From the NCBI GenBank assembly GCA_903813345.2, contig CAIIXF020000001.1, positions 1,116,001 to 1,180,000 on the forward strand: DNA of 64,000 nucleotides, in the 5' to 3' direction. The position numbers and the translations under genes are program-made. Source of the stretch: Owenia fusiformis. Taxonomy: Eukaryota; Annelida; Polychaeta; Sabellida; Oweniidae. The notes below the pieces were generated by a model, which ran no database searches, had not been told where the DNA came from, and was given only the letters and a program-made list of their open reading frames with translations. This document shows, in pieces, positions 1 through 64,000 of this stretch (position 1 is its first letter; every line of letters begins with the position of its first letter).

Positions 1-857
1 AGGCAAAATTGGGTTGGTCCATATTGTTATGCGAGGTGGGTTCTTGATACATGAAACCACCCATATATCTCGTTAACTTTTTATAGTTTAGCTTTCAATG
101 TCTTGTATACATAAAGATATAATTTCATCAATCCAATCAGTTGAAACGGATCAGGGCTTTGTGCAAACAGAAACTTCTAAAGATATATGATTATTTTGAG
201 TACTATCAAGAATAGTATCGACTTATCTAATTAATTACTGAGGCTTGTATTAAATGAGCTCTAGATCTCTCAACATTATGTAAATATCTTCATACATTCC
301 CTTTAATTTACTTTTTTATATTTTAGGTTTATGGATAAAGTTTATAATAAACTATATGTGTGATAATCAGAATTGGTGAAAGTATGTTTATGTGTGATAA
401 CTTGGTATACAAGTTAAAATAAATATACGAAATTTTGAAATGTGCTTAAACTCCTACTCAATCATAACAGATGATAGAATACAGTAAACATTTGTGATAG
501 GTATCGTTGGTGGTTTTTTCTATTGACGAGTGAGGGGATAATATTAAAAGAATCTGCTGACATGATAAATTATCTAATGATTGGTAGAGACAGGATTCTT
601 ATATCAAAGTATATGTAACATTGTATATGTCATTTGAAAAATGTAATCCTATTTTCTTTACTTTATTGCTATATTTACTGTTATTGAAAATTGTATATCG
701 GATGTACGTTTGGCCCTAAAAGGGCATCAGTACTAATAAAATCATATCACTATATTTGAAAAACCTTGATGTCAATAAAAGCTAAACTGATTTTCAGCAA
801 AAATATATATCATTCGTTCGATAGAATTATAAGTCGATATTGATGTGAAGTGAGGTA
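1..857. repeat. Dispersed repeat, copy 1 (cut by window start)
   Basis: This stretch is similar along most of its length, in the same orientation, to 14317-15030. Shared blocks include ATTGGGTTG at the start, GCAAACAGAAACTTC, CAAGAATAGTATCGACTTA and CTAAACTGATTTTCAGCAAA near the end. No coding potential is seen. The repeat appears to resume after 1768 (TATTTAT), so the mariner copy at 858-1767 landed inside it. Its class is unknown; it could be a non-autonomous transposon or an old segmental duplication. Confidence 0.6.
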
Positions 858-1767
858 CAGGGTGACCCAAAAAAATGCAACCCTCCATTTCTTCAATATT
901 TTTCTTGAATGGAGGTTAATTGCTCTGAAATTTGGCACACAAGGACTTCATTCAATGTGGGATCCTCTGGCAAAGTTTCAATAATCATAGCCTTATATTG
1001 ATAGAGTTATGGTCGTTCCAAAATATGCTCCAAATGTCGTCCATTTCCAATGTTAGGTTTTCGGATGAATCACATTCCCTTCTTTCTGAACATGTAAACT
1101 CAAGAAATAATGTGTTCTGGGATCACAAATTCCAGATGAAGTGCTTCAAAGTCCCCTTCATTCTGTTAAATGCACAGCTTGGGCTGCCAATTTCCAAACA
1201 TGAAATCATCAGCCCCTTTTGGTTTGAGGTTGATAATGGCAACACTGTTACTGTTAACACACTGCGCAATATTGGCGTTCCCAGGAAGTTCTAGGCATTT
1301 CTAGAATGACATACAGTGGTTCTAGAAGTATGGAACCACTCCTCACACTTCTTATGATAGCATAGCCTGGCTCACTAGTCATTTCTATGAGAAGATTATC
1401 TCTCCTAGGATGGAGAACCCATGGTCATCTCAACGTCTTGATCTCAATGCCCCTGACTTCTATATATGGGGTTATTTAAAGGATAATGTGTATGGAAATA
1501 ACCCTACCGCAATTGCAGAGCTCCAACAAGCAATGCCTGCAAAAAGTTGAGCCATACCCATGGGGAAAAATGCATCCGTGTTATGAACAGTTTTCCTTGC
1601 ACATTGCAAGTTTGTTTTCAGCGAAATTGACGATTGGCGATTATTCAAACTTTGCCAGAGGATCCCACATTGAATGAAGTCCTTGTGTGCCAAATCTCGG
1701 AGCAATTTACTTCCATTTAAGAAAAATATTGAAGAAATGGAGGGTTGCATTTTTTTGGGTCACCCTG
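858..1767 (+). mobile_element. Decayed mariner-type transposon
   Basis: The 910-bp element has terminal inverted repeats of about 110 bp beginning CAGGGTGACCCAAAAA and is flanked on both sides by TA (856-857 and 1768-1769), the target duplication of the Tc1/mariner superfamily. Between the repeats, broken + strand reading frames show transposase relics: FSDESH and HVNSRN around 1062-1110, ISPFWFE around 1210-1230, and DLNAPDFYIWGYLKDNVYGN around 1440-1500, which matches the family's SPDLNPxDFFLWGYLK segment. Frameshifts and missing segments mean no transposase can be made. It is unusually short because the N-terminal half of the gene is absent. Confidence 0.85.
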
Positions 1768-1769
1768 TA

Positions 1770-3245
1770 TTTATCTTTTATTAACCAATAGAGTCTACAT
1801 GTAGTGTCAAATCAGCACAAAATCAAATGTCCTAATTTAAATCAACGGCAATGGTTTTCAAACAACTAATGTTAATTGACATTCCTAAGGTACTTCGAAT
1901 TTTAGAATATACCCTCCTAAAGTTATTTAGAGAAAGGATGTTGTATACTAAAACCATTTCCCCGAGCAGGCTGGAGTTAAGCGAGGACTTTGTCCAGTGT
2001 TTCAATACAGCGTTGGGAAGCTTTGCAGTACAAAGTTGGTAAATCAACTATTTATCTCCTAGTTTAAAATGTCATCGTTTCTGGTGAGATTCCTAAAACT
2101 ATTTTCAAATTGCGATCAATCGTACACTTAAAATTGACATCTAAAATTAATGATTTTTTGATTGATCGTTCTTCTTTTGTCTATGTTTTTATTGGTAGTA
2201 TTTCGATTTTAATTATGTTAAGAGTGGAAAGAAAACGAAGGGTGGGTGGATGTCCAGATGGGTGGTTTTGTATATACTAGTATTCATAAATAAGTATTGT
2301 TACAATATATATTGCAAAAATATCTGAGAGAGGTCCTCTTTTCCACTTATTCCTGGTAGTATTTTACATATTTACTTTTGTCTTTCAAAAGATTTTCTTT
2401 AATATCAGAAATATGCATTTATTAGAAAATTTAAGTGAAAAAAATGAATGTGAATGTGATGGATTTAATTGGCATCATTGAAAATAAAGAATAGCATGAC
2501 CGAACTAAAATGTCGTCAAATTTTTGACCACCCTAACCGACAGGTTTTGTATATATCCTAGAACATATTTGTATAGATTGTTAGGTATACGTTTTTCAGA
2601 TTCTAGATTTTATGGTAGCTTTACCCCTCACGGGCTATAATTTGGACCCCTATGAAATTGGGCTAGAACTCCAAGAATAACCAGTGAAATGTTTTCAAAT
2701 TATGAGGATATATTGATATAAGGTAACCAATTATGTGATGACAATTTCATGTCACATGGTTTGGTGGTTGCCATGGAAACGGAAGAAATATACCCTTCAG
2801 GATCGAAAGGTTAAAATATAAATATAATTTTTTTATAATCGTAGCAACAATTTATGTAAAGATCCGTCCATAAAATCTCAGATTTGACCTTATATGGGTC
2901 AATGATTTATACAGGGGTCTATTTCACAGACTCGAATCCCCAGATTGGATGGTTGCTATAACTTTTTAGAACTTTTGGTTCTTTCCGTTTGGCACCTGTG
3001 CTTAGACATCCATGATAGTTAGAAATATATGAATAACTAACTAATATCTAATAGTACATGATAACACTTGATTTTAGGCATGGACTTCAAAAAACATGTA
3101 ATGCCTTACCCTTGATTTCAAACTGTTTGCACTATTGGTCGAAATCAATGATTCAAAATGATGGGTCGTGACCCTTGTAGAAATATGTTTGGCAATAAAA
3201 AGAATAGTATACAATCTGTCGGTATCTTACAAACAGCCGGAGAAC
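1770..3245. other. Non-coding, upstream of chitin-binding gene
   Basis: I see no gene. The first part appears to be the tail of the dispersed repeat interrupted by the mariner copy. The rest is AT-rich and holds the promoter of the gene that starts at 3246, but no clear TATA or initiator element can be assigned. Confidence 0.5.
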
Positions 3246-6200
3246 ATGATGAAGTACATTATAGCTGTGGTTGCTCTATCATGCTTTGTATCATGTACGT
3301 ATGATTATGTATTATTACTTATGTGAAAAGGGAAAGGATATTATAATTGTTATTTGTTACATAATGGTAGATTGGATTTACTTATTATAAATCAAAAACT
3401 AGACCTTAATTTGAAATTGATCACGAATGTCACATCGGCAATTATGTAATCAGATGTCTGCATCACCTTCAATCAACAGAATGTCTACAACTTCGTTTTT
3501 CTGGCATTTACAAACAAGGCTACGCCCCTGTTTACGATTGCATTTTATATGTTTATAACTAAATTATTTGGAATTCATATTCATTTATTTTCATAGTGTA
3601 GTCATTCGCAGGTGAATTATCAAAACATTAAGAAAGTCCATATTTGAAACATATACTGAGGAAAAACATTTGATACTCCCACATACATTTTGTCATCGAA
3701 ATTCTCTTCACGTTGGATTATGATTCGGGATAGTTGGGGTTTGTTTTCGTTATGACTGATGCACTTTTAGATGTTTTCGTTTTCTTGCTGTGTTATGTGA
3801 CGATGTTTATTTATTTTCCTGTTGGCACTTACGCATACATATTTCGTTGCACCATTTGTTGTTTAGTTAAGTATTAAAAGTGGTAATTGTATTGATTTCA
3901 TAAAAATCCCTCAAATTATTTTTTGGTGGTCTCGAACTCGGACACTAATTATGTTTAGCATGATTTAGGATTACCAAGGAACAGCGCTTAGAAATATACA
4001 TATTTGCAAAAGCAGAGGCTGTAGGAGTTGTACGTGTTGCACTAGTTTTGTCTGAAGTTGGGTAGGATGGGAAAAAGCAGGACAATATACTAATCGTTTA
4101 AGCCTTGACTACAGCATATACTTGCAAGATTACCAACTGCAGAGTTTCCCAAAAACAAGACCGTAGAAAAGTTGAATAGCTCGTTCAATTTTGCATATTC
4201 TGCCTTGGAATTTTAGGATTAATTAGTTCATGCAATGTGAATTTTGTTGTGAAACTTGTGATAATCTGCAAATTGAATAAAAACTGCAATTTATTACAAA
4301 ACATGCCCCAAGTTGGCACCTCTCCTCTCCATGCACAATTGTATCCAGTCGTTGATGACACTAACCTACACATATCAAATCCCCACAGATAAAAACCTTG
4401 GGAATTGAGATCTGGTGAATGAGCTGTCCATATGTTTTGCATTCTGCGACTGATCAGCTGACCACCAAAGCGTTGTCTACGTCTAAGCCATTCCAGCGTA
4501 TCAATTGCAGTGTTTGGGTGGCAACGGCTTGTTGAAACCACAGCCTTTCTCTTTGGATGCGCATTCTGGTGCCCAGTGATCTCAAAAAACTTAAGGAGAA
4601 CTTGAATAAAACAGTCATCTTCCAACCAATAGGGACTCATTATTCCATGTTTGCTCATTGCCACCCAGGTAGTACACCTTTCAGAATGCAATGGGTACCG
4701 TAAAACTTCATCAGGAGGATGTAAGCCCCAATAGCTTTTGTTCTTGGAATTAACTTGTCCATTCAAGAAGAAATGTGTGTAAGAAGATCGTCACTAACTT
4801 TGTCGTTCGCCGAATTCCATAGAGAGCAGAGGTGCCCACTTGGAGCATGTTTTGTAAATAGTTTTCGACCCAATCGGCAGATTATCATCAAACGTGCAAT
4901 TATTTTATTAAAGAATTTAATTATAAAAGCAAGCAAGTTGAATCTAAAAGTGAGAAATTGACAGTCATGATTGCTAATGTTATTGTAAACAAGCGGGCGT
5001 TAGAATTTATACAGCTAATGTACCCAATTCACCCCCTTGAAGGCAGCAATCTTGATAATACATATCTTACTTACAATATTTCTTAAGTTCCTATCAGTAC
5101 ATCCAATTGCCCCATTGACTTATTTCAATAGAATAAAAGTACATCAAGCTTGGAAAATGTGGGCCAAACTGAATTATGATAAATAAGCCTATTTTGGATA
5201 AATCTAGAACCCGAGGACAAAAAAATAAATGTGTATCTTGCAATAATATGTTTATCACCAAAGAGGCCGAATATGATATTCCTAATTGGACACCAAACAA
5301 AACATACATTGAGTATTGCTACATATTCTAGTTTCATATCATTTAGTAACAAATTTATAATTGCAATGGTTTATCTGAATTGTGTATTTTAGGCAAGGTT
5401 TCAGCCCAAGGTTTCAACTTCGTGAATTGCACCGCTAAAGAGGATGGGATTTATATGCAAGTGTCATGCACTCAATACATAGAATGTCGGGATGAGGTGG
5501 AAACAATAGTCAACTGCCCAAAAGGTCTGGTGTTTGACATCAGTGACATGCGATGTGAAGTGTAAGTAGAACGAGAATGCAGATGGATTAATAAATAGGG
5601 ATAAGTTAATGTTATATAACATAATCGTCTCAATTCGAGAACGAGGACGTATCGTATACTGTAGGTGATTATTACTGACCATAATGTACCTGGGGGTTGG
5701 ATCAAAATACATTAACAATGTAGGATTTATAGGGTCCAAACTCGATCTTCAATCTCCAAGCAATTCTAGAGTTCTTATCGTACTTTAATATCATTTATGT
5801 TGGGGTAAGGAACGCATTCATGAACTGTAAGTAAATTGGCTAGAAAAAATTCTGTTCTGCTTGGGAAACTATTACCAAGAGCGTGCACATGAAATTAAAC
5901 ATGAAATACTCCATCACATTCCTTAGATAATTTTTTAAAACCTTCATCACATTTTAAGCATGACAACGTACAGATGAAGTATACACCCTATATTTTGTCA
6001 CTGTACGTTGTCGATGTATATAACATACTTTGGAATGCAAATAGTTTGACAATATTTCAAATAATTCGCAAACGATTAAGTACATGTACAACTTTGGCGT
6101 TTTAGGTCATTGGTAATACATAACCAGGTAATGAATAAACATACACATGCACATATATATTAGTTAATGAAAAACACAAAATGAAATCCTGTGCTAAGGG

Positions 6201-6969
6201 TTGATTTGAAAAAGTCGGTCCACCCCAGTGTGGATCGACCCCACGACCCCTCACTTGCCAGGCGATTGCTCTACCACTAAGCTATATATTATATATGAAT
6301 ATATGTAAACATTTTCCAGCCGTGCGAATGTAGACCCTCCCTGTGGTGATAAGATGAACTGTACAGGTTTGACTAATGACAGGTATCCCTACTACGACCG
6401 TAACTGCACGTGGTATTATACATGTAGAAACGAAAAAATGATTGGAAACGCACAAGAGTGTATTCCAGGTAACACTCCTTCTGCAGTATCTGCCATTCAA
6501 TTTTGAAATGATTCCTTTGAAAGTGTGTGTACATTTTCTCGTTTTCATTGCTTGTTCTCTGGGTTGTTTTGGTTTCTGATACACCGTTACTAATCTCGAA
6601 TATTCAATTCGTATAAATCTGTATACCTTTTATATGATTTGTTCTAAAAAAGTGCACGTGCACATTTATTTTATATGTCCGGACTCTGTAATAATGCATA
6701 TTCTTGAGATAATATATGCATGGACAATTATATAGACAACGGTCATAATATATAAACCTCTCTGTTCCATAGATACTGTTTTCGACATTCTCCGACAGAT
6801 CTGTACAGTTCCCGAGGATGTCTGCCCTCCATGTGGCACAGGGGAAGGATTTGTGGAACCGTGTCCAACAGACGCACCGCAACATAAGGTTAAGGCAAAT
6901 ATAGACAAAATGGCCGCCCCGGAAGACGTGTCACTCTTCAGCCTGGAAGAACTTAAAGACCTGGAATAA
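3246..6969 (+). CDS. Secreted protein with two chitin-binding (CBM14) domains
   Basis: Four coding exons join in frame: 3246-3294, 5393-5561, 6320-6468 and 6773-6969 (TAA). All introns are GT-AG, and the product is 187 residues. Residues 1-17 form a signal peptide (MMKYIIAVVALSCF). Two six-cysteine peritrophin-type domains follow: C29, C42, C48, C58, C71, C81 and C87, C102, C108, C120, C133, C140, with the spacing and aromatic residues (YPYYDRNCTWYY) of CBM14. The roughly 45-residue tail is acidic and lysine-containing and ends SLEELKDLE. CBM14 proteins bind chitin in cuticle, gut lining, shell or mucus matrices; which one applies here cannot be told. Intron 1 (2.1 kb) holds a dead mariner fragment and intron 2 a SINE head. 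An AATAAA overlaps the stop codon. A second in-frame ATG at 3249 could also serve as start. Confidence 0.85.
4185..4766 (-). pseudogene. Mariner-family transposase fragment
   Basis: A 193-codon open frame on the - strand resembles the catalytic half of a mariner/Tc1-type transposase. It begins at NGQVNSKNKSYWG, passes through PLHSERCTTWVAMSKHGIMS and reaches AHSPDLNSQGFYLWG, the family's SPDLNPxDFFLWG segment. The block between is scrambled: the expected QQDGAxxH region is missing or frameshifted, so the frame is not a working enzyme. No terminal inverted repeats are visible at either side. It lies in intron 1 of the chitin-binding gene, in antisense orientation. The relic resembles the 858-1767 copy but is a separate insertion. 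Confidence 0.75.
6205..6288 (-). repeat. tRNA-derived SINE head
   Basis: On the - strand, TAGCTTAGTGGTAGAGC matches a polymerase III A box with the tRNA D-arm, and GGGTCGATCC matches a B box about 40 bp downstream. A loop reading CTGGCAA sits between them, where an anticodon loop would be (GGC, Ala-like). The acceptor-stem halves do not pair, so this is not a working tRNA gene; a tRNA-derived SINE is the better reading. The tail probably continues toward 6150. It lies in intron 2 of the chitin-binding gene. Confidence 0.6.
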
Positions 6970-7985
6970 ATTATATGAGCAACAAACACAAGACATAACA
7001 TTTGTGAAAGGATGCGTATCACTAGAAATTGATAATGTTTGTAAACTATGATGATTCAGCCTACAGTAAATTAAATTCTTCGTTCAAGCATAATGCTGGC
7101 GAACATTACCGAGATATTACTATTTTTTAGCAATTAATCCTAGAGAACGCGTAGGATTATGGTCACCAAGGATTAGTTCTTTCCATAGTTTTAACTTCCT
7201 CTTAAAAACGCATAACTAAACCTCCTTAATACCGTAGTATTGCTTCATTAGGTTGATTCATCAAAATGTATATATCACGCCTAACCATCGACAACGTACA
7301 GTGACAAAATGTACTGTCGTACACTTTAGATGTACTGTGACACTATTAACTGATTTGAAGCGAAGAATATGCTGTTGGTTTGATGTAGGTTTTAAAATTT
7401 AATGTGAGGAATAGATAAAGGATTTCATGTTTGATTTTGCATCATAACTGCACTTCCTAATTCTTCGTTATTTTCTATAATGTATAAGCATCACCTGTGG
7501 TCTGAGATACATAACTTGTGGGAAATATCGGGAACGCGATGGATCAAGAACCTCAGTAGGTATATGGAATAAGCATTTTATTACAGCCAGCCCATTATGC
7601 TTCGTGGTTTTGGATGTTTTATCCCAAAGGAATATGTGTATTCCAAAATAAATCGTTTTTTTTAGAAAATAATAATATCAAATCGTATTTTGATTTTCAA
7701 ATTACAATTTTTCAAAAAACAAGGTTAAACATACGTTGTATGTTTTAATCTAAAAGTGCAATATAGCAGAGTGCAGTACATGCTAGTCACGAATGATGTT
7801 TTCTACAATAAGAACAATTTATGAAAGTACTTGAAAACATATCTTCTGCCAATCAAGATTAATTCGAAGACGCTTACTATTATATAGTTAGGTCACATTG
7901 GTCCCGCACTTTATAACCTTATCTGCAGTACATGTTCGTCTTATCAGAATAGTTGGCTGTTTTGATTGTCAAAAGGGTGGGCAAA
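6970..7985. other. Non-coding, 3' flank of chitin-binding gene
   Basis: No gene seen. A 14-base motif, GACAACGTACAGTG, near 7289-7302 has inverted relatives near 5964-5977 and 5997-6010 within intron 2, suggesting shared remnants of a small repeat. The region is otherwise AT-rich and featureless. Confidence 0.4.
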
Positions 7986-8409
7986 TTAAGGAATAAATAA
8001 TGATAGGCCATTCAATATGGTGAAATTCAGCACGAGTTGGACAGAATGTCGTACAAAGCACGAACCGAAGGTGAGTGCATTTGTACTGACATTCTGTCCA
8101 ACGAGTGCTGAATTTCACCATATTGAATGGCCTATCATTATTTATTCCGATTCAAACATATAAAAATGAAAACATAATTCAGAGAATTGGGGATTGGAGC
8201 TACATGAGATACACCAAACTCGAGCTCGCTGTTATTTTCGCCATTCCCAGGTGTGACGTCACAATGCATATACAATACGTAGATTCCCGGATGATTGGAT
8301 AGAGCACGGTCGTGCATCTATGGAGAATTAGAGAACGTTCTATATTGGCTATGCTGCATTCTGATTGGTTGAGAAATTCGAATATAGCACGGTCATGTTT
8401 GAATTAATA
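7986..8409. mobile_element. Palindromic MITE with promoter-like tail, copy A
   Basis: The left 170 bp is a large hairpin: GGAATAAATAATGATAGGCC... returns as its reverse complement at 8137-8149, with a loop near 8056-8075. The remainder carries TGACGTCA (8254-8261), two ATTGG motifs (8344 and 8364) and TAGAGAACGTTCTATATTGG. The same head and tail recur at 10035-10590 with a different middle. Ends are not marked by a clear target duplication. It looks like a non-autonomous transposon; the superfamily is unknown. Confidence 0.6.
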
Positions 8410-8510
8410 TTAACTGCCTGGGATAAAAATACCATGAATGTCATATTAATTCGTACAATTTGTTTCTTTGACGTGAAAGAACTGTCGTATTACTTTTTGT
8501 TTTACTTGTT

Positions 8511-9016
8511 ATGTCACCACCCGAAAGTGGTGACATATTGATATGGTCTCCGTTTTTTGTGACGGCGGTTGGCGATCGGCGGCTGGCGGCTGGCGGTTGG
8601 CGTCTGTAACAAATTCTTAAAACTTCCAATAACGTAACAAATACTGTTTAGACTGACTTCAGTTTTTTTCAAAATCATCTCCAAGTTTTCGAAAGTTCAA
8701 ATCTGACTTTATGTATAAGATTTGACCTTCACTGAACTTTTCAAGGTAAAAAGGTCAAAAGGGTATTTTTCAACTTGCTTCAAATTGACCATTTTTTCAA
8801 AATCATCTACAAGTTATCAGAAGTTCAAATCTGACTATAGATTTGACCTTCAATGGCATTCTCAAGGTCAAAAAATATTTGACCTTCAATGACCTTCTCA
8901 AGGTCACAAAGGCATTTTTCAACTTGCTTCAAATTGAACAATTGAACAAGGCCTACGGAATTCAAATCTGACTTAAGATTGAACTTATAATATTGTGAGC
9001 AACTAGGTGGTGACAT
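8511..9016. mobile_element. TGTCACCAC-type MITE, long form, rich in AGGTCA half-sites
   Basis: The 506-bp element is bounded by ATGTCACCAC and its reverse complement GTGGTGACAT. A second inverted GTGGTGACAT lies just inside the left end (8527). The interior contains internally repeated blocks with seven extended AGGTCA half-sites: TGACCTTCA at 8723, 8844 and 8880, TGACCTTCT at 8890, AAGGTCA at 8751, and TCAAGGTCA at 8862 and 8898. Shorter relatives lie at 31716, 39105, 47567, 57582 and 59654. There are no coding frames. Confidence 0.7.
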
Positions 9017-9330
9017 TTTGTCATGTTAATGCCTTGTTAATCTAGATTGTGGAGAAATTTTGATAGCGCTAGATATTGAGGATAATAGTTCAAAGATAAG
9101 TTTAAAGATGACTATTATATGATATATGCTAAATATGTATCATATATCATTTTAAAGATGCATCATTTTCTAACAATATGACATGATCTGATTGAAAAAT
9201 CGTTCTTCTCTTGTGGAATTAGAGGCTAAAATTGACATCAGGGGTGTCATGAGCGACCAAAAATCAGAAAATGAAATTTCCATCCAAATTGCGGTAACAG
9301 CTGGACTCAATATGCTTGACTGAATCATTA

Positions 9331-10034
9331 TAAAGGATAGGTATCGATATGGAGAACTGAATTCAACAATGTTGTTCTCTTAAACCAATCATTGAAAACA
9401 TTCTGTAAAAAACATGGTATTTTATGTTATGTTGACTGATTGACAAGAATTTAATGCGAAAATTATTTAGAAATATTTTATATAACTGTTTTTGTTAACA
9501 TTTTTTGTTTTTTAGTGCAATTGTTTTTGCTCCTTTCAACCAATTCTTGAGAATGAAATACAATGTCTTTCCGAACCTTGTTGGAACAAAATAGCATATA
9601 CAACATGTTTTTAGACCTCTCAATATTAAAGTTATACAAAGGAATTTTTGGTTCATTTTAAAAAAGTATTCAAAAAATTAAAACAAAATCCCCCCAAAAT
9701 AGATAAAAATCAAGAAAAAACTTTTATTTCATTAACAAGATACTTTTTTAAAATCAACCAAAAATTCCTTTGTACAATTACAATATTGAGAGACCTAAAC
9801 ATGTTGTGTTTATGTCGTTTTGTTCCAATGAGGTTCGGAAAGAACAAAACAAGTGTTTGATGTGTTTTTTAAAACAATATAGATGAAAGTATGTTTATCT
9901 CTTTCAAATTATATTGTTACCATTCAGAAGATGGCCATTAAATTGACAATTTGTAAGATTTTCAGAATTTTTTGATAACTGGTTTAAGAGAAACGTGTGT
10001 TCAAAAAGTTCGCCATATCGATACCCATTCTTTA
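9331..10034. mobile_element. Foldback element with long inverted repeats
   Basis: The ends are TAAAGGATAGGTATCGATATGG and, inverted, TAAAGAATGGGTATCGATATGG. The arms remain similar for about 300 bp and meet near 9650-9660 (AAGGAATTTTTGGTT versus AACCAAAAATTCCTTTG). No transposase frame is present. A single arm of the same family lies inverted at 63106-63428, so this is a dispersed family and not a local inversion. It directly abuts the palindromic element at 10035. Confidence 0.65.
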
Positions 10035-10590
10035 TTTAAGGAATAAATAATGATAGGCCATTCAATATGGTGAAATTCAGCACGAGTTGGACAGAATGTT
10101 GTACAAAGCACGAACCGGAGGTGAGTGCATTTGTACTAACATTCTGTCCAACGAGTGCTGAATTTCACCATATTGAATGGCCTATCATTATTTATTCCGA
10201 TTCAAACATAAAAATTGGTAAAAGCCGTGTCTGTGGAACGGGCATGAAGGAAGAATACGCATGCTGTCAAGATTCTGAAGTCGGCCTGAAAAATTTTAGA
10301 ATTTGTTTGGGCTGTTCTATTTTACTCCCCGTTTTAGATTTTATACGGTGTATGCAAACATGGGGTGTTGATAAAATAAAAATAAATAGGGAGTAAAAAA
10401 GAACAGCTATCCCCGGACAGAGCCCCAGATGTGCAGCTGAGATGTGACGTCACTCAAAACAATGCAAATTGCAGATTGAAAAGAGCATGGTCGTGCATCT
10501 ATGAAGAATTAGAGAACGTTCTATATTGGCTATGCTGCATTCTGATTGGTTGAGAAATTCGAATAGAGCACGGTCATGTTTGAATTAAGA
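10035..10590. mobile_element. Palindromic MITE with promoter-like tail, copy B
   Basis: The first 170 bp and the last 110 bp are close to the copy at 7986-8409: the same hairpin head, then GAGCATGGTCGTGCATC, the ATTGG motif at 10545 and the end CACGGTCATGTTTGAATTA. The middle differs and includes an inverted repeat around ACTCCC (10325-10395). TGACGTCA is at 10445-10452. An open frame running through the hairpin is a by-product of the palindrome and does not look like a gene. Confidence 0.6.
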
Positions 10591-11398
10591 ATAATACACA
10601 ATTAATAATTAATTCAAAAGAGATAAGCTTGATGTCAATCTTGGCCTTTTACTCAGCAGGAAAACAAAAGTTTTTCAATCGGATGGTGTCTTTGTTAGGA
10701 AATGATTAATCGCTAAACTGATCATAAAACATGGCTTGGTTTAACGGATACCATATAATTTTTGGCCCACCCTATTCATTTTGCCAATTACTTTCAAACC
10801 TACCCTTGAATGTCATTTCTAGATTCAATGAGAAAGTAATAATTTTTGAAAATTCACACTTATAACTTATAAAGCCATGCAGGAAAAAAATGCAATTTAG
10901 ACCTCCATGTAGGAAGTTTTTTTCAAAAATGCAATTTAGACCTCCAGGTTATTAATAGACTCTTAGACGTTAGCGGTGGCTTGGCCTTGGCCTGTTTCTC
11001 AATAAAGCACATCTCAATGATAAATCCTTGCCCAACTTGCAATATTCTTTAAATTATCTTTCATTGCATGCATTACTTCATTCATCTCAATCAATGGCAG
11101 ACTTGTACATGAAACTTAGTGATTTGACTTGCTCGGGATACTTCATTAACTAAAAATAATCACTCTATGACATTCTGGCTTTTATCAGGGAACGTAATGG
11201 AAAGGAAGTGAGAAAATTGCATGACAATAGCATAGACCAGAGTCTTATGGTTGAAGAAGTGCCAAGTGAACTTTTATTTTGATATGATTAGCGGCATACT
11301 AAAATTATAGCTGGAACACTGTGTTAACATCACTTACGTCATTGTCTCTCACTCTCTATCGCTGGCAGCTCATTGCATTGTTTCCTCTGCCTGAAGCA
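10591..11398. other. Non-coding, nothing recognised
   Basis: AT-rich intergenic DNA. AAAATGCAATTTAGACCTCC occurs twice, near 10887 and 10925. No gene or bounded element is seen. Confidence 0.4.
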
Positions 11399-12300
11399 AC
11401 CCTATTATCACACCAAAATAGTTCTCACTGCGTTCTCGAAAACGGGCTTCAACTGTGTACGAACGGACTGGACGAACTTAGAACCGTATGGCGTCTATTT
11501 ACAAACTTCATCGAACGTATTCGAACGGGTAGGTCCTCTAGAACTTAGAACATGCTCAAATGTTCTCGTGGTCGTCACGTTCTACAATTAGAACGAGTGA
11601 TCGACTAACGACGAGTTGGACGTACAACGAACGGAACCGTCGTACTGTAGTTTTACTAGGGACGTTTTTACAACGAGTTGAACTGTCTGAGGACGTATTG
11701 AGAACGAGGTAGAACTAATTGCAAACGGGTTTAAACTGATTAAGAACGTATTAAAGGCTGCTTATGAATTATCAAAAATATAGCTATCACACCAAACAAT
11801 TAGTTGCCACTGCGTTCTTCAAAACTGGTTTTAAACTGTGTGCGAACGGAATGCACGTAGCTATGAATGAACGTAACTTTTAAAGGTCTATTTACGAACT
11901 TCATGAACGTTCTCAGACGGGAAGGTAATTTTAGAATTTGGAAATGATCCAAAATTCGATGGCGACCATACCGTTCTGTAATCAGATCGTGTGACGACGT
12001 ACTTCAAACGAGATGACCTACATGTACTAGACCAGGAACGTAATTGCCGTACTTCAACTCTACTAGGGACGCGTTATACAACGTTGTGCAGTCGGATATC
12101 AATTGCTATGCGTGTGCACACCGACATGGTGCGATCTGAACGAACTGCGAATGAGATGGACGTATTGCAGACTGTTTATGAACGAAATTGCTTATTACTT
12201 TAGACATATTTCCCGACCACAGCCAGATTTAGCCCGTTTTACAACTTTTTCGTAGGACCGGAAAGAACGGTTGAGAACTAGTTTGGTGTGATAGGGGGTT
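11399..12300. mobile_element. Inverted-repeat element with clustered GAACG motifs
   Basis: The left end (CCCTATTATCACACCAAA, TAGTTCTCA) is matched by the inverted right end at about 12268-12300 (CCCCCTATCACACCAAAC, TAGTTCTCA), giving an element of about 0.9 kb. A second copy of the left-end sequence lies internally at 11786-11850. GAACG or its complement occurs well over a dozen times inside, often as GAACGG or GAACGTA. The local GC content is higher than in the flanks. No transposase frame is seen, and no target duplication is clear. Confidence 0.5.
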
Positions 12301-12396
12301 ATGCCAGTTGTTGGCGTTGTCTCCTTTTTCCAAACTCCAAACATAGCCTTGATTACAATGGCCAATTCAAGTCTGAATGAAATAGCCATCCATAAT

Positions 12397-12612
12397 CATG
12401 GACGTAGCCAGGGGGTGGGGTACGATGGGTGCGATCACCCCCCCCCCTCCCCATATTCCAATAAGAATAGAACCGAAAGGAAGTTGCAGCAATTTTTGTA
12501 AAAAAAAATTGCAAAACAGATCTTTAAAAAATCTTTTTTGGCTTGCTTATGCCACAATCGCATCCCCTGACTGTAAACCAAATTTTGGGGCGATTGCACC
12601 CCCTGACTGAAA
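12397..12612. repeat. Transposon fragment with G-rich/C-rich ends
   Basis: CATGGACGTAGCCAGGGGG at the left and GCACCCCCTGACTG at the right resemble the ends of dispersed elements common in invertebrate genomes. A C-run and A-rich tracts lie between. There is no coding content. The family assignment rests on general resemblance only. Confidence 0.4.
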
Positions 12613-13016
12613 GCTGGCTACTCTCCTGATGTGATAATGGTATACTCTAATGTGATGTCTAACGTTCTATCCACACTGTAAAGTGCATGTTAACTTTAAT
12701 CATTGAATTGTAATATCCTATTGGCAACGTCCTAATTAATATAGGACCAACTGGTTCAGTGTTTGAAGAGCGTCTTTATCAACTTCACAAATGGTTGGCA
12801 AATGTGGTTTCAAGGATATTTGGCAAGGAGAAATGTAGCTAAATTCAATATTGATGATATCTGTAAGACAAAATTTTAGTTCAGCTCAATGAGGAAACGA
12901 GTAACGTTAACAAGGTTTCAGTACAATAAGGCTGTTTGGTAAGGAAAATCGTAGTCTCATTTCAGTAAGGATATTGGAGACTGGAGTTCAATAAGTTTTA
13001 TATAGAGAAAAGTAAG
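12613..13016. other. Non-coding, nothing recognised
   Basis: AT-rich intergenic DNA with degenerate relatives of the tandem repeat that follows (AAGGAAAATCGTAGTCTCATTTCA near 12940). No gene seen. Confidence 0.4.
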
Positions 13017-13163
13017 GAAAAGCGTGATTTCATTTCATTAAGAATAGCGGAGTTTGGTAAGGAAAAGCGTGACTTAATTTCATTTAAGAATAGCGGAGTT
13101 TGGTAAGGAAAAGCGTGACTTCATTTCATTTAAGAATAGCGGAGTTTGGCAAGGAAAAGCGTG
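13017..13163. repeat. Tandem repeat, 46-bp unit, about 3 copies
   Basis: The unit beginning GAAAAGCGTGACTTCATTTC and ending GCGGAGTTTGGTAAG repeats three times with few differences (unit lengths 45, 46 and 46) and starts a fourth time before breaking off at 13163. Confidence 0.85.
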
Positions 13164-14316
13164 GTGGCATCAAGGATATTTGCCATTTAACTAATGATCA
13201 ACGAACCGTTTAAAGCTTTTGTTATTGATCACTCATTGGTTATCAGGTTTCAACTGGGAGTTAATTTTCTAATAAGCTTTCAAATTGCATATTTGCTATT
13301 TATAAAAGATTAATTATCTGATTTTGGATAACATTTAGCTATTAATCCACCAGAGGGTAACCGTAAAATAAAGCCAATTGAACAACATGAATATAAATCA
13401 TTATTTAATATTGCTGTAAGGCCATCGTTCCATTAGACATCTCTGACTTTTAATAAAACGCTGCATTAAATACTCCAAGGAGTTGTTCCTTCTGTATAGA
13501 TCATAGACAGAACAGTTTTCTGTCAATTGTGTAGCATGTTTCCGATTTATTGACACTGTCACTGTTTTCAGGTATAATATCAAGAGAAAATACCCTAAAT
13601 GCCATTACTTTAAAATGGCAAAGAGATGACATATTATAGAACTACATTCCATGCACCCCACCTCTACCGCCAAAGACTAAGTACCGTGTCTTGAACGAAA
13701 GCCCATGTCTCTGGGCATAGGTGTTTAGCTTTGAAATACACAATAATAGTACACATCACGAGATACCATTGCTATTTGAATGAGAAATGCATATTTATTC
13801 TAAAAATGAGTTCTCTTGATTTTAAAGAATGTACACATGCTTGGCAAGCTATCCAAAACCAATGTGGCACAAAGACGATTGACTGTGCACAAAAGCTGAA
13901 CTAAGTATCCATATTCCCTCATTCAATAAGTTGAATGGTACGGACAAAAGAAATCAAATTTTAAACTGTACCTGGCCTGTAACATGCAGTGCAGTGCAGA
14001 TGAACTTAAGTACACCCACTCACTTGTCAATACAGAAGAAATCATTTTTCCTAAAATTGAATCATGGACCATTTGCCTTTCATAAAAATCAGTGTATACC
14101 CAGTGTGTGCGTAAGTTAGATAAACCATTTGTATTGAGTCTTATGAGTATTAATAGCCTCTGTCTGGTCGCCTCGCCTATTATTTCTCCTAAAACCCAAT
14201 ACTCATACTCTATCCATAACAGCATTGTGTATTATCATATATTCCTGGAAAACAAAAAGTTAACAAATCTCCCCAAACCTAACGTAACAATGGAAGAAAC
14301 GTTCAAATCTCAGTAG
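13164..14316. other. Non-coding, nothing recognised
   Basis: Intergenic DNA without convincing coding frames. The open frames on both strands near 13930-14310 overlap each other and lack splice or family support. Confidence 0.4.
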
Positions 14317-15030
14317 AGGTAAATTGGGTTGATCCACATTATTATGAGAGGTGAACTCATGTTACATGAAACAACCCATTATCTCGTTACTTTTCTATAC
14401 GTTTACATAATTTGTGAATTTGTATACATCATCTAGATAAAGAGCTTTCAATGTCTTGTATACATAAATATATAGTTACATCAATCTAATTAGTTGAAAC
14501 GGATTAGGGCTTTATGCAAACAGAAACTTCCAAAGATATATGTTCATTTTGAGTGCTATCAAGAATAGTATCGACTTACCTAATTAATTACTGAGGTTGA
14601 GGTTTTTATTTATGTACCAAATGAGCTCGTTATCACTCAATATTAAGTGAATATTAAATATCTTATACTTTCCCAATACTTTTTATATTTTACGTTTATG
14701 GATATTTTGCTTATAATGAAATACGTATGTTTTAATCAGCATCGGTGGCAGAAAGAAAAAACATGCGTTAATCATTGGATATTTTGTAATATAAATTGAA
14801 AATGAATATACCAAATTAAAAAAAATGTTCATAAAATTTTTTCATTTTACTTCAATCATTGGATGAGAGAATACGGTAACCATTTGTGATTGATCTTGTT
14901 GGTGGTATATTGGAAAAACCTTATAATGACAATAGCTAAACTGATTTTCAGCAAAAATATTAATCATTCTTTTGATTTTGATGATAAACCGATATTGCTG
15001 TGAAGTTATATTTATTGTGCACAATGTTAA
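14317..15030. repeat. Dispersed repeat, copy 2
   Basis: Direct repeat of 1-857 (see there). This copy is not interrupted by a mariner element: GTGAAGTTATATTTATTG continues across the point where copy 1 carries the insertion. Confidence 0.6.
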
Positions 15031-15142
15031 ATTGCCAAATATCTGACAAACTATTTGATTATCTCTTGGCAAAAATGAAAAAATGACAATGATATACTTG
15101 GTCGTCTTGAACAGCGGTAAAATCTAATTGCCATCTAAAGAG

Positions 15143-15345
15143 TTACTTTCACAGAAAGCATATAAATATACGAAGGGATTATGTTATGTATGACATCATT
15201 GCTTTCACGGAAAGCACACAAATATATGCGACCCTCGGGGATGTGAATGTACTCAATAAATATTATATTCTACGAAAAGTTTAAGGTATGATGGCACTAT
15301 TACTTCACGGAAAGCATATATTTACGAAGAGATTTAAGTCATGAC
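15143..15345. repeat. Imperfect spaced repeat 3' of the glycosyltransferase gene
   Basis: Three copies of a block like CTTTCACGGAAAGCATATA followed by ATACGAAG lie at about 15147, 15201 and 15303. Each contains the small palindrome TTTCACGGAAA or a variant. The function is unknown. Confidence 0.5.
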
Positions 15346-15585
15346 ACGCCCATTTACTCTGATCTAAATTTCAATCTTCACAAATTCTAATTTTCACTCC
15401 ACTGCAAAATAAGATTATGCGTGCTCTAGAACATCATGATAAACCATGACATCTCATTTCTTCTCAGCCCTGAGATGTTTCAGGTGAAGCAGAAAGATGC
15501 TATGAGTATCAGAATGGCTCCAGAAACCCCCAGTTAATGGTGGAACTTCAACTGATGATACTGGAAACTTTAAAGAAAAATACAG

Positions 15586-16767
15586 TCAGTTGATATGTTT
15601 TACATCGACCTCGGGTATTGCTGTAAACGAAACGTGATGTCTTTCTCGTGCGCAGCTATTTTTTCCGGAAGCAGCCATCTTGTTTGGTGTACATCCTATG
15701 AACCATCGTGTTACGTTCCATTTTTGCATTATCATATTTAGGTAAAAAGCACGTTTAGTTATTCTATTATTTCTAAGTGTATTGTTCAAAGGAGGAAGAT
15801 GATCGAGATATATATCTTTACATGTAGCAACCTTAAGAGCAGCAAGTCGCATATTCATGAAAAATTCCATGTGCTCAATTGTTTTTATACTATCGTCCCA
15901 TCCTCCTGCGTTTATGACGTCAACACGTTTCGCAAGAAAAATATCTTGAGGTGCGTCAACTGTGTAACAATGAGAGTAACAAGGAACACTTCCTATGAAT
16001 GCATTCGGGTGATGTAATAAATGTATATCTCCATCGGGAGTTTTCTCTATTTGGAATGAGCCTGTAAATTTATGATTGTAGACTCCTGCTACGATGCTGA
16101 TGTCTGTATTGTCCAGAATGCTCACCATTTTTTCAAGATTGGTTAGATTTGTAAAAACAACGTCATCGTCTAGAAGGAATACATACTTTGTTTTAGCCAT
16201 TTTAAAACCCAGGTTTCTTCCTTTTGAAGTTCCTCCCCATATTTCTATTTGAACATACTTAATGTTATTGTTACTTTCCAGTAAATTGTTCCATTCCTTG
16301 CGTAATGATGATCCTGCGTAATAATCATCTACGACTATGATCGCCATTCCTGGGTACCATCGCCAAACGGATTCTACCATGCGTTTCACTAAGGCTAACC
16401 TGTGATGTGTCTTAGTAACCACTGTCACACATTCCACTGGATTTGTACACTCACCCATTCCCGACATAACCCGGGGCGCTTCTCTATTTTCGTTCAGTGT
16501 ACATGGGTATGAATCGCAACCATCGCTTTTTAATGCGTCATATCCAACTAAGTCAGATTCAGAGTCTGAATAAACTATATGATAATACGAACTGTTTTTG
16601 TTCTTTAACATTTTCTTCTGATTCTCTGATAAGAGTTCCGAAGGGCACCTGAGATCATATGACTTCGTTACGGTTGTAATTTTGCTTTCTCCAATAACCA
16701 TAATCATTGCATAAATCCAAATACTACATCCTACTATTAAAACTAAAAATCTCATCAATATTGACAT
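15586..16767 (-). CDS. Type II membrane glycosyltransferase, GT12-like (beta-1,4-GalNAc-transferase related)
   Basis: A single uninterrupted frame of 393 residues. Residues 7-26 are a hydrophobic anchor after a short basic start, the layout of Golgi type II glycosyltransferases. The GT-A catalytic domain runs from about 113 to 330. CVTVVTKTHHRLALVKRMV followed by WYPGMAIIVVDD (139-148) matches the opening of GM2/GD2-synthase-type enzymes. LLDDDVVF (198-205) is the metal-binding DxD. GRNLGFKMAKTKYVF precedes it, and GGWDDSIKTIEHMEFF (288-303) matches the family's conserved EHxEFF segment. Such enzymes transfer an N-acetylhexosamine from a UDP-sugar to a glycan in the Golgi; donor and acceptor cannot be fixed from sequence. 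The stem carries several cysteines and N-glycosylation sites. It has no introns, unlike vertebrate B4GALNT1, so a retrocopied or lineage-expanded family is likely. Confidence 0.8.
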   Translation of the reverse strand: MSILMRFLVLIVGCSIWIYAMIMVIGESKITTVTKSYDLRCPSELLSENQKKMLKNKNSSYYHIVYSDSESDLVGYDALKSDGCDSYPCTLNENREAPRVMSGMGECTNPVECVTVVTKTHHRLALVKRMVESVWRWYPGMAIIVVDDYYAGSSLRKEWNNLLESNNNIKYVQIEIWGGTSKGRNLGFKMAKTKYVFLLDDDVVFTNLTNLEKMVSILDNTDISIVAGVYNHKFTGSFQIEKTPDGDIHLLHHPNAFIGSVPCYSHCYTVDAPQDIFLAKRVDVINAGGWDDSIKTIEHMEFFMNMRLAALKVATCKDIYLDHLPPLNNTLRNNRITKRAFYLNMIMQKWNVTRWFIGCTPNKMAASGKNSCARERHHVSFTAIPEVDVKHIN

Positions 16768-17235
16768 TTTTTAAACAAAACCTATACTCTTCACATCAAT
16801 GTAAATTCATTTACTATTCTTTTATACATGTATTTATGCATTTTGTCAATTTCAGTCATACCATCAATTCTGCAGTTGGCACATTTGACCTTTAATGGTT
16901 ACATTTGTATGTTTTACTGTGAAACTCGCTCAGGGAGACTCGTACCGGTTGGAATGAAGAGTTAGAAAGGACCAGATGAATTAAGAGTCATTACTCGAAC
17001 GTTCAAAATGATTAATTATGTTTATGCAGCAATTAAATCAACACTGAAATAAAATCAATAAATTGATTGGGGTAACGTAAAATATGTAACAATACGTGTG
17101 CCATACGATAAAACATTGGCAAATCCAATTATTGCATTAAGCATCTGGACACATCCCCCTCCCTTTATCTATTTCTCTCAAGTTTTGTGGGGAATGTGAA
17201 ACATCGTCAACCCTTCATGTTCATATTCCTATATG
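16768..17235. other. 5' flank of the glycosyltransferase gene
   Basis: Presumed promoter and 5' untranslated region of the - strand gene ending at 16767. It is AT-rich, and no distinct promoter motif can be assigned. Confidence 0.35.
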
Positions 17236-17738
17236 CACCCCGGAATAGCCTGACTACGGTAAAGTCAGATACCGTTGTCACAAATGGCGGACATAACCGT
17301 CGCTTTAATTAGATTTTCAAGAACTGTATGTTTAATAGAGCACCTAGACTAAAGTCCTTTGGAACAACAATCAATCAAAGTGTCTTAATACTCATTGTAC
17401 AGTTAATTATGTTCTACCATCGAAATAAAATCTTTAATTTAAACGATCAAAATGAGATACAGGACAACAGACACTGTAATTATTACCATATGCCGTTATC
17501 TTTCTAAATTACTCAAATTCAGATTCCGTTGTCATTGACGATATCGAAGACACTATATTTTGGCGAATCACGACCCTCATATGATACATTATCAAAAGAA
17601 CTTAATGCATGCACAGAATTAGCGACGATAAAATCCCATGAAATGAGGACCAAGTGAATAAACAGTTGAAGCGACGGTTATGTCTGCCATTTGTGACAAC
17701 GGTATCTGACTTTACCGTAGTCAGGCTATTCCGGTGTG
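17236..17738. mobile_element. MITE with 5-bp target duplication, copy 1
   Basis: A 503-bp element with terminal inverted repeats of about 69 bp starting CACCCCGGAATAGCCTGAC and containing GGTAAAGTCAGATACCG and AAATGGCGG. It is flanked by ATATG on both sides (17231-17235 and 17739-17743). A second copy lies in opposite orientation at 20462-20963 with its own duplication. There is no transposase frame. Confidence 0.85.
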
Positions 17739-17743
17739 ATATG

Positions 17744-19083
17744 GAAGAGTAGGACAAATAAACTTGAGAGCGTGGACGAACTAGTCTTGAAAGAATGATA
17801 TAACAATTACCAGTTTGAAATTTAGTTTCAATTTTTAGGCTCGTGGGAAATGTCATACAATACAGCCCACTCAAAAAGGTATGTTGGCCTTCCCAAAGTA
17901 ATAACCTTACAATAGATGATACTAACATTAATAATAATGTCAATAAGGAACTTGATTGTATGTGTCCCAATATTGAGACTACATACTCAAACTAGTATGA
18001 GCAATTGATAGTATTCTAAATTGTTTATTTTAGGTTGTATTTTTGATTGTTCTACAAGGTGTATCTTAATGGCTTCAATGAGAATGAAATGTTTTACTGC
18101 CGTTTCGAATTTTGATGATTCGTGAATGTTGGGTGATACGCGCGTTTTCTTTGTATAATAAGCTGTAAATCAATTGGGATATTGGATAATAACCATGCCA
18201 GGGTTTTATGTGGTTTTTTATTATCCTGGGATATTTTGCAATCAGGAATAACCTAATTTGAAAATACACAAATGATCTACTCCCCTCCATTAGTTTGACA
18301 ACCCTAACTCCCCGTGTTTGAATTTTTATTTGCATAGTCTGTAAAGAAAATGCTACTTTTAGGGCTTGAAATATAAATTGACATCATTTCGAATACCTCC
18401 AATTTTTCTAAATTTCTTCAACAATTACAATAGGTCGGATATTGGTGACAAATCTGACGAAGTTTTGAAAATCGACATTCCCATGTTAAATCAATGGGAA
18501 CTGATAGGTTTGTCGCAAGGCATATGACAAGATATCCATCCATCCGATTTCTCGCAAAAATACAAGTTAGGTAGAAAATTGAATTTGCGAACTTTGTTTA
18601 ATGATATGTATCTTCACGTTTAACAAAGTTATAGGTCTCCAAAGTAAAGTATTTTTCAAGAAACCTCTCCCATTGAAATAACACAGGAGATGAAAATATT
18701 TAAGTAAACTAACACTTTGCGTACAGAAGAATTAAATTTTCTATATAAACGTATTTTTGGGGGAAGCATTTACTGAATAGATATCCAGAAATCTGATTTG
18801 CCCCTAATCAACCATTTTTCATTGGTTTACGTGGGAATGATAATTTTCAAAAATGAAAATTTATCCACTTAAACTGATAAAATTCAAGTTTAAAGATGCA
18901 TTATGCCATAGGTTTCTCCCCCAGACAATCAACGATGTCATATTCACTGGTGATCCACTCGATAACGCTGGTTACCAACAATTGTCGGAACGTCGAAGGT
19001 ACGATTTTTCTTTTTTCCTTACTTCACGCATTGCAGGCAGAATCCCCTCGACATTTTTTCCAACAAACGTGTATCAGTATCAT
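17744..19083. other. Non-coding, nothing recognised
   Basis: AT-rich intergenic DNA with scattered short open frames that overlap on both strands. No splice-supported exon or bounded repeat is seen. Confidence 0.4.
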
Positions 19084-19305
19084 ATATTTTAGAAAATGTA
19101 CATGTTTGCGAAAAAATAGCCCAGAAGACTAAAGAATCGTCGATTTAATTCCTCACTTAATACAGAAACGGTATGGGTTAAAAGTGCAGATCTTAACTGT
19201 TTTTCGATATTCCGTTTCTGTAACTTAAGCCGAGGAATTAAATCGACGATTCTGTTGTCTTCTGAACTATTTGTTCGCAAATGTGTACATTTTCTTAAAC
19301 ATATG
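19084..19305. repeat. Foldback repeat
   Basis: The left arm (19084-19175) and right arm (19210-19305) are imperfect reverse complements: AGAATCGTCGATTTAATTCC at 19134 against GGAATTAAATCGACGATTCT near 19233, and AAAATGTACATGTTTGCGAA against TTCGCAAATGTGTACATTTT. The loop is about 35 bp. It is probably a small non-autonomous element. Confidence 0.65.
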
Positions 19306-20456
19306 ATACTAATATACGTTTGTGATAAAAAAAAATGTCGTGGGAATTCTGCCTACAACGTGCTATGGCATAGAGCCTCTTTAAGGGAACTTTCTGATAT
19401 ACCAGAAATGTTAATAAACCCGAATCAACCATTCTGATACTCAGACCATCTCTGCTATGTACATGTCTAGAAGGAAACTGAGAGAAGGCTGTGATATCTC
19501 ACGATGCGAATCAGCCACCCGTTGGCGGAACTGGTAATTACTAACTACTCGCATCTGGGTAATAATAATTTTTATGCATAAACATGTTAACGTTTGATTT
19601 TGAAAATTTTATATTCGATCAGCGCTTGCAAAATATAAGTTGTAACACTATCATATTAGACGCATGCATGATAAAACAGTTTTAACATCTTGGTAAACAT
19701 GTCAAGTGTCCGTTAAAAATAAAATGGCCGGCGCTTATGCCAAGCTCCATCTATTGACATATTCAACATTGGAAAGAGGTATCCACACTCATAGCCAGCT
19801 GCATCCTGTCCCCATACGTATTGGTGTATTGGTATACGTAGAATTTCAAAAATCAAAATTCCTATTCACATCCTCTATTGTCTTGTTTTCGTTGTTGCAT
19901 AATTCTTTCACGATTCGCTGAGCCTGAGTTTTTCATGTTTTGGGATCCAGCGATCTGAAACAGAATAAAGATATGAAGATTGCTAATTCAGATTTTTCAT
20001 GCCAAATGCATCCCTATAATATCGCTCCTTTTGTTCGAAGTAACAACCCCAACCTAAAATGGACTAAAACGAAAAGCATGTTTTAAGTGTAATCACATAA
20101 TTGATTCGCTCTTACTCGCTCATTTGCATGTATTGCTTTCAGAAATTTGTCATAAAGTCTCTAAAGGGGCTTAATCCGGTGAATATGGGGCATTGTATGA
20201 AAATATCTTATTTCAAGACACTCCATTGTAAATTTATTTTCTTTGCTTTGTGGTACATTGTGGAGGTTTAGTATCGTCTTTCCCATTAATCCAACAACCT
20301 TTTGTCCAAGGACTTGTAAAATCATATTATAAGATTTCTTTGATTATACTGGTTAGTCTCATTACATAGTTCCGATATGTATAACTTACATCATTAAACT
20401 GAGCCATAACACTACAATATCGAACCAAACCAAACGTTGACAGAACACACTGTTTT
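19306..20456. other. Non-coding, nothing recognised
   Basis: Intergenic DNA without supported genes or bounded elements. Confidence 0.4.
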
Positions 20457-20461
20457 AAATG

Positions 20462-20963
20462 CACACCGGAATTGCCCGACAACGGTAAAGTCAGATACCG
20501 TTGTCACAAATGGCGGACATAACCGTCGCTTCAACTGTTTAATCACTTGGTCCTCATTTCATGAGATTGTATCGTCGCTAATTCTGTGCATGTATTAAGC
20601 TCGTGTGATAATGTATCATATGAAATCCCATTTCGATCAAATTGGGTCGTGAATCGCCACGTCAATGACAACGGAATCTGAATTTGAGTAATTTAGAAAG
20701 ATAACGGCATATGGTAATAATTACAGTGTCTGTTGTTCCGTTTCTCATTTTGATCGGTTAAATTAAAGACTTTATTTCGATGGAAGAACATTATTAACTG
20801 TACAATGAGTATTAAGACACTTTGATTGATTGTTGTTCCAAAGGAATTTAGTATAGGTGCTCTATTGAACATACGGTTCATGAAAATTAATTGAAGCGAC
20901 GACTATGTCCGCCATTTGTTTCAACGGTATCTGACTTTACTGTTGTCAGGCTATTCCGGGGTG
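20462..20963. mobile_element. MITE with 5-bp target duplication, copy 2
   Basis: A 502-bp element, reverse complement of the family member at 17236-17738, flanked by AAATG at 20457-20461 and 20964-20968. The terminal repeats have the same CACxCCGGAAT start and the interiors align throughout, so both came from one source element. Confidence 0.85.
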
Positions 20964-20968
20964 AAATG

Positions 20969-21365
20969 GTTACAGATGTATTACAGCAATTTATCACACT
21001 TTACCCATGTTCTGGAACTGCGACACATACCTCTAACCACCGTTACCATGGCAATCGTAACTTTAATACATTTGGACTATGTGGGGTGAAAGTTGAAAGA
21101 TATACAAGTATAGTGATAGTGTTTCCCTACAATCTGTAGCAATTTCATAAAACATAAATATCTTGATTTTTTATATCTTAACTTCTTCGACACCGTGAAA
21201 ATTACTGTATATTTTGTGCATTATTTGTAAGTGGAAGATCTTAAACGACTCAATCCATCCATCGTCGATTTCAACTGGGTCTGGAGGTAAGTACAATTTG
21301 AAATTTTCTGAATCGAGATGCGCAGTAATGAAATAACTGTCAGTTAAAGCATAGACATATAAACC
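20969..21365. other. Non-coding, nothing recognised
   Basis: Short intergenic stretch between two transposons. No gene seen. Confidence 0.35.
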
Positions 21366-23052
21366 ACAAAGAAGATTGGCTCCCAGGATCGAAACTCGAT
21401 ATTTTCCAACAATGAAAACGTCGAAATGTCGTTATTTTCTGAAATTATAACAGACTATAAATTCAAAATAAATGGTTCAAAGCATTCGAACAAATATGTC
21501 GATCATTTATTGAGAGTTTAGGAATTTTTCGTTAGGAAAGAAATACCAAAATTCACGATTCAAATGTTGAAGTGTACAAATGGCGGCTGTTTGAATTCGA
21601 ATTTTGTTTCACAACATATAGTCCATGGTATGACTTCCGAATATGAAGGATCCGTAGCACACTATAGCGCAGCAACATTTGAAGCAATATTTATGGAGGT
21701 GCATATGTCTTGATTCTTTTAAAATACCATTTGCTGAAAAAACTTCCGGCTTTCGGGTCGAAAAATGTCTTTCATCACAAGGGGTTCAAAAACGTAAATA
21801 TTTTGATTCGAACTTTTATACATTTTATAAGACTCTGACCATTATTCTAAGCATACGAACAAAAAATAGATTATCGTAATGTAAAAATATACTTTAATTT
21901 TACTGTGGATGTAGGTGTTTAATTAGTGTAATCACGCAAGTGTGTTATTCAGATTTTGTTTGAATTTTCAAATATGAGCCAAGCAGATTCAACAAAATTG
22001 TGTGAAATATTTAGATAATTTATGATTGGGAATATATAAGTTTTCTTACCATTTAAAACATTTTATTACCAGATGTTTTCCAAATAATCGCAAGGGGTCA
22101 AACAACAAATTATTGTTCATGTTTTATAGAACATAATACAATAATAAATAGGTAAGATGTATATCAAATTAAATGTTGCAGAGGTATTGGAATGTTCATA
22201 TATTCCAAGGGCATGTCTTATAATCAATTAGAGTTATATACAATCGAACGCCTTACAATTCTTCCTCGACGTTACTGCTGGCTATCATCAAGTTTTTGAT
22301 GGTTGCTTCTTCTTTGACCTTACCGCTGGATATAAGCAGATTTAAGGAAGATAATGATAACCATTTTTCTCAATTATTCAGGATTTCGACCAAGTCTTGG
22401 TGTTCTTTTATAAGCAACTGAGCTATATCTTTCTCCGAGAAATATAATTTCCAGCTGTAGTTCCAATTAGTCAAGGAAGAGCAATAGGCTCTCCTTTATT
22501 TTTAATGTTCACCGCTGAATAAAAGTCAATATCTCAAAACGTATTGAGACCCATTTTGTGAAAATCTAAATAATTTAAGCATTTGTCATTCTAATATAAA
22601 AGTTATTAATTTCTAGCATTAATCTTATTAATACCTGAGAAACAATACAAAACGTCGATTCACTGATTACATAATGTTTTGGTATTGATAAGAAAAATAA
22701 CCTCAAACGTATAGCTTAGAAACCTATATCATATATTTAAAATATTTTTGTATTATTTGCTGTTGCATTGTGTTCTCCAAACTGTGAAAATTGGGATTTT
22801 ATTTTTTGGTAATTTTTTTGACCTCTGTTAATGGCAGGCATAATTCACCCTAAAAGCCGGAAGTATATTAAATGGTTATAATAAAAACTATTAGGGAACA
22901 TATGTAGGTATGTTAATGTTAGGTCAAATATCGCTGCGCTATAGTGTGCTACCATCTCCTTTATTAGACGTCCTAGATATTTCATACCATGGACTAATAT
23001 CCATATATGGGTCAGAATATCGATGTTGCACTCTGGGAGCCAATTCTCCTTG
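21366..23052. mobile_element. Long inverted-repeat element sharing ends with the 23397 MITE
   Basis: The outer ends CAAAGAAGATTGGCTCCCAG and, inverted, CAAGGAGAATTGGCTCCCAG match each other and the ends of the small element at 23397-23583. Further in, 21612-21690 (ACCATGGACTATATG in reverse, CACACTATAGCGCAGC) is inverted at 22940-23000. The 1.2-kb centre is AT-rich with no transposase frame. No flanking duplication is visible, so the boundaries are uncertain and it may be a composite. Confidence 0.45.
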
Positions 23053-23396
23053 AATTTAAATTTCCCGCTATAAATTACGACCTATAGTAAGCTATCGTTT
23101 TATTGCCGACGATAAAGTTGGATATCCATTACTCGTCTTTTCGATACATCCTGTTGGGTTCAAAGCCGCGTCTTATCCTCAACTTTTCATCGTCGGGAGT
23201 AAAACTATGGGCTTTGCATCGAATTGAAATGACTATTGATACGGGTACTGCACATATATAAAGAAACATACAATCTCAGCGTTCATATACTGTGATATGC
23301 ATTGATGAATTCGAACGAGGTTTACCGATATTTTGGCAATTATTAGGTCGTAATTACACTGTGAAGTAATTCTTCAAACTAGTTATGATTTCACGA

Positions 23397-23583
23397 CAAG
23401 GAGGATTGGAAGCCAGGGTTCCAACTCGATATTCTTTAATCTCCATGCATGCGTCATTTGCTATTCGTGTCTGTATAATTTGTACGACTGCATGGAGAAT
23501 GACCCGATACTCTCCAACAAAGCTATCGCTAGGTGATTGTTTTGCAGAATATCGGTGTTGCATTCTGGGAGCCAATCCTCCTT
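23397..23583. mobile_element. Small MITE with 10-bp target duplication (Mutator-like)
   Basis: A 187-bp element with inverted ends (AAGGAGGATTGG... and CCAATCCTCCTT; inner CTCGATATTC and GAATATCGGTG). It is flanked by a perfect 10-bp direct repeat GATTTCACGA at 23387-23396 and 23584-23593. A 9-10 bp duplication is the signature of Mutator-like elements. There is no coding content. Confidence 0.75.
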
Positions 23584-23947
23584 GATTTCACGAGTTGTAG
23601 GCAAAATCTTCACGACCCTTTTGGCACAAACATATACCACCATCCTACAGTCCTATGTTAATGAAAATCTCATAATTTGTAAACGAATGGTTCACGGGGC
23701 GCCAGAATGATCAGAATAAATTCTCACTACTGTTACGTAAACGGAACGGTTAACAGTATGTTCCGTTTTCGTAACTAAAGTGAATTTTTTCGTTTACAAG
23801 TTTTCAGAAAAAACAGATGCTGATACACGTTTTTGGCAAAAAGGTCGTAGCTGCGAAATTTTGTTATGGAAACGGATCCGTTTTCGTAACATTGTGAAGA
23901 GTTGCTCCACAGTTTTATATAGCGGGAGATTTAAATGTTAACTTTAA

Positions 23948-24306
23948 AGGTGCAACAATTAGTGCACGAGGGGCATTCAACGATCATCGACCAGTGCAAA
24001 AATATATTTAAGTTTGGATATTTCATCCATGAGACTAACATATATTTTATTATCTACAAGGAGACCCCCTGGATGAACATTATTTCACCTAATATTCCTC
24101 TTGAAACGTGGTGAATCTTAAAAATGTGGGACCCCCTTTATAGAAGCTTTGAACTGAATTTACACGTATTAATGCTGAAATTGATAATTTACTGTATCCA
24201 TACATTTTAAGAAAATATGTATGTCAAAGAAGAGGTTAAGCCAAATATTGACCTGATAACTCAGAATTTTTTTTTGAATTTTCTCTCTACAGTCCGTGTT
24301 GCCCCT
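23948..24306. mobile_element. TTAA-flanked MITE, copy 1
   Basis: Ends AGGTGCAACA and, inverted, AGGGGCAACA lie immediately inside TTAA on both sides (23944-23947 and 24307-24310), the target duplication used by piggyBac-type elements. A direct copy lies at 29115-29436. The interior aligns between copies (TATTTAAGTTTGGATATTTC, GATGAACATTATTTCA). There is no coding frame. Confidence 0.75.
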
Positions 24307-24310
24307 TTAA

Positions 24311-25137
24311 CTGACTAGTTCCATCACTATTGCACGTTCAATCCAATTGAAAACACATGAACTAAATTGTTTAAGATCTTCCAATAATGATAAATAATAC
24401 ACAAAACTAAACAATTCTCAACAAGTATAGAAGTGAGAGAAGCAACCACAAAAAGCATGACTTTAAGACCTGGCTTCCGACCTCATACATCTGACATGCA
24501 TGGTTTATATAACTACGATTTACAGGTCGTTTCGCACTTTTGTTTTCCAATCCTCCGATGCCCAGGAGTGTTTCTTCTTAATCCACCAATAGATGTAATA
24601 AATAACATGTTATTGCATACTGCCAGATACAAAGTCTAAAATAATTGAGAACTCGGAGGCTCTCTTGTTGTATTGATGACTTTTGTATCATTGTAACATT
24701 GTCTTTTGTATTTCACTTTTAGAGAAAGATTTATGAAATCTCATGTCTACCAATAAATCCCCAGAAGCACAATGGGAGCATTTATCATTACAATTAAATG
24801 ACCCAAGTTGTTCTTTGCCACACATAGACAAAAAACTAATGTAAGCAAAGCTAAAGAGAGTATTTTTATTCAGAATACCTTGGTATCCTTCCCAATATAG
24901 TGATTGGTTAAAGTTTTAATTAAAAGATGCTCAGGTGTCACAATGCTTTTAGTTCTCTGAGTCATTAAATGTAAGAGTTATATTATTTTTGAAAGGACAA
25001 TATGCTAAAGCATATTGTTTTATCAATGCGTTTCGTTAAATCATATGTCATTTTAGATAAAAAGTATTGCTCTTCTTATTACGTGTTCATCAGCATTTTG
25101 TAAGTGAAGAAAAATGAAAAATGTTTATAATCAAAAT
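24311..25137. other. Non-coding, nothing recognised
   Basis: AT-rich intergenic DNA. If the cysteine-rich gene upstream has a third exon it would lie in this direction, but I could not find one. Confidence 0.35.
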
Positions 25138-25284
25138 TAAACTATTTTAACTTGTTTTTAAACTATTTCAACTTGCTTCTAAACTATTTCAACTTGCTTC
25201 TAAAATATTTCAACTTGCTTCTAAACTATTTCAACTTGCTTCTAAACTATTTCAACTTGTTTCTAAACTATTTCAACTTGTTTC
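25138..25284. repeat. Tandem repeat, 21-bp unit, about 7 copies
   Basis: AACTATTTCAACTTGCTTCTA repeats head to tail about seven times, with drift to TTTTTA or TTTCTA at the outer copies. Confidence 0.9.
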
Positions 25285-25487
25285 GTAAAGCTCACTCTTA
25301 TCAGATGTTAAGCAGATTTATGTAATTGTCGATAGAATGCATGTTTGTTAATCAAAATCGTTCGATCATGGCAAAGAAGTATAAAATTGTTCTATTTGTA
25401 TTGCTGACTATATCGAATGAATGAATGAATTGATAATTGCCTGGCCATTTCAGAGGTCTGGGATGAGGATTTGAGGTAGCGACTTAC

Positions 25488-26242
25488 CATTGCATCCATT
25501 TGCATAACTGCAACATTTTACACTTCCTCCACAGTCTCGTCGGGGAATACAACCAAAGTCGCGGACTTGTTCGTCATAGAAACATCTGCAACAAATAGCG
25601 TTTCATTTTATCGGGGTGTATACTTTATATCCCATGTTTGAGTCTCGTGACACCTTGTGTAGGATTAACAAAACCGGCAATGAAAATAAAGCATTTTTAC
25701 AAATAAAGAAAAAAGATTCCCCAACTGCTATAAGCGGACTTGTGAAAAAAGTTTTAAAAATGCTTTGTATTCTCTAGTGTTAGCACACTGGGAGAGAATT
25801 ATAGTATAGAGAATTATAAATCTTAAAGATTCTGCTATTTATCATCTGTCTTATGTGTGATAACATTGTCTCTAGGTTGAATAGCTCGAATAAAACTTCT
25901 CAAATTTATATCAAATTTCGTAATTGTGAAAATATATATCTTTAAATCTTCACTGAAGATGAAAACATTTTACATCATTTAACATCGGTTTAATTTATAA
26001 GCTGTTTCTTGTTTCTTTTTGGACTCGGAAGAAAATATCCTAAAATGTATAACTGCCAAACTCATTTTAATCATGTTGTCTAATATAATTCCATTAATCA
26101 ATCAAAGAACTTACACTTGGAATAGTCCACATTTCTCGACACCGTTATCCTCGTAACTTGAAGTACATTCTCGTTGTTTCCTTAACGCTAATATTCCACA
26201 GAACATCGCGACAAAAACTACAAGAAATACGTTAGTTCTCAT
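25488..26242 (-). CDS. Small cysteine-rich secreted peptide (3' end uncertain)
   Basis: Two exons are supported on the - strand: 26242-26115 and 25585-25488, joined by a GT-AG intron (donor GTAAGT, acceptor TTGTTGCAG) that keeps the frame. Residues 1-19 are a signal peptide (MRTNVFLVVFVAMF). The mature part begins LRKQRECTSS and has eight cysteines in the order C, C, C, C, C, CC, C, including RRDCGGSVKCCSYANGC. A strong donor (G|GTAAGT) follows exon 2, but no third exon was found. Reading through instead adds about 15 codons to a TGA near 25450. I do not recognise the family; compact disulfide-rich secreted peptides of this kind include defence peptides, protease inhibitors and signalling peptides, and nothing here decides between them. 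The gene stands alone, with no related neighbour. Confidence 0.6.
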
Positions 26243-27132
26243 AGTGACTCCCTGCGATTGTTGACTTGAACGGAAAAATTACGAAATAATTGCACTTTGC
26301 AAATTGGCTAATTATTTGAATGAAACGTATGGCGTTACTCTGCGCTCTTATCAAACGATAGCATACATCAAGTGTGTATTACCCGTGAAGATTCGGCTAT
26401 TAATACTCTGTCCTGTTACCTTGGCAACATCCTCGTTTGGATCAATTATAATTAGACTTGTGCCTGGTAGTATCAAGATTGCAACGGGGTTTAAGTCCAT
26501 CAAATATTTCGGACTTCGGTACTGTAAATTATGTAATTTAAACGCAATGAGGGCAATAGAGGAGTTTCTGAGTAGCTTTGAAATCTCGCTAATTCTCGTT
26601 TTTTATGTGATTTTAAGAGATTTGCACTTTTTACCTCTACTTTTTTATTTTTTCTCCAACAATAGCTTTGATTAACACAGTTATGTCATTTAAATCATTT
26701 CCATGACATTGTATTCAAAATCTCCATTGGTGCAATGCTAAATCATTGATTAAAACCTTGGCTTGTATGACAACCAACATTTCCGAATGTTTAATCACAA
26801 TATGTACATTGACAGGGTCATCCAGTAGTATGTCATTCAAGTTTCAGACAGGTTCAACAAACACTCTTTGATAAATCATGAAATTAAGTGATTATTGCAA
26901 GTTTCTAGCATTGAAGTGAATGGAGGTCTGGCCCAAGAAAATCAAAGACAAACAAGGATGACATCGTATGTCAGCGATATTCAACTATTTAGAAACTATA
27001 CAATTGATAATTTAGTATTTAAATGTCCACGACAGATTATTTTAATATATCATGGATGATGTTGTTGTTTTTATCAACCCAGAGAGATCTATTCTCAAAA
27101 CCTTTTCTAAAAGATTGCATAAGAATAAAACA
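26243..27132. other. 5' flank of cysteine-rich gene, otherwise non-coding
   Basis: A 123-codon + strand frame at 26304-26675 lacks splice, domain or composition support and runs antisense to the promoter region. I do not call it a gene. Confidence 0.35.
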
Positions 27133-27340
27133 TACCCTTTGCATTCGTTTGACTTCACTTCTTAAAAGAGTTTAACTAGACTCTGCACGCAGGGTAAATA
27201 AAACATGATGATCAAATGAAAATCTCACTGAAAAAATACAAATAATATCGATGTATTACCCTGCGTGCAGAGTCTAGTTAAACTACAGACTTAGACGAAG
27301 CTCTCTTTTAAGAAGTGAAGTCAAACGAATGCAAAGGGTA
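27133..27340. repeat. Foldback repeat with CTGCACGCAGGG core
   Basis: The left arm TACCCTTTGCATTCGTTTGA... through GACTCTGCACGCAGGGTA returns inverted as TACCCTGCGTGCAGAGTC... GCAAAGGGTA. The right arm has a 21-bp insertion (ACAGACTTAGACGAAGCT). Partial relatives lie at 27507-27560 (ACCCTGCGCGCAGAGTCTGC, GACGAAGCTCG) and 59020-59060 (GACGAAGCACTCGAACGAAT), so the family is dispersed. Confidence 0.65.
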
Positions 27341-29110
27341 TCGATGTATGAGCATTATAGAGATAATAGTTTACTTAGAAACGTTTTAATTTGATTTAAA
27401 AGGATGCAAATATATAATCCAGCCAAGAAAGTAATTCCAAGAAACTTTGATTGGTTTCAGGCCAAAACGCTCTTTTACAAGAATATTCCACAAAGTTTCA
27501 GTACCCTGCGCGCAGAGTCTGCATGTAGTTTTAGACCAAGACGAAGCTCGCTCGTAAAGGGTAACGTGTCGGTGGATTCTGACGGATGTTTTAGAAATGA
27601 CAAGTTCACAAAAGCGTTTGGCTCATTTTTCCAAACCAGATTGTGAACGAAATATTGAAAAATCTCCATTCATTAATTCTAAGGGCAAATTGAAATCGAG
27701 GGAAACCAATGGTAAATTCAAAAATATTCAATAATAAAACAGCCAATCGCTGATATCGGCTGTACCGGGAATCTTTACCATTTTTTTTTTATATGATAAA
27801 CTATTTATTTCATGATATTCAAATTTACATCGAATTGCTTGCCAATCGCCTAGTGGCATTATAGGCCATCATGTTTTTACCATTTGTAATGCATATTTTC
27901 GAGGGAAAGACCGAGTGATTTTATTTCCACACTTGGTTTGATATTAGATATATTTCATCTGTGTTGTAACGATAGCATCTCCCAATGGTACTTTATTTAC
28001 CTGATTTGGTACTTAAGTTTTATTTAAATCAGAGTAATGAGCCCGACGCTGTGACCGATATATCCCCTGGTAACTGAAATGGAGTATATTTATTCAGAAA
28101 AGAGAACAGAAAAAAGAAGAGAAACTTTGGTTCTTCGTACTGTTTTCACGTTTTATGGTAATTAGACTGGGATTTGGAAATCTTTAGAGCCATTTCATTT
28201 GTTTTTAACCATTTACCAATTACTGGTGATGGCATGTATAATTTCCAATCACGTCACTTCCCAGTTCCAATAAATCAGGATCGCTTTAAGAGTTTTCTTG
28301 ATTAACTCATATATTTGCTTTTGGACATACTGTTAACGCACGCTTTACTGCAGTTGGCAGATTGATTTCAACTTTTGAAACGAGGCCATGTGATTAAGCT
28401 GATATATAGCTTGCATACAAAGTTGGTAAAACCATTGAATCCATATACAGCTGTCCGCACAAATCGCGTGAGGCAACTATTATCAACTCCCAGTTTCCAA
28501 TTATCTGTACCTTGTTCAATGGTGTTATGCCCATTTACCAAATCCCCGAACAGTCATAAAACATTTAAAATATGAGCATTGTCACGTTCTCATCAGCATG
28601 CAAAGTGTGTCAAAAGACTTGTTTTGGAAGTTGTATTGGGATGTCTATGAGTTCCTTCCCCATACATACTAATTATCACACTAGCGATAGGATGATAGAC
28701 ACGAGTAAATTAGATACCAGCTCTCTTAGTCATCTGGTCCATTGATTTTGATGCATGCCATTTTCGAAATTAGCTGAATGATTTTATTTTTATCTGAAGG
28801 CTTATTTAAAGTGTGAGTATATGCCAAATTAGAGCACCTTTACTATATCATAAATAAAAAAGGTTCGATAACATCCGTTCTGTTGAAATGACATCAAAAA
28901 CAGAACATAATGTCAATTCCCCAAAAAGTAGCAATTCTACTTTGCGTTTTCCCACTCTGACTAGAGCAGTTACTCGTGATTCTGGTTGGTTATTTTATAA
29001 GACACGTCATTTAAAACGCCACGTAGACACTTTTTAGTGCGATTTGATTGAACATGGTCCATGGGTTGAACTAGTTAGGCAGTTGGAAAAGTCATTGTTT
29101 CGCCCGTGAG
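27341..29110. other. Non-coding, with a foldback relic
   Basis: Apart from the relic near 27507-27560, there is nothing recognisable. Short frames at 27404-27669 run through that relic on both strands and are not taken as genes. Confidence 0.4.
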
Positions 29111-29114
29111 TTAA

Positions 29115-29436
29115 AGGTGCAACAATTAGTGCAGTGGGACCATTCAATGATCATCATCCAGAGTCAAAATATATTTAAGTTTGGATATTTCATCAAGACT
29201 AACATATATTTTCATTATCTTCAAAGAAACCCCCTTGATGAACATTATTTCAGCTGATATTCCTCTTGAAACGTGATGGATCTTAAAACTCACACTTCTC
29301 AATGCTGAAACTGATAGTTCATCCATATATTTTAAGAAAATAGGTAAGTCAAAGAAGGTGTTAGCCAAATACAGACCTGATAGCTCAGAAAAAATAAATA
29401 TTTTCGAATTTTCTCTCTACAGTCCTTGTTGCCCCT
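29115..29436. mobile_element. TTAA-flanked MITE, copy 2
   Basis: Same family and orientation as 23948-24306, flanked by TTAA at 29111-29114 and 29437-29440. It is shorter through small internal deletions. Confidence 0.75.
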
Positions 29437-29721
29437 TTAAAATATAAATAATGTAGCTGATTTAATGATAGCAATATTCAGAGAAGATCTTAAGAACACT
29501 TTGCCGCGATGTTCTGTAATCATACATCGGTCCCCTAGACAATCGACGTGTTAAATAATCACAACGGGGATCTTCAAAGCAAGCCTCTAATTGATTTCAA
29601 TTGTAATTGCTACGACTTGATCGTGCTTATAGATGGTATTACTCGATCACTTTGCTAAAGTGGTTAAAGACGCAATCCAATTGTTGGGAGTATTCGACGC
29701 TGGCACGACCCACTAAACAAA

Positions 29722-30012
29722 TTAACGTCGTCTTAGTGATTTCACGTTTATTTTCTCATTGAACGATGTGTCGGTTTTATCGATAATGGTTTGAACTGTC
29801 AATCCGTCCGTCGTTGCGCACTTTAATTTAGGACCAAACCTTTCCAGCAAAAGTTCTGGCCTTGAATTGTATGGAAGCGCCCCACAAGTCCCGTTCAATT
29901 GACAGCTTTGTGAATACTGTAGATCACTGAAGGGAGACATAATCTCAAATAGAGCATGGATTCGAAAGTGTACCGACACCGCTGCAGAATGAACAATATG
30001 AAACAGGATCAA
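29722..30012 (-). other. Unassigned 96-codon open frame
   Basis: The frame begins MILFHIVHSAAVSVHF, somewhat hydrophobic, and continues with CQLNGTCGALPYNSRPELLL and a polar, charged end. The DNA is less AT-rich than its flanks, which is why it is listed. I recognise no family, and there is no clear splice acceptor or neighbour support. It may be an isolated exon, a pseudogene or chance. Confidence 0.2.
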
Positions 30013-30849
30013 GATTTGAAAGCTATGCAGGGACCATTAAAATCCATCGAGATATTTTCTATCAATTCGATTATTTATTGAATTCAAACACAAATGTGGC
30101 TTTAGATAAGCGAACCTCCGATGGATTTTCTTTTGCATGTTCCTTATCGGCAGATACAGAACATGTTCACGTCTAAAACCAATCAAAGTCAATTAGATCG
30201 CTAAAATTATCTCAAAATAAATTCAGGCTATTTGGATAAATGTATTGACAAAATGTTGGCATTACACTGTGTACCCTCAACCCACCACTTTGAAAATCGT
30301 TTGGTTTTTCAGCGCTTAATTTTCTACTGCATTCATCATAACGGAATAGTCAAATTGTCTCAAATGACACCATAGTTCCACAAAATAATATCAACAAGCA
30401 AAATCCCATTCAGGCTTGTTCTCATTTCTCCGTTGAGGTCCTACGCAATGTTTGCCTCTACTCGTAGAGCTCTAAAGGAGGAGGGAAAGTATCACAACAG
30501 ATTTCCGACAGTCATGGATTTGGGTTATTTTCTGAGGATTTAAACAGGCGCATATGTTAGGCCAATGCATTACCTCCAAAAGCACTCACAGAGACGATAA
30601 AATAATTTTGACTTTGAGACAGGGAAGATGCAAACAGCCCACCCACATGTTTTCTCTGAAATGTTTTCCTGATTTTCAACCCCTTCCACCCCTGCTTTTT
30701 TAATTTTTGTTGCATCAATAGGTTGTGTTTTGACATGCAGCTAACCCCTCTAAAGGAATAAGTGATTCCGTCAGGGGTTTTAAAGATATCCATTATGGGT
30801 GACCAAAATTAAGCTGAAAGCAATGGATCACATGGGAAAATAACATGGG
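30013..30849. other. Non-coding, nothing recognised
   Basis: Intergenic DNA. The frame at 30557-30793 on the - strand has no support as a gene. Confidence 0.35.
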
Positions 30850-31085
30850 AAATCAACCACACCCGGACAGCTTTAATGAAAAGGGTGTATTTGACTACTA
30901 ACACACTAAGGGTATGCACACCAGACATCAATCACACCCCGACAGCTTAAATGAAAAGGGTGTATTTGACTACTAACACACTAAGGGTATTCACACCAGA
31001 CATCAATCACACCCGGACGGCTTTAATGAATAAGGTGTAGGATGTATTCACACCATACATCAATCACACCCGGGCGGCTTTAATC
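30850..31085. repeat. Tandem repeat, 75-80 bp unit, 3-4 copies
   Basis: The unit ATCACACCCGGACAGCTTTAATG ... TTTGACTACTAACACACTAAGGGTAT ... CACACCAGACATCA (in pieces) repeats twice almost perfectly. It is then shortened in the third copy and truncated in the fourth (CACACCCGGGCGGCTTTAAT). Confidence 0.8.
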
Positions 31086-31715
31086 TGTAAAAGAGCATAC
31101 AACATGATCCATAAATTTCCTGTTAATAATGTAGGATAATAGGATGTCAAGTAAAAAATACGAGACGTGTCACTTACTAATCCATTCTTCTCTTCCAAGT
31201 TAAGGCAGTCGTGTTAAATCACTGACAAGCTTATTAATCAGAGCAATTGGAATTGCTTTAGGCTCATAATGTCCCTGGATGCTGGTGTGCCCAGTTTCAA
31301 TTAGAGTGTCCAGAATAAGATTTTCTTTAATTGAAAAGAGCCGACGGTGGCACCTAGATTTGTTATTGGGATTACATTGAACTAATTGGTCAGTCAAATT
31401 AAATGTTAAGGCATTTTAAATTACTTTAAGTGTTCTTGTGATGCCCAACGGGAATACATTCTCGGATTGACCGATGCAGAGGACGTACTAATGGTTCACT
31501 TTGGGGGATTTGCCCGCTATGGGATGATCAGTTTCAAACGAAATACATTTAGTTTCCCGATACATATCTTTTAGAACTTCTTTTTGGATTCGGATTTTGT
31601 GATCTGAACGTTTTGAGAGGCTATGTTTCTTTTCTCATATGGTCATTGTGATTATTTCCAAGCAGTATTTGGGATATTCTGGGATGTTGCAATCTACTTA
31701 GGCAAAACATGCAGA
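31086..31715. other. Non-coding, nothing recognised
   Basis: Intergenic DNA without a supported gene. Confidence 0.35.
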
Positions 31716-31796
31716 ATGTCACCACTTCCAATTTGTTACACAAAAACGTCGGAGAATCAGACTGTAACAATATGTCAGCACTTGTGGTGGTGACAT
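31716..31796. mobile_element. TGTCACCAC-type MITE, 81-bp form
   Basis: Bounded by ATGTCACCAC and inverted GTGGTGACAT, with an inner inverted ATATGTCAGCAC near the right end. It closely resembles the 105-bp copy at 39105-39209. Confidence 0.7.
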
Positions 31797-31882
31797 AAAA
31801 ATCGATATCTTTGGGGCAATATTTTAGAAGTCTAAATACCGATTGAACAATTAGATGCTTTTTAATTCATAATATGCACATA

Positions 31883-32812
31883 CACACCCGGTGATCGGAA
31901 GAAATGAACGGAGGAGGAGTACCTGATTTTCACAAGAAAATTAAACAAATCTGGAACATTTATTTTTTCAAGAGAAAGTTTGCAATTGAATTGCTAAATG
32001 AATCGGCGCACGACACGGGGAAATTTGTTAGGTCTTCTAAGATTTCTTTTGGACTGGAAGATTCTAAGATATGAGACTTATTAAAAACGTGCAAACACCA
32101 ATGTTTCTGCTATAAATCAAGCAACAATAGTCTAAACTATCTCAGTAATAAATACTTACAAGTGACGTTTTTATCACAAAACTATTGGGATCGTTAGTTT
32201 TGTAAAATACGTTACCATACGTTGTATAAAAGATAATCGAACATAATTAAAATTGAACGGAGGGGTGGGGGAGTGAACTGAGGGGGAGTGATGTATCAGT
32301 ATAAGACATATGATAAGAGTTGTAACTTGACTTATTTCGAATAACATCCAGTTGTTACTGAGTTCATTTTTTTTCAAATACACGAATTCGCGGAAAATTC
32401 GTCAACTTTAAAGACATATTACCCCCCCCCCCTTCGTTCACCAACCCCCTCCGTTCAATTTCAAATTATTTCTATCTAACGCATTGAAACTTATTTTTAA
32501 AAACCAGCAATGATTTAGTGATAAAAATGTCACTTGTAAGTATTTAATACAGGTATATTACATTATTGCTTGATTTATAGCAAAATACATTGGCATTTGC
32601 ACGTTGGTGACGTTGCGCCTTATAGATCGTATATCTTAGAAGCCTATCAGTTCTAAAAATCATAGTAGACCTAACATAGTCCCCCGTGTCGTGTGCCTAT
32701 TCATTTAGCAATTTAATCGTAAACTTTCTCTTGAAAAAATAAATTTTCTAGATTTGTTAAATTTTCTAGCTAAAATCAGCTTCCCCCTCCGTTCATTTCT
32801 TCACCGGACGTG
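31883..32812. mobile_element. Large foldback element, about 0.93 kb
   Basis: The two halves are imperfect reverse complements. CGGTGATCGGAAGAAATGAA at the left pairs with the inverted TTCATTTCTTCACCGG at the right. TTTCAAGAGAAAGTTTGC pairs with the inverted AAACTTTCTCTTGAAAA, and CTTACAAGTGACGTTTTTATCACA pairs (in pieces) with the inverted block at 32517-32540. The centre is flanked by GAACGGAGGGGTGGGGG and CCCCCTCCGTTC. No coding frame and no clear target duplication. Confidence 0.6.
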
Positions 32813-33224
32813 ATCTAAAAATACCTAATAAAGTGCTGGGAAACCAATCAACTCCAGATGCTCATTCTTAAAACGTCTCTGAACATTTGAAATCAATTTC
32901 TCAGAAATGAATCAGCTCCACATTTCTACATATTGATAACAAGATACAACCTAGCAAAACAATTCCTAAATTGGTTTGACTGGAAACTCTTAGACGAGTT
33001 GACTTCAGATTGTGCTTTTATTTGTTATAATATTGAAATGTAATAATATTCAAAATACACAACATGGTATCGTTGTTGTATGATCACTATATCGCTACAG
33101 GAGTTCCTTGGACAACATTGTGATTTGAAACTCAGACTAAGATACTGATGTATAAAAGCATTTATTTATTATTCATTATTATTTTAAGCATTTTAAAGTT
33201 CTGATATAAAGTAACTTCTTGTAG

Positions 33225-33271
33225 AGGGTGACCCCAAAAACTGCAACCTCTATTTCCTAGGTAACCCTGTA
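33225..33271. repeat. Mariner terminal-repeat remnant
   Basis: GAGGGTGACCCCAAAAACTG, then CAACCTCTATTTCC and GGTAACCCTG, flanked by TA. It resembles the two ends of the 858-1767 element with everything between them deleted. Confidence 0.5.
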
Positions 33272-34896
33272 TTTCAAAGAAAAATAATGTTTAGTTTATT
33301 TTATTTGGAACAAATAAAAGGCATGAGGCCCATACTTTTACAAAAATAATACAATACATTTTTACATCAATTAGGTCGCTCCTGTCTTAGAAAATTATCA
33401 AGTTACATAAAAAAGTCATTAATATTTGTTGTAGGCTTTTGTTGTTGTTAAGGCTGTACTTTTTAATTATAAACCTTGTTCTGTTTTAACTAGTAATGAT
33501 TAATACACAACATTATATGCACTGCAACATGTTCAAGCTGACTGACTTTAGCATTATTTTACAATTATTTGTATTATTACCAATTATTAATTACAATTCT
33601 GTTCAATATTCTACAATGACAATGGCACATAAGTCTTTAAAATCATGAAAACGGACAATGATTAAATGTAAAAAATAAAACACTTCAAATTGTTAAAAAC
33701 ATGTTCAAAGTTTTGAAACACAAACCAAGATAATGATGAAAAAACTACACTAAAATAGCTAACCAACTCGTTTTTGCATCATCTTCATGAGAATTGTTCA
33801 GTTTGCTGATTTTTCTCTCGTCAGCTAACCTGCCTACCCCCCTGTACCCCCCCCCCACTCACCACCTGTCCAGTGGCAGAGGAATGCAAATAACTCACTA
33901 CAATAAAACCAGCATATCCAAACACCTTGTATATCCAAACACCACATTTATCTGAACACCTCTATACATGTATATGTTTTGGTCCCATTTTTTAATATGG
34001 CAAGATTAGCATTAATAGAAAAATGTGTGAACACCTGCCAATGCACACATTTTGGTCAGTCTTGAGGGCACCTAGATAAGACAGGTTTTACTGTACTTTT
34101 TAATTATAAACCCTGGTCTAATGTTACTTTAATAAAATTACACAAGCAAATCATCACTTACACAAGGAAAATTGTAAGTCATTAACATGGCAAAACATCA
34201 CATCATTTTTGCAGTTACTAAAATGAAACCATTCGTTACAATAAAATAAAAAATTTGTGACGTGGATCACTTTCTGGACACCCTGTAATTCAATTTAAAG
34301 TCACTAAAATCATAGCACATATACAATTAGAAATAATAATAAAAGTATGTCACTGCTTTTAATTCATTACTTAATAATTTCCCTATGGAAACAAAATAGT
34401 GTTTTTTCTTACTTCTGGTAATGGCAAACAACTCCATCTCATCTAAAATAGCAAAATATTCATTTTAACATACACCTAAAAGCATTGGAGAAAAGAGACA
34501 CTAAAAGTTTGTCACTTGAGGAGATACTTCTTACTTCACCGACTTATGGATTCAACCATTTTGTTTCAAGAATATCACAAAGGAAATATATTTGACAGCT
34601 TCACTTCAGGATTTGAATGTTGAATTTTCTGTTAATAAACTGTTAATATAAGTAACATTCACCATATTTGATGAACAATTATTTCTATTGTTGGAATGCA
34701 CCAACTGATATGCATATGATATTGATCCATTCGTTTACTCCATGTAAGCCATTTGGTCCATTCACTTTGAAAATACCAATGAATGTCTCATTGGTTGAGT
34801 CACTAGTTTGAATATCTTCTCTTGAAGCATGACGATGTATTATATATCCATCCACTGTATTATATTTGGTTTCCTTTAAAAACTGGTCTCTCCAGA
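33272..34896. other. 3' flank of SLC12A9, non-coding
   Basis: It contains an isolated mariner-type end near 34268-34286 (inverted CAGGGTGTCCAGAAAGT), a C-run near 33838-33858 and AT-rich DNA. Part of it is presumably the 3' untranslated region of the gene that ends at 34897. Confidence 0.45.
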
Positions 34897-37800
34897 CTAT
34901 AGGGTGGTTGATGTTACTGGATGTATACCATGTACCAAAACTGTTGGAGGGAGGTCTACAGTAAGCATGTCTAGGCACTCGTGGTATCTCTTATATCCTC
35001 CTATAGACTGAGGTGGAAGAGGTAAGTACATAAAGGTCACTGCTGTGTTATCAGTTTGCATTTTAATCATATCATTAACATTACGTAAATACTCATCAGG
35101 AGTATGCTCAAATACACTAAGCTGGTTATCATTGGAGCCTGCAGCAAGCCTTATTTGGTCATCTTGTATTTGATCAGCCTCAGCCTCTGATTGGTCAGAT
35201 AAACACGCTACATGCTCCCAGGATATGCACTTTATCTGAGCTTTAATCCTCAGTTTCACTAACAAGTCCTGTAAAACTTTGGTTTTCTCGATGCTATCGC
35301 CATTTTGTGAGTTGATGCACAGGAAGATGCGCAAAATTGTGTGACTTTTCCATCCAGACACCATATTGAGAATACACGCAAGCTGAAGGACGAACAGACT
35401 GGTGTTATCATATTCTCCCACTCTCTTGGGCCAGAAGAAGTTCACTGGCCAGACATCAATAAACATAGGATTTTTGGATTTCATAATCGTGTCTTTGTCC
35501 ATACGATGGAAATGTCTACAAAGGCAGACATTTTTCTTAAATTTCACTGCATCTGCTACAATATGGATATACTCCTCAATGGAAAGATCTTTAGACTCAC
35601 CATACTTTCGTAAATCAGGAAAATTATCTTCAAATGTCCAATCTCCACTTTCATCAAACAATGGGAATTTGATCCTCCTTCTTTGACCTCTTCCTTTGTG
35701 CTTAACTATTGAGTCTTCTGGGATGGAGTTGTCATAGAAACCAAGGCAGATTGTGTTAGGTTTCATACCACCCAGCCCTGATAAATGAACTAAATGGTGC
35801 ACCCCCTCGCGTACAGTTTTGGCTATTGTCAGCTCTACAAATGCTTTAATCTTCAGCTTATCAACTAGACTCAACCAGACAGAAAGTTCCCCTTGCACAG
35901 GGTCAGCCTCTAGTTCATCAAAGTCCCCCAGTTGTACATGTCCAAGTAAGTAAAGTCCTCCTTTCTTCATATTGTTCACAAAGTCAATCAACTCACAGCA
36001 AGTCCTGGGATTGGACACTAAAAGCAGAATTTGAGGTCGCCAGAATTTGACGTGGTCCTTTCTCATGTCCAGCATAAGTAGGTATTTCCTGACCTGATGG
36101 AAGATGAGCGCCTGAGAGATGTGGCCCCAACTGGTGGGCATGGAGCGGAGGTGAAGGACGACACACAGCACCGTCAGCAACATGATCGCAATAGAGGCGT
36201 ATATGGGGTTGACGAGGAAGCACATGACTAATGACCCAATTATTCCAAGGACGCAACTGTGCCAGCTGAAGAAGTTGAAAGTAGGTCTGGAAGAAGATAA
36301 ACATAAACTGATTAATGTTAAATGTTTTGAAAAATGCATGTACATGTAAAGCAGTATCAGCAATGAGCAAGTGGGAGCTGACTCATTTGAGATTTTAAAA
36401 ATATGCTTGCAACATTGTGAAATCTTATTTCCACCCACTTAAAATGAGATAAATTGAGAATGATTCATGGCATAGTTTGTCCAACTTTGGTTAGAATTGT
36501 GAAAAGAGAAGTTTGCATATCTTGAACAAAACATTCTGGGAAGAACTCGATAACAATTTAGCATTTTCCAAAATGAGTAGATTCATTAATTCTTATGGAG
36601 ACCTGACGTACGACTTAAATCAAACCACAAACTTTCAGAAATCATTGCCTTGCGATACTATAAATTGCAAATACTAATGATTACATAAGCATCAAAAAGA
36701 TATTTTAAACTGCAAAGAATAGCATACACTGAAGTCCACAAATAGAGATTCCATGTATAAAACATGAATGAAAAAATGTAACTACTAAATAATTTTGCTA
36801 TTATAAAACTAAATCTTAAATCAATATAATTTAATAATCAGTTACCTGAAGTTGGGAGCAGAGGCAAGTTCCAGAGCAAGACATGCTACATTGGTGGCAG
36901 CGTAGGCAAGTAGGAAGAACACGGATGTGATTGGAGCAATAGCATTGAGCGAGCCAATCAGAAGGACAACTTGGACAAGGAACCAAGAGATGATGACTGC
37001 GACGTAAGGATTGCCTCCCTTGGTTGCTATGGTAGCAGGCCTCAATAGCATCCCTGCATCAATAACATGAATGTCTTCAATTTTGCTGCATGTTATATTA
37101 TATGAAAGACTTCCAGAGTGTCTGTATATGCCATCTATTCTCAATTCTTTGAATCTTTAATAGGCTATAGAACTACATTTATATTTTAGGAGCAGGTTCT
37201 TTGGGCACTGTTCTTTATCATTGACAAGTCCATATACATGTAGTATGTTCTAATGTTACACAAGAATAAATTGAGAAAAATCATAATTTAAATTGAAAGA
37301 ATGATACTAGTATTCAAAAAATTATGGCAGTGAGTATACATAGGCTTTACGAGGTATCAGAATGGAACAGAGAACAGAACATATTACTTACAAAAGACAT
37401 CATCTTTAGCCAGAGCCTCCAATATTCTAGAAGCTCCTATCAAGTTACCAAGTGCTGCTGAGAGAGTTGTTGCAAACACACCAATCACAACAAATGGTGG
37501 CCAAAAGTTGATCTGCTGAAGAAAGTTGTAGTCATTCTGCAGCAGATACCTGTCAATTGGGAGATTTTAGAAATTATATTTTGCACACTTAATGTGCAAA
37601 GTGAACATGTTGGCCGAAATTATTTTCCTTAACAATACACTGTTCAAGTGGAAAACCTCTTCGTTGCTACTCTTTCTGTTAATGTCTAAGAAGTTCATGT
37701 AAACTTCAGTGTATATATATATATATAATATGTATTGTCTATGTATTATAACATGCTGTAGTCACCAAAGGTACTTGGCTAAACAATGAATATAGCATTC

Positions 37801-40800
37801 AATAAAGGGAATATATTAGATATTTGAATATTAAATACCTGTCTCCCATTCCCAAAAGTCCAATTGCCCAGCTGAATCTAGATTCCTTTTAGGACTAACT
37901 TTGAGGCAAATATCACTCAGTGTGTAAGAGAAAATGGGAGGGGTTAAAGCAAGATGTTAGTTGTACCTGTCACATGTGAGAGCCACAAATATTGCCATGA
38001 CAATGTAGGCACAGAATGTGAAGAAGGTTGCCAGCAGAGTCCCCTTGGGTATTGAAGCACTGGGATCCTTAAGTTCTCCTAAAACAGACCATACTCTATA
38101 TTATGACATGTCTATTAATACCTTATAACATACAATGTAGACACAGAATGTGAAGAAGGTTGCCAGCAGGGTCCCCTTGGGTATTGAAGCACTGGGATCC
38201 TTAAGTTCTCCTAAAACAGACCATACTCTATATTATGACATGTCTATTAATACCTCATAACATACAATGTAGACGCAGAATGTGAAGAAGGTTGCCAGCA
38301 GGGTCCCCTTGGGTATTGAAGCACTGGGATCCTTAAGTTCTCCTAAACAGACCATACTCTATATTATGACATGTCTATTAATACCTCATAACATACAATG
38401 TAGACGCAGAATGTGAAGAAGGTTGCCAGCAGGGTCCCCTTGGGTATTGAAGCACTGGGATCCTTAAGTTCTCCTAAAACAGACCATACTCTATATTATG
38501 ACATGTCTATTAATACCTCATAACATACAATGTAGACGCAGAATGTGAAGAAGGTTGCCAGCAGGGTCCCCTTGGGTATTGAAGCACTGGGATCCTTAAG
38601 TTCTCCTAAAACAGACCATACTCTATATTATGACATGTCTATTAATACCTCATAACATACAATGTAGACGCAGAATGTGAAGAAGGTTGCCAGCATGGTC
38701 CCCTTGGGTATTGAAGCACTGGGATCCTTAAGTTCTCCTAAAACAGACCATACTCTATATTATGACATGTCTATTAATACCTCATAACATACATTTTTGA
38801 AAGTGAGACAAAGATTAGTGAATATTCATTCCCTATTGTCCACTTATTAATTTATTGATGAAAATGTAAATACCAATTTCAAAATTCAATTTCTTAGAAT
38901 AAAGTAAGCTCCAAACTAGATCCTGCCAACTCTACTTCTAAATAAGACCAAAGAAGCTGAATTCTTATCACTGCATTTTATCTGTACTTTGATCTATTTG
39001 TTTGACTAACCAAAAATTATATTCCAATCTTTGACAGCATTACAAATATTGCATAGTGACGTACCAAATGAAAATTCACTATAAACAAGTCAATAACATA
39101 CAAAATGTCACCACCTGCCATTTATTACAGATGCCATGTTACAAACGTTAAATGCCATCCACAAAAAATGGAGACTATAACAATATGTCAACACTTGGGG
39201 TGGTGACATAAAAAGGCCATCCTGTGTGTTCTTACCTGACATATTTGCCCCATTCATGATGCCAGTTACACTGCTGAAGAGAATGGCAAAGACTGTTGTA
39301 AATGACATCATCTTTAAGGTATCATAGTCCTCGGAGTAACCCGCTGAAAAATGAAAAAAAACAGATATCATATCATACAGTGATTTATAATCTCGAGTTT
39401 ATATAGAGGTAACAAATATCTGCTTCTTGGGATAAAATGAAGTTCTTTATACTTTCAAACTTTAAAAGACTATTTGGGACTTGGTTGCCTTTGAATAAAA
39501 TCTGCAAAATGGCCAGATGAAGTAAATATATTGTGCAGATTTTTCAACTTGGCAGTCAATTGCCGATTTATGATAGGCCTAATACTAGAGTGGTCCCTAA
39601 TTTGTCTACTCAGACATATAGATTTTTCTTACTATTAAAGCTGGAAAGATAAGTATAACAGTTCTAACCTCCAAGGTTGTTGATGAACGTGTCACCATTG
39701 ATGCCTGTGTAATTTCCGCAATGTGTCTCATTCGGGTTTGTCCCATTGGGTCTGGGGACGGGGTAAACGAGGACATTTCCTGCAGGTATGCTGACACACT
39801 GAGGGTCAACGATGAATGTACTTAGGATCACAGACAACATGCAGACAACACAGATCTGAAATGGACATACAAACTACATAAACAATTAGTTTTGATATGT
39901 ACATGCAGCCATGTGCAGTTTTCTATTTCTGTAAGAAAGAGCTATTTTACTTCTAGTGAATGGTTATTGGCCATTGTGTAGTAGTGTACCAAATGAAAAT
40001 GGAGAATCATTTAATATTCATAAAGCATAACAAAAGGGATTTCCAGAGAAAAATCCAGAAGACAAAATACTGAAGGGCGTTAAAGATTTCTGACCACAAA
40101 TTCCTAATTATAAGAGAACTTGGATATTGAGTGAATGTTTCAAAGTTTCTTGCATTGGTGTTTCATTGTTTTCTTATTTCAACATTTTTACAAAACATTT
40201 TTAAGAAAATGTAACTCACAAACAAGATGAAGACGCAGGTCCTGGCAAACATGGATCCGCCAACAATACAGACGAGAAGGCAGAATAAGAGGACAATCGA
40301 TTCATAGAGGTATGGGTACCAGTAAGCGTTGCTAGGTAGGGCACCTTCCACTGTACGACCTAAAGCACAAGAAAACATGATTGATTATATACAGTACATG
40401 AACTTTCTACCTCTTTATCACCTCCACTTCCAAGTTGTCCCATCACTCTCATGTAAACACCACTTAATTCTCTGTTTTAGTGTGTGTATAATTTTCTAAT
40501 GTCATTTTCTTTTCCATGCATTCATTCTTATGCCACCCAATATGAAGTTTCACCAAAATTATGTCTGATTGGGATTAACTTTCAATTAGCCAGGGACTTA
40601 CCTATGATCTTGCTAAATCAAAACATTTCAATCTTACAAAACATTGTTTCCCCTTGTTCAACAAAACTAATATTATAGCACTATATAAAGTCTACATATC
40701 TCAAACCTACAAATTGAGGCAGAGACACATTTAACCAGAAAATGGCAACTCCACGGAGTAGCAAAACCCAACGAACACTATATAAATCATGAATGTGTAC

Positions 40801-43800
40801 AGTCACAATGTAATATTTACCATCTACTCTTCCCTTCAATAAATATTTGAGATCATTGTAGTGTCATTTTACCATACTTTCAAGATAACTCCATGTAATG
40901 GCGAATTCCTGCTCTAGGAAGCCATTTTGAATTTTCTGAGGCACAAATCCGAAAAACAATACCATAACCGTGATCTACTCTGAAATTCCTTCAATTTGAA
41001 TACAATATAGCCATACTTTAAGAGATCAAAAATTAATTGCAAAATCCCACATTAGGCGGCCATTTTGAATTTTACGAGGCCCGAATCAGAAAAACAAACA
41101 ATATTTGCAATCTACTCTAAATTGCCTTTCATTTGAGTATAATAAAGCTATACTTCAAAAACATCTCAAAATTAATGCAAATTCCTGTTTTTCAAACCCC
41201 CCATTCACGGCACCTGGGGGTCAAGGTGAAAAACATGGAGTATAGGTGAAATAGATAGATCTTGTGAATATCGTACTACCAAAATTTCAAATAATAATAT
41301 TTATTATTTTTGTTTAAAATGAAAAACATAAGACTTTTGCAAAAAATTCCCGCAACATTTAAACTGGTGGCCATCTTGAAAATTTATTTTTGCGTAAAAC
41401 TATTCACCAATATACATCTTTCCACCAAATATGAAGAAAATCTGTCAACTAGTTGGGATAATAAACAAAGAACTTACCATCAGGTCCAAAGTTATCCAAC
41501 ACCCCTTCCACAAATCCAGATATGTACATGGCAGCTGCAAATATGTTGGCTAAGAAGAATAGCAGACCTAAACTGCCTCCAAACTCTGGGCCAAGAGCAC
41601 GGCTTATCATATCTAGCATACGCTAAGGAAATAATTTGAGGAATGGTAATAGCTTTGTTTAGCAAATGCAACTCCAATATTTTATTTATTCTTGGGAAAC
41701 TGCTGAGCCAAACAATCTGAATTCCATAAATTTATTATATGGAAATATACTGAGGGAGGGACTGCCTAAATACCTTTACTTTACAAAAATGCCATTATTG
41801 ATATTGTATAAGATATTGTAGTGTGACCAGATGATGCAGACCATAGTGATATCTAACATTTTGTATAGAAGTTTTAAAGGATACAATATGCCCCACCCCC
41901 TTCCACTGCTCCATTGGTTGAAATGGCACACACTGAGAGGATAGTAAAGGCAAGGATCAGGTAGGCCAGGCAAAATAGTGCAATTGTTTCCAGTATACCT
42001 GCTTGGCCAACAACAAATCCTGAAACATAAGAACAAAACATTATTTTGAGCAGTTATGGGAAAATGTTAAACATTATGGGGATAAAGGCTAGATATGTGT
42101 ATAAGGATTTATTATCAACGATCTAAAGTGAAATCCGTGTAATTAGATCGTTTTTCTTAGAGAATGAGAATGTATCATGTATAGATATTTTTCATCACTA
42201 ATTCTTGGAGATTAACAAAAAAGAGATAATTAGAATGACAAACATTTCAAGAACTAAGCGAATAAAACGTCAGAATGAACTATTCTTGAACTATTTTGAT
42301 GAGCAATTCCCATTGAATTAAACAGATTTTACAAAAAGAATGTACATGTTCAATGTTCATGGTCATCCAGTCTATGAAATAGGAGATTTAGAAAGGATAT
42401 CATTCCATTGTAAAGTGGAACACTTACAAAGGTGTCTCACTAGAGAGGTTTTACTGCATATGGTTTTCATTCTAGTTTGAATTATAGAAATGTATGGGTT
42501 ATCCTAACATTGTCCTGAATTGACCGCGAATGTCATTGACACACTGAGATAGATACATGTATGAGTCATGACTGTCATCGATGGTTCTAATTTGTCCCAG
42601 AATATATTACCTAAAACTTTACAAAAAAGAATATTTCCTTTTCAAACACTATATTATATGATTGAATAAAAATGAATAAAAAAGGACCATGACTCGCTGG
42701 ATTCAATTTTGTCACATCTAAAGTCAACAATTCTTGCTTATATTTATAAGTCTATGCTTTTATACATGCTGACCTTGAATCCCTTTTACATTTGGTTTAC
42801 ATCTTGTATGATAAGACAATACATCATTTATCTTAAAATAGAATAAGTTATCATATAGACATGTAAATATGAAATATAACTACATGTATCTTGTTCACAT
42901 GTGATATTATAGATCATCTAAGGACCCCCTCCCTCTCCAGTCTATTGTTGTATAGAGAGACAGTGCAAGTTAATCAAGAGTTTATCCTCTAGCTTCAGAC
43001 ATTTCTTATAATCCAATATTTATTGAATACAGTAAACTGAATGTTTTATTCGGTACTGTGAAATATTCTTTCATCTTGATTTAAAAAGATGGAAAAATTA
43101 CCAAATTTGGGTCAAATGCCATCTGTGGCGAGGATGCCTGTCCAATATTTATATATAATCCCCTGGAGCTTCCCCCCCCAGGTTGTGCAACAAGTATACA
43201 GAATAGCAACAATTGCTATCCAGGGTCGTGTAACATTTCCCTTCAGTCCACTCGAGGCAATCTGCGCGAGGTTCCATTTTTGGTTCAGTTTTTGGCGCAT
43301 ACACATTAAATCCAGCAATTTAATTTGTTCAAATTATTATAACGCATGCACAATTTTATTAACTTATGTTTATTATTTCACAGCAGTCCCTACCCATAAT
43401 GCATGTTATATTGCGGGAATATTTTTGTTTAGTGTCAAAACAAAAAGTATACACCCAACACAAGTGCAATGACATAATATCAACCTGTCCCAAATTTGTA
43501 GATGTTTGTTGTACGAACTAAAACCGAACTGATCACTAGTGGTGTCGCGATTAATCGATACATCGCGATATACATCGCCAAAGCTGGTTCTGGCGATGCA
43601 TCGATGTCTGAAACAAAACATCGATGTTTTTAAAAAACTAAAAATCGCCCTTTCTTATCTTATTTTGACGCAAATTGCTTACCTTTTTTCATGTCTTATT
43701 TCATTTTCAAATGTTTTCTGATATTCTTTCGCTTTAAAACTGTTTTAGCTAGTCGAAATGAACCATTAATCTAAAAAAATTACTTTACTTTCATTTCACC

Positions 43801-45872
43801 GTTACTATGTTCCCGGATGTAATTTGTTCTGTTCGATATTTTAGTGCATAAGCGTTCGGTATTTCAGTGCACTTTTCTCGAACTTTTTCTCGATGTACAT
43901 CGCGATATGCATCGATGTTTACTACTGAAAATTGCCGATGCATCGATGTACGATTATGGCACATCGCGACAGCACTACTGATCACAGAAAAGCAATTTGA
44001 ATCATGGGAATGAAGTACTTCCCTAATGTAAAAACGAACCAGGTCAAAACCAAACCTCACGCAGATTGCCCCAACTCCAGTCTTATTCCATTTTCTAAAA
44101 AGAATTGAGATATCTGATCAAATAAAGAAGTTATAAAATGCAGAAATCATTATAACTGAACACGGATAGTGGGAAGTCCTCCACCTAGGAGGTATATACT
44201 TAGCAGTTATGTCCCTATCATTGAATATATGCCTGAGGTCTGTCACCAATATAGCCCGAGCTTGCGAGGGCTATATTATGACAGACCGAAGGCATATATT
44301 CAATGATACGGACATAACTGTTGTATTACATACTTTTATATCATGGATACGTTATATCAATGACGCCACGTGTCTGTGTGCGAGTAAAATTAGGAAGAAA
44401 TGAAACATGACGTCCCGATGACGTCATAAGATTGTCATGGTAAAAAGTTTGACGGCTATACAGGAATATATAGCCGACCTTCAGCTCCATTGACTTCAAT
44501 ACAAATGCTTCACTGGGTATGTAATACACCAGGTAATGCAGGTAAAAATTTAAAAAATATGAAAAAAATATGGTCACCTGTCCTCTAGATTCAATTTTTG
44601 AATGAATCGTAGCATGATGTACAGATTATTTGATATCATGCTATTCTTGAAAGATTTATACGCAAAAATAACTGGGTCGCTCACCTCTTATGCCTATATG
44701 TGTTCAGAAATCATCAATTCTCGTGAGTAAAATTTCTCCAGGCCATTGAAAGTTCCGCTCAGTAAATTGACAATTTCTACTGTGCATGTGTCAATGACCT
44801 ACTTCCGGTTGTGAAACACTGGACGAAATGGTTTGGTAAATTTCAAGCTATTTGATTGGTCGAAGAAATCACGATGATTTGCTTTATTCTCGCGAGATAC
44901 GGCGCTCCGTCCCCTTAAATTTTTATTTTGAACAACCATTATGATTTGGTGCATTATCTGACCAATAAAGCAGATTTGGAGGTATGAATATTTTTTTTAT
45001 TTTTCTGTTTAGTGTTTTCTACAGGCCCTATGTGTCTCAGGATATTTGTTTAAGGTTCAGCTGGAAAGTAACATTTTGGTAAAAAATTGCTATACCTGCA
45101 CATGTTATTTTCTGGTACAAAATTAAGTATGAAGGCATGTGTGTATTTCCTTGCTTTTTTCAGGAAAGTATCATGACACTGTCTACTTTTAGTAAACCTG
45201 GAAACAGATCAATGGAAGCTCCTGTGTTGTCTGGAAACTTTGAAAGAAAATTTGGAAAAATAGAAAGTGTGAAATATCAGAATTTCCTGGAGTTCCCATT
45301 GAACTCCTACTAGATATTCTTAAAGAAGACAATGTAATGAAACTTTCCTGAAAAAAGCAAGGCAATTGACACATGTTTTCATACTTTATTTTGTACCAGA
45401 AAATAACATGTGCTGGTATAGCAATTTTTTACCAAAATGTTACTTTCCAGCTGTACCTTAACGAAAACTAGACAAATAATTTATACATATTTTTTATTTT
45501 GGATGGAAGCTGCGTTACCTGAGAAATAATATAAGTAATATATGGAGGACTTCCCACTATCCGTGCAACTGAATTTATGGAGCGACATCGTTTTTCAATT
45601 TTTGACAGAAAACCTAAAACCAACCCATGGTTATATGCTACAGCATAGGTACAGAAAATCTTACCCAAACGTAGAAATAGCACAGTGCTAAACATAGACA
45701 ATGCCACTGGACTGAAAACGCCCGCAAATGTTGAGAGGTTCCTCCTTGAATTTGGGTGATCAGAATTTTCATCTTTTCCATTTTCAAATTCTTCAACTTC
45801 AGGCCGTTGCTGTAGAAGAGGCGTCTGCTCATCCATGATGTCGTCCTGTGCATTGATACTTGACCTGTTCAT
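34897..45872 (-). CDS. SLC12A9: Solute carrier family 12 member 9 (cation-chloride cotransporter family)
   Basis: Ten coding exons on the - strand join in frame to 926 residues: 45872-45665, 42019-41885, 41612-41478, 40359-40220, 39855-39669, 39343-39236, 38078-37967, 37549-37392, 37053-36846 and 36286-34897. Human SLC12A9 is 914 residues. Signatures match throughout: [20 protein letters not shown] (first membrane helix), [80 protein letters not shown] and, in the cytosolic domain, [20 protein letters not shown] and [16 protein letters not shown], ending [13 protein letters not shown]. An extracellular loop holds three N-glycosylation sites (NGT, NET, NYT). The family comprises 12-helix carriers; SLC12A9 has been described as a CCC-interacting protein and, more recently, as a lysosomal ammonium-chloride transporter. 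The exon 8/9 junction codes W where human has G. Exon 3 uses the acceptor GCTAG, not the upstream CTTAG. Confidence 0.93.
38000..38792 (-). repeat. 132-bp tandem array derived from SLC12A9 exon 7
   Basis: Five extra units lie upstream of true exon 7 in the same intron. GGGATCCTTAAG falls at 38062 in the true exon and then about every 132 bp (38194, 38326, 38457, 38589, 38721). Each unit contains the splice acceptor (TTTTAG on the - strand) and the first two-thirds of the exon ([20 protein letters not shown]...). It then diverges at ACATT|GTATGT, which could act as a donor. The units are nearly identical to each other and differ slightly from the true exon (GTCTAC for GCCTAC; GACCCTG for GACTCTG). 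Splicing any unit in would shift the frame. Confidence 0.9.
39105..39209. mobile_element. TGTCACCAC-type MITE, 105-bp form
   Basis: Bounded by ATGTCACCAC and inverted GTGGTGACAT. It lies in the intron only 26 bp beyond the donor of SLC12A9 exon 6 (exon end 39236). Confidence 0.75.
40872..41180. repeat. Divergent tandem duplication, about 138-bp unit, in SLC12A9 intron 3
   Basis: GCCATTTTGAATTTT recurs at 40921 and 41059. The surrounding sequence aligns (GAGGCxCxAATC, GATCTACTCT/AATCTACTCT, ATATAGCCATACTTTAA/ATAAAGCTATACTTCAA). Confidence 0.6.
42020..43528. other. SLC12A9 intron 1, left part
   Basis: Intron sequence between coding exon 2 and the hAT-type MITE. No nested gene is supported; the 127-codon + strand frame at 43089-43472 shows no family resemblance. 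Confidence 0.5.
43537..43977. mobile_element. hAT-type MITE, copy 1
   Basis: A 441-bp element with ends TAGTGGTGTCGCGAT and inverted TAGTGCTGTCGCGAT, flanked by the perfect 8-bp duplication CTGATCAC (43529-43536 and 43978-43985), as hAT transposons make. Near both ends the sequence is saturated with ATCGATG, ACATCGCGAT and GCGATGCATCGATG. It lies in SLC12A9 intron 1. No transposase remains. Confidence 0.85.
44161..45565. mobile_element. 1.4-kb inverted-repeat element with hairpin and CRE
   Basis: The ends CACGGATAGTGGGAAGTCCT and their inverted copy (23 bp) bound 1405 bp, flanked by TAACTGAA (44153-44160) and CAACTGAA (45566-45573), an 8-bp duplication with one difference. Inside are a large hairpin at 44204-44322 (CAGTTATGTCCxTATCATTG, loop GAGCTTGCGAG), TGACGTCA at 44419-44426 and ATTGG at 44855. 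A separate foldback element (45051-45460) is nested in it. The host intron belongs to SLC12A9. No transposase frame is seen. Confidence 0.7.
45051..45460. mobile_element. Foldback MITE nested in the 44161 element
   Basis: Inverted arms of about 145 bp: TAAGGTTCAGCTGGAAAGTA at the left against TAAGGTACAGCTGGAAAGTA (inverted) at the right, continuing through CCTTGCTTTTTTCAGGAAAG. The loop is about 110 bp. No clear target duplication. Confidence 0.7.
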
Positions 45873-46513
45873 CGCATTATTTTTTGTCGATAAATGGGCA
45901 CTCGTTGACTCATTATCAGCTGTTTTGTCACAGATTTGTCCTCAGTCAACTCGGTTTGTTATTTTTTAGGTCAGGTCACGTGAGGTTTTTAACACCGGAA
46001 GTGATTTAATGACGACATCCGGTAGAGATTAAAAAATCTCGGAAATTATTTGGAGGTTTTGTTCTATTTTCTCTTTAGTTACAAAACTGATTGATTTCAA
46101 ATAAACGACAATAGATGCTTTACGTAGTTGTGCAGTGAAAATAGTATGATTGATTTGCTCAGGAACTTGAATTTGTATGCATTGAATTGATATATGAAAA
46201 GATTCAATATTTTCCAAAACCATCGTTTGTTGCACACGAACTGATCTGCAGTTCTATTTTTATCCCTTAGCAGAGAGGCTAGACTCAACTGCTAGTTGGA
46301 ACATTATTTCAGCTCTTCATCCACAGCTAATAATACAAAGTCACTCAACGCTTACAGCACAGTTCAACCTCAGCTCTTCTGTTAGTCTTGCTGCAGAAAA
46401 TATTTGAGAAATAGAAGCCAGTAGCAAATATATAACAAAACAGTGAACGAGGAGCATTATAGTTACAGTTTACATCAACATTGGAGCATTAATCTTAATA
46501 TCGATTTAAAGCA
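45873..46513. promoter_or_regulatory. Shared head-to-head promoter of SLC12A9 and ANKRD29
   Basis: 641 bp separate the two start codons. Within it, GTCACGTGAG (45975-45984) contains the palindrome TCACGTGA, close to the CLEAR/E-box consensus bound by TFEB-type factors. ACCGGAAGTGA (45994-46004) is a consensus ETS/GABP site, and ACATCCGGT (46015-46023) is a second, inverted ETS-like site. They cluster within 50 bp, about 100 bp upstream of the SLC12A9 start codon. No TATA box is evident. Use of the sites is inferred from motif match only. Confidence 0.6.
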
Positions 46514-49500
46514 ATGTCATTGGTAAGTACAAACAACTGTATACAGTGTAGAATGAATTATATACTGTTCAGTTATCTTCATCTTTTGTCGGAGTTATTT
46601 TGTTTTTGTTGGTGACAACTTCTTGTTAATTTCTCAAAAAATAAAGCTTTAATTAGTATAGTGAAATATGTAGATGTAGATGACATACCATACATTATAT
46701 GAGCATTCCATTCCTTACAGAATTAGAATTTAGATAACCAATAACATGAAACACAGCGTAATAAGATGGCATTAAAGTTTTGTCTTCACAAGAACTCAAT
46801 ACGTAGATCTACCAGTATGAAGAATACACTTATTTTGATATGTTTGACTTCACAAAAAAACTCAATATAGATCTATCTTTCAGTAAAACAATTGAAATCT
46901 GGTCAGGCCTTTATATTATGAGACAAGTTGCAATTACAGTACTGGTACTACAATGTATATGTCATCTATGAGTACACTACATATACACGAACAGTAATAC
47001 TGTACACATGGAAATGTACATAATTCATATTTATCTATCTAGTGTGGTACTAAAATAGATAAATACAGCAGACTATTTAGCAGTTCTGATTTAAAAAAAT
47101 CTTATGCAGAGAAAAGTATGAACATGTTACCACACAAATCAATTAGAATAAAACTATGAAGTACTGGTAATACTAGTGTAGAAAGTTAGTTATCTTGCCT
47201 TGTTTAGTGACTTGGTCCAAAGTATTAAACATCCTTACTCGTGCCTTAATAATACCTGATACACTTTTTGCAGAAAGAAACCTCCCCAGAGCAACAGCTG
47301 CACCTGGCAGCCTTGCAGGGAAACTTAGAACAACTTAAGAAAGTTTTAGAATCCGGCAAAGTTCATGTGGACTGTAAAGACAAGGTATGTGTATGCAAAT
47401 TATGCTGGTAGGAGATTTAAATTTATTGGTGTTCCATAAAAAGGTAACATCCCCTCAACAATCCATATCATAATTTTTACAATGATTGACTGTTTTTGGA
47501 TTGTTTTGTTTAGTATTGGCACTATTTGATTGATTGTTTATTAGGATTTACTGTTTTGGGATATTTATGTCACCACCAGAAGTGACATATTGTTAATTGT
47601 CTCCAACTTTTCTGTGGATGTTGTATGTGTTATAGCCTCTCAGTATGCCCTGTGTTGTATAATTTCCCTGTAATGTTTATGTATACATACATGGAACACC
47701 CTATATACATGTTGCAAAAGGGTACTCATTACATAATTGGTGTTTACTGAAGAATTGCATTCAGTTATTTAGTATCCAGTGTTGCAATTATTTTTCCTAT
47801 TCATCCTCAAAATACAGAACAATTTGAGAAAGAAGATTGAGCCCTGTTGTCGGAGGATTCCAATTGAAAGAAGATAACAACTGAACAAATGCTAAATTTG
47901 AAGATATCCAACCTTGCTTGTATTTCACAGTACTCATGTCTAGAATTAATTGTATCTTTGCTCACAGTCAGGTAAACAACAGTTTCAGCCTAATATAGAT
48001 CAACATTATGGAGCCGGAGCATCCTGATCTGGTGCTATATTCGTTGCAACATGTGTATTGTATGATATAAGGGTTTGTTCACTTAAAGCTAAATTACTGG
48101 TTGTTGTCTACATTTGGTACAGGGAGTATCTCATAGGTGGACAGGGAGCATCTCATAGGTGAACAGGGAGTATCTCATAGGTGAACAGGGAGCATCTCAT
48201 AGGTGGACAGGGAGCATCTCATAGGTGGACAGGGAGCATCTCATAGGTGAACAGGGAGCATCTCATAGGTGGACAGGGAGCATCTCATAGGTGGACAGGG
48301 AGCGTCTCATAGACTCAGAGATTGATTCTTTAATAAAAAGCATTCATTTATTAACCTCTCAGCCCATCTCTCTGGTAGAATGAACTCTTAAACTCCTTTA
48401 AAAATTGGACAGCCTGCTCATCGATAGATTTCTTGATTGAAATGAAGGCGTTGAAGAACCACTGATAGATAATTTGTAGTGTGATCTATCATAGCGTTGT
48501 AAGATAAGCACTATAAGCAACATTTGCTGTACTCAGGTGATTTTTCACCAATCTTTTTTAGAAAAATATTGCATGCATCATTAGGCATCTACAACAGTAT
48601 TTAGTTATTTCAAGGTTGTAGAAGGAGTCAGAAATTGTGTTTGGTTAAAAATGATGAGTGGCTCTTACACTTGAACCTGCTAGTGCTTGATGTGCTAACT
48701 TGGAGATAAATGCCAGGTTCAGTTCTATTCCCCTCAGCTATTTCTCTGATTATTTACATAGCTGTTGCAAAATATAATTTTAATGTATGGTACCTTGTGT
48801 TTTGGTAGATTAAATGTTTATATGTTTCCAGGATATAGCATATCAAGTATGATTAACATTTATCATATCCTGCAGATTTCAACATCTTGCTTCATAGATT
48901 ATAGTCGTATAGGCTGTCATGTTGTTTATCAAATATTTACATCATGGTTGAAAAAACTCAATTTGTAGGAGGGAGGTCTAGTGTTAAAACATAATGCCTT
49001 AACTTTAATTGTATGGATACACACTACACAGCAGCTTTGTATAAGAAGAACTGTTTTCATCATAATAGCTTTAGACTAAGCTTCTCCACCACTTTCACCA
49101 GACCGCATAGTTATTCCTCCAAATCCCCCTTCCCCAACCAATTCTGAGGCACGTTGGGGAGAAAAGTAACTAACAACAATTGGCTCAAAAAAGGGCTGCT
49201 GTTACCCCAATGCAATTCTCCCTTTGAATGCTCATGGTTGAACATGGAGGCTCTTACACATTAATCCTTATCCTGATAGAAGCCCAACATTTGTGATAAA
49301 GTTATATCTGTCAGGATAACCCTGGTAAAATTAATGTTCACAAATAATAGACAACTGGAAATGATCATGATCTATGTTTCAGTAATCAATCCAATGTTAA
49401 GCCTATTTTAGTGATTTTATTATCTCCCTCTATTTTGACAAACAGCAAGTTCCAGATATTTTATGGTTAGTTAGTTTGTATTCAAATGCACTGAATCCAT

Positions 49501-52500
49501 CAACATCAGGTTAACAGTCAGGTCAAAAGCATATTGTTACTCTACCCTGAGATCCCATTAGCTGGGCTATCCTACCCTCTTACTACATCTGATGATTTGA
49601 ATGTTTTTATACTCATCCGATCTTAATGATCTCAGTTATTGTTTTGATCGCTTTTGTAGGGTTTGTAGAGGTTTGCATGTGAAATGAATATGAATTTAGT
49701 TGTAGATTTAGGTAAAACATGTAGCTTTGTGATGTAAGATATACAAAATAGGTAACATCAATGAATTATTTCTCATTATAAGAGTATAGAAAAAATGCTG
49801 ATATTGTGAAGGGTATATAGAAAAATGGAAAGCAAATTAGGAAGTAAGAACAGGTTAGCAGTGATCAGGCCAGAGAATGTCCATTCCGTTGATTCCATTC
49901 CGGCATCATTTGGAATAACAAACAAGGTTAACGTAGCATCTCCGTCAATGTTAACAGACCAGTTAAATGCTGAGATGCATCCAATCAGATGTTTATCGGT
50001 TTTTGTTTATTCTACTAAATATTTGACAGGTGATTGTTGACTCAGATTTTTTATCTGAATCATCCTAGATGTTGGAAGTAAACTGCAGTATATCCTAAGG
50101 GCAGTTTTACTCATTGGAAGTAAACTACAGTATATTCTAAGGGCAATTTTACTCATTGGAAGTAAACTGCAGTATATCCTAAGGGCAATTTTACTCATTG
50201 GAAGTAAACTGCAGTACATGTATATCCTAAGGGCAATTTTACTCATTGGAAGTAAACTGCAGTACATGTATATCCTAAGGGCAATTTTACTCATATTAGT
50301 TACATTGACATTGATCACAAGTTGGAAGATCACATGATCAGTTACAAATACATAAACTGTACATTAAATCTGGTCACCCTTCCCCATTTACTTCTGTTAT
50401 CTAATGAATGGTTCAAAACATGATATTTGGGAATAATTTCAGCCACAATGTTAAAAGTTAATACATGCACTGTTAGGAACACAAAGACTATCGCGATCAT
50501 CCCAGAAACTAACACTGCACCTTTCAGCATCACTCATTTTGATGCCAGGCTGTTGAAACCGAACCAGAGTGCCATAAATTGTAATCATCCATTTGTACTG
50601 ATATCTATTTCCAATGTGAGACAACAACAACAGGATCTGTTTATAGTGTTGTCTATAGTATTTGAAATAATATGTTATTGTTTAGAAAGTTTGAAGGTTG
50701 CACTGAATCTGTTGCAACCAGTCTATCATTGTGATAGATTGTGCCATGTGGAGTCATATGTTGCCTGCCATACTTCAAAGGTAAAATATTAAGTTGGTTA
50801 ATGCCATAATTCCATAGTAGAATGTTACCTTGCAACGCTATTTGTTGTGTCTCTCTAAGATGTTCTTATTATTTTTTGCGATACATCTCATAATTTTATT
50901 GACCTGCAGCTTTCAGCATGGAGTCAGCTTATGTATCTATGCTCAATTAAGGTAGTCAGTGACAGAAGTGACATTGTCTTGTTAATGTTTGGTTGTGTTT
51001 TTTATTCTCTTATTTGTTATTATCTGAATGGACAGTATTCACAGTTCACACATAGGGAGACAAGGTGTGTCCGATTCCAGTCAATCCAAACACAGTATTT
51101 CATATAATTGCCCTGCATTATAACCAATCACTGCACTCAAGGTCATTTGTTGAATGGTTGTCAAGGTGACAACTTGACTACAGATTGAAATTGATGCTTT
51201 GACTCTTGCAAAAGGTTTCATTGAAAATATGTTATTCTAGTGATTTTGTATCTTTTAAGTGATAGAAAATATTTTGCAATGTTTGAAAAGAATTTAAGCC
51301 CAAGACTCAATGCATCGTGGCTGCTTCATTCCACTCAGGCATTGTTTCCTAAATTTTGCATTCCCGCTGCATGGTCATGCAAAGATTTCAAAACAACGCC
51401 TTCAGAGGGAGCACACAATGCACCGAGATCAGGGCTTAAATCATTCATATCATGAAAAAGATGATTATACAATGACAGTAATGATGGTAATTTTAGCACA
51501 TCATGTTTGGCAGTCATATTTGATTCTGATGAAATGATAGAAATGACACAACAGTGACCAATTTTATTGTAATATTGTAATTGTATGTATAACCCTTTTG
51601 GATGAAATATATTTTTCTGATTTTGGCAGTGTTGTCCATTCAGAAATCCTCTTTATCTAAAAAGCTTGTCTCTTCCTCCGAGAAAATAGAGACTAAAGAA
51701 CCCACTTTGGTATTGTAAAACAAAGTCTGACCACATGAACATAGATTTAGAGAGTTGATTACACCTGCCTTCAAGGTGATCCCTGTCTGCCAGCCTGCTT
51801 ACTTACCATGTATAGTTTAGGTGCATAACCTTGCTAACCAGGTAGACCAGTGCATTAAGTTTGGCTGCAGAAATCCCTGATTCATGGAATCCTAGTCTAA
51901 AATCAGTATCATGTTGTTATATCATAAGTTACAGAACTTGAAAAATTACAGGACAGTATTAATTTGTTATCCCTTTCAAGAGTCTGATTTCTGTATTTAC
52001 GGTCTAATGGCAGGGGCGGATCTGGGAATCAACAAGGAAAAAGATTTTGGGCCCCTAAAACCAAATAGTGGCTCATTTTCTTCAAAATTTGGCCTAAAAT
52101 TGAAAAAATGAGGGCCAGTAATGACCAAAAAGGCCCACTTTTTGGGACCTAAGGACTTTTTTGGCCCAATTCTTTTTGGGCCCAAATTTTTTCTGGGCCC
52201 ACCCAAGGGGGGGTTACCAATCAGAGTCCCTGTTACCTCATTTTCTGCTTCCATAAGTAACTGGCATCTATTTCATATTCAACTTACATGACATGCCATT
52301 ATAGCTACTTTTTAGATTATAAAGATCTTATTCTTTGGCACCTATTCTAGTCAGGGGGAAGTTACTTACATCTGGGCATCATGGGTAATAAAATCTCAGA
52401 GAATTTAGGATAACTATGGCCTTTCCAAACACTTGACTCAGTTATTATGAAAATAGCACAGATTTAACACTTTTTACCCTTTAATCCATCAGCTTACAAT

Positions 52501-55500
52501 CGTACCCTCTGACTATCATATGTGATTCTAAGAATTTCAAATGAACTGTTTGTAGCCTGTACATGTGGATTGGAGATCGATGAAACAGCTTATAGGCTGA
52601 AAATGCAATGTAGTGACATTCTAACTATCATCTTCTGAATGGATTTGGAGCAAGAGAGATGAAAGAGTTTAATCTCTTGATGAAATTACGACTACTCTTC
52701 CAAAGGGTATTACATTTACACAGTCTAGTGTATAGTTCCAAGATATTGCAACTAAAGGCAAGCCCCCCAATTATTAATACACAGTCCAATTGACTTACTG
52801 GCCAATGTTTTCTTGAACCATGTCACTTGAATGCAAATTGTCAAGGACGATTGTTGATTAGAAATCACAAAGGCCAACATTTTAAAAAACATGCAGAACA
52901 TTTAATGATTCATCTCTGAATTATATCTACCCTTTCACAAACGAATTTCCTCTCAAAAAATATAAATCATGGAATAGTGAGAGAGTAGTATAATTGCTTC
53001 TTATGTCATCTTGATCCATCAAGGTACTACTTGACTGAAGGAATATACTGGTTTAACAGTTATATGTCCTATGGAGAGTCAAGGTAAAGTAAAGGGAAAG
53101 TTTGGCCCTCAAAGGAATAATTATGCTTGAATATGAATTATCACCTTTCAGTTTTTATTTCATTGCACAAAACTCTTACTGGGCTTTAGGGGGACATCTC
53201 ATATCAAGAGTGTAGCAGTCAATACTTTGTGTAATTTATCCTAAAATTATCTAAACTTGTGAGACCATCCACCCAGATGAGAAGGTTTGAAATATTTTGA
53301 AATAATAAAACATGGTAACAAAAAATTGCTTTTTAGTTGATGAAACAGTCTCATCACTAAGGTTAACTAAGGTTAATGTCATTGAACCCTTATTTAATTA
53401 TTGCATAACCTTTGTTCAATTCAATTCAATCTCTTTTATCTCCTCAATTTAAAGAATTCTGTTAACAGGCTAAAACCTCCAAATAACACCCAACACTTGC
53501 CAGATCACATGATGTTTAATTCCTCAAGGAGAGGGGAAAAGAACAAAGTAAATTGTTAGTGGTTGTTTTTAGAAGTCTGATGGTGTAAATGGTGAGAGAT
53601 TACACAAGAACACTGAAATTTATCTCACTACATCAGGATAAGGACTTGCCATATCTTAACCTGTTTCCTAATAGCACATAGACCAAGGCTGTCTATCATT
53701 GCCTAGATGTTTTAGGATATCAGTATTTTTAGCAAAAGAGACTGAGGGGAAACTGTTTTAACATTTTATACATTTGCCAACATGTAAACATCAGAAGATG
53801 CCACATGCTAAGTTATCTCTAAGGCTAATAGCCATAGTTTTGTAGTTTATAAGCCAATTTTTATTAAGATTAGATCTTATTGAGTAGCCACACTCTTCAA
53901 CATCTGAGGGTGGAGCAATGTTATTTGATTTGAATCTGATAAGGTCTTTTTACAACCGTTGATGTTTGAAATCCACAATTCCAAAAGCAATATTCACTGG
54001 GGGGTATCGTGATGCAACAACACCGTGTTGTTGCATCAAGATGGCCAGACTTCCGGTGATAGATTTTCGTACAATGTTTTGTTTTCCCAATTAAAACCAT
54101 TTCTAGGACGAGTTGCTCAATAATCATACACATGCAGTTAGCACATGATCTATATTTTAAAAAACTGTCATTGGTATACATGTAGCATCATCAAGAAGCG
54201 ATAAATTCGTGGTTTTAATTCCTCACTATTGATGCAACAACACCACTCTGTTTCTTATCGATGATGCAACAACACCAATGTGCTGATGCAAAAACGCCAA
54301 TATAATGTACGTATCATTGAACAACAAGAGAAACTGTTTTATGTTCTGTTTACAGGTGTAGGTCGGGACATGAATAAAACGCGTGAGTCAGTGGTCCATG
54401 AACGAAACGTATTTTGTTTGGTTTCTTTGTCTATATCAAAGTTAAAAGGATATACAAGGCAAACTAAATAAAGTATAGAATCCCCGGGAGGCAATCTCAT
54501 TGATATTGTATCTGAAAAGTAAAGATTATACATTTTCTAAATTAAATGCCCTTGATTTACCGTATGGAAATTGCGTACAAATAACTAATATAATTTTGGA
54601 AAGACAACAGATATCAGTCATTTTGTGTTGTTAGTACCTCAATTGAAATACTCAATTCTGATTGGTTGATGAGCGGGCAACAAAATGTATTGTTAGTACC
54701 TCAGTGTAAATACTCGCATCTGATTGGTCAATTAGCGGTCAACATTTTTGCCTGTACCTCACCTGTGCATCATGGGATATCATATCATTGACCGCTTATG
54801 TTACTGTACTACACTTGTGAATTATGGGAAATATGACGTCATAATGTTTACAGAAACAACATGGTAGACGAACATTTCGTAAACGTTGATGAAAATGATA
54901 TTTTGACTTTGCTAGACGACAAGTATAGCAAAAATACAAAAAGAAACGAAAAATTAACATTAATTTACAAGTGAGTATGCAGTTATGTGCCAAAAACAAA
55001 GAGTTTAGCTACCACTGTCATAAGATTTTCTTAAAAAATTATTGCTGGCGTGGTTCGGAGAAAAGATTGTGAAATGAAGCCATGATTGATGACTCTCGTC
55101 TATATGTGTATTATTAGTATCTTCTGACTAACAAAACAATTGTAGACCTCTCCATTCGGTCAACCGTCAAAACCATATACCTCGACTGTAAACCTTGAAA
55201 CTACTGTTGACCTCGACCTTCGGTCTCTGTCAACAGTAGTTTCTCGGTTTACAGTCTTGGTATACAATTTTGCCGGTTGACCTCTGGAGAGGTCAACAAT
55301 TGTATATTGTTGACCGCTACTAGGTACTGTTGACCGCTACTTCTGAAAAAAAGTTTCATGACGTCACAAAAAAACATGGAAGACGGACATTTTGTAAATG
55401 TTGATGAAAATGACTTTACTAGGCGACAAGTATAGCAAAAATACAAATAGAAACTTAAAATTAACATTAATTCACTAACGAGTACGCCGTGATGTGCCAA

Positions 55501-58500
55501 ATACAGAGTTAAGCTTCTTGCACTGTCTCCATATTTTCTAAAAAAAATATTGCTAACGTGGTTCGGAGAAAAGGTTGTGAAATGAAGCCATGCCGATTGA
55601 TGATCGTCGTCTATATGTGTATTATTAGTTTACTCGGACTAACAAAACAATTGTAGACCTCTCCATTCGATCAACCGTCAAAATCATATACCTCGACTGT
55701 AAACCTTGAAACTACTGTTGACCTCGACCTTCGGTCTCTGTCAACAGTATTTTTTCGGTTTACAGTCTCGGTATACAATTTTGCCGGTTGGCCTCTGGGG
55801 AGGTCAACAATTGTAAACTGTTGATCACTAGTAGGTACTGTTGACCCCTATTTTTGAAAAATTTTTTTTTTAATGTTGAAATTTTTTTAATTTTGAAAAA
55901 ATAAGTTGTGTAAAAAATTACAAGTATTCGACGGTTTGGGGATTTTTTGCTAAAATATGATACCTTTACTTATCAAATATGTTCACGTGATATTCGATTA
56001 TATATTCGTCCAATTATTATATTATTTGGACTAACAGAACAATTGTTAACCTCTCTTTTCGGTCAACTGGCAAAAGTGTCCTCGACATCTGGTCTTGATC
56101 AACAGTACTTTCAAGGTTCACAGTATCGGTATACAGTTTTGCCAGTTGACCTCAAGAGGGGTCTACAATTGTATATTGTATATCCTTTGTTATCCCACCC
56201 AAAGTATGATGTCATATATCAAGTTGAAGAGTTGTATACGCTGCTCAGGAGTTTACGCTATCCAGGAGTTGTACATCGTTCTCAAGAGTTGTATAGGATG
56301 AGTGTTGGTTTAATGATATTGCAGTTATACAATGCTATTATATAAAAGTTATTTACTGAGAGGGACTCAATATTGGTTTTATTTCGAGAGACAATGTGAT
56401 ATTTCCCGAGGGCCCGGGATATCTGGGATAACTGTACCCCTATCAATTTACCTTTTTGGGCCCTAAATTTTATCACTTTTGTTTACCTTTTTACTCAGTC
56501 GGAGAGAAGGAATCCAAAGAGAGCAATAATTCTACATGTGCGTCGTGCAAGATTTCCATTAAACGTGTAACTAAACGGCCTCTCTAATAAAGTCAATTAG
56601 ACGTTTTTACACGTTGGCTCTCCAAATTGTAGGAAATAAAGAATCATATCATATTATATCTTAGATGAAGCAATCATCCCATCAACATAAGCTCACGAAT
56701 GTCACAGTTAAACTGTTTTAGTTATAATTAATTAAAATAAAACAGTGGTAACGTACATCTACTAGTTTATCACTGTTCCACAGATGGATGACAGATAATA
56801 TCATGATAATATCCAATAGCTCATCATGTTTACCGAGAACGAAAGATGTTTGTCCACCATTTTGAATGATACTAACTGGAGTCAGGGTCATCAAGCTATG
56901 GAACAGTGGTTTATGAAAATAGATTGGGTTACTAAAGCATGTCATGTTAAAGGCGATTGAACTATGTTATAGAATAACGTCCAGTACATTATAATATGTA
57001 AAAGTATAAATGTTTGAAAATATTGAATGCCTTGAGAAGAACGCAAATATGGGTAGGCTAATTGGTAACGGTATTGCAATAGTAGCATTTAAAAATCTGT
57101 TCCTCTCGAGATTTATGGTCTTCTGAAATTATAATATTAATTGGTGTTGCTGCATCATTGCTCAAATCTAGAGGAGTGTTGTTGCATCTTCGGGTTGGTG
57201 TTGTTGCATCAATAGTGAGGAACTAAAACCGTGAACTTATTGCTTCTTGGTGATGGTACATGTATACTAATGACAGTTTCTTTAAATATAGATCGTGCGC
57301 TAACTGCACGTGTATGGTTATTGAGCAACTCGTCCTAGAAATGGGTTTAATTGGGGAAACAAAATATCGTACGAAAATCTATCACCGGAAGTCTGGCCAT
57401 CTTGATGCAACAACACGGTGTTGTTGCATCACGATACTCCCCAGTGAATATTGTTACTAATGTTTCTGTCTCTCTTGTCTTCATTATCCTATATTTTTCC
57501 TTCCCTTTCTAAGTTTGTGTGATATATGAGAGGGAATATACATGGGTTATGTACATGGGTACAGTATTGACATTCTCATCATTTGACCACAAAAGTGGTG
57601 ACATATTGTTGTAGCTGGTCTACGGTGGTTGGTGTGTGGCATTTGGTGTCTAACAAATGGCAGGTGGTGTTTTATTTGCGTCTATCTTAATGTGACCATT
57701 GTGAGCATCTGTACTCTTCCAGAGAAAGTAGAGGAGTATACAACCCACAATGCATTTTATTTACAATACAAAATAGACCTGTACTTGTTATGTTCATGCA
57801 AATACTGCAACACAACTGTTTCTGTAGGATTGTGTTTAAGTTCTAATGTCTACCAATAGGTGGCTGTTCTCTGCTTACTGTGCTATTTACGTCCTTTGCA
57901 ATGTATTATCAAAAAACAGAGTTACATTTTAACATGTCATTCTTGTACTTCTAGGAAGGGACCACTCCCCTGATCCTGGCCTCTGCTAACAATCACCTGG
58001 ACTGTGTGAAAGAACTACTTAAGCAAGGAGCTGACCCATCAGCCAGAAGACTGGTCAGTACTGTAATCAACAAATATTTAATATTGATGGTGCCTGTTAC
58101 AAACCTGTGAATTAAAAGCTTCAGTATTGAAACACGTGGATAGAAAGCTTCGGTCATAACGAAGAATTCTTGTTCCTTTGAAGCAAAGCTGTATAATAAT
58201 AGTCATTAGCTCTGTTCTGAGCTGAAATTTCAATAGAAAAATTATTTGTCACATTGCAGGCCCTTATAAATCTGTCTGAACAAGAATATTATATACATTC
58301 ACAGGGTTTCATTAGCAGCAGGTAAAAGGTAATTTTTATTGGTTGTTTTAACAAAATCGCCTGTTGTTTTCATGGACTTTTAACTTTTTCAATGTTAAAA
58401 TGATTTCCATTCATTTTGCCTGCTGTTTTCATTTATTTAGTCTGTTGTGAGAAATTTTAGTGAAACTCCTGCATTCATATGCTCAAGGTAATCAAGTTTG

Positions 58501-59620
58501 AATGAATAATTTTTCGAAGTAGCATGTACATGTAAATATATGTACATGCAATAAATATCTGACTGTTTTTATGACTGGTGTGTCTTTATATTTTAGACTG
58601 GAACATGCGCTTTGTTCTTTGCTGCCCAGGGAGGTTTCCTCGACCTTGTAAAGGAACTCTTGGACAAAGGAGCCCCTGTAGACCTCCCAAGTTATGTAAG
58701 TCTTAAAAGAAGAAGCCTCTGTTTACCTCCCAAGTTATGTTTTTTCTGATATTGATATTTTCTGTATTAATATAAAAATTGATGTATATTATTCAATAAT
58801 GGTATAGACTATATTACAGTTTAGGAGCCCCGACCAATGCCTATGACAGCTCGGGTCAGGCTTAACTTTTTTCTCAACCAATCAGCGAACTCAACTGAAC
58901 TGGAAGGAAAATGTGCTAAATGTGTGCACGATAATTATGCTATTACATCAGAGAAAATGACCATATATAGAGAGTCATCCTTATTCCGACGACAAACTCA
59001 GAGATTTATTGAAAACTGAAAGAGTGAAGACGAAGCACTCGAACGAATGCAAAGGGTATAAGTTGAGCTATATCTGAAAACCTCACTTCCTCTTTTGAGT
59101 CATAGGCAAAATCTGTCAATTTTCAATTTTATGTTTTTTACAGGATGGTGGAACACCTTTATTTGTTGCATGCCAGTGCAATCACATAGAAGTTGTAGAA
59201 GAGCTAATAAACCACGGGGCAGACATACATGTACAGATGGTAGATGGCGCCTCACCCATATTCATAGCAGCACAAAATGGGCACATGAAAATGCTCAAAT
59301 TTTTACTCTCAAATGGCGCCCAACCAAACATGACTAGAAAGGTGAAATTTTATGTTTTATGTTGGAAACTTTGTTAAAGCCAGTATTTTATTTTTCTTAT
59401 AATTAACTTTTATTGTTTAAATAGATGTCACTTTAGTACACCCATTACTTTGTGTCTCATTAAGTAAGGGGGAAAACATTTTTTACAGTTTTGTTTTTAT
59501 TATGTTTCTATTATATTTTAGGATGGTGCTAGTCCCTTGTGGATTTCGAGTCAGATGGGACATGTAGATATTGTAAAAGAACTTCTCAAAGCTGGTGCTG
59601 AAGTGGACATACCCAGAGAG
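46514..59620 (+). CDS. ANKRD29: Ankyrin repeat domain protein 29 (5' part; gene continues past the window)
   Basis: Six coding exons, all in phase 0: 46514-46522 (only Met-Ser-Leu), 47274-47384, 57955-58053, 58597-58695, 59144-59341 and 59522-59620. They give 205 residues so far; human ANKRD29 has 301. The N-terminus KETSPEQQLHLAALQGNLEQ precedes ankyrin repeats of exactly 33 residues, one per 99-nt exon (two in the 198-nt exon). These begin EGTTPLILASANNHLDCV, TGTCALFFAAQGGFLDLV, DGGTPLFVACQCNHIEVV, DGASPIFIAAQNGHMKML and DGASPLWISSQMGHVDIV. DGGT and APLWIASQMGH-like segments sit in the same order in vertebrate ANKRD29. Ankyrin repeats mediate protein binding; no specific role is known to me for this protein. 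Intron 2 is 10.6 kb. The last visible donor at 59621 is followed by no further exon on this strand, so the remaining exons lie beyond 64000. Confidence 0.88.
47567..47640. mobile_element. TGTCACCAC-type MITE, left-end fragment
   Basis: ATGTCACCACCAGAAGTGAC followed by ATATTGTTAATTGTCTCC matches the left end of the 8511 element. No right end is visible. It is in ANKRD29 intron 2. Confidence 0.6.
48119..48312. repeat. Tandem repeat, 22-bp unit, about 9 copies
   Basis: ACAGGGAGCATCTCATAGGT plus GG or GA, repeated about nine times in ANKRD29 intron 2. GCATC alternates with GTATC in early copies, and the last copy carries GCGTC. Confidence 0.9.
48313..50069. other. ANKRD29 intron 2, no element recognised
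   Basis: Intron sequence with no supported nested gene or bounded repeat. Confidence 0.4.
50070..50294. repeat. Tandem repeat, 42/48-bp unit, 5 copies
   Basis: The unit TTGGAAGTAAACTGCAGTAT ... CCTAAGGGCAATTTTACTCA repeats five times. The last two units carry an extra CATGTA, making them 48 bp. An apparent - strand frame through it is a by-product of the periodicity. Confidence 0.9.
50295..52012. other. ANKRD29 intron 2, no element recognised
   Basis: Intron sequence. Open frames on both strands near 50342-50835 and 51240-51537 overlap each other and have no family support. Confidence 0.4.
52013..52206. repeat. Fragment of a GGGCGGATC-type transposon
   Basis: CAGGGGCGGATCTGGG at the left and repeated GGGCCC-containing blocks up to CCCACCCAAGGGGGGG at the right resemble dispersed elements with CAGGGGCGGATC ends seen in many invertebrate genomes. 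The ends do not form a clean inverted pair here. Confidence 0.4.
52207..53943. other. ANKRD29 intron 2, no element recognised
   Basis: Intron sequence with nothing distinctive. Confidence 0.4.
53944..54308. mobile_element. GATGCAACAACAC-iteron element, copy 1
   Basis: It matches 57130-57446 in inverted orientation over more than 300 bp. It contains the perfect palindrome GATGCAACAACACCG/GTGTTGTTGCATC at 54012-54038 and three further GATGCAACAACACC-type copies at 54230, 54262 and 54284. The palindrome marks one side and the direct iterons the other. No coding function is evident, although a short frame through it is similar in both copies. Confidence 0.6.
54600..56180. mobile_element. Tandem hairpin-CRE-exon units, Crypton/KIAA1958-like
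   Basis: Two units about 525 bp apart each contain TGACGTCA (54834 and 55359), then an ATG and a short coding stretch, then a hairpin of roughly 170 bp (55140-55320 and 55655-55830; arms with GGTCAACxGGCAAAAxTGTAT, loop CCTTCGGTCTCTGTCAACAG). A third hairpin without the exon lies at 56035-56175. In unit 1 the frame from 54870 reads MVDEHFVNVDENDILTLLDD, then KYSKNTKRNEKLTL, and ends at a good donor CAA|GTGAGT. In unit 2 the same stretch is shifted by a small deletion and stops early. The VDENDI...LLDDKxSKNTKR pattern resembles the first exon of KIAA1958/DUF3504 (Crypton-derived) genes. Two ATTGGT motifs precede unit 1 (54660 and 54723). It lies in ANKRD29 intron 2. Confidence 0.6.
56181..57129. 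other. ANKRD29 intron 2, no element recognised
   Basis: Intron sequence. A - strand frame at 56718-56945 contains NGGQTSFVLGKHDELLDIIM, faintly like a decayed ankyrin repeat, but it is too weak to call. Confidence 0.35.
57130..57446. mobile_element. GATGCAACAACAC-iteron element, copy 2
   Basis: Inverted relative of 53944-54308 with the same palindrome (57402-57430) and iterons (TGTTGCTGCATC, TGTTGTTGCATC twice) at 57148-57212. The two copies lie 3 kb apart in ANKRD29 intron 2. Confidence 0.6.
57582..57660. mobile_element. TGTCACCAC-type MITE fragment
   Basis: AAAGTGGTGACATATTGTTG followed by the GGTTGGTGTGTGG-type block matches the left part of the 8511 element, starting at its inner inverted repeat. 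Confidence 0.55.
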
Positions 59621-59653
59621 GTGAGTAGAGAAACTCAATCTCATTCAGATTGT

Positions 59654-59878
59654 TATGTCACCATCAAAAAGTGGTGACATATTGTTATGGTATCTCTGTT
59701 TTTTTGTGATGGCTGTTGGAGATCGGTGGGTGGTGATCAGTGGTTGGCGATCAGTGGGTTGCGTCTGTAACAAATTCTTAAAACTTCCAATAACTTAACA
59801 AATACTGTTTAGACTGACTTCAGTTTTTTTCAAAATTATCTACAAGTTTTCAGTAGTTCAAATCTGACTTTATATACT
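59654..59878. mobile_element. TGTCACCAC-type MITE, truncated
   Basis: It begins ATGTCACCATCAAAAAGTGG and matches the 8511 element through GTTCAAATCTGACTTTAT, then stops abruptly at TATACTCC, where a different sequence (TCAAAAAAAGTTAAGGACC) begins. It starts 34 bp after ANKRD29 exon 6. Confidence 0.65.
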
Positions 59879-60139
59879 CCTCAAAAAAAGTTAAGGACCA
59901 GTGGTTTTCCTCATAGGTTTACATGTTAACCCCCATATTTGTTTGAACGACTATTTTCTAAGCGGGGAACAAAAGAAATCCCAATAAAGTAAATAAATCT
60001 GTATCTCGATTCTATTCCCTATAAAGTCTGCAACGTTTCAATGTTATATCTCCATTACATTGGGTCAAAATTTGATGTCAAAATTGATGAATTTCATGCA
60101 ATTGAACAAAAATGGCAGATCCCATGTTAAACAGTATTG

Positions 60140-60540
60140 GAAAAATATGGATGAACTTCCTGGTTACGAGATTTTTGATTTCTCGATTTAAACCTTCTTA
60201 TAAGTCAATTTGCAGATTGTAATTTGGCACAAAGCTAGAAAATATAGTCTAGCTTGAATGAATTTCTTCCATTTTGAATTTGTTTTGTAAATGAAGTCCG
60301 TTAAATTACCAATGTATGTTACTTTGACAACTTACGTCAGTGTAACAAAAGCAATGGTCTAAATGCATGAATTAAAGCTTTATTTAAAAATCAAATTTCA
60401 AACCAAGAGCATTTCTTAAAGCTAGACTATATTGTCTAACTTTGTGCCATTAATGATAATCTGCAACTTGACTTAAAAGTATGCTTAAATCGAGAAAACA
60501 AAAAACTTGTATCCAGGAAGTTCATCCATTTTGTTATATT
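60140..60540. repeat. Foldback repeat in ANKRD29 intron 6
   Basis: ATGGATGAACTTCCTGG at the left is inverted as CCAGGAAGTTCATCCAT at the right (60513-60531). GCTAGAAAATATAGTCTAGC and AATTTGGCACAAAG have inverted partners around 60422-60450. The loop is about 150 bp. Confidence 0.6.
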
Positions 60541-60938
60541 GACATTTTAAGTTGTGGAACAATGTATTAGCAGATGGACTCTCACCTGCTTTTGTATCTT
60601 AGGCTATGTTGAGCTATTTTTGATTGTTGATGAGATCTTTAATGCAAAATTTGAAATAGTTACCAAAAAGTGGCATTTTCAAATTCATTAAATGTTTTTG
60701 CTACTCTGAATTTTCCCTATTTAAGTTTTCTTCCAGTGTCATGAATATCATGGAAATAAGTTTAAAAAAATTGTTACATTTGTTGTAAAATATACAATAA
60801 TAGAAACTTGGTATTGATTAGTTCATTTCTACAGTCTCTTATACTGAGAAATAATCATTATACATTGGAATTGCTTGTATATTCATAGGATGGATTGATA
60901 TTATGATTGATTTGAAGCTTGCAGGTTTCAATGCAATA

Positions 60939-61970
60939 TCAAAGTTTCATAAAGTCTTCAAATTTCATGAATTTGTATCCAATTCCATTTAGTCTTGACC
61001 CTGGACTACCATTGAAATATTCTACATTGAACTCTGGGTGTTTCTTGGTGTCCTCTAGAATCTGCTTGAATGCAGTTACATGACAAGCTTCATTGTTTGG
61101 AACATTATACACATCACCTTTCACTTGGTAATTTGAAAAGAAATAATTTGAATTTTTTTTAGGGGTTTCTTTCATGATAAGTGTCCCTCCTTTATTACTT
61201 GTTGAACCATTGATGTGCTCAACATAATTCAAGTCTATTCCAAGAAGAAGAATCTTCTCATATCCCAAGTATTGTCCAACCCTAGCAGCCATAGCTCCTG
61301 TTGAGAATTCACGAGCCACTTTTACCATATTTTGGTCATCAGCTGCTTTGATGTTTTCATAAAATTTTACTTTTGGATGAGATTTCAGTTGAGGTACTTT
61401 CTTAGCAATATTTGATCGAGTAAAAAAGAGTTTCGTGCCATGATTTTCAGAGTTTTCAATCATATCCATTAGCTCCGGGATGTGTTCAATGTTAACAACA
61501 GTATCAAACGATGCATAATATGTCGGCCACCAATCAATCTGTTTCCAATATCTAAAGGCTAAGTTCATTCCAAAGGTATCCACTCCTTTAGTCTTGAAGA
61601 AGTCAAATCCCTTCAGTGACGGGCCATTTCCAAATACAATAAGTTTCTTTTGTGGGCGACACTTTTCCATGTATCCAAAACACCACAGGGAGCACTGGTG
61701 ATATTGCGGTCTATCCTTGGTGCCTTCTATACATGACTGAGTATCATTGTTTCTGCACCAGCCACATTCGTTAGCACTCTGACACTGTTTTTGGTTTACT
61801 ATAGATTCACATATACTAGTTCTAGTGAAGCATCTTGAATTGTCGGATTTAGCACTGTGAACTGTACTTGGTAGCTCTCTTCCATAAAGTACATAGAAAC
61901 CTTGTATTAGTGCTAACATTCCTATCACCAATACTATGAAATATCGGATTGCTTGCGACTTATAACTCAT
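60939..61970 (-). CDS. Type II membrane protein, PSI-like stem plus DUF115/GT42-like Rossmann domain
   Basis: An intronless frame of 343 residues, nested antisense in ANKRD29 intron 6. Residues 9-29 are a signal anchor (RYFIVLVIGMLALIQGFYVL). Residues 46-104 form a compact cysteine-rich module (C47, C54, C63, C69, C72, C80, C93, C97, C104) with NECGWC, the hallmark of PSI domains. Residues 109-343 begin KLIVFGNGPSLKGFDFF (109-125), then TFGMNLAFRYW, STGAMAARVGQYLGYEKILL (223-242), GIDLNY, a CH pair at 296-297, and FNGSPGSRLNGIGY. This order resembles bacterial motility-associated DUF115 proteins and GT42 sialyltransferases (GNGPSL, S/TxG helix, LGYKEIxLxGID, late SPxSxxN). A Golgi glycosyltransferase acting on a nucleotide-sugar is the likely role, but donor and acceptor are unknown. 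A 42-bp tandem repeat lies 160 bp upstream. The metazoan stem shows it belongs to the host; the catalytic domain may have come from bacteria. Confidence 0.7.
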   Translation of the reverse strand: MSYKSQAIRYFIVLVIGMLALIQGFYVLYGRELPSTVHSAKSDNSRCFTRTSICESIVNQKQCQSANECGWCRNNDTQSCIEGTKDRPQYHQCSLWCFGYMEKCRPQKKLIVFGNGPSLKGFDFFKTKGVDTFGMNLAFRYWKQIDWWPTYYASFDTVVNIEHIPELMDMIENSENHGTKLFFTRSNIAKKVPQLKSHPKVKFYENIKAADDQNMVKVAREFSTGAMAARVGQYLGYEKILLLGIDLNYVEHINGSTSNKGGTLIMKETPKKNSNYFFSNYQVKGDVYNVPNNEACHVTAFKQILEDTKKHPEFNVEYFNGSPGSRLNGIGYKFMKFEDFMKL

Positions 61971-62124
61971 TATTTCTTTCTTTCTATTTTGGTTGTGGTG
62001 TAATTCCTTTCACAAAACTGTTATGGAGTTGATTATATTATCTTCTGACTGTTTTCTCATGACATGATGCTCTAAAGTTAATGCTTATAGGCTACTGCAA
62101 ATAGGCTGGTACTTGTTGATGTTT

Positions 62125-62265
62125 TTAGGCTGCTTCTAATGAGATGATGTTCATAAGTTGATGTGTTTAGGCTGCTTCTAATGAGATGATGTTCATAAGT
62201 TGATGCTTTTAGGCTGCTTCTAATGAGATGATGTTCATAAGTTGATGTGTTTAGGCTGCTTCTTT
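62125..62265. repeat. Tandem repeat, 42-bp unit, just over 3 copies
   Basis: TTAGGCTGCTTCTAATGAGA ... TGATGTTCATAAGTTGATG repeats three times with two-base differences (TGTG or TGCT) and begins a fourth time. It lies 155 bp upstream of the PSI/DUF115-like start codon, in its likely promoter or 5' leader. Confidence 0.9.
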
Positions 62266-62436
62266 ATGTTGCTGTTTATCTAAAAGTAAATCAGGTGCAG
62301 GTTCAAGTTGATGCAATCATGCTTATACTTTACCATAAAAAACATAATTTTGCACTTTCACAAAAAGTCATTTCACCATAATTTTCACAAAATATTTTGA
62401 TTTTGAAGAATGCGATGTATAAAAATATGTAGATAG

Positions 62437-62905
62437 TAGTGTTGTCGCGATGTGCCATAATCGTACATCGATGCATCGGCAATTTTCAGTAGTAAACATC
62501 GATGCACATCGCGATGTACATCGAGAAAAAGTCCGAGAAAAGTGCACTGAAATACCGAACGTCAGTGCACTAAAATACCGAACAGAACAAATTAATAAGA
62601 GTACGCTAGTACATCCGGGAACTTCTAGGAACGGAGAAATGAAAGTAAAGTAATTTTTTAGAATTTAATGGTTCATTTCGACTAGCTAAAACAGTTTTAA
62701 AGCGAAAGAATATCAGAAACATTGGAAAATGAAATAAGACATGAGAAAGGTAAGCGATTTGCGTCAAAATAAGATAAGAAAGGGTGATTTTTAGCAAATT
62801 TTTTTTTAAAAAAAACATCGATGTTTTGTGTCAGACATCGATGCATCGCCAGAATCAGCTTTGGCGATGTATATCGCGATGTATCGATTAATCGCGACAA
62901 CACTA
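62437..62905. mobile_element. hAT-type MITE, copy 2
   Basis: A 469-bp element with ends TAGTGTTGTCGCGAT on both sides (inverted), flanked by the perfect 8-bp duplication GTAGATAG (62429-62436 and 62906-62913). It is inverted relative to the copy at 43537-43977 and aligns along its length. Confidence 0.88.
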
Positions 62906-63105
62906 GTAGATAGTACTAAAATTTGGGAAAATATTACAAATTTTATTAAATATTGGTAATTGTAAAAAATTACATACCCCCCATGGTCAGAATGAATCAT
63001 TTTTAGGTGTAACATGAAGAATACAATGTCACATAAAACTTTGGAAAATATTTAAGTGTTTGGACCCACATGGGCTGAGGTTGAGGTCATAAAGGAGCAG
63101 AACCA

Positions 63106-63428
63106 AAATTTCCTTTGTATAACTGTAATATTGAGAGGTCTAAGAAAATGTTGTATATGCTATTTTGTTCCAACAATGTTCGGAAAGACATTTTATTTCA
63201 TTCTCAAGAATTGGTAGAAAGGAACAAAAAACAATTGCACTAAAAAACAAAAAATGTTAACAAAAACAGTTATATAAAATATATATAAATAATTTTTGCA
63301 TTACATTGTTGCCAATCAGTCAACATTACATAAAAGCACCGTGTTTTTTACAGAATGTTTTCAATAATTGGTTTAAGATAAAAACATTGTTGAATTCAGT
63401 TCACCATATCGATACCTACCTATCCTTT
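63106..63428. repeat. Single arm of the 9331-10034 foldback family
   Basis: Reverse complement of 9331-9655: CCATATCGATACCTACC and TATCCTTT at the right end, TTTCCTTTGTATAACTGTAA at the left. The second arm is missing, so it is a truncated or solo copy. Confidence 0.65.
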
Positions 63429-64000
63429 CAGCAAGGGTGTATTGACTTGACATGGGATGTGCTCCATTGACTTAACATGTGGATATCATCATATTCCAAT
63501 AGAGGCCGTTGGTTTCTATTGATTATCACAAAAATACCCAAAGTATACTATGACCTGAATCAATTGCAAAATAAATAATTTTACTGAATATGACATCAAA
63601 TGTGCAAATATGGAGTTTGCAATAGACTACATGCGAGTAGAAATAATCTTGATTTACGTCATTAATATTCAAAATTCAGTCAAAGAGATGTCATATTTGA
63701 AATCTGCATGTAAATGTACATCTAGAAATATGGTTTCGAAAATTGTCTATCAACTTTGAAAACTTAATTTTTTTTGAAAATGTGACCTCTTGTTCGGGTT
63801 GATTCCTCATAGACCCCATGTTAGAAAATCACAAAAAGTGAATTATCTTTTCTTGTATTGGACAGATAACATTTTCTTTTACTGGACATATTTTAATTTG
63901 CATACCTATTAGATACATAAGGGTTATATGAAAATTGAACCACGCAAATAGATGTAATTTAAGTTAAAGGGAACTTTCTACTATACCCGCCATGCTATCT
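63429..64000. other. ANKRD29 intron 6 continues
   Basis: AT-rich intron sequence up to the window edge. No further ANKRD29 exon is seen. Confidence 0.45.

Follow-up and report, generated by a model that had tools for sequence, protein, structure and literature searches.

The window analysed here is a stretch of 64,000 nucleotides of the annelid Owenia fusiformis, located at 1.12–1.18 Mb of a 62 Mb contig in a genome of 498.26 Mb. Positions 60939 to 61970 on its minus strand hold a single intact open reading frame of 343 codons, which starts with ATG and has a coding sequence without introns; the translation, Pfam and a structural model describe the product as an MptE-like/GT42-like transferase with an N-terminal anchor. 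The GC content is 0.350 for the window and 0.368 for the transferase gene. Pfam identified two neighbours of the frame in the window: a minus-strand gene of SLC12 type, and plus-strand ankyrin-repeat exons that reach as far as about 59.6 kb. A preliminary description of this DNA had placed the transferase gene antisense in an intron of ANKRD29, a placement that the exons found do not demonstrate. A strict motif scan from about 59.6 kb to 6 kb beyond the window end found zero ankyrin repeats; because the same scan missed one repeat confirmed by Pfam, this negative result is weak evidence.

Other features of the window include a second single-frame gene at 15586–16767 (minus strand), whose 393-aa product contains a glycosyltransferase domain of GT2 type (PF00535, E 4.9e-15), and a borderline tRNA match at 6226–6286 (minus strand; 30.2 bits relative to a cut-off of 29). 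Related sequences with similar translations at about 62430–62905 and 43790–44120 represent a dispersed element, the first copy of which has, by eye, inverted ends around TGTTGTCGCGAT. Immediately upstream of the transferase frame, at about 62100–62265, there is a short tandem repeat, part of which also appears by eye to precede the neighbouring paralog L002.

Residues 11 to 29 of the transferase (61884–61940, minus strand) are hydrophobic, with a mean Kyte-Doolittle value of 2.30, and an AlphaFold2 model of the protein contains a helix at residues 3 to 29. The reading frame, the hydropathy and the model helix thus bear out the intronless frame and signal anchor of the preliminary description, and because of this predicted N-terminal anchor it is plausible that the protein is a type II enzyme of the Golgi. 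Paralog comparison and the model place a cysteine-rich stem at residues 47 to 104 (61659–61832, minus strand), where model confidence is mostly low. There are indeed nine cysteines N-terminal to the catalytic domain, as had been described, but the conserved number is eight, since C47 is missing from a neighbouring copy that is 92% identical. The cysteine spacing 9-6-3-8-13-4-7/8 is kept in seven of the nine paralogs found in this genome (see below), L008 having a different cysteine-rich pattern and L009 a stem without cysteines. Because the cysteine stem is missing from the deepest-branching paralog, it looks like either a later addition or a feature subject to lineage-specific loss.

The label PSI, which had been given to this module, was not upheld. 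The Pfam PSI family (PF01437) matched two of the nine paralogs weakly (best E 0.18) and was absent among the matches of the window protein at E values up to 10. The PSI consensus has eight cysteines, with the motif CGWC at the fourth and fifth and three cysteines preceding it. The order in the stem is unlike this consensus: CGWC supplies the third and fourth of the eight conserved cysteines, and two conserved cysteines precede it.

The catalytic domain was delimited at residues 107 to 343 (60942–61652, minus strand) by Pfam, a profile search of the PDB and Foldseek, and it contains all of the motifs quoted previously: FGNGPSLKGFD, STGAMAA, LGYEKILLLGIDLNY and SPGSRLN. The Pfam family PF01973 (MptE-like/DUF115) matched the window protein with an E value of 1.4e-7 and 31.9 bits, which is significant although below the curated cut-off of 34.6 bits. 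The same family matched all nine paralog proteins at E values up to 1 and recovered only two of the nine copies, weakly, in a genome search (E 0.0085 and 0.90). The Pfam CST-I family (GT42, PF06002) gave an E value of 0.048 and 13.6 bits relative to a cut-off of 25, and because of this shortfall membership of GT42 is unproven. A PHROGs family named alpha-2,3-sialyltransferase matched with an E value of 1.2e-6, NCBIfam gave a chance-level match only, and phmmer with the window protein alone found no match in the PDB.

A profile built from 15 rows of prokaryotic or viral-contig origin together with the window protein detected nine PDB sequences, all of them sialyltransferases and seven of them CstII, with E values from 5.9e-9 to 3.1e-6; the Pasteurella sialyltransferase among them is presumably also a GT42 enzyme. 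The AlphaFold2 model has a mean pLDDT of 79.9, with values mostly above 90 in the catalytic part except around residues 201–220 and 291–300. Its top Foldseek match in the PDB was CstII (E 2.1e-7, probability 1.00, rmsd 5.5), the CstII matches having TM scores of up to 0.43 by query and 0.58 by target. The 10 PDB hits with E values below 0.001 were nine CstII chains and one Pasteurella sialyltransferase, a weaker match being the archaeal HPPK structure 8sd5 (E 0.017). No Maf structure was among the 50 fold hits shown. These searches uphold the earlier DUF115/GT42-like assignment, and, judged from the profile search and the predicted structure, the nearest solved relative of the domain is the GT42 sialyltransferase CstII.

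We aligned 46 sequences, consisting of 30 members of the subfamily to which the animal proteins belong and 16 other MptE-like rows. Residues N115, S118, P149, D156, G244, Y249, N275, Y281 and G285 are invariant in all 46; N115 lies in the motif FGNGPSL (residues 113–119; 61614–61634, minus strand), which pairs with GNGPSL of CstII. R140, N273, Y276 and Q282 are present in 30/30 subfamily rows and 0/16 others, and each of G225 and H297 in 30/30 subfamily rows and 1/16 others. The motif STG, which was also recovered by the PDB profile, occupies residues 223–225 (61296–61304, minus strand); T224 is present in 29 of the 30 subfamily rows, whereas all 16 other rows have V in that column and mostly T (14/16) in the G225 column. 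D286 is likewise found throughout the subfamily and is outside the four commonest residues of the other rows. The subfamily signature is GMNxAYR ... NPNYFFxxYQxxGD, of which the latter part corresponds to NYFFSNYQVKGDVYN in the window protein (residues 275–289; 61104–61148, minus strand). H297 (61080–61082, minus strand) is a candidate catalytic base: its column pairs with H188 of CstII in the profile alignment, in a low-scoring stretch (-1.1 bits), and H188 is reported as the catalytic base of CstII (PMC4202792). Alignment and predicted fold together support a CMP-dependent, GT42-like transferase. In bacteria the domain often resides within proteins of about 700–1700 aa (L016, L018, L019, L020, L022, L117, L123 and L127), which contain glycosyltransferase or sulfotransferase parts identified by Pfam in L117 and L123 and by eye only in the others.

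The genome contains nine stop-free copies of this gene on five contigs of 35–62 Mb each, with three on C1 (the contig of the window), two each on C6 and C3, and one each on C5 and C10; in each of the eight further copies the match is free of stops and is readable from an ATG. The ratio dN/dS of the catalytic part is 0.06–0.13 in the older pairs for which dS is computable and 0.08–0.25 in four young pairs, and that of the stem is 0.20–0.57 where defined. The enzyme domain is therefore under purifying selection. Synonymous sites are saturated between either L008 or L009 and the remaining copies. Two copies near the window gene, L002 (C1:1182235-1183263) and L003 (C1:1191072-1192088), have near-identical catalytic parts (dS 0.13) and divergent stems (dS 1.16), and the stem of L002 is shared with the window gene (dS 0.06). 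Such a pattern indicates gene conversion that ended close to the domain junction. A single-frame gene for a GT11 glycosyltransferase (PF01531, E 9.4e-39) was observed on C10 about 6.7 kb from L009 (L114:2127-3221, minus strand).

To find relatives, one genome from each of 84,980 prokaryote species was scanned with one short pattern, which yielded 223 pattern matches; 176 of these are relatives, of which 80 were kept. Thirteen of these group with the animal proteins in the tree: L015–L024 and L026 (E values of 3e-51 to 4e-36), L071 (2e-34) and L034 (8e-25), the next values dropping to 3e-16. Nine of the 13 are from Alphaproteobacteria and the rest from Pseudomonas, Thiocystis, one cyanobacterium and one Altiarchaeales bin. 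At E values up to 1e-25 the subfamily was present in 3/385, 3/292, 1/369 and 1/292 genomes of four samples, and five of these eight genomes are the seeds. Thus the subfamily is rare and mostly proteobacterial. Judged by title and the start of the abstract, no report of the family in animals was found in the open-licence literature; an apparent mention of DUF115 in a tardigrade paper proved to be of DUF1151 (PMC5531438).

The transferase tree was built from animal, prokaryotic and viral-contig rows, with an outgroup of 16 rows chosen from the more numerous other MptE-like loci and without second excerpts of loci already represented (L099, L100, L103, L107 and L108). The nine animal rows formed one clade (support 100/100) inside the 30-row subfamily, which was separated from the 16 other MptE-like rows with support of 100/99. 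The prokaryotic subfamily rows were monophyletic in 0 of 200 bootstrap trees. An AU test did not reject a single group of prokaryotic rows without the animals (p 0.113 with all 21 rows and 0.234 with a core of 16), and so nesting of the animal proteins is favoured by this tree, not proven. A second tree, from which four divergent rows were removed, again placed the nine animal rows together in a single clade of the subfamily, but the surrounding branches were less well supported and there was a long-branch warning. On average, the animal domain is 34% identical to the prokaryotic subfamily and 22% to the 16 other MptE-like rows, and the prokaryotic subfamily members are 37% identical among themselves.

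The animal transferases are accompanied by a second and a third gene of bacterial type. The only PF02348 match detected in the animal genome, by a search that an intron-split gene could escape, is on C5 at 11.1 kb from L008. It is a 475-aa frame in which a cytidylyltransferase is fused to a short-chain dehydrogenase (CTP-SDR), and the SDR part has NCBIfam matches that include aldose dehydrogenase, below the cut-off. Between CTP-SDR and L008 lies a frame for a D-2-hydroxyacid dehydrogenase of 334 codons, 329 from the first ATG. All three genes are on the minus strand and have coding sequences without introns, and two frames between the genes of this C5 cluster resemble, by eye and with no Pfam match, remains of a mobile element. 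The GC contents of CTP-SDR (0.45) and the dehydrogenase (0.43) are above those of their flanks. Such linkage was seen for one of the nine transferase copies. Enzymes of the CTP_transf_3 type make CMP-ulosonates, for example CMP-Kdo and CMP-sialic acid, and the cluster suggests that this animal attaches an acidic sugar of an unusual kind to its own glycans.

The same association was found in prokaryotes. A PF02348 gene is on the transferase contig, 1.0–16.3 kb away, in 14 of 15 subfamily-bearing genomes, compared with a chance expectation of 0.37 for such a gene within 17 kb of random places; in the fifteenth, the fragmented G383, it is on another contig. A PF02348 frame is also near L071 and L096, which are outside these 15 genomes. 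Among 18 regions of bacterial or viral origin, 16 contain a homolog of the animal CTP part (30–49% identity) and 12 a homolog of the animal dehydrogenase (32–53%); four of the 16 CTP-hit regions have no dehydrogenase hit, and one dehydrogenase hit is cut by the region end. Close homologs of the SDR part occur in two of the 18 regions, in a cyanobacterial sample, at 54–55% identity (64% over a shorter second copy), and three further hits have 28–33% identity. Thalassovita taeanensis has a nearly contiguous series of genes, in the order glycosyltransferase 2, CTP, dehydrogenase and transferase. The neighbours of the bacterial transferases include glycosyltransferase genes, and some clusters have an aldolase-type enzyme (HMGL-like or HpcH/HpaI) and two a HAD hydrolase. 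Flagellin modification, mentioned for DUF115 in the preliminary description, finds no support here: the nearest relatives that we found sit in polysaccharide-type loci, not flagellar ones.

In a tree of CTP domains, the animal sequence and 16 cluster-type rows were separated from 15 unlinked rows with support of 100/100, and the place of the animal row among the linked rows had support of 85/75. In this tree L142, from the fragmented G383, was counted as cluster-type because of its broken contig and a sequence of that type, and the linked CTP of G001 (L116), 44.5% identical to the animal CTP by tblastn, is absent. In the dehydrogenase tree the animal row lies within 12 linked rows with starred support, apart from 14 unlinked ones. 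As to the donor, the CTP tree, like the identities of the SDR part, leans towards loci of cyanobacteria and Azospirillaceae, and the dehydrogenase towards proteobacterial loci. The lateral acquisition proposed in the preliminary description thus gains support from the animal clade within a bacterial subfamily, for which the AU test is not decisive, and from two more genes of the bacterial cluster.

Plasmids provided a further set of loci. Of 19 plasmid records matched by the animal CTP domain, the best five were the same five that L008 had found, and gene order was inspected in three of them. Two plasmids, in each of which the transferase and CTP genes share one annotated stretch, agree in gene order and have, in a row, genes for a glycosyltransferase, an acylneuraminate cytidylyltransferase, a phosphoglycerate dehydrogenase or NAD(P)-dependent oxidoreductase, galE and an MptE-like protein. 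The third has a row of aldolase/citrate lyase, cytidylyltransferase, phosphoglycerate dehydrogenase (just 27% identical to the animal dehydrogenase) and HAD hydrolase genes, about 13 kb from its MptE-like gene. The MptE-like proteins scored, from three plasmids, are outside the subfamily of the animal (about 60 bits compared with at least 160), and therefore the pathway is wider than the subfamily.

Taken together, these observations make it fairly probable, in our judgement, that a bacterial cassette makes and transfers a CMP-activated acidic sugar, with a transferase anchored for the Golgi, CTP-SDR and the dehydrogenase as its partners, and H297 as the catalytic base. The cassette would have been acquired from bacteria, and this direction of transfer is the presumed one. 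Synthesis of the activated donor, in the cytosol or nucleus, would fall to the cytidylyltransferase-SDR fusion and the D-2-hydroxyacid dehydrogenase, a putative CMP-sugar transporter would carry it into the Golgi, and the nine type II transferases would place the acidic sugar on glycans, their activity, donor, compartment and acceptor all being predicted ones. The sugar may be an ulosonic or sialic-like acid taken from its CMP donor with H297 as general base. A proposed route would lead from the dehydrogenases (with an aldolase in some bacteria) to a 2-keto sugar acid, then to activation with CMP and transfer to a glycan. NeuB had no match in 10 of the 15 subfamily-bearing prokaryote genomes, some of which are incomplete bins, and in the remaining five it lay on a separate contig. 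A sialic acid made by NeuB is therefore an improbable product. No NeuB match was found in the animal genome either, where introns could hide it.

A fuller reconstruction is more tentative, and we regard it as rather less likely than not: an animal lineage may have taken up the bacterial cassette, fused two of its genes, kept the linkage on one chromosome, given the transferase a Golgi anchor and a cysteine stem, and amplified it to nine copies, with the result that its glycans would receive a CMP-activated, non-NeuB acidic sugar so far unassigned to animals.

The direct bacterial origin assumed here has a competitor in which the genes reached the animal lineage through a eukaryotic DNA virus or a protist, a route that seems unlikely to us and yet is the strongest of the alternatives. 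The best viral structural matches to the window protein were two proteins of Mimiviridae sp. ChoanoV1 with the same fold (E 1.2e-15 and 5.6e-12; BFVD A0A5B8HVK7, 26% identical over 272 columns, and A0A5B8IGA8), one of which is named DUF115. Of the viral-contig scans, two gave no relatives and a third gave three predicted viral contigs that carry subfamily members; among these three there is one weak match to a packaging protein and one contig with phage genes, and a capsid-like protein of L097 had no match in the PDB. In a phage collection neither the window protein nor L018 was matched, and L009 had a single weak match. Against this route, none of the viral-contig rows, one of which has a long branch, belongs to the animal clade in a tree without ChoanoV1, and the animal CTP domain had no match in viral contigs when searched with short exact patterns only.

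Slightly less likely again is that the protein is a GT42-type sialyltransferase that uses ordinary CMP-sialic acid of the host, CTP-SDR and the dehydrogenase serving something else. This reading draws on CstII as the nearest solved relative and on its donor, which is CMP-sialic acid. Against it stand the NeuB results in the animal and in the 15 prokaryote genomes, and the fact that the cytidylyltransferase accompanies the transferase in both the prokaryotes and the animal.

Old vertical inheritance, in which an early eukaryote had the family and most lines lost it, is improbable. A position of the animals outside the prokaryotic rows is compatible with the AU test, and the copies are old, as seen from the saturated dS between L008 or L009 and the others. 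However, the dehydrogenase is nested among cluster-linked bacterial ones, the CTP-dehydrogenase-transferase neighbourhood is a bacterial gene order, and even among the bacterial genomes sampled few carry the subfamily.

A pterin pyrophosphokinase, the activity for which MptE is named, is a very improbable identity: the Pfam name of PF01973 and the HPPK fold hit speak for it, but an anchor at the N-terminus suggests a luminal enzyme, the fold matches CstII far better, the histidine and the STG motif of the subfamily are atypical of the 16 other MptE-like rows, and the bacterial neighbours include glycosyltransferases. Fold rank and motifs led to its rejection. Contamination by bacteria or an artefact of assembly, which the intronless coding sequences, the bacterial affinity and the elevated GC of CTP-SDR and the dehydrogenase might suggest, is next to inconceivable and was rejected because there are nine copies on five very long contigs, the flanks on C1, C5 and C10 have 32–35% GC, the window copy lies beside exon-split SLC12 and ankyrin genes, the transferase has an anchor and stem, and the window gene has a GC content of 0.368 compared with 0.38–0.61 in six bacterial cluster regions.

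If the bacterial cassette does act as proposed, part of the animal's glycan coat would be built by bacterial-type chemistry, the CMP-sugar donor could be sought directly, and the bacterial subfamily would gain a testable role. Single bacterial genes in animals are known; the transfer of several genes of one pathway that stayed linked on a chromosome, with one enzyme redirected into secretion and multiplied, would, to our knowledge, be unusual.

Among known systems, the eukaryotic GT29 sialyltransferases, which use a CMP-sialic donor and have an anchor topology, share these general properties with the proposed enzyme, and Pfam gives no GT29 match to the window protein; a genome search for GT29 was uninformative because control genomes also gave no match. 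Maf is a DUF115 protein; neither the nine profile hits nor the 50 listed fold hits included a Maf structure, and in the clusters inspected no flagellar gene was noted. Maf flagellin glycosyltransferases are reported to put Neu5Ac or Kdo on flagellin (PMC7591256, citing Khairnar 2020). Alphaproteobacterial polysaccharide plasmids such as pAge77 of Thalassovita gelatinovora share the row of glycosyltransferase, cytidylyltransferase, phosphoglycerate dehydrogenase, galE and MptE-like genes, whereas their scored MptE-like proteins lie outside the animal subfamily. The MptE-like/DUF115 family (PF01973) at large has the same Rossmann-type domain; H297, G225, Q282 and Y276 are specific to the subfamily, being missing or nearly so from the 16 other rows, and the predicted luminal topology is a further difference.

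The closest parallel is with CstI and CstII, which are placed in GT42 (PMC4202792). The GNGPSL, TSG/STG and GID motifs align, and a candidate equivalent of H188 is kept, in a weakly aligned stretch. The identity is about 20%, with Foldseek TM scores of 0.38–0.43 by query and rmsd values of 4.9–6.5. The window protein differs from these enzymes in its predicted anchor and cysteine stem and in its CST-I score of 13.6 bits, and its family is linked to CTP-SDR and dehydrogenase genes rather than to NeuB.
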